From NCBI RefSeq assembly GCF_004345645.1, contig NZ_SLWS01000009.1:310001-374000 (forward strand): a stretch of DNA of 64,000 nt. Direction: 5' to 3'. A program made the position numbers and the translations under genes. The notes below the pieces were generated by a model that worked only from the letters and a program-made list of their open reading frames with translations, ran no database searches and was not told the DNA's origin. Positions 1 through 64,000 of this stretch are shown here, piece by piece. Position 1 is the first letter of the stretch. Each line of letters begins with the position of its first letter. The stretch comes from Actinocrispum wychmicini (GTDB taxonomy: Bacteria; Actinomycetota; Actinomycetes; Mycobacteriales; Pseudonocardiaceae).

Positions 1-912
1 ACCGTCGCCGTGGTGAACAGCCCCAACCAATGCGTGGTCGCCGGCGCCGCCGAGCCGATCGCGCGACTTCAGGCACGACTCGACGAGATGGCCGTGGACA
101 CCCGCCGGCTGCAGGTGCCCGTACCGGCGCATTCCCCTTACGTGACACCGATCGTGGGGCGGTTCGAGGAGATCGTCCGGGCCGTCCCCCGACGGACGCC
201 GACGCTGCCTGTGCTGTCCGAGCTGACCGGAAAGGTGTTGTCGCACAACGAGATCACCGATCCGGCCTACTGGTCCGGCCACCTCCGGCGCACTGTCCGG
301 TTCACCGACGCGCTCGACACGGTCTTCGGCCGTCCCGACACCGCCGTGTTCGAGGTCGGCCCGGGTCAGGCGCTGACCACGGTGCTGCGCAGGCACCCCC
401 ATCGACCCGACGGCACCCTCGCGCTGCCCACCATGCCGCATCCGCGGGATGTCACACCGGAACCGGCGGTCCTCCTGTCGGCGATCGGGCGGTTCTGGGC
501 CGCGGGCGGCACGGTCGACTGGGCCGCGCCGCACCGCGAACGGGCACCGAGGCGGATACCGCTGCCGACGTATCCCTTCCAGCGCCGGCGGTTCCGGGTC
601 GACCGGGAAGAAGGCCCGCTGCCGGAAACGACGCCCGCGAAGCCCGTGCCGGCGACCGGCACCAGGTTCGACGCGACCCAGGAACGAGTGGCCGAGGTGT
701 TCCGCCTGGTCCTCGGGGTGGCCCAGGTTGACCTCACCGACAGCTTCTTCGCGCTCGGCGGCGACTCGATCACCGCGTCCCAACTGGTTCGCGCGGTCCA
801 GCACAGCTTCGACCTGCCGGTCAGACTACGCGGCGTCTTCCAGTATCCGACGGTCGCCGGTCTCGCCCGGCACATCGACGAACTCCGGGCCGGCGAAGGA
901 GGACAGCGATGA
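1..912 (+). CDS. Polyketide synthase C-terminal fragment (acyltransferase end + carrier protein), 5' truncated
   Basis: This is the end of a modular PKS gene that starts outside the window; the reading frame is open from base 1. The first ~200 residues are the C-terminal half of an acyltransferase: a VPVPAHSPYVT segment (equivalent of the HAFH/YASH specificity motif) and FEVGPGQALTTVL. The AT active-site GHSxG lies upstream and is not visible. After a post-AT linker (PTYPFQRRRF) and a ~30-residue Pro/Thr-rich linker, a carrier domain carries ALGGDSITASQLV, whose Ser is the phosphopantetheine site. GGDSI is commoner in NRPS-type carriers than the GxDSL of PKS ACPs, so the next module may be NRPS-like (inference). 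No thioesterase is fused. The gene overlaps the MFS gene by ATGA, so the two are co-translated. Confidence 0.88.
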   Translation, partial: TVAVVNSPNQCVVAGAAEPIARLQARLDEMAVDTRRLQVPVPAHSPYVTPIVGRFEEIVRAVPRRTPTLPVLSELTGKVLSHNEITDPAYWSGHLRRTVRFTDALDTVFGRPDTAVFEVGPGQALTTVLRRHPHRPDGTLALPTMPHPRDVTPEPAVLLSAIGRFWAAGGTVDWAAPHRERAPRRIPLPTYPFQRRRFRVDREEGPLPETTPAKPVPATGTRFDATQERVAEVFRLVLGVAQVDLTDSFFALGGDSITASQLVRAVQHSFDLPVRLRGVFQYPTVAGLARHIDELRAGEGGQR

Positions 913-2189
913 CCACCAGCCTGTGGCGACACGGCGACTTCATGAAGCTGTGGGCGGCCCAGTCGATCAGCCTGATCGGGACGCAGATCACCGCGCTGGC
1001 ACTGCCGTTGACGGCCATCCTGCTGCTGCACGCGACCCCCATCGAAGTGGGCGTGCTCGCGACCATGCAGTACCTGCCGTTCCTGCTGTTCTGCCTGCCC
1101 GCCGGTGCCATCGTCGACCGGCTGCCGCGCATCCCGCTGCTGGTCGTCACCGACCTCTGCCGGGCCGTCCTGCTGATCGCCGTGCCGGTGTTCGGCTGGC
1201 TCGGCGGCCTGAGCCTGGCCGTCCTGTACCCGATCGCCTTCCTGGTCGGCGGGCTGACCGTGTTCTTCGACGTCGGCCACCAGTCGTACCTACCGTCCAT
1301 TGTGGCCGGTGACCAGCTGGTCGACGGCAACACCAAGCTCAACCTGACCTACTCGGTCGCCCAGCTCGCCGGGCCGGGCCTGGGCGGCGTGCTGGTCCAG
1401 GCGTTCACCGCGCCGGTCGCCATCCTGGTCGACGCGGTCAGCTACGTCAGCTCGGCCGGCCTGCTGCGCCTGATCCGACACCGTGATGTCCGGACGGCCG
1501 ACGAACCGCGCGGCAAGATCGTCGACCCGCGCGAACTCGTAAGCCAGACGCGCGAAGGCCTGCGATACGTCTTCCGGCACGCACAGATCCGGCCACTCGC
1601 GTTCGCCACCGGCATCTCGAACTTCTTCTACCTGTTCGGCATGACCGGCGCGATCTTCACCCTCTACGCCGTGCGGGAGTTGAGCCTGACGCCCGCGCAG
1701 CTCGGCGTCGTGCTCCTGGTCGGCAACGTCGGCGCGATCGCCGGGTCGCTGATCGGTGGCCGCCTGTTGCGCCGCTGGCGGTTCGGGCCGGTGATGGTCA
1801 CCACCGTGTCGGCCGGTGCTGCCGCCACCGCGCTGATGGCGGTGGCCACACCCGCCAATGCCATGGTGGTCCTGGCGATCGGCATCCTGGTCGGCGAAAT
1901 CGGCGTGATGGTGTACAACATCGGCCAGATCAGCCTGCGCCAGGCCGTGACACCGTTGGACATGCAGGGCCGGATGAACGCGACCGTCCGGTTCGTGAAC
2001 TGGGGACCCATCCCGGTGGGCGCGTTCCTCGGCGGCCTGGCCGGTCAGGAACTGGGCCTGCACGCGGTGCTGTGGATCGCCACCGTCGGGAACATGTTGC
2101 CGGCGGTGCCGCTGCTGCTGTCCAAGGTGGGCCGGATGCGGACCATGCCCGCACCGCTGCCCGAGGCGACGGGAGCGACCGGTGACTGA
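909..2189 (+). CDS. MFS exporter, EntS/DHA3-like
   Basis: 426-residue integral membrane protein with about 12 hydrophobic helices, starting MTTSLWRHGDFMKLWAAQS, which is typical of the EntS-like (DHA3) major facilitator branch. A loop 2-3 motif, PAGAIVDRLPRIPLLV, matches the MFS motif-A region. The start overlaps the PKS stop by 4 nt and the gene is followed after 2 nt by the thioesterase, so it belongs to the biosynthetic operon. It most likely exports the cluster's product or gives self-resistance. Substrate cannot be read from sequence. Confidence 0.88.
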   Translation: MTTSLWRHGDFMKLWAAQSISLIGTQITALALPLTAILLLHATPIEVGVLATMQYLPFLLFCLPAGAIVDRLPRIPLLVVTDLCRAVLLIAVPVFGWLGGLSLAVLYPIAFLVGGLTVFFDVGHQSYLPSIVAGDQLVDGNTKLNLTYSVAQLAGPGLGGVLVQAFTAPVAILVDAVSYVSSAGLLRLIRHRDVRTADEPRGKIVDPRELVSQTREGLRYVFRHAQIRPLAFATGISNFFYLFGMTGAIFTLYAVRELSLTPAQLGVVLLVGNVGAIAGSLIGGRLLRRWRFGPVMVTTVSAGAAATALMAVATPANAMVVLAIGILVGEIGVMVYNIGQISLRQAVTPLDMQGRMNATVRFVNWGPIPVGAFLGGLAGQELGLHAVLWIATVGNMLPAVPLLLSKVGRMRTMPAPLPEATGATGD

Positions 2190-2191
2190 CA

Positions 2192-2926
2192 GTGACTGAC
2201 AATCCGTGGGTGAGCCGCCGGCACAGCAGGCCGGACGCGCCGTTCCGGCTGTACTGCTTCCCGTACGTCGGCGGCCTGCCCGGCGAGTACCTGCGCTGGG
2301 ACGAGCGGCTGACCGACGTCGAGGTGTGCGGCGTCGTGCCGCCCGGCCGGGGCGAGCGCCTGTTCGAACCCGCCATCGACCGGCTTGACCCGTTGGTCGA
2401 CGCGATCGTCGCGGCTGTGCCGTTCCGGCCGCCGTTCGCCCTGTTCGGCCACAGCCTCGGCGCGCTCGTCGCATTCCAGACCGCACGGGTGCTGACGGCG
2501 GCGGGACGGCCACCGGCGTGCCTGTTCGTGTCCGGCCACCGGCCACCGCAACTGCCGCAGGGCGACGTTCCCATCCACGGCCTGCCGCCGGACGAGTTCC
2601 GGTCGGAGATCACCCGGCGCTACCCGGCCGCCCCCGCCGAACTGGTCGCCGACGACGAGCTCTACGGCCACGTGATCGACACCTTCCGTGCGGACCTCGC
2701 CGTGTTCGAGACGTACAGGCACGTGCCGGGGCCGCCGCTGCCCTGCCCACTCGTCGTCCTGAGCGGTGTCGACGACGCGTGGACGGCCGACGAACTGAGC
2801 GCCTGGCGCGGCCACACGTCGGCGGCGGTCGCGGTGCACCTGATCCCGGGCGACCACTTCTATCTCAGGCACCAGGCGACCAAGGCCGTCGAGATCATCG
2901 GCACCGTCCTGAGAGGACTCTCATGA
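2192..2926 (+). CDS. Type II thioesterase
   Basis: 244-residue alpha/beta-hydrolase of the GrsT/RifR-type external thioesterase family. Nucleophile Ser88 lies in FGHSLG, the likely Asp in SGVDDAW and the His in GDHFYL (His222). The length is normal for the family (~240-250). Such enzymes remove aberrant acyl groups from carrier-protein arms of PKS/NRPS lines and so act in trans on the upstream synthase. The start is GTG, 2 nt after the MFS stop; the stop overlaps the next ATG (ATGA). Editing is the usual role, but release of the final product is possible because no fused thioesterase is visible in the last PKS piece. Confidence 0.9.
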   Translation: MTDNPWVSRRHSRPDAPFRLYCFPYVGGLPGEYLRWDERLTDVEVCGVVPPGRGERLFEPAIDRLDPLVDAIVAAVPFRPPFALFGHSLGALVAFQTARVLTAAGRPPACLFVSGHRPPQLPQGDVPIHGLPPDEFRSEITRRYPAAPAELVADDELYGHVIDTFRADLAVFETYRHVPGPPLPCPLVVLSGVDDAWTADELSAWRGHTSAAVAVHLIPGDHFYLRHQATKAVEIIGTVLRGLS

Positions 2927-4596
2927 CCGACCGCACCGGCTTCCTCGCCGACCTCGTCGTCGGCCGGCCGAGGTGGGACCTGATGGCCCCCTTCCCGACG
3001 CCGCCGCCGGACGACCAGCGGGCCGGCGACAAGGTCGTGGCCGAAGTCCGCGCGTTCCTCGCCGGCCGGTTGGACCCACTGGCGGTGGACGAGAACCGTC
3101 TGCTGCCGCCACAGTTCCTGACCGACCTGCGGGGCAGTGACTACCTGCGGATGCAGCTGCCCACCGCCGACGGCGGCCTGGGGTTGTCCGACTTCAGCAC
3201 GTTCCGCGCGATCTCGGCGTTCATGGCCGAGTCGGTGGCCGCGGGCTTCGTGGTGGCCACCCACAACGGCATCGGCCTGCCCATGCTGCTGCCGGTCCTG
3301 CCACCGGGCCCGCAGCGCGACCTGATCAGCCGTCGGATCGCCGACGGCGTGCTGTCGGGGTGGGCCGACACCGAGTCCATCGGCGCGGCGAACCGGAGGA
3401 TGACCACCACGGCGATCCCCGTCGACAGCGGCTACGTGCTCTCCGGCGACAAGATCTTCATCAGCAACGGTCCTGTCGCCGACGAACTGATCGTGGGCGC
3501 GTCCACGCCGGGTGCGGAGGACGCCGGGCTGTTCGTGGTCAACACCCGGTCGCCGGGCTTCCGCGTGCGGGCCAGACAAGAGGTGCTGGGGTTACGCGGA
3601 CTGCCGTTGGGCGCGCTCACGCTGGAGGCCGTTCGGGTCTCCGCCGACCGGGTGATCGTCGGCCCCGGGCGGCACTGGCGGGATCTGCCGCTGTTGGAGC
3701 CCACGAGCGCCCGCGGCCGGGTGTATCTGATCTCGTCGGCCGCGTTGGCGATGGCCCGGCGCTGCCTGAAGTTCCAGCGGAACTTCGTCACCCGGCGGTC
3801 CGTCGACCACGTCGGGCTGGCCGACTACCCAGCGATCCAGCACCTCGTCGCGACGTCGGTCGCGGACGTGTACGCGATCGACACGGTGACCCGCTGGTGC
3901 CTGCTCGGCTCCGACGACGGGACCAACCTGGACGGACGTTTCCTGGACCGGCACGCTGCCAAGAACATCAACTCGCTCGCCTGCTGGCGGGTCGTGGACC
4001 GGACGATGTCGTTGCTGGCGGCCGAGGGCGCGGAGACGGCGACCAGCAAACGCCGCCGCCAGGCGAGCACACTGCCGATGGAACAACTGTTCCGCGACGC
4101 CCGTGTCCTGCGCATCACCGGCGGTGTCGACTTCAATGTCGCGTTCCGGGGCGCGCGGCTGGCATTGGACCGCTGTTACACGGACGTCCCCCGGCGCGCC
4201 GAACCGTCCGACGCGGTCCCGGCTCCCATCGCCGCACGACTGTCAGCCCGCAATCAGGCGCACCTCACGGCCACCACGGTCGCCAGCCGGAACCTCGCCG
4301 TGACGTGCCGGGAACTGACCCGCCGCCATCCCGACCGAACCGAGCTGTTCCAGCAAGAACTGATCATGATCCCGCTCGGCATGATCATGCACGAACTGCT
4401 CGCGATGTCCGTCGTCCTCGCCCGCGCGGCCACCGAGGACCGCGACCAGCAGTCCGTGGTCGACGTCTACTGCACGCAGGCCCGCAACCGCCTCGCCGGC
4501 CTGTGGCGCGACCTCGAAAGGGCCGATGCCGAACCATACCGGCGCGTCACCACGCAGTGGCTGGCCGCGGACGAGAACAGTATGGCGCCGCTCTGA
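2923..4596 (+). CDS. Acyl-CoA dehydrogenase-family flavoenzyme
   Basis: 557 residues from the ATG that overlaps the thioesterase stop; the open frame extends further upstream but only inside that gene. Acyl-CoA dehydrogenase fold features are visible: an N-terminal helical domain (QLPTADGGLGLSD), the flavin/substrate middle domain (LSGWADTESIGAANRR, GYVLSGDKIFISNG) and the C-terminal four-helix domain ending in ARVLRITGGVDFNVAFRG. It is longer than the usual ~380 residues because of a C-terminal helical extension of ~140 residues. In a biosynthetic operon such proteins desaturate or oxidise acyl chains, often on a carrier protein. The substrate is unknown and no catalytic Glu can be assigned by eye. 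Confidence 0.82.
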   Translation: MTDRTGFLADLVVGRPRWDLMAPFPTPPPDDQRAGDKVVAEVRAFLAGRLDPLAVDENRLLPPQFLTDLRGSDYLRMQLPTADGGLGLSDFSTFRAISAFMAESVAAGFVVATHNGIGLPMLLPVLPPGPQRDLISRRIADGVLSGWADTESIGAANRRMTTTAIPVDSGYVLSGDKIFISNGPVADELIVGASTPGAEDAGLFVVNTRSPGFRVRARQEVLGLRGLPLGALTLEAVRVSADRVIVGPGRHWRDLPLLEPTSARGRVYLISSAALAMARRCLKFQRNFVTRRSVDHVGLADYPAIQHLVATSVADVYAIDTVTRWCLLGSDDGTNLDGRFLDRHAAKNINSLACWRVVDRTMSLLAAEGAETATSKRRRQASTLPMEQLFRDARVLRITGGVDFNVAFRGARLALDRCYTDVPRRAEPSDAVPAPIAARLSARNQAHLTATTVASRNLAVTCRELTRRHPDRTELFQQELIMIPLGMIMHELLAMSVVLARAATEDRDQQSVVDVYCTQARNRLAGLWRDLERADAEPYRRVTTQWLAADENSMAPL

Positions 4597-4670
4597 AATG
4601 AATTCGGAAACCATTGCGGGACACTGCCTTCACCATTCTTTCGACGGATGACTTCTGTCATGTGCCCGTG

Positions 4671-4701
4671 CCGTTCGGCGGTAGCGAGCCACGCCGAACG
4701 G
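4671..4701. terminator. 10-bp inverted repeat between the PKS operon and the SARP gene
   Basis: CCGTTCGGCG at 4671-4680 pairs perfectly with CGCCGAACGG at 4692-4701 across an 11-nt loop. It lies 75 nt after the dehydrogenase stop and 84 nt before the regulator's ATG. It has no T-run, so it may be a terminator of the biosynthetic operon or a regulator-binding palindrome. The rest of 4597-4784 shows only a short ATGAC/GTCAT hairpin near 4649. Confidence 0.5.
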
Positions 4702-4784
4702 GTGTGACCCGGCGGTAGCGGTTGAGTGGCCGATCCCCAGCCGTTAGGACTGGTGTCCGAATCATCGGTGACGGGGACACCTCC

Positions 4785-7610
4785 ATGGGGACGCAGTTCC
4801 GCTTGCTTGGACAGATCGAGGCAGAGGTCGACGGCCAGCCCGTCATCATCGGGTACGCCCAGCTGCGGGCCGTTCTCGCGGTCCTGCTGGTGGAGGTCAA
4901 CCGCATTGTTCCGGTCGACCAACTGGTGGATCGGGTCTGGGGAAGCCGCCCCTTGCCCAGAAGCCCCCGCGGCGGGGTCCAGCACAGCGTCACACTGCTG
5001 CGCACCGCGCTGGCCGCCGTTCCGGAGACCGTGATCACCTGGGAAGCGCCGGGTTACCGGCTCACCGCCGATCCCACCACGGTCGACCTGCACGAGTTCC
5101 ATCGGCTCCTTGACGAGGCACGGGCCACGGAATCCGACGAGCGGGCGATGACGCTGTTCACCGAGGCGCTGCGGCAATGGCGTGGCGAGCCGTTCACCGG
5201 CGCCAGCACACCGTGGTTCGAGACCGTCCGCGCGATGCTCGTCGGTCAACGTCAAGCGGCCCAGCACGAACTGACCGATCTACGCCTGCGCAACGGCCAG
5301 CACGGCGCGCTGATCCCGGAGCTGTTCGAACTGACCCAGCAGCTCCCGTTGGACGAGCGCCTGGCCGGCCAGTATCTGCTCGCCCTGTACCGCGGCGGCC
5401 GGCCCGCGCAGGCGCTGGAGCACTACGACCGTCTGCGGCAGCTGCTGGCCGAGGAGCTGGGGACCGACCCCAGCCCGCCGTTGCGCCGGCTGCACCAGCA
5501 GATCCTGACCGCCGACCCCACCCTCGCGACCCCCACACCGGTCACCGAACCGTCCCCGGTGCCGACGCCACGGCAACTCCCGGCCCCGCCTCGCTTGTTC
5601 ACCGGCCGCACCACCGAACTCGCCGCCCTGGACGAGGCGCTCGACGAGCCGGCGGGCACGGTGGTGATCTCGGCGATCGGTGGCACCGGCGGGATCGGCA
5701 AGACGTGGTTGGCGTCCCACTGGGCGCATCAGCGTCTCGACCGCTTCCCGGACGGCCAGTTGCACGTCGACCTGCGCGGTTTCGACCCCTCCGGCGAGCC
5801 GATGTCCCCCGCCACCGCGGTGCGCGCGTTCCTGGCCGCCCTCGGTGTGGCCCCGGGCGCGATCCCGGTGGAGCTGGACGCGCAGGTCGGGTTGTACCGC
5901 AGTCTGGTGGCCGGCAAGCGGATGCTGGTCGTGCTGGACAACGCCAGCGACACCGGCCAGGTCACGCCGCTGCTGCCGGGCAGCCCGACCTGCACTGTGC
6001 TGGTCACCAGCCGGTACCACCTCGGCGGCCTGATCACCGCGCACGGCGCCCGGATCCTGGACCTGGACGTCCTGCCCGAACCCGAGGCCCGCTCCCTGCT
6101 GGCCAGCCACCTCGGCCCGGACCGGGTCGCCGCCGAACCCCAAGCCGTCAGCGACCTGCTGGCCTACTGCGCCGGTCTGCCCCTGGCGTTGGGCATCGTG
6201 GCCGCCCGCGCCGTGCACCATCGCACGTTCCCCCTGGCCGTCCTGGCCGAGGAACTCCGGGACGCCACGGCCCGGTTGGACGGGTTGGACGCCGGGGACC
6301 AGCGCGGTGACCTGCGGGCCGTGATGTCCTGGTCGGTCCGGACGCTCAGCCCGCCGGCCGCCACCTTGTTCGGGCTGCTGGGCATCGCACCCGGCGCGGA
6401 CATCAGCCTCTTCGCCGCCGCTTCCCTGGCCGCGCTGCCACCGGGGTCCACGCGGGCCTTGCTGCGTGAGTTGGAGCGCGGGTCACTGGTGCAGCAGCAC
6501 ACACCCGGCCGGTACCGGATGCACGACCTGATCCGCCTCGGCGCCACCGACACCGCGCAGGAACACCTCACCGAGGACGTACGGGACGCGGCGCTGCGAC
6601 GGGTGCTGGACTTCTACACCCACAGCGCCCACTCCGCCGACCGCCTGCTGGACCCGCACGGCCCGTCGATCCCGGTCGACCCGCCCGCCGCCGACGTGTA
6701 CCTCCGGCCAATCCCGGACGTCCCGGCGGCGCTGGCCTGGCTGGACGCCGAACACCCGGCCCTGCTGGCCGCTCAGCGGACCGCCGCCGACCACGACTGG
6801 CCGGACAGCGTGTGGCAGCTGGCGTGGCCCCTGGACACCTTCCTGTACTGGCGGGGGCACCGCCATGACCGGGTGGCCGTATGGCAGTCCGCGCTGGACG
6901 CCACCGCCCACCTGCCCGACCCGGCCCCCGGCATCCACGCCCGCAGGCACCTCGGCCGCGCCCACGCCGACCTCGGGTGTTACGACCAGGCGACCGAGCA
7001 CCTGCACCAGGCCCTCGCCTTGGCCGAGCACCACCAAGACCCCGACCAACAGGCCCGCACCCACCGGGTGCTCGCGTCGACCTGGGGCCGGCGGGGCAAC
7101 GACCGGGAAGCCCTCCGGCACGCCACCCAAGCCCTGGACCTCCTGGACGCGCTGGACCAACCCGAGTGGGAGGCCGACGCGCGCAACGTGGTGGGGTGGT
7201 ACGCGGCGCGGCTGGGCGAATACGACACCGCCCGTACCCACTGCGAGGCCGCCCTCACCCTGCACCGGCAGCACCGTGACCCGGAAGGTGAGGCGAACAC
7301 GCTGGACAGCCTCGGCTACATCGCCCACCACACCGGGCGACACCAGCAGGCCGTCGGCCACTACCAGCAGGCCCTCACCCTGCTCCGCGACCTCGGCAAC
7401 ACCTCCGAAGCCGCCAACACCTTGGACCGTATCGGCCATCCGCACGCCGCCCTCGGCGAGCACGAGCAGGCCCGTACGGTGTGGCGGGAAGCGTCCGAGC
7501 TGTACCGGCAACTGGGGCGCCATGAGGACGTTCACCGCGTCCAGCGGCAACTCGACGACCTCTCAGCGGCCGGAGTGGACGAAGGCGGCCCAGGTCCTGA
7601 CATCCGGTGA
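4785..7610 (+). CDS. AfsR-type SARP transcriptional activator with NB-ARC ATPase and TPR domains
   Basis: 941 residues from the ATG at 4785 (MGTQFRLLGQIE, a standard SARP beginning); an upstream GTG at 4722 would add 21 residues without family similarity. Domains in order: OmpR-like winged-helix DNA-binding (~1-95), bacterial transcriptional activation domain (~100-245), a Pro-rich linker, NB-ARC/STAND ATPase (~275-560, Walker A GTGGIGKTWLA, Walker B MLVVLDNAS), then a TPR array (~700-930). AfsR-type proteins bind direct repeats in biosynthetic promoters, and the STAND module couples this to ATP and ligand sensing. It follows the PKS operon, so it is the probable pathway-specific activator. 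The 3' end overlaps the convergent CHAT gene by 48 nt. Confidence 0.9.
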   Translation: MGTQFRLLGQIEAEVDGQPVIIGYAQLRAVLAVLLVEVNRIVPVDQLVDRVWGSRPLPRSPRGGVQHSVTLLRTALAAVPETVITWEAPGYRLTADPTTVDLHEFHRLLDEARATESDERAMTLFTEALRQWRGEPFTGASTPWFETVRAMLVGQRQAAQHELTDLRLRNGQHGALIPELFELTQQLPLDERLAGQYLLALYRGGRPAQALEHYDRLRQLLAEELGTDPSPPLRRLHQQILTADPTLATPTPVTEPSPVPTPRQLPAPPRLFTGRTTELAALDEALDEPAGTVVISAIGGTGGIGKTWLASHWAHQRLDRFPDGQLHVDLRGFDPSGEPMSPATAVRAFLAALGVAPGAIPVELDAQVGLYRSLVAGKRMLVVLDNASDTGQVTPLLPGSPTCTVLVTSRYHLGGLITAHGARILDLDVLPEPEARSLLASHLGPDRVAAEPQAVSDLLAYCAGLPLALGIVAARAVHHRTFPLAVLAEELRDATARLDGLDAGDQRGDLRAVMSWSVRTLSPPAATLFGLLGIAPGADISLFAAASLAALPPGSTRALLRELERGSLVQQHTPGRYRMHDLIRLGATDTAQEHLTEDVRDAALRRVLDFYTHSAHSADRLLDPHGPSIPVDPPAADVYLRPIPDVPAALAWLDAEHPALLAAQRTAADHDWPDSVWQLAWPLDTFLYWRGHRHDRVAVWQSALDATAHLPDPAPGIHARRHLGRAHADLGCYDQATEHLHQALALAEHHQDPDQQARTHRVLASTWGRRGNDREALRHATQALDLLDALDQPEWEADARNVVGWYAARLGEYDTARTHCEAALTLHRQHRDPEGEANTLDSLGYIAHHTGRHQQAVGHYQQALTLLRDLGNTSEAANTLDRIGHPHAALGEHEQARTVWREASELYRQLGRHEDVHRVQRQLDDLSAAGVDEGGPGPDIR

Positions 7611-10349
7611 CGCCAGGGGGTTCAGAATGGCCGGGGTCCCGGCGGGGAGCTCACCGGCTCGGATCATCCACAGCTGCGCCGCGCGGAGGGCGTCCGCCGG
7701 TCGCAGGCCCTCCTCGCGCAGGAAGTGGTGGAACATGTACATCAGAACCGATGTCTCGTTGTCCGGCACGTTCCAGCGCGCGCTGATCACCGAACGGGTG
7801 TTGTGCGCCAGGAACGCGGTAGCCAGGCTGAACGCCTCGTCGTAGCCGCGTCCTGACTCGTTGCTCCGGCACGCGGCGATGACGGCCACGGCAAGGTCGC
7901 GGCTGCTCGACGCGTCGACGAACTCTTCGGCCGACAGTCGTTCCGCGTCGCACAGCAGGAGGTATGAGGTGTCGTCCTTGCCTCTGCCGGCGTTGACCGT
8001 GGCGTGGCAGGCCAGGTGCAGCAGCGTGCCGCCCTGCGGATCCGCGAGCCAGGATCGCACGTCTTCAGAAAGGCCGCGCCCGTCGGCCGCTTCGGTACCG
8101 TCGGCGGCTCTGCCGACGAGCCGGGCGTTCGGATAAAAGCGCTCACGGATCGCCGCGGCCTCCGCGCGGGCACCAGGCAGTGGCTGAGCCGCACCGGCGG
8201 TGTCCGGATCGCTGACGATCATACCGTCTGTGAGCGCCACATCGCCGCTCCAGGCGGCAGTGCAGAACATTCGCGCGGACGCCGCGTACGAGAAAACAGC
8301 GTCCTCCACGGCATACCGGACGCGACCGTCGACGGTTCGCCAGGCCGCGTGCCAAGGAATGCGGGAGAGTTCGCGTACCGGAATGAGAACGATACGCGGG
8401 ACGTCTTTCGATGTCTCGACGTCCGCGAGCAGCGGACCGATCGCCGACTCCCAGGCCCATTCGCACATCGTGTCCACAGTGTCGGTGCGCCTGCCGGGGA
8501 TGGGCTGCACCTCCCGTGCCGCTGCCGACAGGTCGTGCTCGAACCCCGCGGCCTGCTCCGTCATCAGCTTCGGCAGAGTGATCCAATGTGGATGGTCGGA
8601 CACCGGGATGACAGCGGCAAGTCCCGTGCCATCACGCTTTCCGGGCACCAGGTAGACGAGCGCGTCCATGTCGAGGGCCATCAGCGCGGCTCTGATCTCG
8701 TCCGGTGATGGCGGGTCCGGCACCAGTCGCATCGCGGTGTCGAAGTCGGCCGCCAGCGACCCGTCCGCGGCCAGTTCGACCCCGGCGAGCGCGCTCATCA
8801 CCCGCCGGCGCAACTCACTCGGGATCTGATCGGCGGGCGCTGCAAGCCATTCCCTCGCCAGTTCGGCCTTGCCGTGTTCCGCCAGCCGGGTCGGGATGTC
8901 CCGGGTTTCCGTGGCGGCGTGGATGATGAGGCCGCGGCCCATCTCCAGCGCCCACGCGGCCAAGTCGAACCGATTGCTCTTGAGGAAAAGCTGGGCGGCC
9001 CAGTAGGCGTCGTCAGCGGCGTCGCCGATGGCCAGATGCACATCGGCCGCGCGGGACTGCAACACAGCGCTCCACACGCGCCCCCGCAGCCCAGTGATCG
9101 CTGTTTCACGCGCCGAGTCCGTACATCCGTCCATCAAGTACATCTGGGACAAGTCCCTCCCGATGCTGACGAGGACGTCCACGTTCCCGGTCTCGACCGC
9201 ATTGGCCCGCGCCTGCTCCAAACAGGCGATCCCGGCGGCCAACTCGCCGTGGTCGTCGGGATCGCCGAACATCTGCCACCGAGCCGCACGGACGATCCCC
9301 ATCGTGGCGAGGTGCCGTGAATGAAGGACGCCACCAGGCGGTGACATGGGGAGTGCACGCTCGCACAAGTCAACGGCTTCGTCCATCGAGGCGGGCGTCT
9401 GCTCACGCATTCGAATCATCGCCAGGGCGAACATGTGCGTCGCACGCTCGTCATCGGGTATGTCGGGGCTCCGGCAGAGACGGTCAAGCTCGGCCCGATC
9501 CGCCTCGGACGTCGCCCAGCGACCGGTTCCGTCGCCCGCAGGCATGTTCAGGTAGACCATGACGTTCGGCGCTGCTGCCGCCAACGCCTGGCGAATCGGA
9601 TCGGTAGCGGGCAACTCCTCGGCCAGATCCAGCGCCGACCGCAGAAGACGCCGCCCTTCTTGGTGTTCCCCTCGCGCGCCAGCACCGCTCGTCTTCTTCA
9701 ACAGCAACAAAATCTCGGCCCGCACGCGTTCGTGCGAGGCTGGAGCGGCGCTGTCCACCATTCCGTCGGTTTCCCGCAGCAGTTCGGACTCTCTGCCCGG
9801 ATCCGCCTCCAAATACGCGACGCGGGTGTCGAAAGCGGCCAGAATCGCGTCGACGCCGGCGGACACCTCCCGTCTCACCGAACCCGGAACGGCGTCGACG
9901 AGCTTCCGATAGCCTTCGAACTCCGCTCGCAGCGCCCTGGAGCTGGCAGTCGTGGACCCCTTCCGCACGTCACCCATGCTCTTGTTGCCGCGAAGCAACC
10001 CGAAGAACACGCGCCACTCCGGGGGAACGTCCGGATCCGGCTCGGCGATCTCCGCGAGAACAGCCGCCCGGTCCAGGTGTTCATGGTCGAGGTCGCCGAT
10101 CGAACTGCCGACGCACACCCACGCCAGAGCGGCGGCTATCTTCGTCCGGTGCGGCGTATCCGCGGGCAACGCGTCGAACTCGTCCAGTGCGACCTTCAAC
10201 TTCGCCACATCGTGGTACGCGAGAGAGCGTGCGCTCGACGGATCCTTCTGCAGCGCCGCTCTCAATGTGTCCAATGCCCCCACCTGCTGACGCTGAGTGA
10301 TCGCCTCGGTGACCACGGCGGCGAGTGTGGGCGGCAGCGATCCGAACAC
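7563..10349 (-). CDS. TPR-CHAT domain protein (caspase-like protease family)
   Basis: 928 residues; GTG start at 10349 with GGAAGG upstream. Residues ~1-560 are helical and TPR-like. Residues ~590-928 form a CHAT domain of the caspase-HetF clan, with the catalytic dyad visible: His782 in LLHLACHA and Cys827 in VIAACRS. The domain ends in the usual ADALRAAQLWMI helix. Actinomycetes have many such proteins; family members elsewhere (TPR-CHAT of the gRAMP/Craspase system, separase-like proteases) are proteases switched on by partners. No CRISPR, transmembrane effector or gasdermin neighbour is seen, so substrate and trigger are unknown. A short divergent gene starts 104 nt away and may be a partner (inference). 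Confidence 0.82.
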   Translation of the reverse strand: MFGSLPPTLAAVVTEAITQRQQVGALDTLRAALQKDPSSARSLAYHDVAKLKVALDEFDALPADTPHRTKIAAALAWVCVGSSIGDLDHEHLDRAAVLAEIAEPDPDVPPEWRVFFGLLRGNKSMGDVRKGSTTASSRALRAEFEGYRKLVDAVPGSVRREVSAGVDAILAAFDTRVAYLEADPGRESELLRETDGMVDSAAPASHERVRAEILLLLKKTSGAGARGEHQEGRRLLRSALDLAEELPATDPIRQALAAAAPNVMVYLNMPAGDGTGRWATSEADRAELDRLCRSPDIPDDERATHMFALAMIRMREQTPASMDEAVDLCERALPMSPPGGVLHSRHLATMGIVRAARWQMFGDPDDHGELAAGIACLEQARANAVETGNVDVLVSIGRDLSQMYLMDGCTDSARETAITGLRGRVWSAVLQSRAADVHLAIGDAADDAYWAAQLFLKSNRFDLAAWALEMGRGLIIHAATETRDIPTRLAEHGKAELAREWLAAPADQIPSELRRRVMSALAGVELAADGSLAADFDTAMRLVPDPPSPDEIRAALMALDMDALVYLVPGKRDGTGLAAVIPVSDHPHWITLPKLMTEQAAGFEHDLSAAAREVQPIPGRRTDTVDTMCEWAWESAIGPLLADVETSKDVPRIVLIPVRELSRIPWHAAWRTVDGRVRYAVEDAVFSYAASARMFCTAAWSGDVALTDGMIVSDPDTAGAAQPLPGARAEAAAIRERFYPNARLVGRAADGTEAADGRGLSEDVRSWLADPQGGTLLHLACHATVNAGRGKDDTSYLLLCDAERLSAEEFVDASSSRDLAVAVIAACRSNESGRGYDEAFSLATAFLAHNTRSVISARWNVPDNETSVLMYMFHHFLREEGLRPADALRAAQLWMIRAGELPAGTPAILNPLASPDVRTWAAFVHSGR

Positions 10350-10453
10350 GTCCAGGGTCCTTCCCGTCGCTTGCTGAGTCCCTCCTTAACTGACGGACGT
10401 CTGAGCCAGGTATTGCCGTTGCGGGTCGATGTGTCACCCGTGGACACTGAACC
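10350..10453. promoter_or_regulatory. Divergent intergenic region between the CHAT gene and the unknown gene
   Basis: 104 bp separate the two divergent starts, so promoters for both must lie here or inside the genes. No strong -35/-10 pair or palindrome was recognised. The GGAAGG near 10360 (minus strand) serves as the ribosome-binding site of the CHAT gene. Confidence 0.35.
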
Positions 10454-11077
10454 GTGTTCATCCTGGAACCCGTGGTCGACACGTCCACCACGACCGGCTT
10501 CGCCCTCTGGCCGGTAGCCACGCCGCCGGCCGACCGCGTGCTGCACGTATCGGCGAACCTCTCGACTCAAGAAGTCGGCACAGCAATGGCTGCGTTGGCG
10601 GCCCATCACCTCGATGATGCGCACGCGGTCACTGATGTGCTCGATGAGCTGGTACAGGCTGAATGCCTGATCGTCAGCGGTGGTCTGCTGGCCCGGGACA
10701 CTCGAACCGGAGTGACCATTCCACCGAGTTGCTGTTGCGGCCTGGAGGGCTGGCGCGAGTGGGCCGGCGCGCTGGACGGAGGCAAGCCATGGCTCGGTCA
10801 CAGCCCCGCACCGTGGATCGAACACCTCGACGGCGCCCTCCGTATTTGGCCTGACGGCGGCATGGGCGAAGATCTCCCCCGGGTCGACCGCACGATCACC
10901 GCATCACTGGACAGCGTCACAGGGCAACTGCGCAGGGCACATCAGGATCTCCGCGGCTTCCTGCACGCCGTCAGCCGGTGGGTCCAAGATCGTGCTCCGC
11001 ACGCGGCCACCAGGGTGATCGCCAAGCTCGACAAGAGCTTCCAGATCACCGACAACCTGATCTTGCCGACCTGCTAA
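10454..11077 (+). CDS. Conserved-type protein of unknown function with a CCC-G-W motif
   Basis: 207 residues from a GTG start; no convincing ribosome-binding site precedes it, so the start is uncertain or the message is leaderless. The most distinctive segment is IPPSCCCGLEGWREW (about residues 93-107), followed by a PWLGHSPAPWIE stretch. I recall similar motifs in unannotated actinomycete proteins but cannot assign a fold or function. Three adjacent cysteines could bind metal, but no fourth ligand is obvious. There is no signal peptide or membrane helix. It is divergent from the TPR-CHAT gene and its stop overlaps the rhamnosidase stop by 4 nt. Confidence 0.6.
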   Translation: MFILEPVVDTSTTTGFALWPVATPPADRVLHVSANLSTQEVGTAMAALAAHHLDDAHAVTDVLDELVQAECLIVSGGLLARDTRTGVTIPPSCCCGLEGWREWAGALDGGKPWLGHSPAPWIEHLDGALRIWPDGGMGEDLPRVDRTITASLDSVTGQLRRAHQDLRGFLHAVSRWVQDRAPHAATRVIAKLDKSFQITDNLILPTC

Positions 11078-14000
11078 CTCGTCAGGGCCAGCGGGATGTC
11101 GACCAGCAATTCGGGACGCAGCGACACCGGGCCGAACAGGCCGGACGGGAGTTGCTCGCCGTGCGCGTTGGCGCCGGTGTTGGTGACACGGACACGCACG
11201 AGGTTGTCGCCAGGCCGCAGCGCGGGGGTGACGTCGAGCCGGTATGGCGGCCAGAGGCGGGAGCCGAGAGGTGCGCCGTTGATCTCGATCTCGGCCACGT
11301 CGTGTACTTCACCGAGATCCAGGATCCAACGGTGTCCGGTCAGTGTCGCGTCGTCGAGTGAGATGTCCTTTTCGTACCAGGCCGAACCCGAGAAGCCACC
11401 GTCCAGGTCGGTCCACGAACCCAGCGGACGCGTGACCGTCGGTGAGTCCGCCCGGTCGAAGTGGAACCGCCAGTCGCCGTCGAGCGGGACGGCGGCGAGC
11501 GCGTCGGTCACGTTCGCCGTGCCTTGATACAGCTGACCGTCCGCGGTCACGACAACCGTGACCGGGCCAGGCGCGGTCACCCGTACAGTGGCGTTCTGTC
11601 CGTGGATCCGCTCCACCGGCGCGGTCGACGACACGGCGTGTGCCGGCTCCTGCCTTGCCCGGAACACCACCAGCAGGGTTGCCTTCGGTTCGAGCCGCAG
11701 TGGGATCTCGGTGTCGTCTTGTTCGTCGGTGAACGATCGCCACACGCCTGCCATGTCCGTCGTGCCCGTTTCGGGGTCCCAGATCTCCGGCACGCCGGTC
11801 GCGGGAAACGTGGCGGTGACGTCAACCGCGGTGGCGAGCTCGTTCGTGAGCACGAAGGCACGCTCGCGGCCGCTCTCCAGCCGGAGTGCACGAACCGAAG
11901 CCATCGGCGGGGTGAGCGAGACCGCAGCACCACCCGCGGACACGGCTGCCGCGGCGGCGGCCGTTGGGTCGGGCGCGTGGATCGCCTGGTGTGCGCCGAG
12001 GAACAGTCGGTCCACGGCCTGGCGTAGTCCTGTGTTGTCTCCTCCGGACTCCTGGGTGGGCAGGTCGCCGGTGACGATCACTGTTCCGCCCCCGTGGACG
12101 AACCGGACGAGGACCTGCGCGGTGCCGAGGGCCAGCATCGGCGTCTGCGGCACCACCATGATCTGGTAAGCCTGTTGTCCCAGCACGAGTCTGGGCCCTC
12201 TGGCCAGGGCGTGGGTGACCAGTGCGGGATCGTTGTCGAGCGCTCCTTCGTCGACCAGGTCGAAGTCGACCTGCACGTCTTCGAGGGCGTGCACCGCGTT
12301 CGTGAACGAGTCGTCGATGCTCTGCTTCGCGTCTGTGTCCTGAAAGGACTCGGCGGCGCGTTGCGGCTGGAGCAGCACGGTTCGGGCACGGGCGGGCGCG
12401 CGGCCGGCTTCCATCAGGCGGCCGATCCAGTCGTTCAGTGGCGCGGACAGGCTCCACCACGGGTTGACCGGCTGGAACGGGGGTGGGTAGACGATGTCGC
12501 CGGAGTCGCTGAACCTGGCGTGCAGCAGGGTGTGGTTCACCCCGCGGACGGCGAACGCGCCGACGACCTCCCGCGTGAACGCGGGGGTGACAGCCCAGCC
12601 TGTTCCGCCCATCGCCTCCAGGTAGACGCGTTCCAGCCCGAGCTGATGCGCGGTGCTGGCCGGATACCTGGACAGCGTTCGGTGGTAGCCGCGCTGGTAG
12701 TGGTCGAAGACCAGGTCGGTGCCCGGCACCTGCGCCCACTGGTTGTCGGTGTGCAGGTCGCCGGTGCTCTTCACCTGTTCGGCTGGCCCGTACTCGTCCC
12801 ACAGCGGGTTGGAGATGAACTTCATGCCGTGGTCGGCCATCCACTGGCCCTGGGTGCGGAAGTACGCGGCGGCGAACCGGTTGGCGACCGCACGCCAGAA
12901 CACCCCGCGCAGCCGCAGGCCGGGTGGCCCAAAGTCGTCATGTACCGCGGTCAGCGCGAGCCCAGGTGCCACGCCGAGCCGGGACAGTTCGTCGTCCAAC
13001 GACCCAGACCACGGCACGGCGTTGAAATGCGCCACGGCTGACGCGATGAACGGTTCGTCGTCGGCGAATCCGCGCAGGACACCGCCGACGGCCCAAGGGA
13101 ACCGGCGCAGGTACTCGCCGGGCACGATGTCGAGGAAGAGATTCACCGCCTCGTCGTCGAGCAGATCAAGATACGTGTGCCGGCTGTCGTCGTTCAGGCC
13201 GAGCGGACGCACGGTGAACAAGTCCAGCTGCCACTTCCCGGGCGGTGCCGTCCATTCGCCGGCACGGCGGGCGATGTCGGTCAGGTCGACGATCCCGGCG
13301 ATGTCGGCCGAGCCCTCCGGCCGGGCCGTGGCCGCGACCGACGGCAGCGCGTCGGGCAGGTCGAAGGCGTCGATGGACGCGTCGGTGTCGAACTGGTCGG
13401 AGTACAACACCTGGCCGCCGGCATCGATGACAGTGACACTGTCCCACGACGACCGCTGGGTCGCGACCGCCCGCATACCGACCCGTCCGGTGGGGAACGT
13501 GGCGTCGACGACTGTACGTTGGCTGACCCCGTCCACCGACGCCAGGATGTGCGTGCCGCGGACCGCGACCTTCAGCACGTGGTCGACGGCCGGATTGAAT
13601 CCCGGCACCCCAGGCGCGTTGTACAGCAACGAGAACCCGCCGTTCTGTTGCCGCCAGATGTCCACGCCGCCGTCGATGCGCATGTCGGCGAGATAGCCGT
13701 TGGACGCGTCCGGACTGCGCACCATCAGACCTGCGGTCGCGCGTTCCACTCGGACGGTCGCCTGCACGTCGTAGTCCCGCCAGTCGGCGCCCGCGCGCAG
13801 CAGGGTGATGCCGTCGCGGATGCTCGCGTCCACCAACAGCCGCCCGGCCGTTACGACCAGTCCGTGGTTCACCAACGTGACCGAGTCGCCGCCGGACACG
13901 GCCAAAGTCACCTTACCGACGCCGTGCGGCCGCAACTCCGGGCGCGGCTGGTAGACCCGGTCACCCACTTGCCCACCGTTGACCACGAACCCGCCGCCGC

Positions 14001-14322
14001 GGCCGCTGGGGAAGAAGTCGTCGTTGAACAGCCACAGGTGCATGTCGTTGCGCTGCGCCTCACGGAGGGTGAATTCGATGAGCGCGAACCATTCCTCGGT
14101 GAAGAACCGTGGCTGCAACGCGAGGGTGTCGAACGGGAAGATCAGCACCTCATGGATGCCGCGGGCGCGGATGTCGGCGAGCTCGGCGGTGACCAGATCG
14201 TTGGTGACGGTGCCGTTCCAGAACCACAGGATGGTGGGCCGGCTGTCCGCGCGCGGAGTGGCGAAAAGCTCCGCCACGAAGCCCTCTTCAGAACCTGGAG
14301 CGACCAAGAGAACCTCCGACAC
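11074..14322 (-). CDS. GH106-like alpha-L-rhamnosidase with an inserted LamG-like domain
   Basis: 1082 residues, last gene of the rhamnose operon. The N-terminus (RPTILWFWNGTVTNDLVTAE, then IRARGIHEVLIFPFD) matches the start of the TIM-barrel catalytic domain of GH106-type hydrolases. About residues 160-290 look like an inserted concanavalin/LamG-like beta-sandwich (YDVQATVRVE, VGMRAVATQRSSWDSVTV). The C-terminus (residues ~980-1080) is a GH2-type sugar-binding jelly roll (WILDLGEVHDVAEIEINGAP). There is no signal peptide, so it should act in the cytoplasm on imported rhamnosides, releasing L-rhamnose for RhaI/RhaB. The family call rests on the N-terminal motif plus operon context; other large glycosidase families remain possible. 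Confidence 0.75.
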   Translation of the reverse strand: MSEVLLVAPGSEEGFVAELFATPRADSRPTILWFWNGTVTNDLVTAELADIRARGIHEVLIFPFDTLALQPRFFTEEWFALIEFTLREAQRNDMHLWLFNDDFFPSGRGGGFVVNGGQVGDRVYQPRPELRPHGVGKVTLAVSGGDSVTLVNHGLVVTAGRLLVDASIRDGITLLRAGADWRDYDVQATVRVERATAGLMVRSPDASNGYLADMRIDGGVDIWRQQNGGFSLLYNAPGVPGFNPAVDHVLKVAVRGTHILASVDGVSQRTVVDATFPTGRVGMRAVATQRSSWDSVTVIDAGGQVLYSDQFDTDASIDAFDLPDALPSVAATARPEGSADIAGIVDLTDIARRAGEWTAPPGKWQLDLFTVRPLGLNDDSRHTYLDLLDDEAVNLFLDIVPGEYLRRFPWAVGGVLRGFADDEPFIASAVAHFNAVPWSGSLDDELSRLGVAPGLALTAVHDDFGPPGLRLRGVFWRAVANRFAAAYFRTQGQWMADHGMKFISNPLWDEYGPAEQVKSTGDLHTDNQWAQVPGTDLVFDHYQRGYHRTLSRYPASTAHQLGLERVYLEAMGGTGWAVTPAFTREVVGAFAVRGVNHTLLHARFSDSGDIVYPPPFQPVNPWWSLSAPLNDWIGRLMEAGRAPARARTVLLQPQRAAESFQDTDAKQSIDDSFTNAVHALEDVQVDFDLVDEGALDNDPALVTHALARGPRLVLGQQAYQIMVVPQTPMLALGTAQVLVRFVHGGGTVIVTGDLPTQESGGDNTGLRQAVDRLFLGAHQAIHAPDPTAAAAAAVSAGGAAVSLTPPMASVRALRLESGRERAFVLTNELATAVDVTATFPATGVPEIWDPETGTTDMAGVWRSFTDEQDDTEIPLRLEPKATLLVVFRARQEPAHAVSSTAPVERIHGQNATVRVTAPGPVTVVVTADGQLYQGTANVTDALAAVPLDGDWRFHFDRADSPTVTRPLGSWTDLDGGFSGSAWYEKDISLDDATLTGHRWILDLGEVHDVAEIEINGAPLGSRLWPPYRLDVTPALRPGDNLVRVRVTNTGANAHGEQLPSGLFGPVSLRPELLVDIPLALTS

Positions 14323-14344
14323 CGCAGGTCATGAAATGATCACG

Positions 14345-15811
14345 CTACGTGACGCGAGCGGCCAGGTCAAGGCGTGCTTCGGCCGCCACCCATTCAGCCT
14401 CACGGCCGGACGGACGATACTCCCGCATCGGCTGGGTCCGTCGCACGAGCCCACGCATGGCCGCCAAGTCAGGCAGATCAGCGCCCAGCGCACGGGCTTG
14501 CACAAGCACGTTGCCCAACGCGGCCGCCTCGACCGGACCGGCCAGCACCGGCACCCCACACGCGTCCGCGGTCAGCTGGCACAACAGGTGGTTCCGGGTG
14601 CCACCGCCGACCACATGGACGACGTCGACGGTCTTCCCAGCCAAGTTCGCGGCCAGACGAACCGTGCGCCGGTAGGCCAACGCGAGACTGTCCACAATGC
14701 ACCGGACGACCTCGGCCCGGGTGCCGGGCGGCCGCTGGCCCGTCTCCCGGCAGACCTGGGCGATCCGCGCGGGCATGTCACCAGGGGTCAGGAACGCCGG
14801 CGCGTCGATGTCCACGACCGCCGCCAGTGCGGGCGCGTCGGCCGCACTGGCGAGCACCCCGGCCAGGTCCACCGGGTCGCCGTGCGCCGCCCAGGTACGC
14901 AGGGTCTCGGTCAGCACCCACAGGCCCATCACGTTGCGCAGGAACCGGATTGTGCCGTCCACGCCACCTTCGTTGGTGAAGTTCGCGGCCAGCGCGGCGT
15001 CACTCAGCTCCGGCTCCGCCAGCTCTACCCCCACGAGTGACCAGGTGCCCGAGGAGATGTACGCGAAGTTGGCGCCCGACTCGGCCGGCACCGCGACCAC
15101 AGCCGACGCCGTGTCGTGCGAGCCCACCGCGAGCACCGGCAATTCGGGCAACGCCAGTTCTTCGGCCAGTCCTGGGAGCAGGGTGCCGATCCACTCACCG
15201 GGGTCGCGCAACCGCGGCAGCAGGCGCGGCGGAATGCCGACCCGTTCGGCGAGCCCGGTGGCCCACTGCTTGGCTTGGACGTCGTAGAGCTGGGTGGTCG
15301 ACGCGTTGGTCCGTTCCACGCCGATCTCACCGGTCAGCCAGTACGCCACCAGGTCCGGGATCATCAGCAGGGTGGCCGCGGCGCCCAGTGTGTCCACTTC
15401 GGACACCAGTTGGTAGAGGGTGTTGATCGGCAGCTGCTGCAGTCCCGTGACGTCGTACAGCTCGCGCGCCGAGATCTTCTTCGAGACCCACTCCATCACT
15501 CCGTCGGTGCGCGAGTCGCGGTAGTGGACCGGATTTCCCAGCAACATGCCCGACGCGTCGAGCAGCCCGTAGTCGACGGCCCAGGAGTCGACGCCGATCC
15601 CCGCCAACGGTCCTTGCCGGTGCGCCGCCTGGATGCCCGCGAGGGTCTCCCGGTAGAGGCCGAGCACGTCCCAGTGCAGCGTCGATCCCAGCCGGACGGG
15701 CTCGTTCGGGAACCGCCGCACCTCTTCGATGTCCAGCCGCCCCGGGCCGACCGTGCCGGCCATCACGCGCCCGCTGGACGCCCCGAGATCGACGGCCGCC
15801 AGCCGCATCAC
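14345..15811 (-). CDS. rhaB: Rhamnulokinase
   Basis: 488-residue FGGY-family sugar kinase. It phosphorylates L-rhamnulose to L-rhamnulose-1-phosphate. The N-terminal phosphate-binding motif is VDLGASSGRV, and the second-domain nucleotide-binding segments are FAYISSGTWSLVGVE and HVVGGGTRNHLLCQLTAD. Length is normal for RhaB (~480-490). ATG start with a 4-nt overlap with the upstream isomerase stop; 22 nt before the rhamnosidase. The neighbours RhaI and the RhaEW-type aldolase make rhamnulose the expected substrate, rather than xylulose or fuculose. Confidence 0.92.
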   Translation of the reverse strand: MMRLAAVDLGASSGRVMAGTVGPGRLDIEEVRRFPNEPVRLGSTLHWDVLGLYRETLAGIQAAHRQGPLAGIGVDSWAVDYGLLDASGMLLGNPVHYRDSRTDGVMEWVSKKISARELYDVTGLQQLPINTLYQLVSEVDTLGAAATLLMIPDLVAYWLTGEIGVERTNASTTQLYDVQAKQWATGLAERVGIPPRLLPRLRDPGEWIGTLLPGLAEELALPELPVLAVGSHDTASAVVAVPAESGANFAYISSGTWSLVGVELAEPELSDAALAANFTNEGGVDGTIRFLRNVMGLWVLTETLRTWAAHGDPVDLAGVLASAADAPALAAVVDIDAPAFLTPGDMPARIAQVCRETGQRPPGTRAEVVRCIVDSLALAYRRTVRLAANLAGKTVDVVHVVGGGTRNHLLCQLTADACGVPVLAGPVEAAALGNVLVQARALGADLPDLAAMRGLVRRTQPMREYRPSGREAEWVAAEARLDLAARVT

Positions 15812-17259
15812 ACCCGCACCACGGTCAGCTCAAGCCCGAGCAGGTCCGCCACGGCGGTCAACTCGCCGACCCGGTGCCCGGTGCCGAGCGCCCAGTGGTG
15901 CGCGACGCCGGACGCCGACCACGCGTCGGTCCACTCCCCCGGGTCGCAGCCGAAGTCGACCCGCGAGGTGGTGTTCCCGATCCGCAGCAACGGCCCCGGC
16001 ACGACCTCGCCCTCGGAGGCGACCAGGGTGAATGTCCCGTCGCGGCGCTGCCCGATGCCGAGCAGGGTCACCGGCCCGTGCCGGACGTCGAACTCGACCG
16101 ACACGCCCCACCCACGCTTGCCGTGATAGACGCCCAGCCCGCGCAACAACGGCTTGCGCGCGCTGATCGCCAGGTGCGCTGGACCGTCGTGGCCCATCTC
16201 GACCACGTTGTCGCGGAAGTTCAACGCCTGCAGCTCGGTGAACGAACCGCCAGCGCCGAGGCGGTCCATCAACAGCATGGCCAGCGAGGTGCGCAGCTCG
16301 TACTCGCCGGCGGCAGGGATGCCACGCGCGGTGAGCAGCGACGCGCCCAGGATGAACCCGGCGCCGACCCGCTCGTGCGTCTCGCCGTCCAGGCCGCGGT
16401 GGTAGTAGGCCAACGAGTCCAGCTCGAAGTCCGCCACCAGCCGGTCCAGCCCGACGGACACCTTTGCACCCCAAGCGAAATCCTCTTCCACCACGGACTC
16501 GTCCATGCTGAAGATCTCCCGGGCGAGCGCCATCCGGGCCTGGGTCTCGGCTTCGGTGACCTGCTCGACGCGCACCCGCAGGTCGTCGATCTCCAGGATC
16601 TCGACGTGCCCGCCGAGCTGGGCGGACACCAGCGTCGGGTCGGACGAGACGTCCATCATGCCCGGGTAGAGGTGCCCGAGCAGGCCGTGCCGGCCGTGCC
16701 GGAACGCCGCGCGCACCCCGGCCGCCTTGATCCACCGTCCGATCTTCGTCCAGGCCCGTTCGTCCTCCAGGTAGCCCGAGACCGACCGGAACTCGACGCC
16801 GACGCGACGGAACGCGTTGGCCATCTCCGGCAACGGGCAAGCGCCGCAGTACGCCAGCCACGCGCCCGTGTCGAACGTCTCGTGATCCATCGCCTCAGTG
16901 GGCTGCAAGTTCAGCAGCAGCACCGGCGAACCACTGCGCTGCGCGATCGGCACCAGCATGTTGGACGTCAGATACGTGGTGAGGAACCCGATGATCAGGT
17001 CGCAGTCGGCGGCCCGCAGCTTCTCGGCCGCCGCCGCGCCTTCGTGCGGGTCGGCGATGAAGCCGGCGTCGACCACCTCACAGTCCAAAGCGGACAGTCG
17101 TTCGGTGACCCGCCGGGCCGAGGCCCGCAACTGCGGCAGCAGCCCCGGGAACTGCGGCCAGTACGCCCCGAGTCCGCCGGCCACCAGGCCGATCCGGGTT
17201 CTGCGCGGAGTGATGCGGTCCAGGTCGTCGAACGCGGGCCGCGCGAGCGTGTCGGTCAT
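15808..17259 (-). CDS. L-fucose/L-arabinose isomerase-like protein
   Basis: 483 residues resembling the arabinose/fucose isomerase superfamily: an N-terminal Rossmann-like region (RIGLVAGGLGAYWPQFPGLL, then CDLIIGFLTTYLTSNMLVP), a middle region with LQPTEAMDHETFDTG and a C-terminal barrel region (LLRIGNTTSRVDFG). It overlaps rhaB by 4 nt and follows the aldolase gene by 23 nt. The operon already encodes a rhamnose isomerase of the RhaI family, so this protein probably handles a different sugar or a second deoxyhexose isomerisation. True substrate unknown; members of this branch are often annotated only as fucose-isomerase-like. Confidence 0.75.
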   Translation of the reverse strand: MTDTLARPAFDDLDRITPRRTRIGLVAGGLGAYWPQFPGLLPQLRASARRVTERLSALDCEVVDAGFIADPHEGAAAAEKLRAADCDLIIGFLTTYLTSNMLVPIAQRSGSPVLLLNLQPTEAMDHETFDTGAWLAYCGACPLPEMANAFRRVGVEFRSVSGYLEDERAWTKIGRWIKAAGVRAAFRHGRHGLLGHLYPGMMDVSSDPTLVSAQLGGHVEILEIDDLRVRVEQVTEAETQARMALAREIFSMDESVVEEDFAWGAKVSVGLDRLVADFELDSLAYYHRGLDGETHERVGAGFILGASLLTARGIPAAGEYELRTSLAMLLMDRLGAGGSFTELQALNFRDNVVEMGHDGPAHLAISARKPLLRGLGVYHGKRGWGVSVEFDVRHGPVTLLGIGQRRDGTFTLVASEGEVVPGPLLRIGNTTSRVDFGCDPGEWTDAWSASGVAHHWALGTGHRVGELTAVADLLGLELTVVRV

Positions 17260-17282
17260 GGCGTTACTGTCCTCTCCGTGCG

Positions 17283-19307
17283 TCAGCGAAGAAACGCGGC
17301 GGCCACGCCGGCGTCGACGGGCACGTGCAGTCCGGTGGTGTGCGTCAGGTCGCCCGCAGTGAGCGCGAACACTGCGGCGGCCACATGTTCGGGCAGTACC
17401 TCGCGTTTGAGGATAGTGCGCTTCGCGTAGAACGCCCCCAACTCCTCCTCCGGCACGCCGTAGACCGCCGCGCGCTGGGCGCCCCAGCCGCCGGCGAAGA
17501 TGCCGGAGCCGCGCACCACGCCGTCCGGGTTGACGCCGTTCACGCGGATCCCGTGCTCGCCCAACTCGGCCGCGAGCAGCCGCACCTGGTGTGCCTGGTC
17601 GGCCTTGGCCGCGCTGTAGGCGATGTTGTTCGGTCCGGCGAACACCGAGTTCTTCGAGGAGATGTAGACGATGTCACCGCCGATGCCCTGCGCGACCATG
17701 GCTTTCGCGGCCGCCCGCGACACCAGGAACGAGCCCTTGGCCATCACGTCGTGCTGCACGTCCCAGTCCCGCTCGGTGGTCTCCAGCAACGGCTTCGAGA
17801 TCGACAGGCCCGCGTTGTTCACCACGAGATCGACACCGCCGAACGCCAGCACGGTGGCGTCAACCGCCGCCTGGACGGTGTCCGCGTCGGTGACGTCCGC
17901 GGTGACCGCGAGGGCTGTGCTGCCAATACCTTCGGCGACCTGGACGGCCGTGTCGGTGTTGAGGTCGGCGACGGCGACACACGCGCCTTCGGCGGCCAGT
18001 CGTTCGGCGATCGCCTTGCCGATGCCCGACCCGGCGCCGGTGACGAGCGCGATCCGGCCCGCAAGCGGCTTTGGCTTCGGCATCCGCCGCAGCTTCGCCT
18101 CCTCCAGCGACCAGTACTCGATCCGGAACTTCTCGCTCTCCGGGATCGGCGCGTACGACGACACCGCCTCGGCGCCCCGCATGACGTTGATGGCGTTGAC
18201 GTAGAACTCCCCGGCGACCCGGGCGGTCTGCTTGTCCTTGCCGAACGAGAACATCCCGACGCCCGGCACGAGCACGATCGCCGGGTCGGCGCCGCGCATC
18301 GCCGGGCTGTCCGGTGTCGCGTGCCGTTGATAGTAGGCGGCGTACTCGACACGGTATGCCTCGTGCAGCTCCTTCAACCGGACCACGGTGTCCTCAATGG
18401 ACGCTGTCGCCGGCAGGTCGACGACCAGCGGGCGAACTTTGGTCCGCAGGAAGTGATCCGGGCACGACGTGCCGAGGGCCGCGAGCGGCGCGAGCTTCTC
18501 CCGCGCCAGGAAGTCAAGCACGACTTCGCTGTCGGTGTAATGTCCGACCTGACGCTGATCGGTCGACGCCAAGCCGCGGATCACCGGCGCGAGTGCGGCG
18601 GCGCGGGCGTGCCGTTCCGCCTCGGGCAGCGCCTGGAATCCCGTTACTTCCGCGCCGAACGGCTCTGCGATGCCGCGTTCGGCCAGGAACTTCTCCGCGG
18701 TGTGGATGATCTCCAGCGAATTCCGTTGGCACTCTTCCGAAGTGTCGCCCCACGCGGTGATGCCGTGGCCGCCGAGGATCACGCCGATCGCCCTCGGGTT
18801 CGCCGCCTTGACCGCCGCGATGTCCAGGCCCAGCTGGAAACCGGGACGCCGCCAGTCGACCCACGCCACCCGGTCGCCGAAGCACTCCTTGGTCAGCGCG
18901 GCGCCGTCAGCCGCGGTGGCCAGCGCGATGCCCGAGTCCGGGTGGAGGTGGTCGACGTGCTGGGCGTCAAGCAGCCCATGCATCGCCGTGTCGATCGACG
19001 GCGCCGCCCCGCCTCGCCCGTGCAGGCAGTAGTCGAACGCGGCGACCATCTCGTCCTCGCGGTCGACACCGGGGTAGACGTCGACCAACGCACGCAGCCG
19101 GTCGAGCCGGAGCACCGCCAGCCCGGCCTCGGTGAGAGTGCCGAGGTCACCACCGGAGCCCTTGACCCACAACAGTTCCGTCGGCTTCGCGGTGACCGGG
19201 TCGAGCACCTCGCCCTTCGCGGAGGTGTTGCCGCCCGCGTAGTTCGTGTTACGCGGGTCGGCGCCCAACGCGTTGCTGCGGGCGATGAGTTCGGCGGGCA
19301 CGCTCAT
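17283..19307 (-). CDS. rhaEW: Bifunctional L-rhamnulose-1-phosphate aldolase / L-lactaldehyde dehydrogenase
   Basis: 674 residues from ATG 19307 (MSVPAELIARSN); an in-frame ATG at 19322 would overlap rhaI, and the open frame further upstream lies inside rhaI. The N-terminal ~400 residues are a class II (zinc) aldolase: YAGGNTSAKG, HLHPDSGIA with its metal-ligand histidines and GGHGITAWGDTSEE. The C-terminal ~235 residues are a short-chain dehydrogenase with the TGAGSGIGKAIA cofactor loop and catalytic S-YSAAK. The fusion splits rhamnulose-1-phosphate into DHAP and L-lactaldehyde, then oxidises the latter to lactate, as described for RhaEW/YuxG and RhaDA proteins. The gene starts 2 nt after the rhaI stop. 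Confidence 0.92.
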   Translation of the reverse strand: MSVPAELIARSNALGADPRNTNYAGGNTSAKGEVLDPVTAKPTELLWVKGSGGDLGTLTEAGLAVLRLDRLRALVDVYPGVDREDEMVAAFDYCLHGRGGAAPSIDTAMHGLLDAQHVDHLHPDSGIALATAADGAALTKECFGDRVAWVDWRRPGFQLGLDIAAVKAANPRAIGVILGGHGITAWGDTSEECQRNSLEIIHTAEKFLAERGIAEPFGAEVTGFQALPEAERHARAAALAPVIRGLASTDQRQVGHYTDSEVVLDFLAREKLAPLAALGTSCPDHFLRTKVRPLVVDLPATASIEDTVVRLKELHEAYRVEYAAYYQRHATPDSPAMRGADPAIVLVPGVGMFSFGKDKQTARVAGEFYVNAINVMRGAEAVSSYAPIPESEKFRIEYWSLEEAKLRRMPKPKPLAGRIALVTGAGSGIGKAIAERLAAEGACVAVADLNTDTAVQVAEGIGSTALAVTADVTDADTVQAAVDATVLAFGGVDLVVNNAGLSISKPLLETTERDWDVQHDVMAKGSFLVSRAAAKAMVAQGIGGDIVYISSKNSVFAGPNNIAYSAAKADQAHQVRLLAAELGEHGIRVNGVNPDGVVRGSGIFAGGWGAQRAAVYGVPEEELGAFYAKRTILKREVLPEHVAAAVFALTAGDLTHTTGLHVPVDAGVAAAFLR

Positions 19308-19309
19308 GC

Positions 19310-20482
19310 TCAGGCTCCCCATCCGGCCTGCTGGCCGCCGGCTCGGTCGGCGACGATCTTCTCCTGGTAACCACTGCGGTGGTAGGCGGCGATCGGGTCC
19401 GGGTCCAGGCCCGCCTCGGCCCGTACCTCGGCCAGCAGCGGTCGGACGTCGGTGTTGTAGGCGTCCATCAGGACCGCGTTGGCCTCCAGGACGTTGCCCG
19501 CGCGCTGGGCCGCCCGCAACGCGTCCCGATCCACCAGCAGCGCCTTCGCGGTGGCCTCTTGCACGTTCATCACCGAACGGATGATCGCCGGGATCTTCGC
19601 CTCGATGTTGTGGCACTGGTCGAGCATGAAGTTGATGCCGTACGCCGGGTCCAGCGCGCCGCCGCGGACGATCTCGTACATGATCCGGAACAGCTGGAAC
19701 GGGTCGGCCGCGCCGACCATCAGGTCGTCGTCGGCGTAGAACCGGGAGTTGAAGTCGAACGCGCCCAACTTCCCGGCCCGCAACAGGAACGCGACGATGA
19801 ACTCGATGTTCGTGCCCGGCGCGTGGTGCCCGGTGTCGATGCACACTGTCGCTTTCTCGCCCAATTCCAGGCAATGCGCGTACGACGTGCCCCAGTCCGG
19901 GATGTCGGTGGCGTAGAACGCCGGCTCGAACAGCTTGTACTCCAACAACATCCGCTGGTCCGCGCCGAGCCGGTCGTACGTCTCGTGCAGCGCCTCGGCC
20001 AGCCGGTCCTGCCGGTCGCGGATGTCGTCCTGACCGGGATAGTTGATGCCGTCGGAGAACCACAGCTTCAGGTCGCGCGACCCGGTGGTGTCCATGATGG
20101 CGATCGCTTCCAGCAAGTGGTCCGTCGCCTTGCGGCGCACCCCCGGGTCCGGGTTGGTCACCGAGCCGAGCTTGTAGTCCTCGTCCTGGAACACGTTGGT
20201 GTTGATGGCGCCGATCCGGATCCCGAGGTCCTCGGCGTAGCGGCCGAGTGCGGCGAAGTCGTCGACCCAGTCCCACGGGATGTGCAGGGCGACACTCGGC
20301 GCGGCGCCGGTGAACCGGTGCACCGTCGCCGCGTCCGCGATCTTCTCCTGCGCCGTGCGGGGGACCCCGGCCTGGGGAAACACCTTGAAGCGGGTGCCTG
20401 AGTTGGCGAACGCCCACGAAGGTGTCTCGATCCGCTGCCCCCGCAGAGCGGACTTCACGGCCGTGCGGTCGGACAAGACCAT
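19310..20482 (-). CDS. rhaI: L-rhamnose isomerase, RhaI type
   Basis: 390 residues from ATG 20482 (a GTG one codon upstream is also possible). A metal-dependent TIM-barrel ketol isomerase that converts L-rhamnose to L-rhamnulose. Metal/active-site segments visible: ALHIPWDWVDD, LKLWFSDGINYPGQDD, MLLEYKLFEPAFYATDIPDWG, CIDTGHHAPGTNIEF, AFDFNSRFYADDDLMVGA and INFMLDQCHNIE, whose acidic and His residues are the expected metal ligands. Length fits the Pseudomonas stutzeri/actinomycete RhaI type rather than E. coli RhaA (~419 residues). It sits 14 nt after the binding-protein gene in the same operon. Confidence 0.9.
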   Translation of the reverse strand: MVLSDRTAVKSALRGQRIETPSWAFANSGTRFKVFPQAGVPRTAQEKIADAATVHRFTGAAPSVALHIPWDWVDDFAALGRYAEDLGIRIGAINTNVFQDEDYKLGSVTNPDPGVRRKATDHLLEAIAIMDTTGSRDLKLWFSDGINYPGQDDIRDRQDRLAEALHETYDRLGADQRMLLEYKLFEPAFYATDIPDWGTSYAHCLELGEKATVCIDTGHHAPGTNIEFIVAFLLRAGKLGAFDFNSRFYADDDLMVGAADPFQLFRIMYEIVRGGALDPAYGINFMLDQCHNIEAKIPAIIRSVMNVQEATAKALLVDRDALRAAQRAGNVLEANAVLMDAYNTDVRPLLAEVRAEAGLDPDPIAAYHRSGYQEKIVADRAGGQQAGWGA

Positions 20483-20496
20483 CACGCCTTTCCTCG

Positions 20497-21558
20497 TCAG
20501 AAGTCGAACTTGTCGATGTTGTTGCTGTCGAAGACAGTCGGCGGGCCGAGCACGATCTCGCCGTTCGCGCCGATGGTGTAGTCACCGAGCTTGCCGGCCT
20601 TGAACTTCTGGCCCTCCGCCCCGGTGATCTGGCCCGACTTCAGCGCGACACCGGCGTACGCGGCGAGGTATCCGATGTCGGCCGGGTTCCACAACGCGAA
20701 CTGCTTGACCGTGCCGTCCTTGACGTAGGCGCGCATCTGGTTCGGCGTGCCCAGGCCGGTGACCGCGATCTTGCCTTTGTAGCTCGACGAGCTGACGTAC
20801 CGCGCCGCGGCGGCGATCCCGACCGTGGTCGGCGCGACGATGACCTTCAGGTTCGGGAACGACTGCAGCAGCCCCTGCGCCTCCTGGAACGACTTCTGGT
20901 CGTCGTCGTTGCCGTACGCGATCTTCACCAGCTTCAGGTTGGCGTACTCCGGCTTGGCAAGGGTGGTCTTGGCGACCTCGATCCAGGCGTTCTGGTTGGT
21001 GGCGTTCGGGGTCGCCGACAGGATCGCGATCTCCCCGGACCCACCGGCCAGGTCGCTCGCCATCTTCACCAGCCCTTCGCCGATGCCCTGGGTGGTGGCC
21101 TGGTTGATGAACACGTCCCGGCAGTCCTTGGCCGCGTCCGAGTCGAACGCGACGATCTTGATCCCGGCCGAGCGGGCCTGATTCAGCGACGGGCAGACCG
21201 CGTTCGGGTCGTTCGCGGCGATCCCGATCACGTCCTGCTGCTGCTGGATCAGCGTGTTGATGTAGCTGACCTGGGAGGACGCGCTCGCGTCGTTCGGGCC
21301 AACCAGCTTGTACTCGCCCTTCAGCTCGGCCAGCGCGGCCTTGCCGCCGCTGACCTCGATGTCGCTGTACGGGTTGTTGAGCTGCTTGGGCAGGTAGGCC
21401 ATCTTCACGCCCTGTTTGGTCGGGGCGTTCGGGTCCGCGGCCGCGTTGGACTGCCCGGTGTTGGTGCCGCCGCCGCTGTTGTCCTTGGTCGTGCCGCCGC
21501 AGGCGGCCAACGTCACCGCCAGCCCGGCCGCGAGGACGCCGGTGAGGAATCGGTTCAT
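20497..21558 (-). CDS. rhaS: Rhamnose ABC transporter substrate-binding lipoprotein
   Basis: 353 residues from ATG 21558; the longer open frame upstream is a shadow of the permease gene. A lipoprotein signal with lipobox LAAC (Cys20) is followed by a Gly/Thr/Asn-rich linker, then a type 1 periplasmic-binding fold (YLPKQLNNPYSDIEVSGGKA, DVIGIAANDPNAVCPSLNQA). It belongs to the ribose/RhaS sugar-binding family and is expected to be tethered outside the membrane and to deliver rhamnose or rhamnosides to RhaP/RhaQ. Start codon overlaps the rhaQ stop by ATGA. Confidence 0.9.
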   Translation of the reverse strand: MNRFLTGVLAAGLAVTLAACGGTTKDNSGGGTNTGQSNAAADPNAPTKQGVKMAYLPKQLNNPYSDIEVSGGKAALAELKGEYKLVGPNDASASSQVSYINTLIQQQQDVIGIAANDPNAVCPSLNQARSAGIKIVAFDSDAAKDCRDVFINQATTQGIGEGLVKMASDLAGGSGEIAILSATPNATNQNAWIEVAKTTLAKPEYANLKLVKIAYGNDDDQKSFQEAQGLLQSFPNLKVIVAPTTVGIAAAARYVSSSSYKGKIAVTGLGTPNQMRAYVKDGTVKQFALWNPADIGYLAAYAGVALKSGQITGAEGQKFKAGKLGDYTIGANGEIVLGPPTVFDSNNIDKFDF

Positions 21559-22532
21559 GATGTCACCTTTCTGCGGCGCCGCAGTGCGGCGCGGGACCGG
21601 GTCACGATGTTGGGCAGGAGCACGGAGACGATGAGCAGCACGCCGGTCACGACGTTCAGCGCCTCGTTCGAAACGTCCTGCAGACGCAGCGCGTTCTGCA
21701 GGGTCGCCAGCAGAACCACCCCGGCGAGCACACCGGGCAGGGTGCCCTTGCCGCCGAAGATCGACACCCCGCCGAGCAGCACGGCGGCCACCACGGCGAG
21801 TTCGAGTCCGAAGCCGTTGTCCGCGCGGGCACTGGAGTACCGCAGCGTCCACAGCACGCCGGCCAGCCCGGCGACCGCGCCGCTGACCACGTAGAGCCAG
21901 AACTTGAGCCGGCCGGTGCGGACACCAGCGAACCTCGCTGCTTGTTCGCTGGCACCGGCGGCGAACACCGCACGCCCAATCGGAGTCGCGTGCAGTACAA
22001 CGCCGAAAACGAGCGCCAGCACGAGCAGTGGCACGAGCACGTTGGGGATCACGCCTATCGTCCCTGTCACCCAGGAGGTGTAGGAGCGCGGGAAGTCCGC
22101 CACCGCGTTGTCCCCCAGAACGACGAACGCCAGCCCACGGTAGAGCGCCAGGGTGCCGATCGTGACCGCGAGTGAGGGCAGTTTCAGCACGGTCACGAAG
22201 AAACCGTTCAACGCGCCGAGTACGCCACCCAGGACAATGCACAGCGGGATGATCGACTCGATCGACATGCCCGTGTTCCACATCGAGCCCATCACCGCCG
22301 ACGTGAGCCCGAGCGTGCTGGCCACCGACAGGTCGATCTCGCCGGTCACGATGATGAACGTCATCGGCAGCGCGACCAGGGCGATCGGCAGCAGGTCGAG
22401 CATCAGGAACGTGAAGTTGCGGCCGGTGCCGAAGTTGTCGACGGCACCGGAGGCGATCACCACGACGAGGACGGTCACCACGATGACGGCGGCGTCCCAG
22501 CTCGCCAGCCGGTGCCACGCTTTGTCAAACAT
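21555..22532 (-). CDS. rhaQ: Rhamnose ABC transporter permease
   Basis: 325-residue membrane protein of the BPD_transp_2 (RbsC-like) family with about 8-10 hydrophobic segments. Conserved pieces include EIDLSVASTLGLTS and VVAAVLLGGVSIFGGKGTL, the latter being the cytoplasmic coupling loop of sugar permeases. It pairs with RhaP as a heterodimeric channel. It overlaps rhaP by 8 nt and rhaS by 4 nt, so expression is strictly coupled. Assignment of RhaQ rather than RhaP is by gene order only. Confidence 0.88.
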   Translation of the reverse strand: MFDKAWHRLASWDAAVIVVTVLVVVIASGAVDNFGTGRNFTFLMLDLLPIALVALPMTFIIVTGEIDLSVASTLGLTSAVMGSMWNTGMSIESIIPLCIVLGGVLGALNGFFVTVLKLPSLAVTIGTLALYRGLAFVVLGDNAVADFPRSYTSWVTGTIGVIPNVLVPLLVLALVFGVVLHATPIGRAVFAAGASEQAARFAGVRTGRLKFWLYVVSGAVAGLAGVLWTLRYSSARADNGFGLELAVVAAVLLGGVSIFGGKGTLPGVLAGVVLLATLQNALRLQDVSNEALNVVTGVLLIVSVLLPNIVTRSRAALRRRRKVTS

Positions 22533-23565
22533 GGGAATCCCTCTTCTTCAACGCCTTCGCGACCCGCACGGCGACCAGCCGGTCGGCCCCGATGGCCAAC
22601 AGGATCAACCCGCCGACAATCGCCTGCTGCCAGAACTGGTTGATGTCCAGCACAGCCAGCGCGCTGCCGATGACGGTCAACAGCAAGGCACCCAGGCTCG
22701 CGCCCCACACCGAACCACTGCCCCCGAACACCGCGACCCCACCGACCACCGCCGCGGCGACGACGTTGAGTTCGTACCCAGTCCCCGCGGCGGCGTCGAC
22801 CGTGCCGAACCTGGCCGCGAACAGCACCCCGGCGAGGCCGGCCAACGCGCCGCTGACCGCGAACGCGATGGTGGTGTTGCGGCCGACCTTGATCCCGGCG
22901 AGCCGCGCGGCCTGCGGACTCGACCCCATCGCGTACAACTCCCGCCCCACCGGATAGTTACGCAGCACCACCCCGGCGACGACCATCACCACCACCGCGA
23001 TCACCACCAGCCACGGCACACCCAGCACCGACGCGGTCCCGAACTGGAGGAACGACGCGGGCAACTTGTCAGCGTTGATCTGCTGCCCACCGGCCCACAG
23101 ATAGCTGACCCCCCGGAAGGCGTACAACGTGCCGAGCGTGACCACGAGTGCCGGCACCTGACCGAACCGAACGAGCGCTCCGTTCAACAACCCGCACACC
23201 ACACCAAGAGCAAGCCCGGCCAGCAGCGCGACGATCACCGGCAGCCCAGGGTTGTCCCGCATCAGCGAACCGACCGCGAACGCGGCGAGCCCGAGCACCG
23301 AACCGACGGACAGGTCGATGTTGCGCGTGATCACCACGATCGCCTGTCCAACGGCCAACACCGCGAGGATCGACGTGCCCAGGAGAATGTCCCGGATGCT
23401 CTGCCCGGACAGGAACCGTGAGTTCTGCGTGGCGGTGAACACAACGAGCACCACAAGCGCGAGCGCGATGCCCGACTCACGCGCTTTGAAGACCGTGCCC
23501 AACACCGACCGCCCCACCGCCCTGGTGGTCTCCTGCGGCGGCGCTGCCACCTTGGTCACGCTCAC
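22525..23565 (-). CDS. rhaP: Rhamnose ABC transporter permease
   Basis: 346-residue RbsC-like permease with the conserved NIDLSVGSVLGLAAFAVGS and VVAAAVVGGVAVFGGSGSVWG segments. GTG start at 23565 overlaps the preceding small ORF by GTGA, with GAGGGAG 10 nt upstream as ribosome-binding site. The N-terminal cytoplasmic segment MSVTKVAAPPQETTRAVGR is duplicated in diverged form inside the adjacent 109-residue ORF (see repeat entry). Forms the membrane channel with RhaQ. Confidence 0.88.
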   Translation of the reverse strand: MSVTKVAAPPQETTRAVGRSVLGTVFKARESGIALALVVLVVFTATQNSRFLSGQSIRDILLGTSILAVLAVGQAIVVITRNIDLSVGSVLGLAAFAVGSLMRDNPGLPVIVALLAGLALGVVCGLLNGALVRFGQVPALVVTLGTLYAFRGVSYLWAGGQQINADKLPASFLQFGTASVLGVPWLVVIAVVVMVVAGVVLRNYPVGRELYAMGSSPQAARLAGIKVGRNTTIAFAVSGALAGLAGVLFAARFGTVDAAAGTGYELNVVAAAVVGGVAVFGGSGSVWGASLGALLLTVIGSALAVLDINQFWQQAIVGGLILLAIGADRLVAVRVAKALKKRDSHV

Positions 23566-23891
23566 GCCATAACTCCCTCACCCATCGGCACCCAGCCAGG
23601 CACCACCACCAGGTCGGTCACAGCCACCCGCCACCTCGCCACCTGCCCGGCCACCCCCGCCACCTCGATCAAAGCCACCCGCCCCACCGCCACCACCGCC
23701 TCCTGCGGAGGCGCCGCCACCTCGATCACAGCCACCCGCCCCATCGCCGCGCCCACCGACCGCCTTGCCACCCCGGCCATCTCCGCCGGCCCCACCGCCC
23801 ATTTCCTTGCCACCCCGCCGCCGTTTACACCGTGCGCCCGGCCACCCCCCTTTGCCTGACCGGGCGTCACGGCCACCTCGATCACATTCAC
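23562..23891 (-). CDS. Small coupled ORF in the rhamnose operon, derived partly from duplicated rhaP 5' sequence
   Basis: 109-residue frame exactly filling the space between rhaT and rhaP. Its GTG overlaps the rhaT stop (GTGA) and its TGA overlaps the rhaP GTG, so translation would be coupled on both sides. The protein is low-complexity, rich in Val, Ala and Gly, with repeats VIEVA / VAVIEVAAPPQEAVVAVGR / VALIEVA that resemble the RhaP N-terminus. No family is recognised. It may be a translated spacer that keeps ribosomes moving from rhaT to rhaP, a decaying duplication, or a real small protein. In most rhamnose operons the two flanking genes are adjacent. Confidence 0.45.
   Translation of the reverse strand: MNVIEVAVTPGQAKGGGRAHGVNGGGVARKWAVGPAEMAGVARRSVGAAMGRVAVIEVAAPPQEAVVAVGRVALIEVAGVAGQVARWRVAVTDLVVVPGWVPMGEGVMA
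23679..23729 (-). repeat. Diverged copy of the rhaP 5' coding segment
   Basis: The 51 bp at 23679-23729 align without gaps to 23509-23559 (rhaP codons 3-19) at 40 of 51 positions. Both read V-x-[KE]-VAAPPQE...AVGR. Further short copies of the CCACCTCGATCA part lie at 23660-23671 and 23875-23886, so the spacer grew by repeated local duplication. Confidence 0.75.
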
Positions 23892-25405
23892 GCGACAGCC
23901 CCCTGACCCATCGCCGCGAACATCACCGAGTCCTCAGTTGCCCTCGCTCTTGGAATCTCCGCCACGATCCGGCCTTCCCGCATCACCAAAACCCGGTCGG
24001 CCATGCCCAGCACTTCCGGCAGCTCGGACGACACCATCAGCACCGCCACCCCCTCCGCGGCGAGCGCGGACATCAGCCGGTGCACCTCGGCTTTCGTGCC
24101 CACGTCGATGCCCCGGGTCGGCTCGTCGACGATCAGGACCTTCGGCGCCATCGCCAGCCACTTGGCGAGCACCACTTTCTGCTGGTTGCCGCCGGAGAGT
24201 GTGCCGACCGCGTCGCTGAGCCGGCCGTACTTCGTCCGCAGGCGTTGGGTCCAGTCCAGTGCCTCGCGCCGCTCACCCCGGCCGACGAGCAGGCCGAACT
24301 TCGACAACGCACGCGAACGCGGCAACGTCACGTTCCGTTCGATCGACAAGTCCATGACCAGGCCCTGCTGACGGCGGTCCTCCGGGACCAGTGCCATCCC
24401 TGCCGCCATCGCCGCCCGCGCCGAATGCGGCCGCAGTTTCCGGCCGTTGACCCGCACCACGCCCGCGTCCCGTTCGTCGACGCCGAAGACCGCCTGCACC
24501 ACTTCGGACCGGCCGGAGCCGACCAGCCCGGCGAACGCGACGATCTCGCCGGCCCGCACCGAGAAGGAGATGTCGCGGAACACCCCTTCGCGGGACAGGC
24601 CGTCGACCTCCAGGACGACCGCGCCGGGTTCGACGTCCTGCTTGGGGAACAACGCGTCCAGGTCCCGGCCGACCATGCGGCGCACCATTTCGTCGACTGT
24701 CACATCAGTCAGCGGGTCGGTGGACACATGCCTGCCGTCGCGCATGATCGTGACGCGCTGGCAGAGTTCGGTGACCTCCTCGAAGCGGTGCGAGATGAAC
24801 ATGATCGCCGCGCCTTCGTCGCGCAGCGCGCGAGCCACCGCGAACAACCGCTCGACCTCGACCACGGTCAGCGCGGCGGTGGGCTCGTCCATGACCAGCA
24901 CCCGCGCGTCGGCGCCCAACGCCTTGGCGATCTCGACGATCTGCTGGTCCGCGATGGACAGCCCCCGGGCCGGCCGGGCCGGGTCGATCCGCACGCCCAG
25001 CCGGGCGAACAGCCGCTCGGCCTCCGCGCGGATCGCGGCCCGGTCGATCATGCCCAGTCCGCGCCGCGGATGCCGGCCCATCACGATGTTCTCGGCCACC
25101 GACAGATCGGGGAACAGCGTGGGTTCCTGGTAGATCACCGCGATCCCGGCGGCCTTCGCCTCGGCCGGCGAGCCGAACTCGACCGGTTCGCCGGCCAGCA
25201 CGAGCGTTCCGCTGTCCGGCCGGTGCACACCGGCGAGCACCTTGACGATGGTCGACTTGCCGGCGCCGTTCTCCCCCACCACCGCGTGTGCCTCGCCGGC
25301 GTACAACGGGAACGACACTCCGGCGACCGCGGCGACCGCGCCGAACGACTTGCTGACGCCGCGGACCTCCAGGAGCGGGCCGCGGCCCGGCTCTTGCCGC
25401 CCCAT
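23888..25405 (-). CDS. rhaT: Rhamnose ABC transporter ATPase (two fused nucleotide-binding domains)
   Basis: 505 residues from ATG 25405, preceded by GGAGGT at the right distance; a GTG at 25432 is open but would put the operator palindrome inside the gene. RbsA-type double ATPase: domain 1 has Walker A GENGAGKS and Walker B RVLVMDEPTAAL. Domain 2 has a degenerate GLVGSGRSE, signature LSGGNQQKV and Walker B VLIVDEPTRGID. The degenerate second Walker A is normal for this family. It energises RhaP/RhaQ. It is the first gene of the leftward operon, with operator elements directly upstream. Confidence 0.9.
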   Translation of the reverse strand: MGRQEPGRGPLLEVRGVSKSFGAVAAVAGVSFPLYAGEAHAVVGENGAGKSTIVKVLAGVHRPDSGTLVLAGEPVEFGSPAEAKAAGIAVIYQEPTLFPDLSVAENIVMGRHPRRGLGMIDRAAIRAEAERLFARLGVRIDPARPARGLSIADQQIVEIAKALGADARVLVMDEPTAALTVVEVERLFAVARALRDEGAAIMFISHRFEEVTELCQRVTIMRDGRHVSTDPLTDVTVDEMVRRMVGRDLDALFPKQDVEPGAVVLEVDGLSREGVFRDISFSVRAGEIVAFAGLVGSGRSEVVQAVFGVDERDAGVVRVNGRKLRPHSARAAMAAGMALVPEDRRQQGLVMDLSIERNVTLPRSRALSKFGLLVGRGERREALDWTQRLRTKYGRLSDAVGTLSGGNQQKVVLAKWLAMAPKVLIVDEPTRGIDVGTKAEVHRLMSALAAEGVAVLMVSSELPEVLGMADRVLVMREGRIVAEIPRARATEDSVMFAAMGQGAVA

Positions 25406-25418
25406 CGCGACCTCCGGA

Positions 25419-25433
25419 TTGAAAGGTTTCACA
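25419..25433. promoter_or_regulatory. Candidate LacI-family operator next to rhaT
   Basis: TTGAAAGGTTTCACA at 25419-25433 is an imperfect palindrome of TTGAAA/TTTCA half-sites. It closely matches the TTGAAACGTTTCAA type operators bound by actinomycete LacI-family sugar repressors. It lies 14 nt upstream of the rhaT ATG, where binding would block transcription of the catabolic operon. Confidence 0.55.
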
Positions 25434-25502
25434 ACCTGGTCCGGCGACGCTACCCTGGGCCGGAAGTTGAAGTCAATGAAGAGCCGGTCCAGCTGGACTG
25501 TG

Positions 25503-25540
25503 ACGTTTCAACACCACGACGTTTCAACAGTACGTTTCAA
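25503..25540 (+). promoter_or_regulatory. Three direct repeats of ACGTTTCAA upstream of the LacI gene
   Basis: ACGTTTCAA occurs at 25503-25511, 25519-25527 and 25532-25540, with start-to-start spacings of 16 and 13 bp, ending 15 nt before the repressor ATG. The core TTTCAA is the same half-site as in the palindrome at 25419-25433. The arrangement suggests autoregulation plus repression of the divergent rhaT operon. An AGCAGGGAG ribosome-binding site follows. Confidence 0.6.
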
Positions 25541-25555
25541 AGCAGGGAGTCCCCG

Positions 25556-26605
25556 ATGGCGACGCAAGGGTCGGACGATACTGGCGTCGCCGAGGTCCGC
25601 GCGGCGGGCATCAAGGACGTCGCGGCCGCCGCCGGCGTCTCGCTGGGCACGGTGTCCAATGTGCTCAACCGGCCGGATCGGGTCAGCCCGCACACCCGCG
25701 CGAAAGTGGAGGCCGCCATGGCCGAGCTGCGGTTCGTGCGCAACGAGTCGGCGCGGCAACTGCGGGCCGGGCGAAGCCGGGTGGTCGCGTACGTGATGCT
25801 CGACGGCAGGAACCCGTTCTTCACCGACGTGGCGGCCGGGATGGAGGACGCGGTCGCCGCGGACGACCTCTCCCTGTTCGTGTGCAACAGCGCCAACCTG
25901 GCCGAGCGGGAGACCGCGTACCTCAGTCGCCTTGAGCAGCAGCGGGTGCAGGGCATCCTGATCACGCCGACCGACCCGCACTCCCCCATGCTCGACGAAC
26001 TCGCCCGGCGCGGCACCCCGGTCGTCATCGTCGACCGCACCGGCGACACCGCGACCCACTGCTCGGTGGCCGTCGACGACGTCTACGGCGGGGAGATCGC
26101 CGTCCGGCACCTCATCGAGCAGGGCCACGAGCGGATCGCGTTCGTCGGCGACCAGCTCACTCTCGGCCAGGTGCGGGATCGCCGGGAAGGCGCCCTGCGG
26201 GCGTTGCGCGACGCGGGCCTCGGACCGGACCGGCTCGTCGAGCTGCGCACCTCCCAGCTGACCGTCGCCGAGGGGAGCAACGCCGGCCAACGCCTGGCCG
26301 GCCTGCCCGCCTCGATCCGGCCGACCGCGGCCTTCTGCGCCAACGACCTGCTCGCCCTCGGCCTGCTGCAGAGCTGCGCCACGCTGCGCGTCCGAGTGCC
26401 GGACGACCTGGCCATCGTCGGCTACGACGACATCGAGTTCGCGGCCGCGGCGATGGTGCCACTCACCTCCGTCCACCAGCCCCGCCACAGGCTCGGCCGC
26501 ACCGCGGCCGAACTGCTGCTGCAGGAGACCATGGACCTGCACCACGAACACCAGCAGGTCATGTTCACGCCCGAGCTCGTGGTCCGCGCGTCTACTGCGT
26601 ACTGA
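25556..26605 (+). CDS. LacI-family transcriptional repressor of the rhamnose operon
   Basis: 349 residues from ATG 25556; the much longer open frame upstream is antisense to rhaT and not coding. An N-terminal LacI helix-turn-helix with hinge (IKDVAAAAGVSLGTVSNVLN) is followed by a type 1 periplasmic-binding-fold sensor domain (FCANDLLALGLLQS, LAIVGYDDIEFA). It is divergent from the rhamnose operon, and the intergenic region holds TTTCAA operators, so it most likely represses that operon until rhamnose or a phosphorylated intermediate binds. It ends in a 14-nt overlap with the convergent hexosaminidase gene. Confidence 0.88.
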   Translation: MATQGSDDTGVAEVRAAGIKDVAAAAGVSLGTVSNVLNRPDRVSPHTRAKVEAAMAELRFVRNESARQLRAGRSRVVAYVMLDGRNPFFTDVAAGMEDAVAADDLSLFVCNSANLAERETAYLSRLEQQRVQGILITPTDPHSPMLDELARRGTPVVIVDRTGDTATHCSVAVDDVYGGEIAVRHLIEQGHERIAFVGDQLTLGQVRDRREGALRALRDAGLGPDRLVELRTSQLTVAEGSNAGQRLAGLPASIRPTAAFCANDLLALGLLQSCATLRVRVPDDLAIVGYDDIEFAAAAMVPLTSVHQPRHRLGRTAAELLLQETMDLHHEHQQVMFTPELVVRASTAY

Positions 26606-28937
26606 TCATCGTCCAGCGCTGGTTGTCGGCGCCGGTGTTGGGCTGCTGGGTGAGCAACGCGCCGTCCGCGCCGCTGGCAGCGGTGATGGCGAGCCCGCTG
26701 GACTGGGCCACCAGGGCGTATCCACCGGCCGCGACGGCCACCGGGGTCCACCGCTGGTTGCTGGTGCCGGTGCACGTCCACTGGATGATCGCGGCGCCAG
26801 CCGACTGCGACCCGCCGTTGACGTCCACACACAGTTGGCTGGCCGCGTTGCGCACGCTGTAGGTGCCGTCGCCGTTGGCGGTGAACGTCCACCGCTGGTT
26901 GGTGCCGCCGTGCACGCCCCACACGATGAGTTGGGTGCCGGTGGCGGTGCTGGACGCGGGGTTGTCCATGGCCTTCCCGGACACCGCGCCGACGATTTCG
27001 TACGTGCCGCCGGAATTCACCGGGCTCGGCGCGTACACCTCGAACTCGAACAAGGAGAATCCCCACGCGGTGGCGCGTTGCGTGCCCTGCATGCGCACAT
27101 ACCGGCCCGTGCCGGACAACCCACTCAGGTCTTCGGTGCCACCACGGCCGGTGGTGGTGCTGTAGATCGTGGTCCAGGTGGTGCCGTCGGCGGACGTCTG
27201 GATCTGGTAGCCCTTGCCGTACGCGGTCTCCCAGGTCAGTTTGACCCGCCCGATCGCGGTGCTCGCGCCCAGGTCGACCTGCAACCACTCGCGGTCGGTG
27301 TACCCACTGGACCAGCGGGTGCCGTAGTCGCCGTCGGTGGCGTTGCGGGCCGGGAACGCGGCAGTCTCCACACTGGACGCGCTGGCGGGCTTGCCGAACG
27401 CGAGATTGCCCGGCTGCGCGGTGACCGGCCACGCCGGGTTGTGCCCGACCGCGTTGATGACGCCTGTGAATGCCGACCACGTCGGCACCGGCTTGGGCGA
27501 GCCCCACAGCTGCTGGGCGAGCATCCTCAGCGGCTCCCGGATGCCGGCGGCGACCTGGGCCTCGGTCTCCGCGTTGGGGTTGTCACACCAGACGTGGATC
27601 AGCGAGCCGCGGTTGCGAGCCGGGTCGGTGAGCGTCTGGCTGCCCTGGAACACGTTCGGCGTCCAGGTCTCGTAACCCCAGGTGGTGTTCGGTTTGGCAC
27701 CGCCGAGCACGTAGTAGGTCGGATCCCAGCTCTCGTTGGCCACAGTGTGCCCGGCGTCAACGAGTTGCTGCGGCGAGAGGCCGGAGTTGATCCAGAACTC
27801 GACCGTGATGTCCTTGTTCGGGGCGACCGTGCCGTCGCCCGACGCGATGCCGTCGTTCCACATCCGGGTGGTCTTGCCACCGGCGCGCACCAGCCCGTCC
27901 GCCCAGTTGACGAACCCGTAGTAGGTGTCCTTGGCGGTGGCGTTCGCCCCGTAGTGGGCGCGCGCGTAGGTCAGCAGCTGCGGGTAGTTGGCGTAGTCGC
28001 GGACGTACTCGTCGGCGCCGATGTGCCAGTACGGCGCCGGGAACAACGGGAGGTACTCGGTGATGAGGTCCTGCATCAACGGGTACGCGGCGTCCTTGGA
28101 CAGGTCGATGAACCCGTTGTTGACCGTGCCGTCCCGCCCGGTGAGCTTCAGGTCGGGATGGGCGGCGAGGATCGTGTCCATGTGGCCGGGCATGTCGATC
28201 TCCGGCACGACCGTGACGTGGTAGCGGGCGGCGAGCGCGACCAGGTCCGTCACCTGCTGTTTGGTGAGGTGGTCGGCGGAGACGAACTCGGGATGCTTCG
28301 TACTCTCGATCCGGAACCCCAGGTTGTCGGAAAGATGCAGGTGCAGCACGTTGAGCTTGAGGTACGCCAACTCCTTGACATGGTCGGCCAACCAGCTGGC
28401 GGTGAAGAACTTGCGGCCGTCGTCGACCATGAGCCCACGCTCGGGATACGTGGCCCAGTCCCGTGCGCTGCCCTGCGGCACGGTGAAACTCTGGTGCAGC
28501 AACTGGAGCACGGTCCGTGTGCCCGCGAAGACACCGGCTTCCTTCCCGGCGGAGATGGTGATCCGGTCGGTGATGGACAACGCGTAGCCCTCAGCGCCCA
28601 ACTGGCCGTCGCTGTTGCCCAACCCGAGGAACACGTCGCCCGCTCGCAGGTCGGCGGCAGTTCCACTGACCTGGGTGATGGTGTACCCACTGAGCTTCTG
28701 GAGATCATCGGCCAGGGTCTGGCTGTCCCCTGCGAGCGCGGCCGTACCGCGCACAATCCGGGTGGCGCTGCTGAACTTGTAACTGCCCGTGCCGCCGGTC
28801 CATTCACGCAGCGCCGGAACGGTCTGCGGTGCGGTGTTCACGGCAGCGGCGTTCACGGTAGCGCCTCCCTGCACCAACCCGGCGACGACCAGCGCCGCGA
28901 GCCCTACTCGGGTCAACGTACTGCTTCGCAACTTCAT
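26592..28937 (-). CDS. Secreted GH20 beta-N-acetylhexosaminidase with F5/8-C and ricin-type lectin domains
   Basis: 781 residues from ATG 28937 (GGGAG upstream); the open frame above is not coding. A Sec-type signal peptide covers the first ~30 residues. A GH20 N-terminal domain (~38-160) precedes the catalytic barrel (~165-500) with the Asp-Glu pair D309-E310 in WHIGADE and HLHLSDNLGFRIE. F5/8 type C (discoidin) sugar-binding domain ~505-635; ricin B-type beta-trefoil with QRW repeats ~643-781. It would release terminal GlcNAc/GalNAc from chitin fragments or glycans outside the cell. No DasR-like dre site was recognised upstream. Confidence 0.92.
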   Translation of the reverse strand: MKLRSSTLTRVGLAALVVAGLVQGGATVNAAAVNTAPQTVPALREWTGGTGSYKFSSATRIVRGTAALAGDSQTLADDLQKLSGYTITQVSGTAADLRAGDVFLGLGNSDGQLGAEGYALSITDRITISAGKEAGVFAGTRTVLQLLHQSFTVPQGSARDWATYPERGLMVDDGRKFFTASWLADHVKELAYLKLNVLHLHLSDNLGFRIESTKHPEFVSADHLTKQQVTDLVALAARYHVTVVPEIDMPGHMDTILAAHPDLKLTGRDGTVNNGFIDLSKDAAYPLMQDLITEYLPLFPAPYWHIGADEYVRDYANYPQLLTYARAHYGANATAKDTYYGFVNWADGLVRAGGKTTRMWNDGIASGDGTVAPNKDITVEFWINSGLSPQQLVDAGHTVANESWDPTYYVLGGAKPNTTWGYETWTPNVFQGSQTLTDPARNRGSLIHVWCDNPNAETEAQVAAGIREPLRMLAQQLWGSPKPVPTWSAFTGVINAVGHNPAWPVTAQPGNLAFGKPASASSVETAAFPARNATDGDYGTRWSSGYTDREWLQVDLGASTAIGRVKLTWETAYGKGYQIQTSADGTTWTTIYSTTTGRGGTEDLSGLSGTGRYVRMQGTQRATAWGFSLFEFEVYAPSPVNSGGTYEIVGAVSGKAMDNPASSTATGTQLIVWGVHGGTNQRWTFTANGDGTYSVRNAASQLCVDVNGGSQSAGAAIIQWTCTGTSNQRWTPVAVAAGGYALVAQSSGLAITAASGADGALLTQQPNTGADNQRWTMISTQ

Positions 28938-29322
28938 GGCGGCTCCCGAGGCTGTCGTGTCGATAGTTGCAACCAAATGCCTAGTTTCAATCAACTTCGC
29001 GCAGAGCTCGGTCGGATGGTAGCGGAGGGTACATGGTCTGCACCAGTCAGCTACGCCCTGAGGACCTTGCTGTTGCCGGCAGCCCGCGCGGAGGACAGCT
29101 CGGTCGGGCCCCGCTGCTTGCCGCCCACCGCTCACTGCCCGCCGCCGCCCACTGCCGCCCGCTGCCCGCCGCTGCCGCCCGCCGCCCACTGTCCGCCGCC
29201 GCCCGCCGCTTACTGCCGCCGCCCACTGCCCACTGTCCCCCGCTGCTGCTGCTCACCGGCCGCTGCCCGCTGCCGGATAGGTCGTTTCCATTCGCGAGGC
29301 CTTTCAGCGCCCGCCGGAAAGA
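28938..29322. other. Non-coding region with a GC-rich low-complexity tract
   Basis: No gene is supported here. The part nearest the hexosaminidase (28938-29035) should hold its promoter; the palindrome GTTGCAAC at 28966-28973 is a possible operator. From about 29105 to 29280 the sequence is an irregular tandem of CCGCTGCCCGCC/CCGCCCACTG-like units on the plus strand, open in several frames but without coding character. Confidence 0.5.
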
Positions 29323-29432
29323 CGAATAGTGCTGGGCGCGAAACGTTGTTTGGTCACCTTGGAGTTCGGCTTCCAGCCTCGGGTTCCGGTTCCGGCGCTG
29401 GTTACCCTTCTGTGGTTCCATTCCAGCCAAAG
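29323..29432. repeat. Left 110-bp inverted repeat of the HNH element
   Basis: Inverted copy of 30776-30885 with 5 mismatches in 110. It begins CGAATAGTGCTGGGCGCG and ends CCATTCCAGCCAAAG. Similarity breaks down beyond both ends. Confidence 0.85.
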
Positions 29433-29442
29433 ATCCTCTATT

Positions 29443-29535
29443 GGCCATTAGATTCCCACTCTTTCCCACCCTTTCCCACTAGCTCCCCCTTTCCCATTAG
29501 CCCCCTCTCTCTCACTAGCCCTCTCTCTCGCGCCC
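29443..29535 (+). repeat. Pyrimidine-rich tract upstream of the HNH gene
   Basis: The plus strand is almost only C and T here, with repeated CCCACTAGC / CCCATTAGC / CTCACTAGCC units and CTCTCTCTC runs. It ends 45 nt before the HNH start. No ribosome-binding site is visible in the tract. The composition is unlike the rest of the window. Confidence 0.6.
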
Positions 29536-29579
29536 ATTTTCGAATGGCCACCACTGCCATTCTTCGGTATCATTGAGGC

Positions 29580-30764
29580 ATGGGTGGGGAACTAACTCTC
29601 TTTCGTACACCGCTTCCGCCGGGCGACATTCCCGTTGAGGAGATGTCCGCCTCGGAATGCCTGGACGTCCTGACCGCTGCCGAACGGGTTATCGCTGAGG
29701 CAGAGGCCGCGAAGGTTCGCGCGCTGGCTCGGTTCGCCGTGCTGCGGCCACCGACCCGACGGCACACCGAACTGGCCGATGGCGCACGCGAAGAAGTCGC
29801 CATCGAGATCGGCATCAGCCCACAAGCCGCCGCCACACACATACTGCGAGCACAGCGCCTCGCCACCCGACTACCCGCCACCATGGACGCGCTAGCCGCC
29901 GGCAACATCGACCTCAAACGCGCACTTGCGATGGACGACCTAACCGACGTGCTGTCAGCGAAAGATGCCGGGCGAGTGGAACGACGAGTCCTGGCCTACG
30001 GACGCCGCACCAACCCCAGCCGATTCCGCGACTCCATCCGATATCACATGATCAAAGTCGACCCGGCTTCCGCCGAACGGCGTCGGGTAGCCGCCCGACA
30101 AGACCGCGACGTCACATATATGGCCGGAGAAGACGGCATCGGACACTTCAGCGCCGCCCTCACTGCCGAAGAAGCACTGACCGCCCACCAACAGATCGAC
30201 AAACTCGCCCGAAAGGCCAAGACCCCCAACCGGACCTTGGGCCAATGCCGGGCCGACGTACTGATGGCCCTGATCATGGGTGAGCAACGGGACCGGGTGA
30301 AGGTCCAGGTGAATGTCACCATCCCGGCCACCACCCTGATGGGCCTCACTGAGCAGCCCGGCGTGCTGGCCGGATATGGGCCCATCACGGCCGAGCATGC
30401 CCGGGAATTGGCCCACAACGGCACCTGGCGGCGGATCCTCACCGACCCAGCCGGGCACCTGCTGGAAGCCAGCCCACGCCGATTCCCCTCACCGGCGATG
30501 GCCGAGCACGTCCGGCTACGCGACCAGCACTGCCGCATGCCCGGCTGCACCACCACCGCCCACCGGTCGGAGATCGACCACACCGTTCGTCATTGCGATC
30601 AGGGACTCAGCAGCACAGACAACCTCGCCGCATTGTGCAAATATCACAACCTGCTCCGCGAGCGCAGCGACTGGGACATTTATCAGCCCAGTGAGGGTGT
30701 GTTGGTGTTTACCAGCCCTGAAGGTCGCCGGTACCAGACCACACCTCCAGCGCTCGTCGCGTGA
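29580..30764 (+). CDS. DUF222 / HNH endonuclease domain protein (13E12 repeat family)
   Basis: 394 residues. The N-terminal ~270 residues are the helical DUF222 region (MSASECLDVLTAAERVIAEA, ATHILRAQRLATRLPATM). The C-terminal HNH domain shows RDQHCRMPGCTTTAHRSEID, then DHTVRHCDQG, NLAALCKYHN: the His/Asn metal-site residues and paired Cys that make the beta-beta-alpha metal fold. The family is abundant and repetitive in actinomycete genomes and function is unproven; a nuclease linked to element spread is a common guess. The frame is intact. It is bracketed by 110-bp inverted repeats, which suggests it moves or duplicates as a unit. Confidence 0.88.
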   Translation: MGGELTLFRTPLPPGDIPVEEMSASECLDVLTAAERVIAEAEAAKVRALARFAVLRPPTRRHTELADGAREEVAIEIGISPQAAATHILRAQRLATRLPATMDALAAGNIDLKRALAMDDLTDVLSAKDAGRVERRVLAYGRRTNPSRFRDSIRYHMIKVDPASAERRRVAARQDRDVTYMAGEDGIGHFSAALTAEEALTAHQQIDKLARKAKTPNRTLGQCRADVLMALIMGEQRDRVKVQVNVTIPATTLMGLTEQPGVLAGYGPITAEHARELAHNGTWRRILTDPAGHLLEASPRRFPSPAMAEHVRLRDQHCRMPGCTTTAHRSEIDHTVRHCDQGLSSTDNLAALCKYHNLLRERSDWDIYQPSEGVLVFTSPEGRRYQTTPPALVA

Positions 30765-30775
30765 GGATCATTTTT

Positions 30776-30885
30776 CTTTGGCTGGAATGGAACCACAGAA
30801 GGGTAACCAGCGCCGGAACAGGAACCCGAGACTGGAAGACGCACTCCAAGGTGACCAAACAACGTTTCGCGCCCAGCACCATTCG
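30776..30885. repeat. Right 110-bp inverted repeat of the HNH element
   Basis: Inverted copy of 29323-29432 with 5 mismatches. It begins CTTTGGCTGGAATGG, 11 nt after the HNH stop, and ends GCCCAGCACCATTCG. Confidence 0.85.
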
Positions 30886-30909
30886 TTTTTTCAAAGCCGC
30901 CATCGCCGA

Positions 30910-30930
30910 GGGGCGATTGTTCATCGCCCC
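30910..30930 (-). terminator. Hairpin downstream of metE
   Basis: GGGGCGAT (30910-30917) and ATCGCCCC (30923-30930) form a perfect 8-bp stem with a 5-nt loop. It starts 11 nt beyond the metE stop on the minus strand, a natural transcription end for the metE message. Confidence 0.5.
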
Positions 30931-30941
30931 CCGGCGGATTG

Positions 30942-33182
30942 TCACAACGAAGCGCGGACCCGTTGGGCAGCCTTGACGAGGTGGCGGAGGGCGGGTTCTA
31001 CCTCGGTGTAGTTGCGGGTTTTCAAGCCGCAGTCGGGGTTTGCCCAGACGCGAGAGGCGGGGACTGCTTCGACTGCCGCGCGCAGCAGGTCGGCCATCTC
31101 GTCCGTGTTGGGGATTCGTGGCGAGTGGATGTCGTAGACGCCTGGGCCGACGCCGCGGTGGTAGCCGATGGTGGCGAGGTCGGCGAGGACTTCCATTTTT
31201 GAACGGGCTGCTTCGATTGTTGTGACGTCCGCGTCCAGGCCGTCGATGGCTTTGATCACGTCGCCGAATTCCGAGTAGCAGAGGTGGGTGTGGATTTGGG
31301 TACTCGGCGCGGCTCCTGCGGTGGCCAGACGGAACGCGTTCACTGCCCAGTCCAGGTATGCCTGGCGGTCCTCCGCGCGCAGCGGCAGCAGTTCGCGCAG
31401 TGCCGGTTCGTCGACCTGGATGATTCCGATTCCGGCGGCTTCGAGGTCTCGGATCTCGTCACGCAACGCCAACGCGACCTGGTCCGCTGTCACTCCCAGG
31501 GGTTGGTCGTCGCGGACGAAGGACCACGCCAGGATTGTCACCGGGCCGGTGAGCATGCCCTTGACCGGCCTGGACGTCAGTGATTGGGCGTACGTCGCCC
31601 AGGGCACTGTCATGGGCGCGGGCCGGGACACGTCGCCGTGCAGGATCGGTGGGCGCACGCATCGGGAGCCGTACGACTGCACCCATCCGTTGTCGGTGAA
31701 CGCGAAGCCGGCGAGCAGTTCGCCGAAGTACTGGACCATGTCGTTGCGCTCGGGTTCACCGTGCACCAACACGTCCAGGCCGAGATCCTCCTGGAGCCGG
31801 ATCACCCGTTCGATCTCGGCACGCATCCGCCCCTCGTAGTCCGCCTCGCCCAACTGCCCGGTTCGTAGGTCGGCACGTGCCTTGCGGATGTCGGACGTCT
31901 GTGGGAACGACCCGATTGTCGTCGTGGCCAACGGCGGCAACCCCAGCCGGGCAGCTTGGGCGGCGGCTCGATCTGGATACGCGACACGCCTGCGGTCTTC
32001 GGGGCGCAGCGCTGCGATACGCGCGCGGACGTCCAAATCACGACGCACGCGACCGACGCCCTCGGGGGCCACGATCGACGCGTCCTTGCCCAGCGACACC
32101 ACCTCGTCGACCTTCTGCCGCGCGAACGCCAACCTGGCCGCGACCGAAGGGTCCAATGAGGTCTCCGCAGCCAGGTCGTAAGGTACGTGCTGGAGCGAAC
32201 ACGACGTCGACACCGCGATGTCGCCGACCGCGTCACGCAGCCGCGCACACGTCGACGCGGCGGTACGAAGGTCGGTACGCCAGATGTTGCGGCCGTCCAC
32301 CACACCGGCTACCAAGGTCTTCGACCGCAGACCTGGAATCAACGGGATTTGCGAGACCGCCCCGGCGCCGGCGACCAGGTCCACCGCGATGCCTTCGACG
32401 GCCGTCTCCGCCAACACCGGCAACGCCGGGCCGAACTCACCGAAATACCCCGCCACCAGCAGCTGAGGCCGCCGTGACAAGCCCGCCAGACGGGAGTACA
32501 CACGGCCCAACGCGGCCAGCTCGGCGTCGGAACGGTCAGCGACGAACGCCGGTTCGTCCAACTGCACCCACGCCACGCCCGCGGCCGCCAACTGGCCGAG
32601 CAGCGAGGCGTAACAGTCCACAAGGGAGTCCAGGGCATCCAGTGGGACGAACCCGTCGACTCCCTTGCTGAGCAACAGGAACGTCACCGGACCGAGCAGC
32701 ACCGGCCGGGTCTCAACACCCGCCGAACGCGCCTCCTGGTACTCGGCGATGGGCTTGTCCCCGACGAGCGTGAACTTGGTGTCCGCGCCGATTTCGGGAA
32801 CCAGGTAGTGGTAGTTCGTGTCGAACCACTTGGTCAGTTCCAGCGCGCCGACCTCGGCGTGGCCACGCGCCATCGCGAAGTACGTGTCCAGACCCGTCAG
32901 CCCCAGGTCGCGATACCGCTGCGGGATCGCGTCGAACAGCAGGGCGGTGTCCAGAACCTGGTCATAGTACGAAAACGTGTTCGACGGCACCGAATCCAGG
33001 CCGCGACCGGCCAGGTCGGACCAAGTGTCCAGGCGCAGCTGCCGGGCCACCTTCCGCAGGCCCGGCGCGTCCAGCGCACCCGACCAGTACTGTTCCAGCG
33101 CGCGTTTGAGCTCCCGGCGCGGACCGATCCGCGGGTAGCCCAACACTGTCGACCCGATGCCTCGGGCGGATGAATCGACCAC
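30942..33182 (-). CDS. metE: Cobalamin-independent methionine synthase
   Basis: 746 residues from GTG 33182, with AGGAGAG upstream; the open frame continues to 33317 but that part belongs to the leader. MetE transfers the methyl group of 5-methyltetrahydropteroyl-triglutamate to homocysteine without B12. The N-terminal half starts [20 protein letters not shown], as in all MetE. The C-terminal barrel carries the zinc ligands: His and Cys in [15 protein letters not shown] and Cys in [12 protein letters not shown]. Length is normal (~750). A cobalamin riboswitch lies upstream, so the gene should be off when B12 is plentiful and the B12-dependent MetH can work. Confidence 0.95.
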
Positions 33183-33262
33183 AGCTCTCTCCTCGCGAGC
33201 ACCGAGCCACCCAGGAAAGCCCGCGGAGAAGCGGCCCTGCCCTCCCGAGAGGCTACGGACGG

Positions 33263-33286
33263 GCACGGGCCGAGGTCGGCCCGTGC
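33263..33286 (-). promoter_or_regulatory. Perfect hairpin in the metE leader (expression platform)
   Basis: GCACGGGCCGA and TCGGCCCGTGC are perfect complements with two bases between. The hairpin lies just downstream of the aptamer and ~80 nt upstream of the metE start. It has no U-run, so it may be an anti-terminator partner or Rho-linked element, or may couple ligand binding to translation. Confidence 0.45.
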
Positions 33287-33289
33287 ACC

Positions 33290-33471
33290 GGTGGCAGGTC
33301 TTCGGACTCGCGGGCACCCGACTGAACAGCCGGACCTACTGGCCGTCGCTTCCCAGGCTCACGCCCAGTGCTTCATGACGGCGGTCGTTCCCACTCACCG
33401 CTGCGGGGCAGTCCCGGACTCACACCGGGTTCCCTCTTGCCTCGCCGCACCCGGGGATGCGGCGAACCACC
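33290..33471 (-). ncRNA. Cobalamin riboswitch (long form) controlling metE
   Basis: Read on the minus strand, the leader has the conserved order of RF00174-type aptamers: GAGGGAA, CCGGTGTGAGTCCGGGACTG, CCCCGCAGCGGTGAG, then CACTGGG, CTGGGAAG and CCAGTAGG peripheral elements, and a B12 box GAGTCCGAAGACCTGCC. Terminal GGTGG/CCACC can pair as P1. It sits upstream of metE, the classic B12-repressed gene. The 5' 100 nt lie inside the 3' end of the ECF S-component reading frame. Confidence 0.9.
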
Positions 33472-34317
33472 AGCAGTCGCCAGCGTATCGGAGATCCCCT
33501 GAACAGACGAGAACTGCGGAACTGTTCCATAGGAGGCTTTGCGGGCCGCGCGGCGGAGGGTGGCGAGGATCGCCGGGCCGAGGACGAGGATGGCGATGGT
33601 GTTGGTGATGGCGCGGCCGGTGTCCCAGCCCGCGGTGGACGTCAGCAGGGTGAAGATCGCGAAGCGGTGCAGGTTGTCCAGGAACGACGCGCCGGGGACG
33701 TACGAGATGTGGCCGTTGTAGTACGGGACTTCGACACCGGCGATGAACGGCCAGAACCACAGGTTCATCAGGAACCCGAAGACGTAGGCCACAACGATGC
33801 CGTACCCCACGAGCATGGCGATCTCGGCCTTGCCGGTCACCTTGCGCGGCAACAAGCCCGCGCCCATGCCGATCCACGCCGAACACAGCATCTGGAACGG
33901 CAACCAGGGGCCGACTCCCGCGGTGAGCAGCGCGGAGGCGAACAACGACGTGCACCCGAGGACGAACCCGAACCCGGCACCGAACACCCGCCCGGCCAGC
34001 ACGAGCATGAAGAACACTGTCTCGATGCCCGCGGTTCCCGCGCCGAGCGGCCGCAGCGCGGCGTTGACCGCGGACAGCACGCCGAGCATCGCCAGGGCTT
34101 TGGAGTCCATGCCCCCTTCGGACAGTTCGGCGAGCACGATCACGATCAGCAACGGGAGTATGCCGACGAAGATGAACGGCGCGTCCGGTCCGTGCTGCAT
34201 GCTCTGCGGTTCCACGCGCACAAGCAGCGGCCACACGAACATCATCAGCCCCGCCAACGACGTCAGCCCCAGCACGATCGCCGAACGGGGACCGACCCGG
34301 ACCGCTCTCCCCCTCAT
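33373..34317 (-). CDS. ECF transporter S component (putative corrinoid-specific)
   Basis: 314 residues from ATG 34317, overlapping the ATPase stop by ATGA. About 6-8 hydrophobic segments (AIVLGLTSLAGLMMFVWPL, APFIFVGILPLLIVIVLAEL, VFFMLVLAGRVFGAGFGFVL, MLVGYGIVVAYVFGFLMNLW) fit a substrate-capture S component. The membrane part ends near ILATLRRAARKA. The last ~45 residues (rich in Pro, Gly and Arg) are an unusual tail, much of it encoded by DNA that also forms the first half of the metE riboswitch aptamer. Neighbouring EcfA/EcfT genes and the upstream cobalamin riboswitch make corrinoid uptake the likely role; cobalt or another B12 precursor is the alternative. Confidence 0.8.
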   Translation of the reverse strand: MRGRAVRVGPRSAIVLGLTSLAGLMMFVWPLLVRVEPQSMQHGPDAPFIFVGILPLLIVIVLAELSEGGMDSKALAMLGVLSAVNAALRPLGAGTAGIETVFFMLVLAGRVFGAGFGFVLGCTSLFASALLTAGVGPWLPFQMLCSAWIGMGAGLLPRKVTGKAEIAMLVGYGIVVAYVFGFLMNLWFWPFIAGVEVPYYNGHISYVPGASFLDNLHRFAIFTLLTSTAGWDTGRAITNTIAILVLGPAILATLRRAARKASYGTVPQFSSVQGISDTLATAGGSPHPRVRRGKREPGVSPGLPRSGEWERPPS

Positions 34318-35918
34318 CGAACCTCCTGCGGCAGCGCGGCCAGCACGTCGGCGACAGTGAGCCAGTCCGCGCCCAGGACCTTCGCGACCTGGGTGGCGAA
34401 GGCCGGCGAGCCGCCCAGAACCTCCACTGTGGACCCGTCGGAGACGATCTCCCCCTCGGCCATGACGATCACCCGGTCGGCGACCGTGGCCACGAACTCG
34501 ACGTCGTGGGTCGCCACCACGACCGCCTTCCCCTCGGCCGCGAGTCCCGCGATCATGGTGCGCAGCGCGGCTTTCGCCGTGTAGTCCAGACCGCGAGTGG
34601 GTTCGTCCAACAGCATCACCTGCGGCGCGGCCGACAGCTGGACCGCCAACACGAGCGCGAGGCGTTGGCCTTCCGACAGGTCGCGCGGATGTTTCTCCGG
34701 GTCGATGCCGGGCACGAGCCGGTCCAGCAGGCTTCGGCACAACCCGGGTTCGGCGCCGGACTCCCGGTCGGCCGCAGCGCACTCGTCGGCCACGGTCTCC
34801 AGGTACAGCAGGTCGCTCGCGGTCTGCGGAACGAGACCGACGAGTTTGCGTGCCTTGGCGCTGGACAGGTCTTTCGGGTCGGCGTCCTGGGTACGCACCG
34901 ATCCGCCCTGGCGCGGACCAGACCCCTGCAACGCCCACAACAGCGACGACTTGCCAGACCCGTTGCGGCCCATCATGGCCACGACCCTCCCGGCGTGCAG
35001 AGCCAGGTCGATGCCACGGACAGCGACCGTAGGGCCATAGCGGACCACGATCGACGAGCCGGTCAGCAACGCGACGCCGTCGGTGGCGGACGGCCGCGGA
35101 GCCGGCAGGGTGAGCCGATCGCGCAGCGGACCTGCCTGCCGACGGGCGTCACGCACCGACAGCGGCAGCGGATCCCAATGCGCGACGCGTCCCAAGTGGA
35201 CGATCGGAGGCGCGATCGGGGTGTCCTTGAGGATCTCCGCCGGCGGCCCGTCGAGCACGGTCGTGTCCCCGGGCAGGTACAGCATCCGGTCGGCGAACGG
35301 CACGACCCGTTCCATCCGGTGCTCGGCCATGATCACCGTCGTTCCGAGGTCCTGGACCAGCCGGGCCAGCGTGGCCAGCACGTCCTCGGCCGCGGTCGGG
35401 TCCAGCGCGGAGGTCGGCTCGTCCAGCACGAGCACCTTCGGGTGGGTGGTGAGGACCGAGCCGATCGCGACGCGTTGCTGCTGACCGCCGGACAGGCTGC
35501 GCAACGCCCGGCGCCGCAGGTCGGCGATGCCCAGCAGGTCCAGGGTCTCCTCGACGCGACGGCGCATGACCTGGGGCGGGACGCCGAGTTGCTCCATCCC
35601 GTACGCCAGTTCCTCCTCCACGGTGTCGGTGACGAACCCGGCGAGCGGGTCCTGCCCGACCATGCCCACCAGATGGGCGAACTCCCGGGGCGGCCGGGAA
35701 CTGGTGGCGATGCCGTCCACGGACACGACTCCGTCGAGGTGACCGCCGGTGAAGTGCGGGACGAGCCCGTTGAGCGTGCCGAGCAGGGTCGACTTCCCCG
35801 CGCCGGTGTGGCCGGTGAGCACCACCAGCTCGCCCTCGCCGATGGACAGCGTCACATCGGTCAACACGGGGTCGGGCTGGCCGTCGTAGTAGAAGGTGAC
35901 GTGGTCGAGCTCGATCAC
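34314..35918 (-). CDS. ECF transporter ATPase, fused EcfA-EcfA' double domain
   Basis: 534 residues from GTG 35918 with a strong GGAGGTG site; the longer open frame is a shadow of the T gene. Two ABC domains in tandem. Domain 1: Walker A GHTGAGKS, signature LSGGQQQRV, Walker B VLVLDEPTSALD. Domain 2: Walker A GRNGSGKS, variant signature LSEGQRLAL, Walker B VMLLDEPTRGLD. The fusion replaces the separate EcfA and EcfA' subunits of other bacteria. It is coupled by GTGA and ATGA overlaps to the T and S genes, so the three products should be made in balance. Confidence 0.9.
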   Translation of the reverse strand: MIELDHVTFYYDGQPDPVLTDVTLSIGEGELVVLTGHTGAGKSTLLGTLNGLVPHFTGGHLDGVVSVDGIATSSRPPREFAHLVGMVGQDPLAGFVTDTVEEELAYGMEQLGVPPQVMRRRVEETLDLLGIADLRRRALRSLSGGQQQRVAIGSVLTTHPKVLVLDEPTSALDPTAAEDVLATLARLVQDLGTTVIMAEHRMERVVPFADRMLYLPGDTTVLDGPPAEILKDTPIAPPIVHLGRVAHWDPLPLSVRDARRQAGPLRDRLTLPAPRPSATDGVALLTGSSIVVRYGPTVAVRGIDLALHAGRVVAMMGRNGSGKSSLLWALQGSGPRQGGSVRTQDADPKDLSSAKARKLVGLVPQTASDLLYLETVADECAAADRESGAEPGLCRSLLDRLVPGIDPEKHPRDLSEGQRLALVLAVQLSAAPQVMLLDEPTRGLDYTAKAALRTMIAGLAAEGKAVVVATHDVEFVATVADRVIVMAEGEIVSDGSTVEVLGGSPAFATQVAKVLGADWLTVADVLAALPQEVR

Positions 35919-37024
35919 GCGGGCACCTCCTCGGCGACATACGGCGGTTCCGGGGCTGGGGACAGGACCGACGGCAGCACGCCGACCAGCACACCACACA
36001 ACGGCACCCAGGACAGCAACGGCCACGACAGTGTGATCAGCGACGGGTTCAGGTTGGTGGGGTCGACGCTGGACGTCGCGAACATCACCACGGCGACCCC
36101 GACACCGCTGAGAGCCACGACGATCTCGGCCAGGCGCCACCGGTCGGGCCGGTAGCGGGAGCGATGCACCCGCTTGCCCGCGAGCCGGAACCCGACCAAC
36201 GCGATCGCGAGTCCGGTGAACAGCACTGGCCCCGCCAGAAAACGAGGAGTGGAACCGTCGAGCGTGGCGTAGACACCCACGCACACCCCGATCAGCCCGA
36301 CGATCATCAGCGCCCCGGTGACCAACCGGGTTCGGGCTTGGACCAACCCGGCGCGGCCGTATCCACGGGAATCCATCGAGGCGGCCAGCCGCAGCGACCG
36401 GTCCAGCGCGTCCTCCAACACCGGGATGATGATCGCGCGCAGCGCGCGGAACTTCTTGCCGCTGCTGCCACCGCGCAGTTTGCGCGCACGCCGAACGCGC
36501 AACGCGCTTTCCGCCAGCTGAGGGAACACCGACAAGGCGACGATCACGGCCGTGCCGATCTCGTACAGCGCCGGCGGCAACGACTTGAGCAGACGTTTCG
36601 GGTTGGCCAACGCGTTGGCCGCGCCCAGGCAGATCACCATCGCGGCCAGGCGGAGCCCGTCGTACAGCCCGCCAAGCAACGACTCCGCCGACACGTCACC
36701 CAGCAGGCGGATCCCGGCGGCCCACGCGGGCAACGGGATCTCCGGCAGCCGCAGGATGATCGTCGTGCCCTCGGCTCCGCCGAAGATCACCCGGAAGAAC
36801 ACCCGGAGGACAATGATCATCACGCCGAGGTACAGGTACAGCCGGAACGCCATCGCCCATGGGGCTTCCGAACGCCGGGCGACCACCACGTAACACGCGA
36901 CCGCGACGATCGTGAGCAGCAGCCACGGGTTGGTGGTGCGGCTCGCCGCGACCGCCAGGCCGAGCGCCCACATCCACCACGCGGCCGGATGCAGGTCCCG
37001 GGGCAGGAAGTACCTGGTGAACAA
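35915..37024 (-). CDS. ECF transporter T component (CbiQ/EcfT family)
   Basis: 369 residues, probably from TTG 37024 with GGGAG about 10 nt upstream. Multiple membrane helices flank the EcfT coupling region, with the hallmark Ala-Arg-Gly motif in LAASMDSRGYGRAG and a basic coupling helix upstream (RVRRARKLRG). It is longer than the usual ~260-residue EcfT because of additional C-terminal membrane segments (~250-360). It connects the double ATPase to the S component. It starts 5 nt after the upstream surface-protein gene. Confidence 0.87.
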   Translation of the reverse strand: MFTRYFLPRDLHPAAWWMWALGLAVAASRTTNPWLLLTIVAVACYVVVARRSEAPWAMAFRLYLYLGVMIIVLRVFFRVIFGGAEGTTIILRLPEIPLPAWAAGIRLLGDVSAESLLGGLYDGLRLAAMVICLGAANALANPKRLLKSLPPALYEIGTAVIVALSVFPQLAESALRVRRARKLRGGSSGKKFRALRAIIIPVLEDALDRSLRLAASMDSRGYGRAGLVQARTRLVTGALMIVGLIGVCVGVYATLDGSTPRFLAGPVLFTGLAIALVGFRLAGKRVHRSRYRPDRWRLAEIVVALSGVGVAVVMFATSSVDPTNLNPSLITLSWPLLSWVPLCGVLVGVLPSVLSPAPEPPYVAEEVPA

Positions 37025-37028
37025 GGTT

Positions 37029-38030
37029 CTAGGACTCCCGCGTCCGCTTGCGGCGCCTGGCGGTCAGCCACGTCGCCGCGATCAGGATCACGACCGCGCC
37101 GCCCGCCACCCAGGGGGCGTAGTCGCTGGCCCCGGACTGGTCCTTGATCTCCTTGTTGACGTCGCCGAGGCTCTCGCCGCCGGTGAAGGCCACGTTGCGG
37201 GCCGGGTCGTCGGCGACCGCGCTGGGCCTTGGTTTCGGCGGCGGCAACGCACCCGTCCCACCGCCGGTCGCGGGGTCGCCTCCCCCGGGCTGCGTCGACG
37301 TGCCTGGGGATGTGCCGCCGCCCGTCCCCGGGCCGGCTGCCCCGCCTGGGCCCGCTCCCCCGCTGGGCTTGCCAGGGGTCGGGGAGCCTGTGCCTGGGTT
37401 CGGGCCGGGCAGTGGCTGGGGTTGCTGCCTCTCGTTCGGGTCGTTGGAGGTCGGTGCCGGTTCGTCTGGCGTGGTGCATGCTTCGCCTGCCGTTCCCGGG
37501 CGCACGGCGGCGATCCGCGGTTTCGGGTTGCTGTCGGCCGTGGCGTTGAGGGAGAACGACCAGCCTTCGAACCCGCCGGGCGCGAAGTCGCGGTTTTTCA
37601 CACCCCACTGGCTGTACGCCCACGGACAGTTATTACCCGCGTGCCAATAAGACCAGTACGCGGCCGCGGGCGGCGTGTCGACGCACGCTTCCCGGTAGCC
37701 TTCCTTGCCCGTGACAGGCAGTTTCTCCACCGCGGACGGCCGGTTCTCGACCCGGCAGATGAACGCCTCGCCCCAGCGTTGCACACCGGCGATCTGGAAA
37801 CCCGCACCCTTCAACGCGTCCAGGCCCGTGCCACGGGTGCCTTGCGGGTTGCAGCGCACGACGGTCGTGCCGCCCAGCTGCTGGAAGTCGACGACGACCG
37901 TGACCCCGGTGCCGTCCGTGCAGAAGCCTGGGTGGCCCTTGGACTGGTCGACCGCCCACGCGGGCGCCGGCCCGGCAGCGAGGACGAGAACCGCTGCCAG
38001 GCCGGCGAGTTTGCGTGTCGTTCGTTTCAT
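37029..38030 (-). CDS. Membrane-anchored DUF4430-like surface protein in the B12 operon
   Basis: 333 residues. Signal peptide ~1-26 (ending PAWA), then a ~150-residue domain with VTVVVDFQQLGG, TGLDALKGAGFQIAG, FICRVENRP, YWSYWHAG and GGFEGWSFS. That pattern resembles DUF4430, the beta domain of transcobalamin/intrinsic factor, and what I know as the SCO2322 family of streptomycetes. A Pro/Gly/Thr-rich cell-wall-spanning linker (~190-290) leads to a C-terminal helix (APWVAGGAVVILIAATWLTA) with a basic RRRKR tail, so the domain is displayed outside. It is a paralogue of the preceding gene. A role in capturing corrinoid for the adjacent ECF transporter is inferred from context. Confidence 0.75.
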   Translation of the reverse strand: MKRTTRKLAGLAAVLVLAAGPAPAWAVDQSKGHPGFCTDGTGVTVVVDFQQLGGTTVVRCNPQGTRGTGLDALKGAGFQIAGVQRWGEAFICRVENRPSAVEKLPVTGKEGYREACVDTPPAAAYWSYWHAGNNCPWAYSQWGVKNRDFAPGGFEGWSFSLNATADSNPKPRIAAVRPGTAGEACTTPDEPAPTSNDPNERQQPQPLPGPNPGTGSPTPGKPSGGAGPGGAAGPGTGGGTSPGTSTQPGGGDPATGGGTGALPPPKPRPSAVADDPARNVAFTGGESLGDVNKEIKDQSGASDYAPWVAGGAVVILIAATWLTARRRKRTRES

Positions 38031-38878
38031 TGCACCGTCAGTGTCGCTGTCGAGTACACCGTTCCGCCCGCCCCTGTCGCGCTGACGGTGTACGTGTACG
38101 TGCCCTTGGCGGTCGGGGTGATCGTCCGCGTCCCGCCCGGCACGGCCAACGACCCCGACCAGCTGCCGCCGCCGGACGCCGGGGACACCGACGCCGCCGT
38201 GACCGCGGTGGCGTGGGTCGAGGTCCAGGTCAGCGTGGTGCTCTGGCCCAAGGTGATCTTGCGGTCCAGGTCGTCGACGGACAGGCCGACCGTCGGGTTG
38301 TTCGGGTTCACCGCCGGGTTGGTCGGCGTCACCCGCGGTGCCGGGTTGGTCGACGCGGTCTTGTTGAGCGAGAACGACCAGCCCTCGAACCCGCCCGGGA
38401 CCACGTTACGGTTCAACGCGCCGAAACTGCTGTACGTCCACGTGCTGCCCGAACCGTCGGCGTGCCAGTACGCCCAGTAGGCGTCGCCGGGCGGCGTGTT
38501 GACGCACGCCTCGTGGTAGGTGGGGCTGGCCGTGCGCGGAATGGCCTCGGTCGACGACGGCCTGTTCTCCAGCCGGCAGATGAAGCCCAGTCCCCACCTG
38601 GCCGTGCCGGTCACCGCGATTCCGGCGTCCTGCAACGCCTTCACACCCGTCCGGTCGGTGCCGGGGTTGGCGTTGGGCGAGCAGCGGGTGATCGTCGGCG
38701 CGGCGGTACCGCCGTTGCCGTCCAGTTCCTGGAAGTCGATCACCACGGTGACGCCGGTCAACGCGTCGGCTCCGGTGCAGATCCCGTTGTAGCCCTTGGT
38801 CGGATCGACCGCGTTCGCCGGTGTGGCCGTGGCTATCACTGCCCCGGTCAGCAACGCCAGCGTCAACAACTTTCTCAT
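38027..38878 (-). CDS. Secreted DUF4430-like protein in the B12 operon
   Basis: 283 residues from ATG 38878 (AGGGGG upstream); start and stop both overlap neighbours by ATGA. Signal peptide ~1-23 (ATPANA), then a domain paralogous to that of the next gene: VTVVIDFQELDGN, TGVKALQDAGIAVTG, FICRLENRPSS, YWAYWHADGSG, GGFEGWSFS. The C-terminal ~90 residues (LDRKITLGQSTTLTWTSTHA ... GGTVYSTATLTVQ) look like an Ig-like beta-sandwich. No membrane anchor, so it may be secreted or held by partners. It probably forms the beta half of a corrinoid-binding surface complex (inference). Confidence 0.72.
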   Translation of the reverse strand: MRKLLTLALLTGAVIATATPANAVDPTKGYNGICTGADALTGVTVVIDFQELDGNGGTAAPTITRCSPNANPGTDRTGVKALQDAGIAVTGTARWGLGFICRLENRPSSTEAIPRTASPTYHEACVNTPPGDAYWAYWHADGSGSTWTYSSFGALNRNVVPGGFEGWSFSLNKTASTNPAPRVTPTNPAVNPNNPTVGLSVDDLDRKITLGQSTTLTWTSTHATAVTAASVSPASGGGSWSGSLAVPGGTRTITPTAKGTYTYTVSATGAGGTVYSTATLTVQ

Positions 38879-41346
38879 CGGGCAACCCCCTTGGTTCGTT
38901 TCCTGAGACCCAGCACCACGCGCCCGCCAACCGCGACCGCGGCGGCGAGCACGAAACCCAGAGCGATCCAGCTCAACGTCGGCGCGGACGGAACGCTGGC
39001 CTGCGCGACCGGCCGCGGATCGTCGCCGGACCTGGTCAGTGGCAACCGGACCGCCGCAACCACCGGCGAACCGGGGCTCTGCGTCCACGACCTGCCGGCG
39101 ACACCGGGCGCGACCGCGATGCTGGTGGCCAGGTCGCTGCCCGCCCCTTCGGTCTTCGCCATCCCGCCGTCCGCCAACAGCAACGCGCCGACCGCACGTA
39201 CGGTCTCGCTCACGTCCAATCCCACCGAGGCCCGCGCGGCGGTCATTCTGGCGGCCAGTACGGGGTCGTCTACTGTGGACTGAAGTGCGCCGGCCGCGGT
39301 CTCCAACGCGGTGGCGTGCTTCTTCGTCCACTCGTCAGGACGGCCACTGTTCAACGCCTCGACGGCGATGGCTGTCGCGGCGAGATCGCCCGTGTCGCAA
39401 TCCTTCTTGGTGAGGTCGCTGGGGAACGTGCCGTCCTTGCACTGGCGGGCGATCAACACGTCAGGGTCGGCCCCGGTGGCCAGGATCGCCCACGCCTGGT
39501 GCTGGACGGACCGGCTGGTGTCGGCGAACCCGCCCGTGTCGACGAACTCACCGCTGTCGGTGCGCAATCTGGCCAGGTCGTTGGCCAATTGGCCAATGAC
39601 GTCGTCTGGTCCGGGTGGTTGAAACCGCGCGATGATCAGCAGCTTGGCCAACGGTTCCGCGTACGCGGCGTCCGCTTGTTCGTACGGGACGCCGTGGGCG
39701 TACGCCTTGACCGACTCCGGTGTCAGCAGGAACTTCGACACGCGGTCGACGGCCTCCGGCTGCTCGCCGAGCGTGCGCAGCGCGAGCAACAGGTCAGCCG
39801 TGGCGTCGTAGTCGACGAACGTCCTGCCGTCCTGGGTGACCTCCACGTGGTCACCGTTGACCAGCTTGCCCGCCAGGTAGCCGCCCAGTGCCGTGGCCGG
39901 AGCGGGCGGCCCGGGAACGGGCGGAGTGGCCGCCACGGACGGCTCGTCCGGCGGGCTGGTCGACGGGGTGACGACGGTGCCGCCTCGGCGGGTTGCCGGC
40001 GGCGGGCGGGTGCCGGTGCCGGCGGCAGGTGGGTTGGCCGGCGGCGGTGAGCCCGTGGGCTCGTGGCTGGGTTCCGGCGACGGCGATCCCCCGGTCGGTG
40101 TCTGCGACGGCGTGGGCGTCTGCGAAGTCGGCTCGTCGGGGGGCACGCGGCCTTGGGCGAGGTCGTAGAAGCCGACCTGGGACAGCCCGAGCGACGCCTG
40201 CGCGCCCGCCCGGATCCACGTGTCCAGCCCGGTCACGCCGGTGGTGCGGGCCGAGTGGTACTGCTCCGGCGTATAGGCGATCGCGCCGATGTCGTTGGTC
40301 AGCGCGTTGCCGGCGTCAGCGTCCGACGCCTGGGACGCCTTGAGGTACGCGGTTCCCTTGCGCACAGCGTCGTCCGCGCCGCCCGCTTCGGCGAGCGCCT
40401 GGACGATCAAGCCGGTGCTGTTGGTGTTGGGGGCGTCCGTGGTGACGCCGCCATGCCAGCCACCGCCCGCCGGCTGGTGCGCCTTCAGCCACGCGACCGT
40501 CTTGTCGATGGGAGCGTCGAGGTTCGCCGCACCGGCTTTGCGGGCGGCGAGCAGTGCCGACAACGCCATGCCCGTGGCGTCGCCGTCCGGGCCGGACTGG
40601 TCGAACGGCTTGCCTTCGTCGCATGTGGACACTTTGTACCCGTCGGGGGTGACGTGGTCGCCCGTCTCGGTGGTCTTGACGTGGCCGAAGAAGATCCGGA
40701 AGTACCCCTCGGAACACTGCTGGGTCAGCAGCTTGTCGATGGCCAGCTGGTCGTTCTCGCCCACCGCGGCCAACCCGATCACACCGAGCGCCTGGCCGAA
40801 CATGTTGGCGTTGTTGCTCACAATGTCGGCCATCTCGGGCTTCTTGGCGTAGTCGCTGACGCGGCCCTTGTCCGGGCCGGACCGCATGATCGCGCCCTGG
40901 GTCTCGGCGACCATGTCGTGACCGCCGAACGTACGCGGGTCCCGGCCGGCCATCTCGGCGGCGACGAGGACCTTCGCGGTGGCGCCGCCGACGATGATGG
41001 CGTCGTAGCCCTGGCCGGGCAGCAGGCCGTCCCACGTGTAGTAGTCGGTGGCGTGGGCGTCCATGTACTTCACGATCGGCGCGGCCAGCTTGCCGTCACC
41101 CGAGGCGTACATCGCGAACAGGGTGTCGATCATCAGGCCGTGGTCGGGCAGGTCGCCGCCGTTGGGATTGTTCAGGGTGCCGTCCGGGGCCAGCTGCTTG
41201 GCCAGCCACCGGGAGTTGGCTTTGGCGGCGGCCCGTTCAGCGGACGCCCAGGCGGTGCCGGTCTGGACAGTGACGGCGACGCCTGCCACGAGAACCGACA
41301 ACGCGGCCGCCAACGCGGCGCCACGCCTGCGTAATGATGATTCCAC
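38875..41346 (-). CDS. Membrane-anchored protein with two alpha/alpha-barrel (prenyltransferase-like) domains
   Basis: 823 residues from GTG 41346, chosen because AAGGA lies 8 nt upstream and a clean signal peptide follows; an ATG at 41379 is also open. After the signal (ending TAWA) comes an alpha/alpha-toroid domain (~40-395; GYFRIFFGHV, ANLDAPIDKTVAWLKAHQPA, GGWHGG), a long Pro/Ser/Thr linker (~395-500), a second toroid (~500-770), and a C-terminal helix LSWIALGFVLAAAVAVGGR with a basic tail. These toroids belong to the prenyltransferase/squalene-oxidase-repeat superfamily but lack obvious catalytic DxDD or DCTAE motifs. The same fold forms the alpha domain of intrinsic factor and transcobalamin, and the gene follows a cobalamin riboswitch, so corrinoid capture is the best guess. 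Confidence 0.75.
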   Translation of the reverse strand: MESSLRRRGAALAAALSVLVAGVAVTVQTGTAWASAERAAAKANSRWLAKQLAPDGTLNNPNGGDLPDHGLMIDTLFAMYASGDGKLAAPIVKYMDAHATDYYTWDGLLPGQGYDAIIVGGATAKVLVAAEMAGRDPRTFGGHDMVAETQGAIMRSGPDKGRVSDYAKKPEMADIVSNNANMFGQALGVIGLAAVGENDQLAIDKLLTQQCSEGYFRIFFGHVKTTETGDHVTPDGYKVSTCDEGKPFDQSGPDGDATGMALSALLAARKAGAANLDAPIDKTVAWLKAHQPAGGGWHGGVTTDAPNTNSTGLIVQALAEAGGADDAVRKGTAYLKASQASDADAGNALTNDIGAIAYTPEQYHSARTTGVTGLDTWIRAGAQASLGLSQVGFYDLAQGRVPPDEPTSQTPTPSQTPTGGSPSPEPSHEPTGSPPPANPPAAGTGTRPPPATRRGGTVVTPSTSPPDEPSVAATPPVPGPPAPATALGGYLAGKLVNGDHVEVTQDGRTFVDYDATADLLLALRTLGEQPEAVDRVSKFLLTPESVKAYAHGVPYEQADAAYAEPLAKLLIIARFQPPGPDDVIGQLANDLARLRTDSGEFVDTGGFADTSRSVQHQAWAILATGADPDVLIARQCKDGTFPSDLTKKDCDTGDLAATAIAVEALNSGRPDEWTKKHATALETAAGALQSTVDDPVLAARMTAARASVGLDVSETVRAVGALLLADGGMAKTEGAGSDLATSIAVAPGVAGRSWTQSPGSPVVAAVRLPLTRSGDDPRPVAQASVPSAPTLSWIALGFVLAAAVAVGGRVVLGLRKRTKGVAR

Positions 41347-41431
41347 GGTCTCGTCCTTCGTCCGGGGCGAGACCGACATGTTTCGTCGAAGTCACCCCTG
41401 CTTTCGCGGCAGCGGCCTGACATCCACCCGC

Positions 41432-41512
41432 CCAGGTGGTATCCCGACTTGTCACCGAAGTGACCCACGGTTGCGCGACAGTGCCGGACTTCGACCGGCT
41501 TCCCCACCACGG
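41432..41512 (-). ncRNA. Cobalamin riboswitch (short form) upstream of the B12 surface-protein/ECF operon
   Basis: On the minus strand: GGTGGGGAAGCCGG, AAGTCCGGCACTGTCGCGCA, a TCACTTCGGTGA hairpin and B12 box AAGTCGGGATACCACC, with GGTGG/CCACC closing P1. The peripheral CACTG/GGGAAG arm seen in the metE copy is absent. Downstream, 41350-41431 holds AAAGCAGGGGTGACTTCG and the AAGGA ribosome-binding site, so control of translation is likely. It should shut down the whole transporter operon when B12 is abundant. Confidence 0.83.
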
Positions 41513-41591
41513 ACGGACATTGTTGAGTTGTTCCCGTTCAAACCAGCCGACCATAACATTCCGCCGGCGGTGTGCGGCACCTGCGCACGTG

Positions 41592-41619
41592 TGACGTGAC
41601 AGGTGCCGCTGTCACGTCA
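41592..41619 (-). terminator. 10-bp perfect inverted repeat at the end of the single-barrel gene
   Basis: TGACGTGACA (41592-41601) and TGTCACGTCA (41610-41619) are exact complements with an 8-nt loop. The right arm includes the stop codon of the 349-residue gene. It separates that gene from the next riboswitch-controlled operon and is the obvious terminator. Confidence 0.6.
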
Positions 41620-42666
41620 GGCCGCCCGGCAGGCCAGCTCGGGCGCCCCGGGCCGCGATCCGGCCGCCGAGAGCTGCGCCAGGCTCGGCCCGCCAAGGCC
41701 CAGGATCGCCTGCGCGGTGGCACGGACCACAGTCGCCGGGTTCACGCCGGAACTGTCGTAGGCGATCGCGCCGCGGTCGGCCGGCTGACCGGCGCAGCCC
41801 ACCTGCACGCTCACGATGAACCGCTTCGCCTTTACGGCGGCCAGCAGCCGCCCGCCCGCCTTCAGTGCCTGGCCAGCGAGGCCGGTCGTGTTGGTGTTCG
41901 GCGCAGTTGCGGCGTCCCCGGAGCCCACCGAGATTCCGCCGTTGGCCTGCTGCTTGCTCACCAGCCAGGCCAGGCCCTCGTTCGCGTCGGTGGTCCGGCC
42001 GACCGCCAGCAGGGCCTGCACGACCATCGCCGTGGAGTCCGTGTCGCTCACGCACGTCGACGCCCCGAAGAACAACGGGAACCCACCGTCCGGGCACTGG
42101 GTGCCCACGGCGAAGTCCACCGCGGACACGGGCACCCCACCGGGTGTCCGCTTCAACGCGATGATGGCCAGGGACTGGCTGAAGGCGTTGCTGAAGTCGC
42201 CGAACTGCGAACGATCCGAGAACCGGCCGGCCGGCGTGAGCAGCCCGCGCAGCCGCGTCGGCAGGTCCACACCCCCGAAGCTCGCCGGGTTCACCCCGCG
42301 CACCTCAGCGGCCAAGGTGGCCTTCGCGGTGGCACCCGCGTACGCCTCGGTCCCGCCGTCACCGATATAGCCGCTGAGGATTTCCGGTTTGGCCAGCCAC
42401 GCGATCGCCTTGCCGCCGTTGGTGCCCGACACCCCGGCCGACGCGAAGGCGAGGATCGCGTCGATGGTCAGACCCTGGTCGGGAAACTTGGTCCCGTTGA
42501 AGTCCACTTCGAATCGTTCGCCGTCGACCAGTTGGCGGGCCAGCCAGCCGGCCGCGGCGTCGGCCCGGTCGACGGTCCGCCCGCCGTCCGCGACCGCGGC
42601 ACCGGGAACGGCGACCGCCATAGTTGTGACACACAGCAACGCGACCGCAAGGGAACGCAATCTCAT
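41617..42666 (-). CDS. Secreted single alpha/alpha-barrel protein, B12-riboswitch controlled
   Basis: 349 residues from ATG 42666; a GTG at 42693 is an alternative. Signal peptide ~1-26 (PGAAVA). One alpha/alpha-toroid domain covers the rest, with repeats such as ADAAAGWLARQLVDG, DEGLAWLVSKQQANGGISVG-like segments and TNTTGLAGQALKAGG. It is similar in pattern to both barrels of the 823-residue protein but has no linker or membrane helix, so it is probably released or wall-associated. No prenyltransferase catalytic motif is obvious. Its own cobalamin riboswitch upstream suggests a soluble corrinoid scavenger (inference). Confidence 0.74.
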   Translation of the reverse strand: MRLRSLAVALLCVTTMAVAVPGAAVADGGRTVDRADAAAGWLARQLVDGERFEVDFNGTKFPDQGLTIDAILAFASAGVSGTNGGKAIAWLAKPEILSGYIGDGGTEAYAGATAKATLAAEVRGVNPASFGGVDLPTRLRGLLTPAGRFSDRSQFGDFSNAFSQSLAIIALKRTPGGVPVSAVDFAVGTQCPDGGFPLFFGASTCVSDTDSTAMVVQALLAVGRTTDANEGLAWLVSKQQANGGISVGSGDAATAPNTNTTGLAGQALKAGGRLLAAVKAKRFIVSVQVGCAGQPADRGAIAYDSSGVNPATVVRATAQAILGLGGPSLAQLSAAGSRPGAPELACRAA

Positions 42667-42762
42667 GCCAGAACGAGCCTTTCTCGGGCTCACGGCACGG
42701 CAGCCCGGGCGCTGGCCCGAGCACGTCCGGCCCGCGAACCACGACGGGAGGGATCGATCGCA

Positions 42763-42853
42763 CCCGGTCGCGGGAAGTCGGACTCGCCACCGTGGGGTGG
42801 CTCACCGTTGCGGGTCAGTGCCGGACTCTCACCGGACTTTCCCCACCGCCGGG
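42763..42853 (-). ncRNA. Cobalamin riboswitch (short form) upstream of the single-barrel gene
   Basis: On the minus strand: GGTGGGGAAAGTCCGGTGAG, AGTCCGGCACTGACCCGCAA, CGGTGAGCCACC and GAGTCCGACTTCCC as a B12-box-like element, closed by CCCGG/CCGGG. It has the compact form of the 41.4-kb copy. Between it and the start codon is a strong GC hairpin (CGGGCCAGCGCCCGGG, near 42703-42720) that may be the expression platform. Confidence 0.82.
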
Positions 42854-42928
42854 CGTGTTCAGTTGTCGCGCCAGTCTCGGCGCCGGCCGATCGTACGTCA
42901 ATACGTCCAACAGCGTGGCGCATCGCAC

Positions 42929-42956
42929 AATTTCACCAAAGAAATTCGGCGAAATT
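42929..42956. promoter_or_regulatory. AATTTC/GAAATT repeat cluster in the divergent intergenic region
   Basis: AATTTC at 42929-42934 is followed by GAAATT at 42941-42946 and again at 42951-42956, giving two overlapping inverted pairs in an AT-rich patch of an otherwise GC-rich stretch. It lies between the riboswitch promoter (leftward) and the nitrosuccinate cassette (rightward). Possible operator or promoter region. The remainder of 42854-43222 shows no gene. Confidence 0.35.
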
Positions 42957-43222
42957 AGCGGCGAGCCGGGTTTCGGCGAACACATCGGCCATCTGGTCGA
43001 GCGCGTTCATTCCCGTCGGTGGAATGCCTTGGTCGCATGCGGAATCCGCTGTGCCGCATGAGTTCCACTGAGTGAACACCTCCGATCCGGGGGTTGTGCG
43101 GCCCGGCCGGAGCGGCGCTACCATTCGCGCCAGGCGCGCAATCAGTTACGTACGAGGGTGAAATCGGCCTCCAGTCTGCAGCTGCGCCCTGACTCCCGTA
43201 CGCCACAGCGATGGGAGCGACC

Positions 43223-45163
43223 ATGCGAATTCAGTTGGCCATTGTCGGTGCGGGCCCTCGCGGCCTTTCGGTCCTTGAACGGATATGTGCCTTCGTGCGG
43301 CACCGATTGCCGGACGTCGAGGCGGACGTGCACATCGTCGACCCGCACCCGGCAGGCGCCGGAAACGTCTGGCGCACAACACAATCACGGCACCTGCTGA
43401 TGAACACCGTGGCGTCCCAGGTGACCATGTTCACCGACGACACCGTCGACCTGGAAGGCCCGCTGTGTCCCGGCCCCAGCCTGTACGAGTGGGCGCGTTT
43501 TGTCACGCTCATCGGTACGTTCGACGACCACCGGTACAGCCAGGAAGTCCTCGCCGAGGTCGCCGCGCTCGGTCCGGAGTCCTATCCCAGCCGGCCGTTG
43601 TACGGGCGCTACTTGGAATGGGTGTTCCGGCACGTGTGGCACAACGCGCCCGACCGCGTACGTATTCACGTTCACACCACGCGCGCGGTCGCGCTCGACG
43701 ACACGCAAGGCGCCACACAGATCCTGCGCCTGCAGGACGGCACGGTATTACCCGATCTGGACGCGGTTGTCCTCGCCCAAGGGCATCTTCCCACTGTGCC
43801 AAGCGCACGCGAGAACGAACTGGTCGATTTCGCGGCGGACCACGGATTACGCTATGTGGGGCCGGTGAATCCCGCGAATGTCGTCCTGCACGCGGTGCGA
43901 CCGGGTGAGCGGGTAGGTCTGCTCGGCCTTGGCCTGAATTTCTTCGACTACATGGCGTTGTTCACGGTGGGCCGCGGCGGGGCGTTCGGCCACGAGGAAA
44001 GCGGCGAGCTCGTCTACCTGCCGTCCGGTCGCGAACCACGGCTGTTCGCCGGCTCGCGGCGGGGCGTTCCCTACCATTCCCGGGGCGAGAACCAGAAAGG
44101 CGCGCACGGCCGGCACATCCCGTCGGTGCTGACGATCGAGCTGATCGCCCGGCTGCGGGCCAAGGGCGGCCTCGACTTCCGCCGCGACATCTGGCCGCTG
44201 GTGGCCAAGGAGGTCGAGACGGTCTACTACACCACTTATCTCACCGCGGAACGCGGCAGCCGGCAGGCCGCACGGTTCCGCGTCCGGTATCTCGCGGCGC
44301 GTTGGGGCAGCGAAGGGGAACGGCATCTGCTCGACAAGGTCGGCGTGCCGGCCGACCAACGCTGGGACTGGGACCGGATCGCCCGGCCCTACGGGTCGCG
44401 GACGTTCAGCGGGCCGGCCGACTTCCGGTCCTGGCTGGTCGAGTACCTCCATCAGGACGTCGCCGAGGCGCGCGCGGGCAATGTCGACGGGCCGCTGAAG
44501 GCCGCCCTGGACGTGCTGCGCGACCTGCGCAACGAGGTCCGTCTCGTGGTCGACCACGGCGGCCTGACCGGCACCTCGCACCAACGGGACCTGGACCACT
44601 GGTACACGCCGCTGAACGCCTACCTGTCGATCGGCCCGCCGATCCGGCGGATCGAGGAAGCCCTCGCCCTGATCAGGGCGGGGATCCTGGAGGTCATCGG
44701 TCCGAACACCGAGGCCGAGCTGGATGCCGCGGCGAACACGTTCGTGCTGCGTTCGTTGGCCGTGCCGGGTTCCGACGTGCCGGTGACCACCCTCATCGAC
44801 GCGCGCCTGCCCGACATCAGCCTGCACCGCACCGCCGACCCGCTGATGTCGTACCTCCAAGCGCGCGGTCGCTGTCGGCGTTACCGCGTTCCCGACCTGG
44901 ACGGCGGTTACTACGAGACCGACGGACTCGACGTGACCGAACGTCCATATCGGATCGTCGAGGCCAGCGGCCGAGTGCACCCCAGGCGCTTCGCTTTCGG
45001 CGTGCCGACCGAGTCGGTGCACTGGATCACCGCCGCCGGTATCCGTCCCGGCGTGAACTCGGTGACCCTCACCGACTCCGACGCGATCGCGCAGGCCGCG
45101 ATCACCGTCGCACTCGGCGAGACCAAGGGCACCTTGATCACGTCGACCGGAGGTGCGTTCTAA
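43223..45163 (+). CDS. FAD/NAD(P)-binding monooxygenase, CreE-like (putative L-aspartate N-oxygenase)
   Basis: 646 residues from ATG 43223 (GGGAG 7 nt upstream). N-terminal dinucleotide-binding motif IVGAGPRGLSVLERI, then the NAD_binding_9-type region (NVWRTTQSRHLLMNTVASQV) and a second motif near LGLGLNFFDYMALF. The size and architecture, and above all the coupled lyase gene that follows, match CreE/FzmM enzymes. Those oxidise L-aspartate with O2 and NADPH to nitrosuccinate in the aspartate-nitrosuccinate pathway. Stop and next start share one base (TAATG). If the assignment is wrong, it is still a multi-step flavin N- or C-oxygenase of the same family. Confidence 0.72.
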   Translation: MRIQLAIVGAGPRGLSVLERICAFVRHRLPDVEADVHIVDPHPAGAGNVWRTTQSRHLLMNTVASQVTMFTDDTVDLEGPLCPGPSLYEWARFVTLIGTFDDHRYSQEVLAEVAALGPESYPSRPLYGRYLEWVFRHVWHNAPDRVRIHVHTTRAVALDDTQGATQILRLQDGTVLPDLDAVVLAQGHLPTVPSARENELVDFAADHGLRYVGPVNPANVVLHAVRPGERVGLLGLGLNFFDYMALFTVGRGGAFGHEESGELVYLPSGREPRLFAGSRRGVPYHSRGENQKGAHGRHIPSVLTIELIARLRAKGGLDFRRDIWPLVAKEVETVYYTTYLTAERGSRQAARFRVRYLAARWGSEGERHLLDKVGVPADQRWDWDRIARPYGSRTFSGPADFRSWLVEYLHQDVAEARAGNVDGPLKAALDVLRDLRNEVRLVVDHGGLTGTSHQRDLDHWYTPLNAYLSIGPPIRRIEEALALIRAGILEVIGPNTEAELDAAANTFVLRSLAVPGSDVPVTTLIDARLPDISLHRTADPLMSYLQARGRCRRYRVPDLDGGYYETDGLDVTERPYRIVEASGRVHPRRFAFGVPTESVHWITAAGIRPGVNSVTLTDSDAIAQAAITVALGETKGTLITSTGGAF

Positions 45164-46542
45164 TGTCCGACCACGGCGTGTTCTCGCCCGGCTGGGCCGG
45201 CACAGGAGTGGACGACCTGGTCAGTGCGGCGGAGTTCGTGCGGGCGATGCTCGCTGTCGAGACGGCGTTGGCAAGGGCGCAGGCGAAGTTCGGCGTGATC
45301 CCCGCGACCGCAGCCGAGGCGATCGCCGCGGTCACCGCCGACGCCATCGACATCGACGCACTCGCCGAAGGCGTACGTGCCACCGCCAACCCGGTGGTCT
45401 CGTTCGTCGCCCAACTCGGATCCGCGGTGGACCCGGACGCGGCCGAGTACGTCCATCGTGGCTGCACCAGTCAGGACGTGCTCGACAGCGCGCTCATGCT
45501 GCTGTGTCGCCGCGTACTCACCCGGATCGTTGACGACCTGGTGCGATGCGCGGACGCCCTCGCCGCGCTCGCGGCTCGACATCGCGACACCGTGCAGGTC
45601 GGCCGAACCCTGACCCAGCACGCCGTCCCGGTCACGTTCGGCCTGAAGGTCGCCACGTGGCTCAACCTGGTCCTGGACGCGTTGGCCCGGTGTCGCGCTG
45701 CCCGTGACTCGACCCCGGCCAGCCTCGGTGGCGCGGCCGGCACACTGTCCGCCTACGCCGAATACGCCACGCTGGCCGGCGCGGCCCAGGGTGGCGGGGT
45801 CGAGTTGATGGACGCGTTCGCGGCGGAACTGGACCTGCGGGCGCCGTTGGTGCCCTGGCACTCCGTCCGTACCCCGATCGTGGACGTGGCGTCGGCGCTG
45901 GCGTTCGTCGGCGGCGCGCTCGGCAAGTTCGCCATCGACGTCCAGGTACTGGCCCGCACCGAGATCGCCGAAGTGGTCGAGCCGGCCGCGCCCAGCCGGG
46001 GCGCGTCGTCCACCATGCCCCAGAAGCACAACCCCGTGCTGGCCACGCTGATCGTCACCTCGGCCCGGCAACTTCCTTCGTACACAGGGATCCTGTACGC
46101 GAGCATGATGTCGGAGGACGAGCGGTCGGCGGGCGGGTGGCACGCCGAATGGCAGCCGCTGCGCGAATGCCTGCGCCTCGCGGCCGGCGCCGCGGCCAAC
46201 GCCGCCGAACTCGCTGAGGGCCTGACCGCACTGCCGGACCGGATGCGGGACAACCTCGCCCTGACCGGCAGCGCCGTCGTCTCCGAACGACTCAACACCG
46301 TACTCGCACCCATGATCGGCAAAGTGGCCGCCAAAGCACTGCTCACCGAGGTCGCCGACGCGGCCGCGAAATCAGGCGACGATCTGGTAGTGCTGCTCTG
46401 CCAAGGACTACGCCAACGAGGTCACTCGGTGACCGAGGCCGACCTGGGCCAGTACGCGTCCCCGGACCACTACCTCGGCGCGGCACCCGTGCTCGTGGAC
46501 CGGACCCTCCAACGACACCAGGCCGAAAGGTCAGCTCTGTGA
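45163..46542 (+). CDS. Fumarase/aspartase-superfamily lyase, CreD-like (putative nitrosuccinate lyase)
   Basis: 459 residues, start preceded by CGGAGGT. The superfamily signature GASSTMPQKHNPVLATL places the catalytic serine loop at about Ser282, and GCTSQDVLDSALMLL is the second conserved region. It resembles 3-carboxymuconate cycloisomerase (PcaB) and adenylosuccinate lyase, but no beta-ketoadipate or purine genes are nearby. Next to a CreE-like oxygenase the expected reaction is elimination of nitrous acid from nitrosuccinate, giving fumarate. Overlaps the convergent amidotransferase gene by 12 nt. Confidence 0.75.
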   Translation: MSDHGVFSPGWAGTGVDDLVSAAEFVRAMLAVETALARAQAKFGVIPATAAEAIAAVTADAIDIDALAEGVRATANPVVSFVAQLGSAVDPDAAEYVHRGCTSQDVLDSALMLLCRRVLTRIVDDLVRCADALAALAARHRDTVQVGRTLTQHAVPVTFGLKVATWLNLVLDALARCRAARDSTPASLGGAAGTLSAYAEYATLAGAAQGGGVELMDAFAAELDLRAPLVPWHSVRTPIVDVASALAFVGGALGKFAIDVQVLARTEIAEVVEPAAPSRGASSTMPQKHNPVLATLIVTSARQLPSYTGILYASMMSEDERSAGGWHAEWQPLRECLRLAAGAAANAAELAEGLTALPDRMRDNLALTGSAVVSERLNTVLAPMIGKVAAKALLTEVADAAAKSGDDLVVLLCQGLRQRGHSVTEADLGQYASPDHYLGAAPVLVDRTLQRHQAERSAL

Positions 46543-47394
46543 CAACGCGGCCCGGTCGCTGAGCTCGTCGAGCGACAACAGGTGTGCCGGTGGGTGGTCG
46601 ACCGCCATGTGCCGGGTCAGCCGCAAGGACGAGGACACGTGCAGGAGTTCGCCCGGTTCCAGGGCCCGCCAGTCCGGGTCCTCGTCCATCCGCTCGGTGG
46701 CCACCACCACGGCCGCATTCCTGGCCAGGTCCCCGGATCGGGTCCGGACCGTGCCCGCCGGGCTGGCGTGGTCCAGGTGCCGGTCACCGCGTCGGCCACC
46801 GGCGGCGCGGTCGAGCACGAACAGGTCGTGGGTCGCCGGATATCGCAGCGCCCACAGCTCGGTCGCCGTCGTCAGCACCAGGTTGATGGCGTACAGCGGC
46901 AGGTTGTCGGCCACCCAGCGGGACGCGGCGGTGATTCCCGCCGTGACGTCGCCGTTCGCGAGGTCCACATGCTTGGTGATCAACGCGAAGAACCGCTCCG
47001 AGTCGGTGTCCCCCGCCACCAACTCGCGGTACTCCCCCAGCTCCGCCTCCAGGGCGTCCAACGAGGCGATCACGCCGTTGTGCGCGAAAAGGCGGTTGTG
47101 CTGGCAGAACGGGTGCGTGTTGCGGACATCCAGTCCGCCGGTCGAGGCGTACCGGATGTGCGCGATGAACGTCGACGACTCGCGTTCCCGGGCCTCGCGC
47201 GCGAACTCCTTGTCCTGGTACGCCGCGATCGGCTGCTTCTCCACCCGCGGTGTGCCGTCCGCGTCGAACGTCCCCAGTCCCGTTCCGTCCGGTTCCCGCC
47301 GGCTTTGCTCGGCCAGGCTGTCCGGTGCGTCCAGCAACCAGAACGTGGCCCGGACCCGGCGCGGCCCGCTGGACATCCCGAACAGTCGACACAT
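46531..47394 (-). CDS. Class II glutamine amidotransferase family protein (YafJ/EgtC-like)
   Basis: 287 residues from ATG 47394, so that Cys2 of MCRLFGMSSG becomes the N-terminal nucleophile after Met removal, as in Ntn-type amidotransferases. Other conserved pieces: EPDGTGLGTFD, FIAHIRYASTGG, NTHPFCQHNRLFAHNGVI and DTDSERFF. The family hydrolyses glutamine or gamma-glutamyl compounds. EgtC members act in ergothioneine synthesis, but no egtABDE genes are here, so the substrate is open. The longer open frame upstream lies antisense/in shadow of the next gene. Confidence 0.85.
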   Translation of the reverse strand: MCRLFGMSSGPRRVRATFWLLDAPDSLAEQSRREPDGTGLGTFDADGTPRVEKQPIAAYQDKEFAREARERESSTFIAHIRYASTGGLDVRNTHPFCQHNRLFAHNGVIASLDALEAELGEYRELVAGDTDSERFFALITKHVDLANGDVTAGITAASRWVADNLPLYAINLVLTTATELWALRYPATHDLFVLDRAAGGRRGDRHLDHASPAGTVRTRSGDLARNAAVVVATERMDEDPDWRALEPGELLHVSSSLRLTRHMAVDHPPAHLLSLDELSDRAALSQS

Positions 47395-47411
47395 GGGGCC
47401 ATCATCGCGCA

Positions 47412-48437
47412 CTAGGTGAACATCTGCCGGATCTGGTTGACGATCGGGTCGAGCCTGGTGTCGTGGTTGCTCAGCACCACCGCGGCCCAGTCGGTGCCGA
47501 CGTCCAGGTTGGTCGCCTGGCCGGGGCCGCCGCCGGGGTGTCCGAACACCCGCTGCCCGTCGACGAGGAGATCGCGGAACCCGTATCCGGCGAACTCCGT
47601 CGCGGAGACCGGCACCTTCCCACCGGTCACGATGTCGGTGAACGGCCGGGACAGCAGCTTTCCGCCGCGCAGCGCGACGGTGAACCGGAGGATGTCCTCG
47701 GCCGTCGAGTACAGGCCGTTGTCCGGGCCGCCGATGAACGCGAAGTACGGTGACGTGGTGAAATCCGTGACGGTTCCGTCCGGTTGTGTCCAATAAGGAT
47801 GGGCGACGTCCACGGCCGCGAGGACCTGCGGTCTGGTGAGGAAGTCCGACCTGGTCATGCCGGCCGGGGTGAGGATGTTCCGGCGGACGTAGTCGTAATA
47901 GGACAGTCCGGTGACCTGGGAGACGATCGCGCCGAGCAGCCAGAACGCGTCGTTGCTGTACTCGTAGCGGGTGCCTGGGGTGAACCGCGGCGGCGTGGTC
48001 CGGATGATCTCCAGGGTGCCCCGGACGGTCTCGTCGATCGACGTCCACGTCGGCGGTGGTCCCGACCCCAGCGCGGGCCGGCCGACGCCGGACGTGTGGG
48101 TCAGCAACTGGTGGACGGTGACGTCCGGCGGGAAGCCGTCGAGGTACGTCGAAAGCTTGCCAGGGAACGCGATCCGGCCGTCCTGGGCGAGTTGGCCGAC
48201 CGCCACCCCGGTGATCATCTTGGTCATCGACGCGAGCACGAACTTGGTGTCCGGCCGGTTGGGTAGGGACCCGTTGGCCTTGCCGGCGGCGCGGACCAGC
48301 AGCGGCCGGTCGTGCCGGGCGATCAGGACGGTGCCGGAGAAGTCCTGGCCAAGGTCGAGATCCTTGGCCGGACGGACGGAGGCGAGCACCGGCACCGCAC
48401 CCATCGCCGTCAGCACTGTCCGCCTGCTCGTGCTCAT
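47412..48437 (-). CDS. Exported serine beta-lactamase-like hydrolase (class C/PBP family)
   Basis: 341 residues. Tat-like signal STSRRTVLTAMGAVPVLASV. Penicillin-binding fold with Ser70-X-X-Lys73 (SMTK) and Tyr-Ser-Asn at 160-162 (YSN); a third motif around HPGGGPGQ replaces KTG, as is common in the esterase/EstB-like class C branch. Could be a D,D-peptidase, esterase or peptide hydrolase. Its start shares one base with the stop of the following PBP4-like gene (TGATG), so the two are one operon. Confidence 0.85.
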   Translation of the reverse strand: MSTSRRTVLTAMGAVPVLASVRPAKDLDLGQDFSGTVLIARHDRPLLVRAAGKANGSLPNRPDTKFVLASMTKMITGVAVGQLAQDGRIAFPGKLSTYLDGFPPDVTVHQLLTHTSGVGRPALGSGPPPTWTSIDETVRGTLEIIRTTPPRFTPGTRYEYSNDAFWLLGAIVSQVTGLSYYDYVRRNILTPAGMTRSDFLTRPQVLAAVDVAHPYWTQPDGTVTDFTTSPYFAFIGGPDNGLYSTAEDILRFTVALRGGKLLSRPFTDIVTGGKVPVSATEFAGYGFRDLLVDGQRVFGHPGGGPGQATNLDVGTDWAAVVLSNHDTRLDPIVNQIRQMFT

Positions 48438-49969
48438 CAGCGCACCGCCAGGTAGACGGCCGTGGCGATCTCGCCCATCGCTTCCGCGACCTGCGCGGCG
48501 GTCCGCATGACGGTTTCCGGGTTGCCCGGTACGGTCATCATCTGTGAGAAGGCGACCGGGCGGCCGCTTGGCGGGACGATGTACCCGGCGAGCGCCTTGT
48601 GCAGGACCGAATCGGGGCCGATCACCATGGCCGTGCCTGTCTTGGCGTACACGTGCCCGGCGGCCGGCGAGTTGACCTGCACGTTGGCGAGGCTGCCGTC
48701 CCGGCCCATGATCGGCAGCGCGGTCCGGAACCGCGGATAGTACGGCTGGCCTTTGACGTGGTTCAGGAACTTCACGAAGAAGTCGGCGGTGTAGCGGCCG
48801 TCGTCCTCGCCCGCCGGATGCGGATCCAGACCCGCCTTCGAGTACAGCCGAGCGCGCAGGTCCTTGTAGGCGGCGACGGGGTTGCGCGGGTCGCAGGCGG
48901 CGCCGACCACGTACGGCCAGGTGGCCGTGTGCACGTTGGAACTCACCTTGAGCATGACCTTGACCTGTTCGGACAACGGCAGCGACACCTGCTCGGTCAG
49001 CCGGGACCCGTGCCGCTGTGGTGTGCCGAGCAGGTCGGCGGTGGCGTCCACTCCATTGTCCCGCAACGCTTTGGCGAAGGCCGCTGCGGCGAATCGGCCT
49101 GGTTCGGGGACGTAGTAGCAGCAGAACAGGCCAGGGGCGTCGATCGGAACGTCTCCGACTAGTGCGACGGCGTGCGTGCCGTCCGGGTTGGCGACGTCGT
49201 TGACGAAGTTGAGCATCTGCCCGGGGGACGCGGTGGTGCGCGTCTGGTTCAGGATCCGCACGTAGCCGACGTCCGGCGTGATCCGGAGCGCGGCCGGTGC
49301 GCCGACGGTCGGCCCTGGGGTGACCACGACGTCCATCACGTTGTCGTTCAGCATCATCGCGGAGGTCGTCACGAACAGGCCGCCGTTGGCGATGTCCTCC
49401 CGGCCTTCGCGGAACATCGAGACGTCCACCAGCACCCGGCCGTCGACCCGGGTGATCCCGGCCGCTGCGACGTCGTCCGCGAACCGGCGCAGCGTCCCCA
49501 GCGGGTCGCTGTGCAGCGGCGCCGCCCCCGGCGCGGTGCCGTACGTGTGGTCCGGATCGGGCAGCAGGAGCGTCCCGTCCGGCCGCACCCGACCGCCGAC
49601 CAGCAGGTCCCCGCCCGCGACCAGCACCAGGTCACCGCGCAGGACGCCGTCGTGCACAGGTCCGGTGCGCACGATCCGGGTACGGAACCGGTGGTCGGCG
49701 CCGAGCGTGGCGAACGCGGTGCCGGCGATGAACACCTTCATCGAGGACGCGGCCACGAACAGCTGGTCGGGCCGCAGCGAGTAGAGGATGTCGGACGAAT
49801 CCGGCGCGCTGAACGCCATCCCCCACGTCGAGCCCGGAAACTTCTGGATGACCCGCTGGATTGTGTCGTCCAGCTCGTCCAGGTCGTTCGGGCTCGCGAA
49901 CGCGGGCCTGGCGGCGAGCGCGAGCGGGACCGCGCCGAGCATGCCCAGCACTGAGCGTCTTGTCGTCAT
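48437..49969 (-). CDS. dacB: D-alanyl-D-alanine carboxypeptidase/endopeptidase, PBP4 (S13) family
   Basis: 510 residues with a Tat signal (TTRRSVLGMLGAVPLALAAR). S13 peptidase motifs: Ser75-X-X-Lys78 (SSMK), Ser-X-Asn in VSSNVHTA and Lys-Thr-Gly in AKTGTAMV. The PBP4 insertion domain with VLVAGGDLLVGG and HSDPLGTLRRFADDV lies between motifs 1 and 2. The enzyme trims or cleaves D-Ala peptide links in peptidoglycan on the outer side of the membrane. First gene of a leftward operon, divergent from a two-component system that may control it. Confidence 0.88.
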   Translation of the reverse strand: MTTRRSVLGMLGAVPLALAARPAFASPNDLDELDDTIQRVIQKFPGSTWGMAFSAPDSSDILYSLRPDQLFVAASSMKVFIAGTAFATLGADHRFRTRIVRTGPVHDGVLRGDLVLVAGGDLLVGGRVRPDGTLLLPDPDHTYGTAPGAAPLHSDPLGTLRRFADDVAAAGITRVDGRVLVDVSMFREGREDIANGGLFVTTSAMMLNDNVMDVVVTPGPTVGAPAALRITPDVGYVRILNQTRTTASPGQMLNFVNDVANPDGTHAVALVGDVPIDAPGLFCCYYVPEPGRFAAAAFAKALRDNGVDATADLLGTPQRHGSRLTEQVSLPLSEQVKVMLKVSSNVHTATWPYVVGAACDPRNPVAAYKDLRARLYSKAGLDPHPAGEDDGRYTADFFVKFLNHVKGQPYYPRFRTALPIMGRDGSLANVQVNSPAAGHVYAKTGTAMVIGPDSVLHKALAGYIVPPSGRPVAFSQMMTVPGNPETVMRTAAQVAEAMGEIATAVYLAVR

Positions 49970-50015
49970 GGCGAGACTTCTACCGACGCGAGCCGATCGC
50001 CGGCCGATCGTCGAC

Positions 50016-50033
50016 CCATATGTGATCCATATG
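50016..50033 (+). promoter_or_regulatory. Direct repeats CCATATG, candidate response-regulator site
   Basis: CCATATG occurs at 50016-50022 and 50027-50033, an 11-bp period that is one helical turn, as bound by OmpR/PhoB-type dimers. It lies in the 86-bp gap between dacB and the response regulator, so it could control both. Confidence 0.5.
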
Positions 50034-50055
50034 CGCCTGCCGCGATCCTCGACGA

Positions 50056-50712
50056 ATGCGGGTGTTGCTGGTCGAGGACGAGCAGCCGTTGGCCGGGTAC
50101 ATCGCGGCCGGGCTGCGCAAACACGGGTTCGCCGTCGACGTCGCGGTGGACGGTCGGACGGCGTTGGAGAAGTGCGAGGTCACGCCGTACGACGTCGTGG
50201 TGCTGGATCGGGATCTGCCTGTCGTCCATGGCGATACGGTGTGCCGCCAGCTGGCTTCGCGTGGTACGGCACGTGTGCTGATGCTCACCGCGTCCGGGAC
50301 GGTCGAGGACCGTGTCGACGGACTCACTCTCGGCGCTGACGACTACCTGGGCAAGCCGTTCGCGTTCTCCGAACTCGTCGCGCGGATCCGTGCTCTGGCG
50401 AGGCGCAGCGCTCCGGCTCGGCCGCCGGTGTTGCGTGCCGCGGACGTCGTTGTCGATCCCGCGCGGCGGACTGCGGAGCGCGCGGGGCGGGCGGTGCACT
50501 TGACCCCCAAGGAGTTCGGCGTCCTGGAACAGCTGTTGGCCGCGTCCGGCGCCGTGGTCAGCGCGGAGACGTTGCTGGACAAGGTGTGGGACGAGCACGC
50601 CGACCCGTTCACCAACGCCATCCGGATCACGGTCGGCACGTTGCGCCGCAAACTCGGGGAGCCGCCGATCGTCGAGACGGTCACCGGCGCGGGATACCGG
50701 ATCGAGCCGTGA
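50056..50712 (+). CDS. OmpR-family response regulator
   Basis: 218 residues. Receiver domain with acidic pocket VEDE, phospho-acceptor Asp51 in VVLDRDLP, Thr in LTAS and Lys in GKPF. The C-terminal winged-helix DNA-binding domain (HLTPKEFGVLEQLLA ... NAIRITVGTLRRKLG ... GAGYRI) is of OmpR/PhoB type. Its stop overlaps the kinase start (GTGA). Adjacent cell-wall hydrolase genes suggest an envelope-related regulon (inference). Confidence 0.93.
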   Translation: MRVLLVEDEQPLAGYIAAGLRKHGFAVDVAVDGRTALEKCEVTPYDVVVLDRDLPVVHGDTVCRQLASRGTARVLMLTASGTVEDRVDGLTLGADDYLGKPFAFSELVARIRALARRSAPARPPVLRAADVVVDPARRTAERAGRAVHLTPKEFGVLEQLLAASGAVVSAETLLDKVWDEHADPFTNAIRITVGTLRRKLGEPPIVETVTGAGYRIEP

Positions 50713-51794
50713 CCGCCCGCACCCGGCTGGCGCTGCTGTACACCGGGCTGGTCCTGGTCGCCGCGGCCGCGTTGACCACGCTCACGTACGTCCTCATGCG
50801 ACAGAGCCTCGGCCGCCGGTTCCAGTACCTGCGACTCGGCGTCGGATCTCCGCCGCCGCAGATCCCGGACGTGGCCGAGCAGGTGCGGTCGGCGACCCTG
50901 TCCCAGCTGCTGGTCCAGGCGTCGATCGCGCTGGGACTGGTCGTGGTCCTCGCCGCGGTGCTGGGGTGGCTGGTCGCCGGGCGGGTGCTGCGGCCGATCC
51001 GGGTCATCTCGGCCACGGCACGTCGGCTGTCGGCGGAGAACCTGTCCGAGCGTGTCCCGGTCAACCCGCCCGCCGACGAGATGGCCGCCCTGGCCACCAC
51101 CGTCAACGGCATGCTGGACCGGATCCAGCGCGGCATCGACGAGCGCGACCGGGTGCTGGCCAGCCAACGCATGTTCACCGCCAACGCGGCGCACGAGCTG
51201 CGGACTCCGTTGACGACCATCCGGACCGCGATCGACGTCACGCTGGACGGGTCGCCCGACACGGCCGAGCTGGTTGCCATGGCCCGCGATGTGCGGACGG
51301 CCGTCGATCACAGCCGTCGTACCCTGGACGGGCTGCTGTCCCTGGCGCGCAGCCAGGCCGGGCCGATCTCGCGGCACCACGTGGATCTCGCCGCGCTGGC
51401 CGGTCGGGTTCTCGCCGCGGTGTCGGACATCACCGCACACGCCGAGCTGCACCCGGCGCACGTGCGCGGCGAACCCGTTCTGCTCGAACGGATGACTGCC
51501 AACCTGATCGACAACGCCGTTCGATACAACCACCCGCACGGTCGGCTGTGGGTGACCACGGGAGTTTCGGGCGGCCCTTTCCTTCGGGTGGTCAACACCG
51601 GGCCGCGGGTCGTCGAGTCTACTGTGGACGATTTGCTGCGCCCGTTCGTCCGTGGAACGTCGACGCGCGGTGGGGCGGGGCTCGGGCTGGCCATTGTCCG
51701 TGCGGTGGTGGACGCCCACGACGGCGAGATCACGATGTGCGCGCCCGCGACCGGCGGGCTGGACGTGACCGTGCGGTTCATTCGCCCGGGATGA
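50709..51794 (+). CDS. Membrane sensor histidine kinase
   Basis: 361 residues from GTG 50709; the longer open frame is a shadow of the regulator gene. Two membrane helices (~8-30 and ~70-90) enclose a very short external loop of ~40 residues. A HAMP linker (~91-143) is followed by the H-box AHELRTPLTT (His162), N-box NLIDNAVRYN and G-box GGAGLGLAIV. The short loop suggests sensing within the membrane or through a partner protein. Cognate to the preceding response regulator. The 3' end overlaps the convergent ThiF-like gene by 17 nt. Confidence 0.93.
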   Translation: MTARTRLALLYTGLVLVAAAALTTLTYVLMRQSLGRRFQYLRLGVGSPPPQIPDVAEQVRSATLSQLLVQASIALGLVVVLAAVLGWLVAGRVLRPIRVISATARRLSAENLSERVPVNPPADEMAALATTVNGMLDRIQRGIDERDRVLASQRMFTANAAHELRTPLTTIRTAIDVTLDGSPDTAELVAMARDVRTAVDHSRRTLDGLLSLARSQAGPISRHHVDLAALAGRVLAAVSDITAHAELHPAHVRGEPVLLERMTANLIDNAVRYNHPHGRLWVTTGVSGGPFLRVVNTGPRVVESTVDDLLRPFVRGTSTRGGAGLGLAIVRAVVDAHDGEITMCAPATGGLDVTVRFIRPG

Positions 51795-52812
51795 GGTCCT
51801 CCAGGTCGAAGTGGCGGTGGGTGGGGGCGATTCGTTCGCCGAGGAGCAGCCGACGGGCCACGTTCGCGAGTTGCGCCGCGGCGTACCGGGCTTCGCCGGC
51901 CAGTTGGGGGTAGCCGCCCAGCGAGATGCCGATCTGCCCGACCGAGCGTCGGGCGCGTTCCGACAGGTTGTCCCATCCACCGAGCCACTGCACGAGGTCC
52001 CCCGGGTGCTCGCCGTGAAAGACGTCCAGGTCGGGGTGCGTTCGGTACGGCTCGACGCTGAGGAAGCCGCGCTCGTCGGCCGCGTAGATCACGTCGATCC
52101 CGCGCTTGCGGGCCAGCTGCCGGATGTCGTACTTGACCTGCAGGCCGTCGCACTCCTCCACGAGCAGGTCCAGGCCGTCCAGGAACTCGGCGGCGTTGGT
52201 TGTCGTCACTGCCTCGTCGACGACCGTGAGGCGGAGGAACGGGTTGATGGTCGCGATCCGACGCACCGCGATCCACGCCTTGGGCACGCCGAGATCGGTG
52301 ACGCCGGCGTTGAGGCGGTTGAGGTTCGACAGGTCGAGCAGGTCGAAGTCGGCCAGCTTGAGATGCCCGCACAGGGTCTCCTGAGCCAGCGTGACCGCCG
52401 CCTCGCCGCCGACCGACAGGCCCACCACCCCGACGCACTTGTCCCGCAGCGCACGCTGTTCCCCGTGGGTGATCTTGTCCCGGTTACGGCTGGTGATCAC
52501 GTCGAAGTAGTCGTCCGGCGCCAGCACATGGGCGATCGTGTCCGCCCAGGGGAAGTAGACCCAGACACCGTAGTTCGCGGACCCGACGTCGGCGACGAAC
52601 CGCCGGCGATCCTCGACCTGCTTGTCCGACGGGAACCGCACCCGGGCCAACTCCGCCAGCTGTCGCTCGATCGTGTCCAGCACCGCGATCCCGTGCCGCC
52701 GGCACAACTCCTTCAAGCCCGCCCGTTGCCCGGTTGCCAGGCGGACCAGCACCGGCCGCCAGGTGACCGGCTGGTCAACGGCCGCACGTAAGCCGTCCAG
52801 ATCGACGATCAT
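51778..52812 (-). CDS. ThiF/MoeB/E1-like adenylyltransferase
   Basis: 344 residues from ATG 52812 (GAGGGAG upstream). After an N-terminal ~110-residue extension comes an E1-like Rossmann domain: VGVVGLSVGGEAAV (nucleotide loop), then LADFDLLDLSNLNRLNAG, whose Asp and Arg match the E1 adenylation site, and LVEECDGLQVKYDIRQLA. No CxxC zinc pairs and no ubiquitin-like or sulphur-carrier protein nearby. It could activate a peptide or small protein C-terminus, or act like TcdA on a small molecule. Divergent from a gamma-glutamyltransferase gene. Confidence 0.82.
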   Translation of the reverse strand: MIVDLDGLRAAVDQPVTWRPVLVRLATGQRAGLKELCRRHGIAVLDTIERQLAELARVRFPSDKQVEDRRRFVADVGSANYGVWVYFPWADTIAHVLAPDDYFDVITSRNRDKITHGEQRALRDKCVGVVGLSVGGEAAVTLAQETLCGHLKLADFDLLDLSNLNRLNAGVTDLGVPKAWIAVRRIATINPFLRLTVVDEAVTTTNAAEFLDGLDLLVEECDGLQVKYDIRQLARKRGIDVIYAADERGFLSVEPYRTHPDLDVFHGEHPGDLVQWLGGWDNLSERARRSVGQIGISLGGYPQLAGEARYAAAQLANVARRLLLGERIAPTHRHFDLEDLIPGE

Positions 52813-52833
52813 TGACTCCCTCAATCAAACTAG

Positions 52834-52846
52834 TTGACTGAGTCAA
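52834..52846. promoter_or_regulatory. Perfect palindrome TTGACTGAGTCAA upstream of the ThiF-like gene
   Basis: A 13-bp exact palindrome 22-34 nt upstream of the ThiF-like start, next to a TTGATTGA sequence. It is placed to act as an operator for a dimeric repressor (MarR/GntR type would fit). The rest of 52847-52960 shows only the GAGGAGA ribosome-binding site of the next gene. Confidence 0.45.
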
Positions 52847-52960
52847 AGATACATCGGATGTCAACCGACCCGACGTCCGTACGGTGACAGCGTTGTTGGT
52901 TCGGCAGTTGAATGAGTTCGCCACTGGTATCGACCTCGCACTCCAGATGAGGAGATCGGT

Positions 52961-54874
52961 GTGTCAACGACGTCACCCCCAGAGTTCTCGGACCAAGCCG
53001 GCTCGGCCGGGACAAGGCGGACATTTCTCAAGGGCAGTGTCGCGGCGACAGTCGCCATCACGACGAGCCAAGCAACGGCCACAGCGAAGGAGACAGTCGC
53101 CCAGGGCGCCGTGGGCAAGCCCGGCACGGTGAGCCAGACACCGTTCGGGGCACCCACCGCCGCCACCCCGGTACCCGGCGCGGCCATCACCGCGGTGGGT
53201 GGTGACCGCCCCGCCGGCTGGAGCCAGCAGACCCGCGCGGAAGTCGTGGCCCGCAACGGCGTGGTCGCCACCAGCCAGTCCGTCGCGGCGCAGGCGGGTC
53301 TCCGGATCATGATCGACGGCGGCAACTCGGTGGACGCCGCGGTCGCCACCGCGGCGGTGCTCGGGCTGGTCGAACCGGGCAGCGCGGGCATCGGCGGCGA
53401 CATGTTCGTCCTGCACTACTCGGCCCGGGACCGGAAGGTCTTCGGTCTCAACGGCAGCGGCCCGTCGCCGAGCGCGTGGACCCCGGACTACTTCCGGCAA
53501 CGCGGCTACAACGCCGACACCGGCATGCCCGAACGGGGCATCGACTCGGTCAGCGTGCCCGGCGCGGTGGCGGGTTGGGACGCGTTGCTCAAACGCTTCG
53601 GCAGCCGCGGATTCGACACGGTCCTGGCGCCGGCCGCCAAACTCGCCACGGAGGGATTCGGTGTCACCGAACGCATCCACCGCGACTGGACTCGCGCGGT
53701 CGCGCTGCTCGCGAAGGACCCGGACTCGGCCCGCACCTACCTGGTGGACGGCCACGCCCCGGCGTTGTACTCCATTTTCCGAAACCCCGACCTGGCCAAG
53801 GCGTACCGAACCCTGCAGCAGCACGGACCGGACGCGTTCTATCGAGGCGACATCGCCGACGCCATCCTCGCGAAGAGTCGACGGCTGGGCGGTGCGCTCA
53901 ACCGCGCGGACCTCGCGGACTTCCGTCCCGAGTGGGTCGACTCGATCCACGTCGACTACCACGGCTACGACGTGCACCAGCTGCCGCCCAACACGCAGGG
54001 CTTCGCCACGCTGATCATGCTGAACATCGTCGAGCGGCTCGCCCCGGTCCGCGGCTTCGACCTCGCGGTGATCGGCCCGCGGTCACCGATGTTCTGGCAT
54101 CTGTTGGTGGAAGCCAAGAAACTCGCCTACGACGAGCTACACCGCCACAACGGCGACCCACGCTTCGTGACCGTGCCGCTGGACAAGCTGCTGTCGAAGG
54201 ACTACGCGGCCGAACTGTGCAAGCGGATCGACCCGAACCGGGCCACGCCGCCGAAAGTGCGCGGCGCCGTCAACTCCGGCACGGTCTACCTGACGACCGC
54301 GGACCGGTGGGGCAACATGACCTCGTTCATCTACAGCGTGTTCGAGGGGTTCGGCTCCGGCGTCACCGTGCCCGGCTACGGTTTCCCGTTGCAGAACCGG
54401 GCCGCGCTGTTCAACCTCGACCCCACCTCCCCCAACATCGTCGCCCCACGCAAGCGCCCGTTCCACACCTTGATCCCGGCGTTCGTCACCAAGGACGGCC
54501 GACCGGTCCTGTCGTTCGGCAACATGGGCGGCAGCGAGCAGGCGCAGGCCCAGGCCACCGAACTGGTGAACATGGTCAACCTGGGCATGAACCCGCAGGC
54601 CGCGACCGACGCGGCCCGCTTCTACCACGACCAGTTCGACAACATCCTGCAACTGGAGCCGGCACTGCAGGCGCTGGTCGGCCCGCAACTGGCCGCACTG
54701 GGCCACGACATCCGTCCGGTCGACGGCGCTAACATGGGCGGCTACCAGGCCATCCACTTCACCCCACAGCAACCGGGCCACTGGCCGGCGTCGACCGGCG
54801 ACAACGGACCCGTCAACGGCGTCTACCGAGCCGCCTCCGACCACCGCAAGGACGGCTCGGCAGTCGGCTGGTAG
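52961..54874 (+). CDS. Tat-exported gamma-glutamyltransferase family protein
   Basis: 637 residues from GTG 52961 (GAGGAGA upstream). Tat signal TRRTFLKGSVAATVAITT. GGT features: VVATSQSVAAQAGLRIMIDG and GGNSVDAAVATAAVLGLVEP at the start of the large subunit, PGSAGIGGDMF, then the autocleavage site NSGTVYLTTADRWGNMTS, where Thr441 is the predicted nucleophile, and SFGNMGGSEQAQAQAT in the small subunit. The enzyme would process outside the membrane and cleave gamma-glutamyl compounds such as glutathione analogues or poly-gamma-glutamate. Followed by strong hairpins. Confidence 0.9.
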   Translation: MSTTSPPEFSDQAGSAGTRRTFLKGSVAATVAITTSQATATAKETVAQGAVGKPGTVSQTPFGAPTAATPVPGAAITAVGGDRPAGWSQQTRAEVVARNGVVATSQSVAAQAGLRIMIDGGNSVDAAVATAAVLGLVEPGSAGIGGDMFVLHYSARDRKVFGLNGSGPSPSAWTPDYFRQRGYNADTGMPERGIDSVSVPGAVAGWDALLKRFGSRGFDTVLAPAAKLATEGFGVTERIHRDWTRAVALLAKDPDSARTYLVDGHAPALYSIFRNPDLAKAYRTLQQHGPDAFYRGDIADAILAKSRRLGGALNRADLADFRPEWVDSIHVDYHGYDVHQLPPNTQGFATLIMLNIVERLAPVRGFDLAVIGPRSPMFWHLLVEAKKLAYDELHRHNGDPRFVTVPLDKLLSKDYAAELCKRIDPNRATPPKVRGAVNSGTVYLTTADRWGNMTSFIYSVFEGFGSGVTVPGYGFPLQNRAALFNLDPTSPNIVAPRKRPFHTLIPAFVTKDGRPVLSFGNMGGSEQAQAQATELVNMVNLGMNPQAATDAARFYHDQFDNILQLEPALQALVGPQLAALGHDIRPVDGANMGGYQAIHFTPQQPGHWPASTGDNGPVNGVYRAASDHRKDGSAVGW

Positions 54875-54915
54875 ATCCCGTCCCCGCCCGGCCATCGCGG
54901 ACGGGGACCTCCTGG

Positions 54916-54942
54916 TCCGCCACCGAGCCGCTCGGTGGCGGA
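54916..54942. terminator. 12-bp perfect hairpin after the gamma-glutamyltransferase gene
   Basis: TCCGCCACCGAG and CTCGGTGGCGGA form a perfect stem around a CCG loop. A second hairpin (GTCCCCG/CGGGGAC, about 54880-54907) lies between it and the stop codon. Together they make the strongest terminator seen in the window. Confidence 0.7.
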
Positions 54943-55046
54943 TCTGTACCAACTGGACGGACCACCCGATCACCACCGCCGGGCAGGTGAGGCGCGCGGG
55001 CTGGCAGACTGGCGAGCGCAGTCTGGTGTCCAGATAGGAGCGATTG

Positions 55047-55958
55047 ATGAAGGCAGCTCGTTTCGCCCGGTTCGGGGGTCCGGAGGTCCTGGAGATCGTG
55101 GATCTCCCCGATCCGCGGCCAGGTCCCGGCCAGGTCCGGATCGCGGTGCGCGCGGCCGGCGTCAACCCGAGCGACTGGAAGAAGCGCAAGGGCCTGATGG
55201 ACGCGGAACTCCCGCAGACCATGGGCTACGAAGCGGCGGGCGTCGTCGACGAACTCGGCGAAGGTGTCACGGACGTGGCCGTCGGCGATCGCGTGTTCGG
55301 TTTCTCCACTGACGGCTCGGCACAGGCCGAACTGGCGGTGCTGGGCTACTACGCGCCGATCCCGCCGTCGCTTGACTTCCCCGGCGCCGCCGCGCTGCCA
55401 GCCGCCATCGAGACGGCCACGCGCGCGCTCGACCAGCTCGGCGTGAGGAGCGGCGACACGCTCCTCATCAGCGGCGCCTCCGGGAGTGTCGGCAGCGCCG
55501 CGGTTCAGTTCGCTGTGGTGCGCGGTGCGCGTGTGATCGGCACCGCCAGTCCGGCGAACCACGACTATCTTCGCTCGCTGGGAGCCGAGCCGGTCGCCTA
55601 CGGCGAGGGCCTTGTCGAGCGGGTTCGCGCGATCGCGCCGGACGGTGTCGACACCGCGCTCGACGTGGCCGGGACTGGTGTCCTGCCCGAGCTCATCGAG
55701 CTCGCGGGCGGCCCGGAGCACGTCGTGACGATCGCCGACTTCGGTGGCGCGCGCGAGCACGGGGTGAGGTTCAGCAGCGGGGACGCCGGTCGCGCGGTCC
55801 ACGTGATCGCTGAGATCGGCGAGTTGATCGAGGCCGGCCGCTTCTCGCTCCCGGTCGCGCGGACCTTTCCGCTCGCCGAGATCGCGGAGGCGCACCGGGT
55901 CAGCGAGAACGGTCACTTGCCCGGGAAGCTCGTGCTGGTGGTCGGCGAGACGCGCTAG
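55047..55958 (+). CDS. NADPH:quinone oxidoreductase-like (zinc-free MDR) protein
   Basis: 303 residues from ATG 55047, with AGGAG 6 nt upstream; a TTG one codon earlier is less likely. GroES-like N-domain (RFGGPEVLEIVDLPDPRPGP, AAGVNPSDWKKRKG) and cofactor domain with LLISGASGSVGSAAVQFA, the AxxGxxG-type NADPH loop. No zinc-binding Cys/His cluster, so it belongs to the quinone-oxidoreductase/enoyl-reductase branch of medium-chain dehydrogenases. Overlaps the convergent regulator gene by 4 nt. Confidence 0.88.
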   Translation: MKAARFARFGGPEVLEIVDLPDPRPGPGQVRIAVRAAGVNPSDWKKRKGLMDAELPQTMGYEAAGVVDELGEGVTDVAVGDRVFGFSTDGSAQAELAVLGYYAPIPPSLDFPGAAALPAAIETATRALDQLGVRSGDTLLISGASGSVGSAAVQFAVVRGARVIGTASPANHDYLRSLGAEPVAYGEGLVERVRAIAPDGVDTALDVAGTGVLPELIELAGGPEHVVTIADFGGAREHGVRFSSGDAGRAVHVIAEIGELIEAGRFSLPVARTFPLAEIAEAHRVSENGHLPGKLVLVVGETR

Positions 55959-56644
55959 TCGCCCGCGGAGCGCAGCTCGACGCAGCATTCCCCAGGGCGG
56001 GGCGTCAGGATCGCACGGATGCTGGCGGCGTCCAGGCCGGTGAGCATGCCGGTGAGGAAGGCGTGGTTCATCCCGCACACCAGGTCCGTGGCCCTGGCCG
56101 CCAGCGGGTGGAACGGACAGTTGCGCAGCCGGACACACGTCGGTGACTCACGCGTGGGTTCGAAGCCGTTGCGGACCAGCACGCCTTCGCACAAGGTGAG
56201 TGCTCGTTCCGCGCCGAGGCGGCCTTTGACCTGGTCGCGTTCGGCGGTGCCGAGTTCCTCGCCGTGGGTGGTGGCGGCTCGGATCGCGGCCTGGTGGGCG
56301 TTCTCGTCCTTGCCTTCGGTGAGGACGGCGTCGATCAGGATGTCGGCCAGCATCGCGTGCCGGCGTTCCGGGATGGTGACGTGGAAGTCGGTGTCGGTCG
56401 GCTCGTACAGCTTGGGCTTGCGGCCGACCTTCCGGATGCCGCCGACCTGCCCGTAGTGGGCCCGCAGCAGACCCGCGTCGACGAGTTTGTCCAGGTGGAA
56501 CGCGGCCAGCTTGCGGGAGATCCCGACCGAGGCGGCCGCCTGGTCGCGGGTCACCGGCTGGTGCGCCTGTCGGATGAACAGGTACATCTCCCGCCGCAGC
56601 GCGTCGTCCAGCGCGGCGACGGCGCTGATCGCGGACTCCGTCAC
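55955..56644 (-). CDS. Cys-rich winged-helix regulator, SufR/ArsR-like
   Basis: 229 residues. An N-terminal winged helix (RDQAAASVGISRKLAAFHLDK) is followed by a dimer/effector domain with cysteines at 152, 170, 176, 190, 220 and 221 (CVRLRNCPFHPLA, DLVCGMNHAF, GECCVEL). The NCPFH...C...CC arrangement resembles SufR-type Fe-S cluster sensors. The cluster is inferred, not shown. Divergent from the DUF2231 operon; a perfect inverted repeat lies between them. Confidence 0.8.
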   Translation of the reverse strand: MTESAISAVAALDDALRREMYLFIRQAHQPVTRDQAAASVGISRKLAAFHLDKLVDAGLLRAHYGQVGGIRKVGRKPKLYEPTDTDFHVTIPERRHAMLADILIDAVLTEGKDENAHQAAIRAATTHGEELGTAERDQVKGRLGAERALTLCEGVLVRNGFEPTRESPTCVRLRNCPFHPLAARATDLVCGMNHAFLTGMLTGLDAASIRAILTPRPGECCVELRSAGD

Positions 56645-56727
56645 CTGACGACCATAACGCCTATGAGCGTGTCCGCAACCGCTCGGTACCCCAAACGAGT
56701 AGCCGGGCTTGACCGGATCACGTCATA

Positions 56728-56747
56728 ACACCAAGATTTGTTGGTGT
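56728..56747. promoter_or_regulatory. ACACCAA-N6-TTGGTGT inverted repeat, candidate operator
   Basis: ACACCAA (56728-56734) and TTGGTGT (56741-56747) are perfect inverted arms with a 6-nt spacer. The repeat lies in the 127-bp gap between the Cys-rich regulator and the DUF2231 gene, 25 nt before the latter's start. It is well placed to be the regulator's binding site. Confidence 0.55.
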
Positions 56748-56771
56748 AACTACGGCGGTGGAGGTCCGGCG

Positions 56772-57299
56772 ATGACCAGTGAGCTCGACCAGGCCAAACG
56801 ACCGGTGAGCGCGATGCTGGCCGGCCCGTACGGGCACCCGTTCCACCCGATCCTGGTCACCGTGCCGATCGGGGCGTGGGTGAGCGGCCTGGTGTTCGAC
56901 CTCGCCGCCCAGTGGGTGCCCGACCCCGGGTTCCTGGCCAAGGGCTCGGTGTGGCTGATCGCCATCGGCGTCGCCGGCGCCCTGGCCGCCGCGATGATCG
57001 GCTTCCTGGACCTGTTCGGCATCCCGACCGGCACCCCGGCGTTCCGCACCGGCCTTGTCCACATGGGACTGAACCTGGCCGTCACCGCCGCCTACACCGC
57101 CAACTTCTTCTGGCGCCAGGCGGACTACGGCCACGTCGGGCTCGGTCCGCTGCTGCTGTCGGCGGCGAGCCTGGTCGTCCTGGCCGTCGCCGGCTACCTG
57201 GGCGGCAAGCTCGCGTTCCGATACGGCGTGCGCGTGGTCGACGAAGCCGCCCAGGCCACCGGCTACCAGCGTTTCCCACCACGTCACAAGGAGAACTGA
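56772..57299 (+). CDS. DUF2231 membrane protein
   Basis: 175 residues from ATG 56772 (GGAGGT 8 nt upstream). About four membrane helices with the DUF2231 pattern: an N-terminal HPFHPILVTVPIGAWVSGLV segment, then FLDLFGIPTGTPAF, and HMGLNLAVTAAYTANFFWR containing a conserved His. Family members are often found with Rieske, cytochrome or redox genes and the histidines may bind haem, but function is not established. The following gene starts one base after this stop. Confidence 0.82.
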   Translation: MTSELDQAKRPVSAMLAGPYGHPFHPILVTVPIGAWVSGLVFDLAAQWVPDPGFLAKGSVWLIAIGVAGALAAAMIGFLDLFGIPTGTPAFRTGLVHMGLNLAVTAAYTANFFWRQADYGHVGLGPLLLSAASLVVLAVAGYLGGKLAFRYGVRVVDEAAQATGYQRFPPRHKEN

Positions 57300-57300
57300 C

Positions 57301-57723
57301 ATGGATGTCGCCGCTCTGATCACCTGGCTGGTCACCGCCGTCGGTGGCTTCGTCATGCTCGGCACGTGGATCGCCAAAGGCGGCACGCGCAAGCCGCGGA
57401 CCAGCCACTTCCCACCCGGGCTGATCTTCGGCCACTTCGCGCTGGCCGCCGCCGGCCTGGTGGTCTGGATCATCTACCTGATCACCAAGAACCACAGCCT
57501 GACCTGGATCGCCTTCATCCTGCTCGTCCCGGTCGCGTTGCTGGGCTTCACGATGCTGGCGCGGTGGGTCTCGGTCCGCCGGGCGCACGCGACCGTCGGC
57601 GGACCCGACACCGCAGCCGCCCAACCACCGGCCGAGCGGCATTTCCCGGTCGTGATCGTCGGCGGCCACGGCCTGTTCGCCGTCGTCACGGTCGTGCTGG
57701 TGCTCCTGACCGCCCTTCGGTGA
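57301..57723 (+). CDS. Small membrane protein of unknown function
   Basis: 140 residues with about four hydrophobic helices (ALITWLVTAVGGFVMLGTW, GHFALAAAGLVVWIIYLI, IAFILLVPVALLGFTML, VIVGGHGLFAVVTVVLVLL). His residues lie in helices 2 and 4 (FGHF, GGHG), which would suit haem or proton handling. It forms a two-gene operon with the DUF2231 gene and probably a membrane complex with it. The 3' end overlaps the convergent ABC gene by 38 nt. Confidence 0.72.
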   Translation: MDVAALITWLVTAVGGFVMLGTWIAKGGTRKPRTSHFPPGLIFGHFALAAAGLVVWIIYLITKNHSLTWIAFILLVPVALLGFTMLARWVSVRRAHATVGGPDTAAAQPPAERHFPVVIVGGHGLFAVVTVVLVLLTALR

Positions 57724-59428
57724 CCACGGGTGCAGTCGCGATCTGCCAGAAATCGGCGTAGCGGCCACGGCGGCGCAGCAGGTCGTCGTGGCCGCCTTCC
57801 TCCACGATCCGGCCGCCGTCCAGGAATACGACGCGGTCGGCACGTCGGACGGTCCGCATCCGGTGCGCCACCATCACCACCGTCCGGCCCGCCATCAGGC
57901 GCTCGATGCCCGCGTGCACGGCTGCCTCGTTCACCGGATCGAGCGCGGCGGTCACCTCGTCCAACAGCACGATGGGCGCGTTCTTCAACAGCGCTCGGGC
58001 GATCGAGACCCGCTGGCGTTCCCCACCCGACAGCAGTGCGCCGCCCTCGCCGACGTTCGTCGCCCACCCGCCGGGCAGTCGCTCGACCACCTCGTCCAAC
58101 CGCGCCGCGGACGCCGCCGCCCGCACCTCGGCCTCGTCGGCGTCGGGACGGCCGAGCCGCACGTTCTCCTCGATGGTGCCGTCGAACAGGTAGACGTCCT
58201 GGAACACGATGGCGATCCGCGACATCAACGCCTCGGTGTCAACGTCACGCACATCCACCCCGCCCACCCGGACCGCACCTGCGTCCACGTCGTAGAACCG
58301 CGCGAGCAACTGCAGCAACGTGCTCTTGCCCGCACCCGACGGTCCGACAACGGCAAGCCGCTGTCCCTCTGGGACGGACAGCGACACGTTGTCCACAACC
58401 ACGCGGTCGCCATGCCGGAACGCGACGGACTCGAACTCCAGATCATGCCGTTGCGGCAGGACCGGTTCGCACGGTTCCGGCAGCGGTTCGGTACGCAACA
58501 CCGCGTCGAGCCTCGCCAACTCGCTACGCGCGCCGCGCAGTTTGGCCCCGAATTCCGCCAGCGACAGCAGCGGATCCGCGCAGCGAGCGGCCAGGACCAG
58601 GATTGTAAGGACCTCAGCCGTGCCGACGTTCCCGCCGAGCGCGAGATAAGCGCCCAGCACCAACAAAACAGTGAACACCGCCTGCACCGCGAGGGTCATG
58701 CCCACCACGCCGGGCAGCGCCGACAACGCTTGCCGGCGAGCCGTCCGTTGGACCTCCCGCAGCGAGTCGTCGAGCAACCGGAACCGTTCGACGGTCCGGC
58801 CGCCGGCCCGCAACACCGGCTGGGCTTGAAGATACTCGACGACTCGCCCGGCCGCCTCCTCGTCGCGTTCGTGACGCTCCGCGTCACTGGCGGACATTGC
58901 GCGTCCCGCCCAGACCTGGATCGCCGCCACGATCGGCGCGGCGACCAACGCGGCCAGCCCCAGTTGCCAGTTGAACGCCAGCATCACGCCGACGATCGTC
59001 AACGGTGTCACCGCGGCGGAGATGAGCGGCCCCAACAGATGCGCCGCCACCCCCATCGCCCGGAGCAGGCCGCGACTGGCCAAAATGGACACTTCGCCGA
59101 CCCGGCGGGCGTTGTACCAACCGATCGACAGCCGGGCCAGATGGTCGCCGAGCCGGTGGTACATGCCCCGCAACAACGTCGTCCCAACCCGGAAACCCGA
59201 CAGGCTGCTGATATACCGGAGTACCGCGTAGACAACGACAGCGGCCCCGAACGCGATCAGCCAGGACCAGGCATCCGCGGGCGTGCTCCCGAACAGTGCC
59301 CGGAGCACCGGAACGAGAAGCGCGTAGGACAGGCCCTCGACCACCGCGGTCGTCGTCATCAGGGCCACTGTGCGACGCATCGGCTGGGCGTACTCGCGTC
59401 CCAGCACACGAAGCAGCAGTCGAATCAT
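57686..59428 (-). CDS. ABC exporter-fold half-transporter (IrtB/YbtQ-like), subunit 2
   Basis: 580 residues: membrane domain (~1-310) followed by an ATPase with Walker A GPSGAGKS, signature LSGGERQRV and Walker B IVLLDEVTAALD. Its start overlaps the stop of the upstream half-transporter by 4 nt, so the two form a heterodimer. The pair resembles IrtAB/YbtPQ, siderophore importers with an exporter fold, as well as ordinary drug/lipid exporters. No siderophore-interacting FAD domain is fused (IrtA has one). The preceding esterase gene favours handling of an ester-containing siderophore or peptide (inference). Confidence 0.85.
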   Translation of the reverse strand: MIRLLLRVLGREYAQPMRRTVALMTTTAVVEGLSYALLVPVLRALFGSTPADAWSWLIAFGAAVVVYAVLRYISSLSGFRVGTTLLRGMYHRLGDHLARLSIGWYNARRVGEVSILASRGLLRAMGVAAHLLGPLISAAVTPLTIVGVMLAFNWQLGLAALVAAPIVAAIQVWAGRAMSASDAERHERDEEAAGRVVEYLQAQPVLRAGGRTVERFRLLDDSLREVQRTARRQALSALPGVVGMTLAVQAVFTVLLVLGAYLALGGNVGTAEVLTILVLAARCADPLLSLAEFGAKLRGARSELARLDAVLRTEPLPEPCEPVLPQRHDLEFESVAFRHGDRVVVDNVSLSVPEGQRLAVVGPSGAGKSTLLQLLARFYDVDAGAVRVGGVDVRDVDTEALMSRIAIVFQDVYLFDGTIEENVRLGRPDADEAEVRAAASAARLDEVVERLPGGWATNVGEGGALLSGGERQRVSIARALLKNAPIVLLDEVTAALDPVNEAAVHAGIERLMAGRTVVMVAHRMRTVRRADRVVFLDGGRIVEEGGHDDLLRRRGRYADFWQIATAPVVTEGRSGAPARP

Positions 59429-61140
59429 CGAGGCTCGTCTCCTTGCCTTGTCCTCCAGAACGCGGCGAACTTTCCGTTCTGTGCCAACAGCTCGGCCGGT
59501 TTGCCGCGCTCGACGATCGACCCGTTCTCCAGCACCGCGACGGTGTCCGCGTCGGCGATCGTCTCCAGCCGGTGGGCGATGACCAGGATCGTCCGGTCGC
59601 CTCTCAGCGTCGCCAGGGCGCCGCGCACCGCCTGTTCGGTCTGCGGGTCGGCGAACGCGGTCGCCTCGTCGAGCACCAGAACGGGCGCGTCGGCGAGCAG
59701 TGCGCGGGCGATCGAGATCCGCTGTGCCTCGCCGCCTGACAGTTTGACGTCTTCCCCGATCACGGTCTCGTACCCGAACGGCAACTTCAGGACACGGTCG
59801 TGGATGTTCGCCAGCCGGGCGGCGCGGACCACGTCGTCGAGATCCGCGTACGGCACCGCCAGCGCGATGTTGTCCGCGACCGACGCGCGCAGCAGGCGAA
59901 CGTCCTGGAAGACGAACGACACCATCCGGTAGAGCTCACGGCTGCCGAGGTCGCGCAGGTCGACACCGCCCACGGTGACCGAGCCGTGGGTCGGGTCGAA
60001 GAACCGCGGCAGCAGTTGGACCACAGTGGACTTTCCGCTGCCGGACGGCCCGACGATGGCGGTCACCGTCCCCGGTTCGAGCACCAGGTCGATCCCGCGC
60101 AGCACTTCGTGGTCGGGTTCGTAGGCGAACCGGACGTCCCGCAGTTCCACTCGGTGGCCTCGCGGCGCGACCGGGTGCGTCGGCTCCGGCAGCGACCGCA
60201 CCTGGAGCACGTCCCGGATCCGGCCGAGCGCACGCCCCGCGGCCGTCAGGTCGTCGAAGGCGTGGCCGAGGGCTGCCACCGGCGCCGTCAGGCCCAGTCC
60301 GAGCAGCAGGAACGGCAGCAGGTCGGCCGGGGCCATGCCACCGCCCGTGATCCGCGACGCGCCCCCGATCAGCACGACCAGCAGGACGAACGGCGGCGAC
60401 AGCGCCAGCTGCATCCCGGCCGCGATCACGGACACCCCGCGAACCCACCGGAGGAACATGCTGACGAAGTCGTCCACGGCCGTGCCGAACTTCCGATGGG
60501 CGCGCCGGGATCCGCCGAACGCCTTGACCACCGAGATGCCCTGGACGAACTCGACGACGGAACTCGAGATCCGTCCCATGGCCGCGTCGAACTCGTGCTG
60601 CGCACGTGTCCGGGCCGGCGTCATCATCAACGGGACCAGCGCGACCGCCAGCACCACCGGGATCAACGTGATCAGCGTGAGCCGCCAGTCGACGGTGACC
60701 AGGTAGACCAATGACACCAGCGGCACCACGAACGCGGAAACGAGCTCGCCGGGAGCGTGGGCGATGAACGGGTGCACGGCGCTGACGTCCTCACCCACGA
60801 GTTTAGCCAGCTCACCGGTCCGGCGCCGGGAGAACCACCCGATCGGGACCCGCCCCAGCCGCGCGGCCAACTGCCGACGGAAGGACAGTTGAACGTGGCC
60901 GTCGACGATGTGCCCGAGCCCGGACGACGCGGCGGTGAACAGCAGCCGGACGAACAGGCCGACCGCGCCCACAGTCACGATGGTCCACACGTGGCCGTGA
61001 TCGGGCGACAGCAGCGCACGGCCGAGTTCGACGACTGCGAGCAGCGGTGCCAACCCCACGATGGCACCGATGACCTGCAGGACGACGACGGCCGCGAAAC
61101 TCCATCGATACGGGCGCACCAGCGCTGACACGGTGGTCAT
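59425..61140 (-). CDS. ABC exporter-fold half-transporter (IrtA/YbtP-like), subunit 1
   Basis: 571 residues: six-helix membrane domain (~1-310), ATPase with Walker A GPSGSGKS, signature LSGGEAQRI and Walker [13 protein letters not shown]. In the usual exporter Walker B the aspartate-glutamate pair is intact here and in its partner, so both ATP sites may be active. It starts 9 nt after the esterase stop and overlaps the second subunit. Direction of transport cannot be read from sequence. Confidence 0.85.
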
Positions 61141-61149
61141 CGCCGCACG

Positions 61150-62049
61150 TCACTCGGCCAGGGCCCGGCGCAGGGCCGCGGCGAGTTCGGCGAGCTGCCG
61201 CTGGGACACCTCGGCGGACAGGATGGCCTGCGACCCGTGGAACGTGCCGGGCCACTGGTGCAGCTCGACCGACACGCCGGCCTGCATCAGCCGCAGCGCG
61301 TAACCGATGCCCTCGTCGCGGTTCGGGCAGTACTCGGCGGTCGCGATGTGGGCGGGCGGCAGGCCGGACAGGTCGGTGGCCCGCGCGGGGGCGGCGTACG
61401 GCGTGGCCGGCCGGGAGCCCAGGTAGTGCTGCCAGATCTGGCCGATCTTGGTCTTGGTCATCCACGGCGTGTCCGTGAACGCCTGCGCCGACCAGGTCTC
61501 CTGCCGGTCGTCCAGGCCGGGCTGGTTGAGCAGCTGGCAGCGGATCGACGGCCCGTGCTGGTCCCGCGCCCGCAGCGCCACCGCCGCCGCGAGCGCCGCG
61601 CCCGCGCTGTGGCCGCCGACCGCGATCCGCTCCGGGTCGACGCCGAGTTCGGCGGCGTGTTCGGCCGCCCAGCACAGCACCGCGTAGACGTCGTCCAGGG
61701 CGGCCGGGAACCGGTGTTCCGGCGCCAGCCGGTAGCCCACCGAGATCACCACCGCGCCGGAACTCTCCGCGACCCGGGTGGCCCACGGGTGCTCGGTGGC
61801 CAGGCTGCCCATCACGAAGCCACCACCGTGCAGCCAGACGATCGCGCCGTGCGCGTCCTGCGGGTGGTAGATGCGAACGGGCACGTCCGGATCGGCCGGC
61901 ACGATGCGGTCCGTCACCTCCATCCCGGCGACGTCCGGCGCTGGTATCGACGCGGCCAACTCGGCCAGGTTCTTGCGCGACGTGACCGGGTCGGACAGGT
62001 CAGCCTTGGGGAACAACGGGACGAAGGCCTCAAGCTCGGGATCCATCAT
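61150..62049 (-). CDS. HSL-family alpha/beta-hydrolase (acetyl-esterase type)
   Basis: 299 residues from ATG 62049; GGGAGG lies 9 nt upstream, which argues against the ATG at 62058. The oxyanion motif is WLHGGGFVMGS, the nucleophile elbow is VGGHSAGAA, and the catalytic His lies in PGTFHGSQ. It is a cytoplasmic carboxylesterase by family and first gene of an operon with the ABC pair, so it may open an imported ester compound, as siderophore esterases do; other small esters are equally possible. The 185-bp gap upstream is shared with the divergent DJ-1 gene. Confidence 0.86.
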   Translation of the reverse strand: MMDPELEAFVPLFPKADLSDPVTSRKNLAELAASIPAPDVAGMEVTDRIVPADPDVPVRIYHPQDAHGAIVWLHGGGFVMGSLATEHPWATRVAESSGAVVISVGYRLAPEHRFPAALDDVYAVLCWAAEHAAELGVDPERIAVGGHSAGAALAAAVALRARDQHGPSIRCQLLNQPGLDDRQETWSAQAFTDTPWMTKTKIGQIWQHYLGSRPATPYAAPARATDLSGLPPAHIATAEYCPNRDEGIGYALRLMQAGVSVELHQWPGTFHGSQAILSAEVSQRQLAELAAALRRALAE

Positions 62050-62167
62050 GATGGTCATCCTCCCGGCCGTCACCGCCGAGATCACCCGCCAACTGTCGCG
62101 CATCCCGTCCGAAAAACGCGCCGAACGGCGCGGCCAGATGTCCGGATCCGTGGGATACCTGTCCTTG

Positions 62168-62198
62168 TTGACACCCGGCGACTCGGCGAGGCTTACCG
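62168..62198 (+). promoter_or_regulatory. Possible promoter of the DJ-1/PfpI gene
   Basis: A perfect -35 hexamer TTGACA at 62168-62173 is followed 17-19 nt later by weak -10-like GCTTAC/TTACCG. A GAGGAG ribosome-binding site (near 62220) precedes the GTG start. Only the -35 is convincing. Confidence 0.35.
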
Positions 62199-62234
62199 CA
62201 GGACGACAGCGTTACCCGTGAGGAGATCCCCACC

Positions 62235-62861
62235 GTGGACGTGGTGTTCGTGTTGTACGACCAGATGACCGCGCTCGACATCGTCGGCCCCTATGAGACG
62301 TTGGCGGGCCATCACGACGTGCAGCCGTTGTTCGCCGCCGCGCAGGTCGGGCCGGTGCGCTGCGACAACGGCCTCACGCTGCACGCGGACGTCGGCTTCG
62401 ACGATCTGTCCACAGCGGACGTCCTGGTGGTCCCGGGCAGTTCACGCTGGCTGCGGGCGCTGGACGACGAGCAGCTCATCGCCTGGCTGGCCGCGATCTC
62501 CCCGACGGCCACCTGGACCGCGGCGGTCTGCACCGGATCCACCCTGCTGGCCAAAGCCGGCCTGCTCACTGGTCGTCCAGCCACGACGCACTGGGCGGTC
62601 CGGGACGCCCTGGCCGCCCACGGCGCCGACGTCCGCACCGAACGCGTGGTCGTCGACGGGGACGTGATCACCGCCGCCGGCGTCTCGGCCGGGATCGACA
62701 TGGCGCTCACCCTCGCCGCCATCCTGTGGGACGAGTGGACGGCCCAGGCGATCCAACTCGCGCTCGAGTACGACCCGCGGCCACCGTTCGACAGCGGCTC
62801 GGTGGACAAGGCGCCCGCCGACATCGTCGCCGCCCTACGAAACGCCTTCACCAGCGGGTGA
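62235..62861 (+). CDS. DJ-1/PfpI family protein
   Basis: 208 residues from a GTG start. A flavodoxin-like fold of the DJ-1/PfpI superfamily, with the nucleophilic elbow WTAAVCTGSTLLAKAGLLTG (Cys99) and the acidic partner Glu21 in GPYETLAG. This resembles isonitrile hydratase and the sensor domain of GlxA-type regulators, but no AraC helix-turn-helix is attached. Possible roles are hydrolysis of a small nitrile/isonitrile or glyoxal detoxification. The 3' end overlaps the convergent antiporter gene by 27 nt. Confidence 0.85.
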   Translation: MDVVFVLYDQMTALDIVGPYETLAGHHDVQPLFAAAQVGPVRCDNGLTLHADVGFDDLSTADVLVVPGSSRWLRALDDEQLIAWLAAISPTATWTAAVCTGSTLLAKAGLLTGRPATTHWAVRDALAAHGADVRTERVVVDGDVITAAGVSAGIDMALTLAAILWDEWTAQAIQLALEYDPRPPFDSGSVDKAPADIVAALRNAFTSG

Positions 62862-64000
62862 CGTCGGCTTTCCCGTCAGCACGCGGGTCAGCCATCTCGC
62901 GCCGATACCGTGCACGAGCACACTGCCGAGAACGCACGTAACCGTCATGATCAGGATCGTGTCCGCGGCCGAGCCCTCCGGCAGCCGGTTGAACGCCAGC
63001 AGCCCGAACACGATCGTGGTCGTCCCCCTGGGCCCCAGCACGCCCACGAGCAGGCGCTCCCGCTGGGACAGCCGGGATCCCAGCAGCGCCACCAGCACCG
63101 GTACCAGCCGGACCAGCGTCAACGCGGCCGCGCAGAACAGCACGACCTGCCAGGAGACCCCGATGTAGACCGCGAGCACCGCCGCGATCCCCATGGTGAA
63201 CCACATCGTCATGGTCAGCACCGAGGTGACGTCCTCCAGGAGTTGGAAGTCCTCGTTCAGGACACCGGTCCGGTTCCCCCGGCTGGCCGGATCGTGGTGG
63301 ATCCGGTGCGCCTTGGCCAGCCGGTGCACGTACCGGAACGCGATACCGCAGACGAAGGAGGCGACGAACCCGTTCCCGTCGATGCCGACGGTCACCGAGT
63401 AGGTCAGCAGTGGCGTCAGCAGCACGGTGACGCGCGCGGACTGGCGGGTCATCCACCCGGCCTGCTGGGCACGGTCCATCAGCCAGGCGAGGACGGCTCC
63501 AAGCACGACACCGACGAACACGGCCTTCAGCGCGAAGGGAACGGCGGTCAACAGCGCGTCGCCCGGTGTTTGCGGCCGGCTCTGGTCGCCCGCCAGGATC
63601 AGCGCGAACAGGAAGATCGGCGAGACGATGCCGTCGTTGTAGCCACTCTCCACATTGAGCACGACCCGCACCCTGGACGGCACCGCGCGATCACGGACCA
63701 GGCGATCGGCGGGAGCGAAGTCGGTCGGTACCACGACGCAGCCGATCAGCAGCAGCACCGGCCACGGCAGCTCCGGGAACAGCGCCCAGCCGGCGAGCAT
63801 CGCCAGGCCGAGGCTGAGCGGGAGCGCCACGAACAACACCCGCGCCACCAGCCCCGGCGAACCGCCCCACAGCCGTCCGCCGCGCACTTCCGTCGCGTCG
63901 ACGAACAGCAGCACGGCGAGGATGATCTCCGCGCCGCGCTGCACCGCTTCGATGTTCAACCCGGCCGCGATGGAATCCTCGTTGAGCACACCGACGGCGA
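62835..64000 (-). CDS. Na+/H+ antiporter, CPA1 family, N-terminus outside the window
   Basis: The frame is open to the end of the window, so the start is not visible; about 388 residues are present and roughly one or two N-terminal helices are missing. Around ten hydrophobic segments with CPA1 features: VLLFVDATEVRGG, CVVVPTDFAPADRLV (equivalent of the TDP region), LNVESGYNDGIVSPIFLFAL (the ESxxND ion-binding motif) and GPRGTTTIVFGLLAFN. Exchanges protons for sodium or potassium across the membrane. Confidence 0.85.
   Translation of the reverse strand, partial: AVGVLNEDSIAAGLNIEAVQRGAEIILAVLLFVDATEVRGGRLWGGSPGLVARVLFVALPLSLGLAMLAGWALFPELPWPVLLLIGCVVVPTDFAPADRLVRDRAVPSRVRVVLNVESGYNDGIVSPIFLFALILAGDQSRPQTPGDALLTAVPFALKAVFVGVVLGAVLAWLMDRAQQAGWMTRQSARVTVLLTPLLTYSVTVGIDGNGFVASFVCGIAFRYVHRLAKAHRIHHDPASRGNRTGVLNEDFQLLEDVTSVLTMTMWFTMGIAAVLAVYIGVSWQVVLFCAAALTLVRLVPVLVALLGSRLSQRERLLVGVLGPRGTTTIVFGLLAFNRLPEGSAADTILIMTVTCVLGSVLVHGIGARWLTRVLTGKPTSPAGEGVS

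Follow-up and report, generated by a model that had tools for sequence, protein, structure and literature searches.

In actinomycetes, Mycobacterium tuberculosis included, genes of the DUF222/HNH (13E12) type rank with the more repetitive ones, and to our knowledge they are still without a function. Loci of the 13E12/REP13E12 DUF222/HNH type have been flagged as a repetitive element (PMC10589994), and the REP13E12 loci of M. tuberculosis, which lack a defined biological function, have been described as gene-conversion hotspots (PMC13061034). Where the open-access literature that we searched mentions DUF222/HNH genes or REP13E12, it treats them solely as functionally uncharacterized repeats or as hotspots of gene conversion; earlier accounts may exist. 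The unit described here is of the same family (PF02720 plus HNH) and shares with 13E12/REP13E12 its form as a dispersed, multi-copy, single-gene repeat. It is set apart by the descriptions, as long inverted arms or gene-less derivatives are unreported for REP13E12 in the open-access literature searched.

Several described mobile systems resemble the unit in part. Like classical insertion sequences (ISs) and MITEs, it has one gene between inverted ends, is dispersed, and in a second family of the same genome (family B) occurs as gene-less arm pairs. Unlike classical ISs, it encodes no DDE, serine or tyrosine transposase, its arms are 110–465 nt rather than short, and no target-site duplication was seen. 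RAYT/REP and IS200/IS605-type systems likewise consist of dispersed palindromic modules beside a single nuclease-type gene and have gene-less modules, but rely on a Y1 tyrosine transposase where an HNH/DUF222 protein is found here. An HNH nuclease as the sole gene of a spreading unit is also characteristic of HNH homing endonucleases. Homing endonuclease units occupy one conserved insertion site, usually within a conserved gene, whereas the present copies lie at unrelated intergenic sites and have inverted ends of their own. IscB/OMEGA systems combine RuvC and HNH with an associated guide RNA. The HNH part of the present protein is near the IscB HNH in structure (VIA Z 6.3, rmsd 3.7, 72 residues), and the mobile-element context is shared with IscB/TnpB (OMEGA). 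Pfam recognized no RuvC domain and a scan of the elements found no Rfam family above the gathering score, a result that would still be compatible with a novel RNA.

Architecture of the unit and its protein

The window, i.e. the whole 64-kb stretch of DNA that was analyzed, contains an intergenic element beside metE with the following features:

29318..29433, plus strand: left inverted arm of 110–116 nt (inverted-repeat search, copy comparison)
29434..29579, plus strand: leader, from the left arm to the start codon (alignment of five copies)
29580..30764, plus strand: intact gene for a DUF222/HNH protein of 394 aa (open reading frame; Pfam DUF222, E = 6e-20)
29688..30056, plus strand: N-terminal helical part, aa 37–159, tentatively ParB/KorB-like (AF2 model, Z 5–6)
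30492..30695, plus strand: C-terminal HNH nuclease part, aa 305–372 (PHROGs, fold, conserved residues)
30775..30890, minus strand: right inverted arm (inverted-repeat search, copy comparison)

The whole unit (29318–30890) spans 1.56–1.57 kb. Near-perfect inverted arms around the DUF222/HNH gene had been noted in the preliminary description, and the inverted-repeat search bore this out: the arms are 116 nt long, 95% complementary and 1341 nt apart, the right one starting 10–11 nt after the stop codon. In self-BLAST the pair scored E ~5e-39 and the runner-up inverted pair in the window 1.3e-4, a gap that excludes a chance origin and rules out a chance or low-complexity repeat as the source of the arms. 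The edges first proposed (29323–29432 and 30776–30885) were right to within 1–5 nt, but inverted similarity in sister copies extends further outward, up to 212 nt; the 110 nt are therefore only the core of what is a longer arm in the family. We take the left neighbor to be a glycoside hydrolase-like gene and the right neighbor a metE-like gene, both on the minus strand, judging from their translations. Degenerate short repeats rich in CCGCCG/CACTGC lie just left of the element (window:29101–29280). A structured RNA in the window arm was considered and found unsupported by its fold, which showed no strong structure (z +0.8), and by the Rfam scan.

The protein matches Pfam DUF222 (PF02720) with 72.1 bits against a cut-off of 24.4 (E = 6e-20). 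The HNH match in Pfam is below the cut-off on the full protein (0.014), and a PHROG HNH family is matched at 5.7e-5; the protein thus has the DUF222-then-HNH order of the PF02720 family. Six residues (C318, C323, D333, H334, C353 and H356) are invariant or nearly so. In the AF2 model (pLDDT 86.6), the C-terminal part adopts a predicted HNH fold akin to those of McrA, IscB and Gme HNH, and residues 37–159 resemble ParB/KorB DNA-binding domains (Z 5–6, ~99–103 residues, rmsd 2.8–3.9), a likeness that may merely reflect a common arrangement of helical proteins. Pfam and PHROGs returned DUF222/HNH only and NCBIfam nothing, hence no DDE, serine or tyrosine transposase was found in the unit; a Y1 tyrosine transposase domain was absent in the Pfam and NCBIfam scans, and a RuvC domain in Pfam. 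PADLOC gave no match to a defense system, Foldseek no PDB or viral match at E ≤ 0.001, and plasmid and phage searches distant homologs only.

Two families of copies in one genome

The genome carrying the window (12.0 Mb in 42 contigs, here C followed by the contig number) contains 13 matches to the 110-nt arm. These include five complete arm–gene–arm units, referred to as family A, as well as incomplete copies:

C9:279477–280944: complete unit
C9:339323–340885: complete unit, the window copy
C10:143287–144757: complete unit
C15:113180–114643: complete unit
C17:86441–87909: complete unit
C15:233228: copy cut by a contig end
C14:275635: arm at a contig end, its inside unassembled
C10:92695: decayed copy with gene pieces

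The search for the repeat in its own genome and in relatives, suggested in the preliminary description, thus found many loci and not a single copy with conserved flanks. An ancient single hairpin was ruled out by this recurrence of the arm. Alignment of the five copies showed flanks that are unrelated beyond the arms. The four complete sister genes, found along with fragments, are 90–93% identical to the window gene in amino acids. All family-A arms adjoin a DUF222 gene or its remnants except the contig-end arm on C14, and no gene-less family-A module was found in this genome outside contig ends. The window copy is the longest of the family (1563 nt vs 1464–1471 nt) because its leader contains a CT-rich, repeat-like stretch between the left arm and the start codon that makes it ~90 nt longer than in the sister copies.

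The five family-A genes have diverged considerably at synonymous sites (dS 0.30–1.02), with dN/dS of 0.037–0.072, which indicates that the gene is under purifying selection. A 98-nt arm core differs by only 2.6–4.1% (0.026–0.041) among elements, and the two arms within one element by 2–6%. Arm divergence of ~3% against dS of 0.3–1.0 implies that the arms are kept alike independently of gene age; either constraint or conversion between copies would maintain their identity.

Family B comprises DUF222/HNH proteins only 26–28% identical to the window protein. Its seven complete loci have inverted arms unrelated to those of family A (293–383 nt, 81–98% identical). Each family-B arm contains a long hairpin of its own (z −8.5 for one arm), and in an alignment of 15 arms, 10 of 83 predicted pairs showed two-sided compensatory change. 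Since family-B arms fold and family-A arms do not, the common feature is the inverted layout around DUF222/HNH and not a particular sequence. Searching the genome with a family-B arm gave 33 hits at E below 1e-30; many of them lie at contig ends, where assemblies are expected to break on repeats. Several are arm pairs of the following kinds:

C2:908016–908327 (plus) and 908442–908727 (minus): gene-less, MITE-like arm pair
C24:59714–60138: partial arm pair of the gene-less type
C11:330922–331365: partial arm pair of the gene-less type
C8:98909–101016: two arms with a transposase-like open reading frame between them

The two arms on C2 (908016–908727) face each other 115 nt apart, with no DUF222 gene in 6 kb. 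The open reading frame on C8 (L339:2391–4037; G000 C8:99190–100836) encodes a 548-aa protein like IS1182-type transposases and is probably an IS that inserted into a gene-less family-B element. On C3 of the same genome (L343:1823–7169), two partial inverted family-B arms ~5 kb apart enclose open reading frames resembling a regulator, a radical SAM protein and a thymidylate kinase-like protein.

Relatives, unoccupied sites and other genera

We compared Kibdelosporangium banguiense, K. aridum, K. persicum, K. philippinense and two apparently misnamed records. The latter, NZ_MTQO01 (Actinosynnema sp. ALI-1.44) and JOAA01 (Rhodococcus rhodnii NRRL B-16535), group with Kibdelosporangium, and their names look wrong. 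Multi-copy homologs bracketed by inverted arms of 100–465 nt were found in four related Kibdelosporangium genomes (G001, G002, G003 and G007). Across the other genomes, 13 of 62 homolog loci were bracketed in this way, compared with 1 of 185 mismatched pairs of left and right flanks. All 13 come from the Kibdelosporangium group; other homologs within Kibdelosporangium have no arms, and some look single-copy. A 79-nt core module of the left arm (~29350–29428) is present in five other Kibdelosporangium genomes at 73–80% identity, where the best proteins are mostly 46–58% identical to the window protein. Relative to the gene, this core is reversed in K. banguiense and G007 as compared with the window genome (elements L091, L092, L088 and L089 of G002 and G007). 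In another relative (G005), the family-A module is dispersed without a gene at three loci (~215 nt, 83–87% identical).

The comparison of empty sites, also suggested at the outset, succeeded for family B. The flanks of one element (L126, C18:41728–43799) are nearly adjacent in three relatives (G005, G002 and G007), where the syntenic site contains neither the element nor any arm. At the G005 locus, the left flank extends to position 1318 and the right flank starts again at 1501, leaving ~180 nt without an element; ~470 nt of the left flank is also missing, so the exact junction is undefined. For the window copy, metE of six relatives has neither a DUF222 gene nor an arm alongside, which provides a weaker candidate for an unoccupied site, the left neighbor being non-syntenic. 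No target-site duplication was seen at any edge checked, and the exact ends vary among copies. Near the outer edges, a terminal motif GG(N)CY..AAAA occurred in 16/50 vs 5/982 cases, an enrichment that is only a lead, as the pattern was picked post hoc and the copies are related.

For other genera, a sample of 60 genomes from the same taxonomic family included 38 with DUF222 genes, some with at least 31. In other genera, inverted arms bracketed only 2 of 39 dispersed DUF222/HNH loci, one of them weakly; the idea that long inverted arms are general to all DUF222 repeats was thereby ruled out (37/39 loci without arms). The remaining loci are dispersed units of ~1.3–1.6 kb, and two closely aligned genomes of other genera place the right boundary at the stop codon or a few nucleotides past it. 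One genome (G040) carries a 123-nt palindromic module in at least 40 near-identical copies, located upstream of the DUF222 gene in all seven loci checked; these genes include two groups only ~25% identical in protein. Folding z-scores upstream of the genes in other genera were mixed, so that not all of them may have a hairpin. Directly upstream of the hairpin module in G040 (L164, L166–L168, L318 and L320) are arrays of ~20-nt repeats (GGCTGGTTCCAGCGTGGGTC-like), which differ in length from copy to copy. The dispersed units and the G040 module suggest that what is general may be a conserved module next to the gene, its inverted doubling being the Kibdelosporangium variant.

Proposed mobilization by the DUF222/HNH protein and its alternatives

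Terminal inverted repeats, multiple copies at unrelated sites and an unoccupied site in relatives are features of IS-type elements. At the level of sequence, the copies demonstrate dispersal as a block, conserved ends, gene-less versions and a sister-family unoccupied site. The minimal mobile element proposed in the preliminary description is well supported by arm–gene–arm copies at multiple loci, gene-less derivatives, the unoccupied family-B site and four related genomes. We consider it probable that the unit is an insertion-sequence-like mobile element with DUF222/HNH as its mobilizing nuclease. We infer this role for the protein because neither family carries any other gene, because purifying selection acts on its gene in family A, and because it is predicted to be a DNA nuclease. 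In the proposed mechanism, binding of the arm module by the N-terminal helical part would pair the two inverted ends, at which the HNH domain would make a nick or cut, and a copy would be joined by cut-and-repair to a new, mostly intergenic, site; intact copies could move gene-less arm pairs in trans.

Several points speak against this explanation. No target-site duplication was seen, the exact ends differ among copies, and the HNH activity is a prediction. In our sample the long arms are confined to one genus, so arms appear not to be required for DUF222 dispersal generally. The direction in which the core points, outward or inward, differs between species, and this would be unusual for the end of a transposon. 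Finally, the similar divergence of arms within and between elements would also fit gene conversion.

Among the alternatives, the arms might be recognized by an unrelated transposase encoded at some other locus, with DUF222/HNH as a passenger or accessory nuclease. We regard this as unlikely: gene-less arm pairs do occur and no known transposase fold was recognized in the protein, but DUF222/HNH is the sole gene in each of two families whose arms are unrelated, the gene is under strong purifying selection, and every family-A arm of this genome away from contig ends adjoins a DUF222 gene or its remnants. The dispersal of DUF222/HNH genes in other genera without such arms also argues against it.

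The homing unit raised in the preliminary description is disfavored, as the elements sit at unrelated sites and do not disrupt a conserved gene of the host. In its fuller form, a selfish nuclease gene would cut existing arm modules and be inserted by repair from an occupied copy, spreading by recombination. In favor of it, the HNH fold is common among homing endonucleases, modules without a gene could serve as targets, module divergence is uniform over copies, and a near-identical G040 module lies upstream of two dissimilar gene families, as if genes and modules recombined independently. Against this stand the unoccupied L126 site, which lacks any arm in relatives, the position of the insertions outside conserved genes, and the window genome itself, without a gene-less family-A module away from contig ends; spread of this kind seems rather improbable. 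It is very improbable that the units are not self-mobile, the genes being kept for a cell function (e.g. defense or regulation), the arms serving as regulatory or binding sites and ordinary duplication and conversion producing the copies: purifying selection, armless homologs in the same genus and the gene-conversion hotspots at M. tuberculosis REP13E12 loci (PMC13061034) would agree with this, but copy flanks are unrelated up to the arm edges, gene-less and decayed copies exist, copy number varies widely among genomes and PADLOC found no match.

Returning to an element mobilized by its own DUF222/HNH protein, we tentatively propose, with somewhat less than even confidence, that it represents a new class among bacterial mobile elements, with a DUF222-bearing HNH nuclease as the transposase and long inverted end modules as its substrate. 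The inverted-arm form in Kibdelosporangium would be a variant of a broader system, of DUF222/HNH proteins that work on conserved palindromic modules next to their genes, and would explain how 13E12-type repeats spread across actinomycetes. The conserved inverted ends provide a concrete substrate for tests, and the gene-less copies point to a two-component test, with ends in cis and protein in trans. The element offers a testable reason for the repetitiveness of DUF222/HNH genes in actinomycetes and, should its HNH protein prove to be the transposase, would add a mobilization enzyme beyond the known transposase classes.
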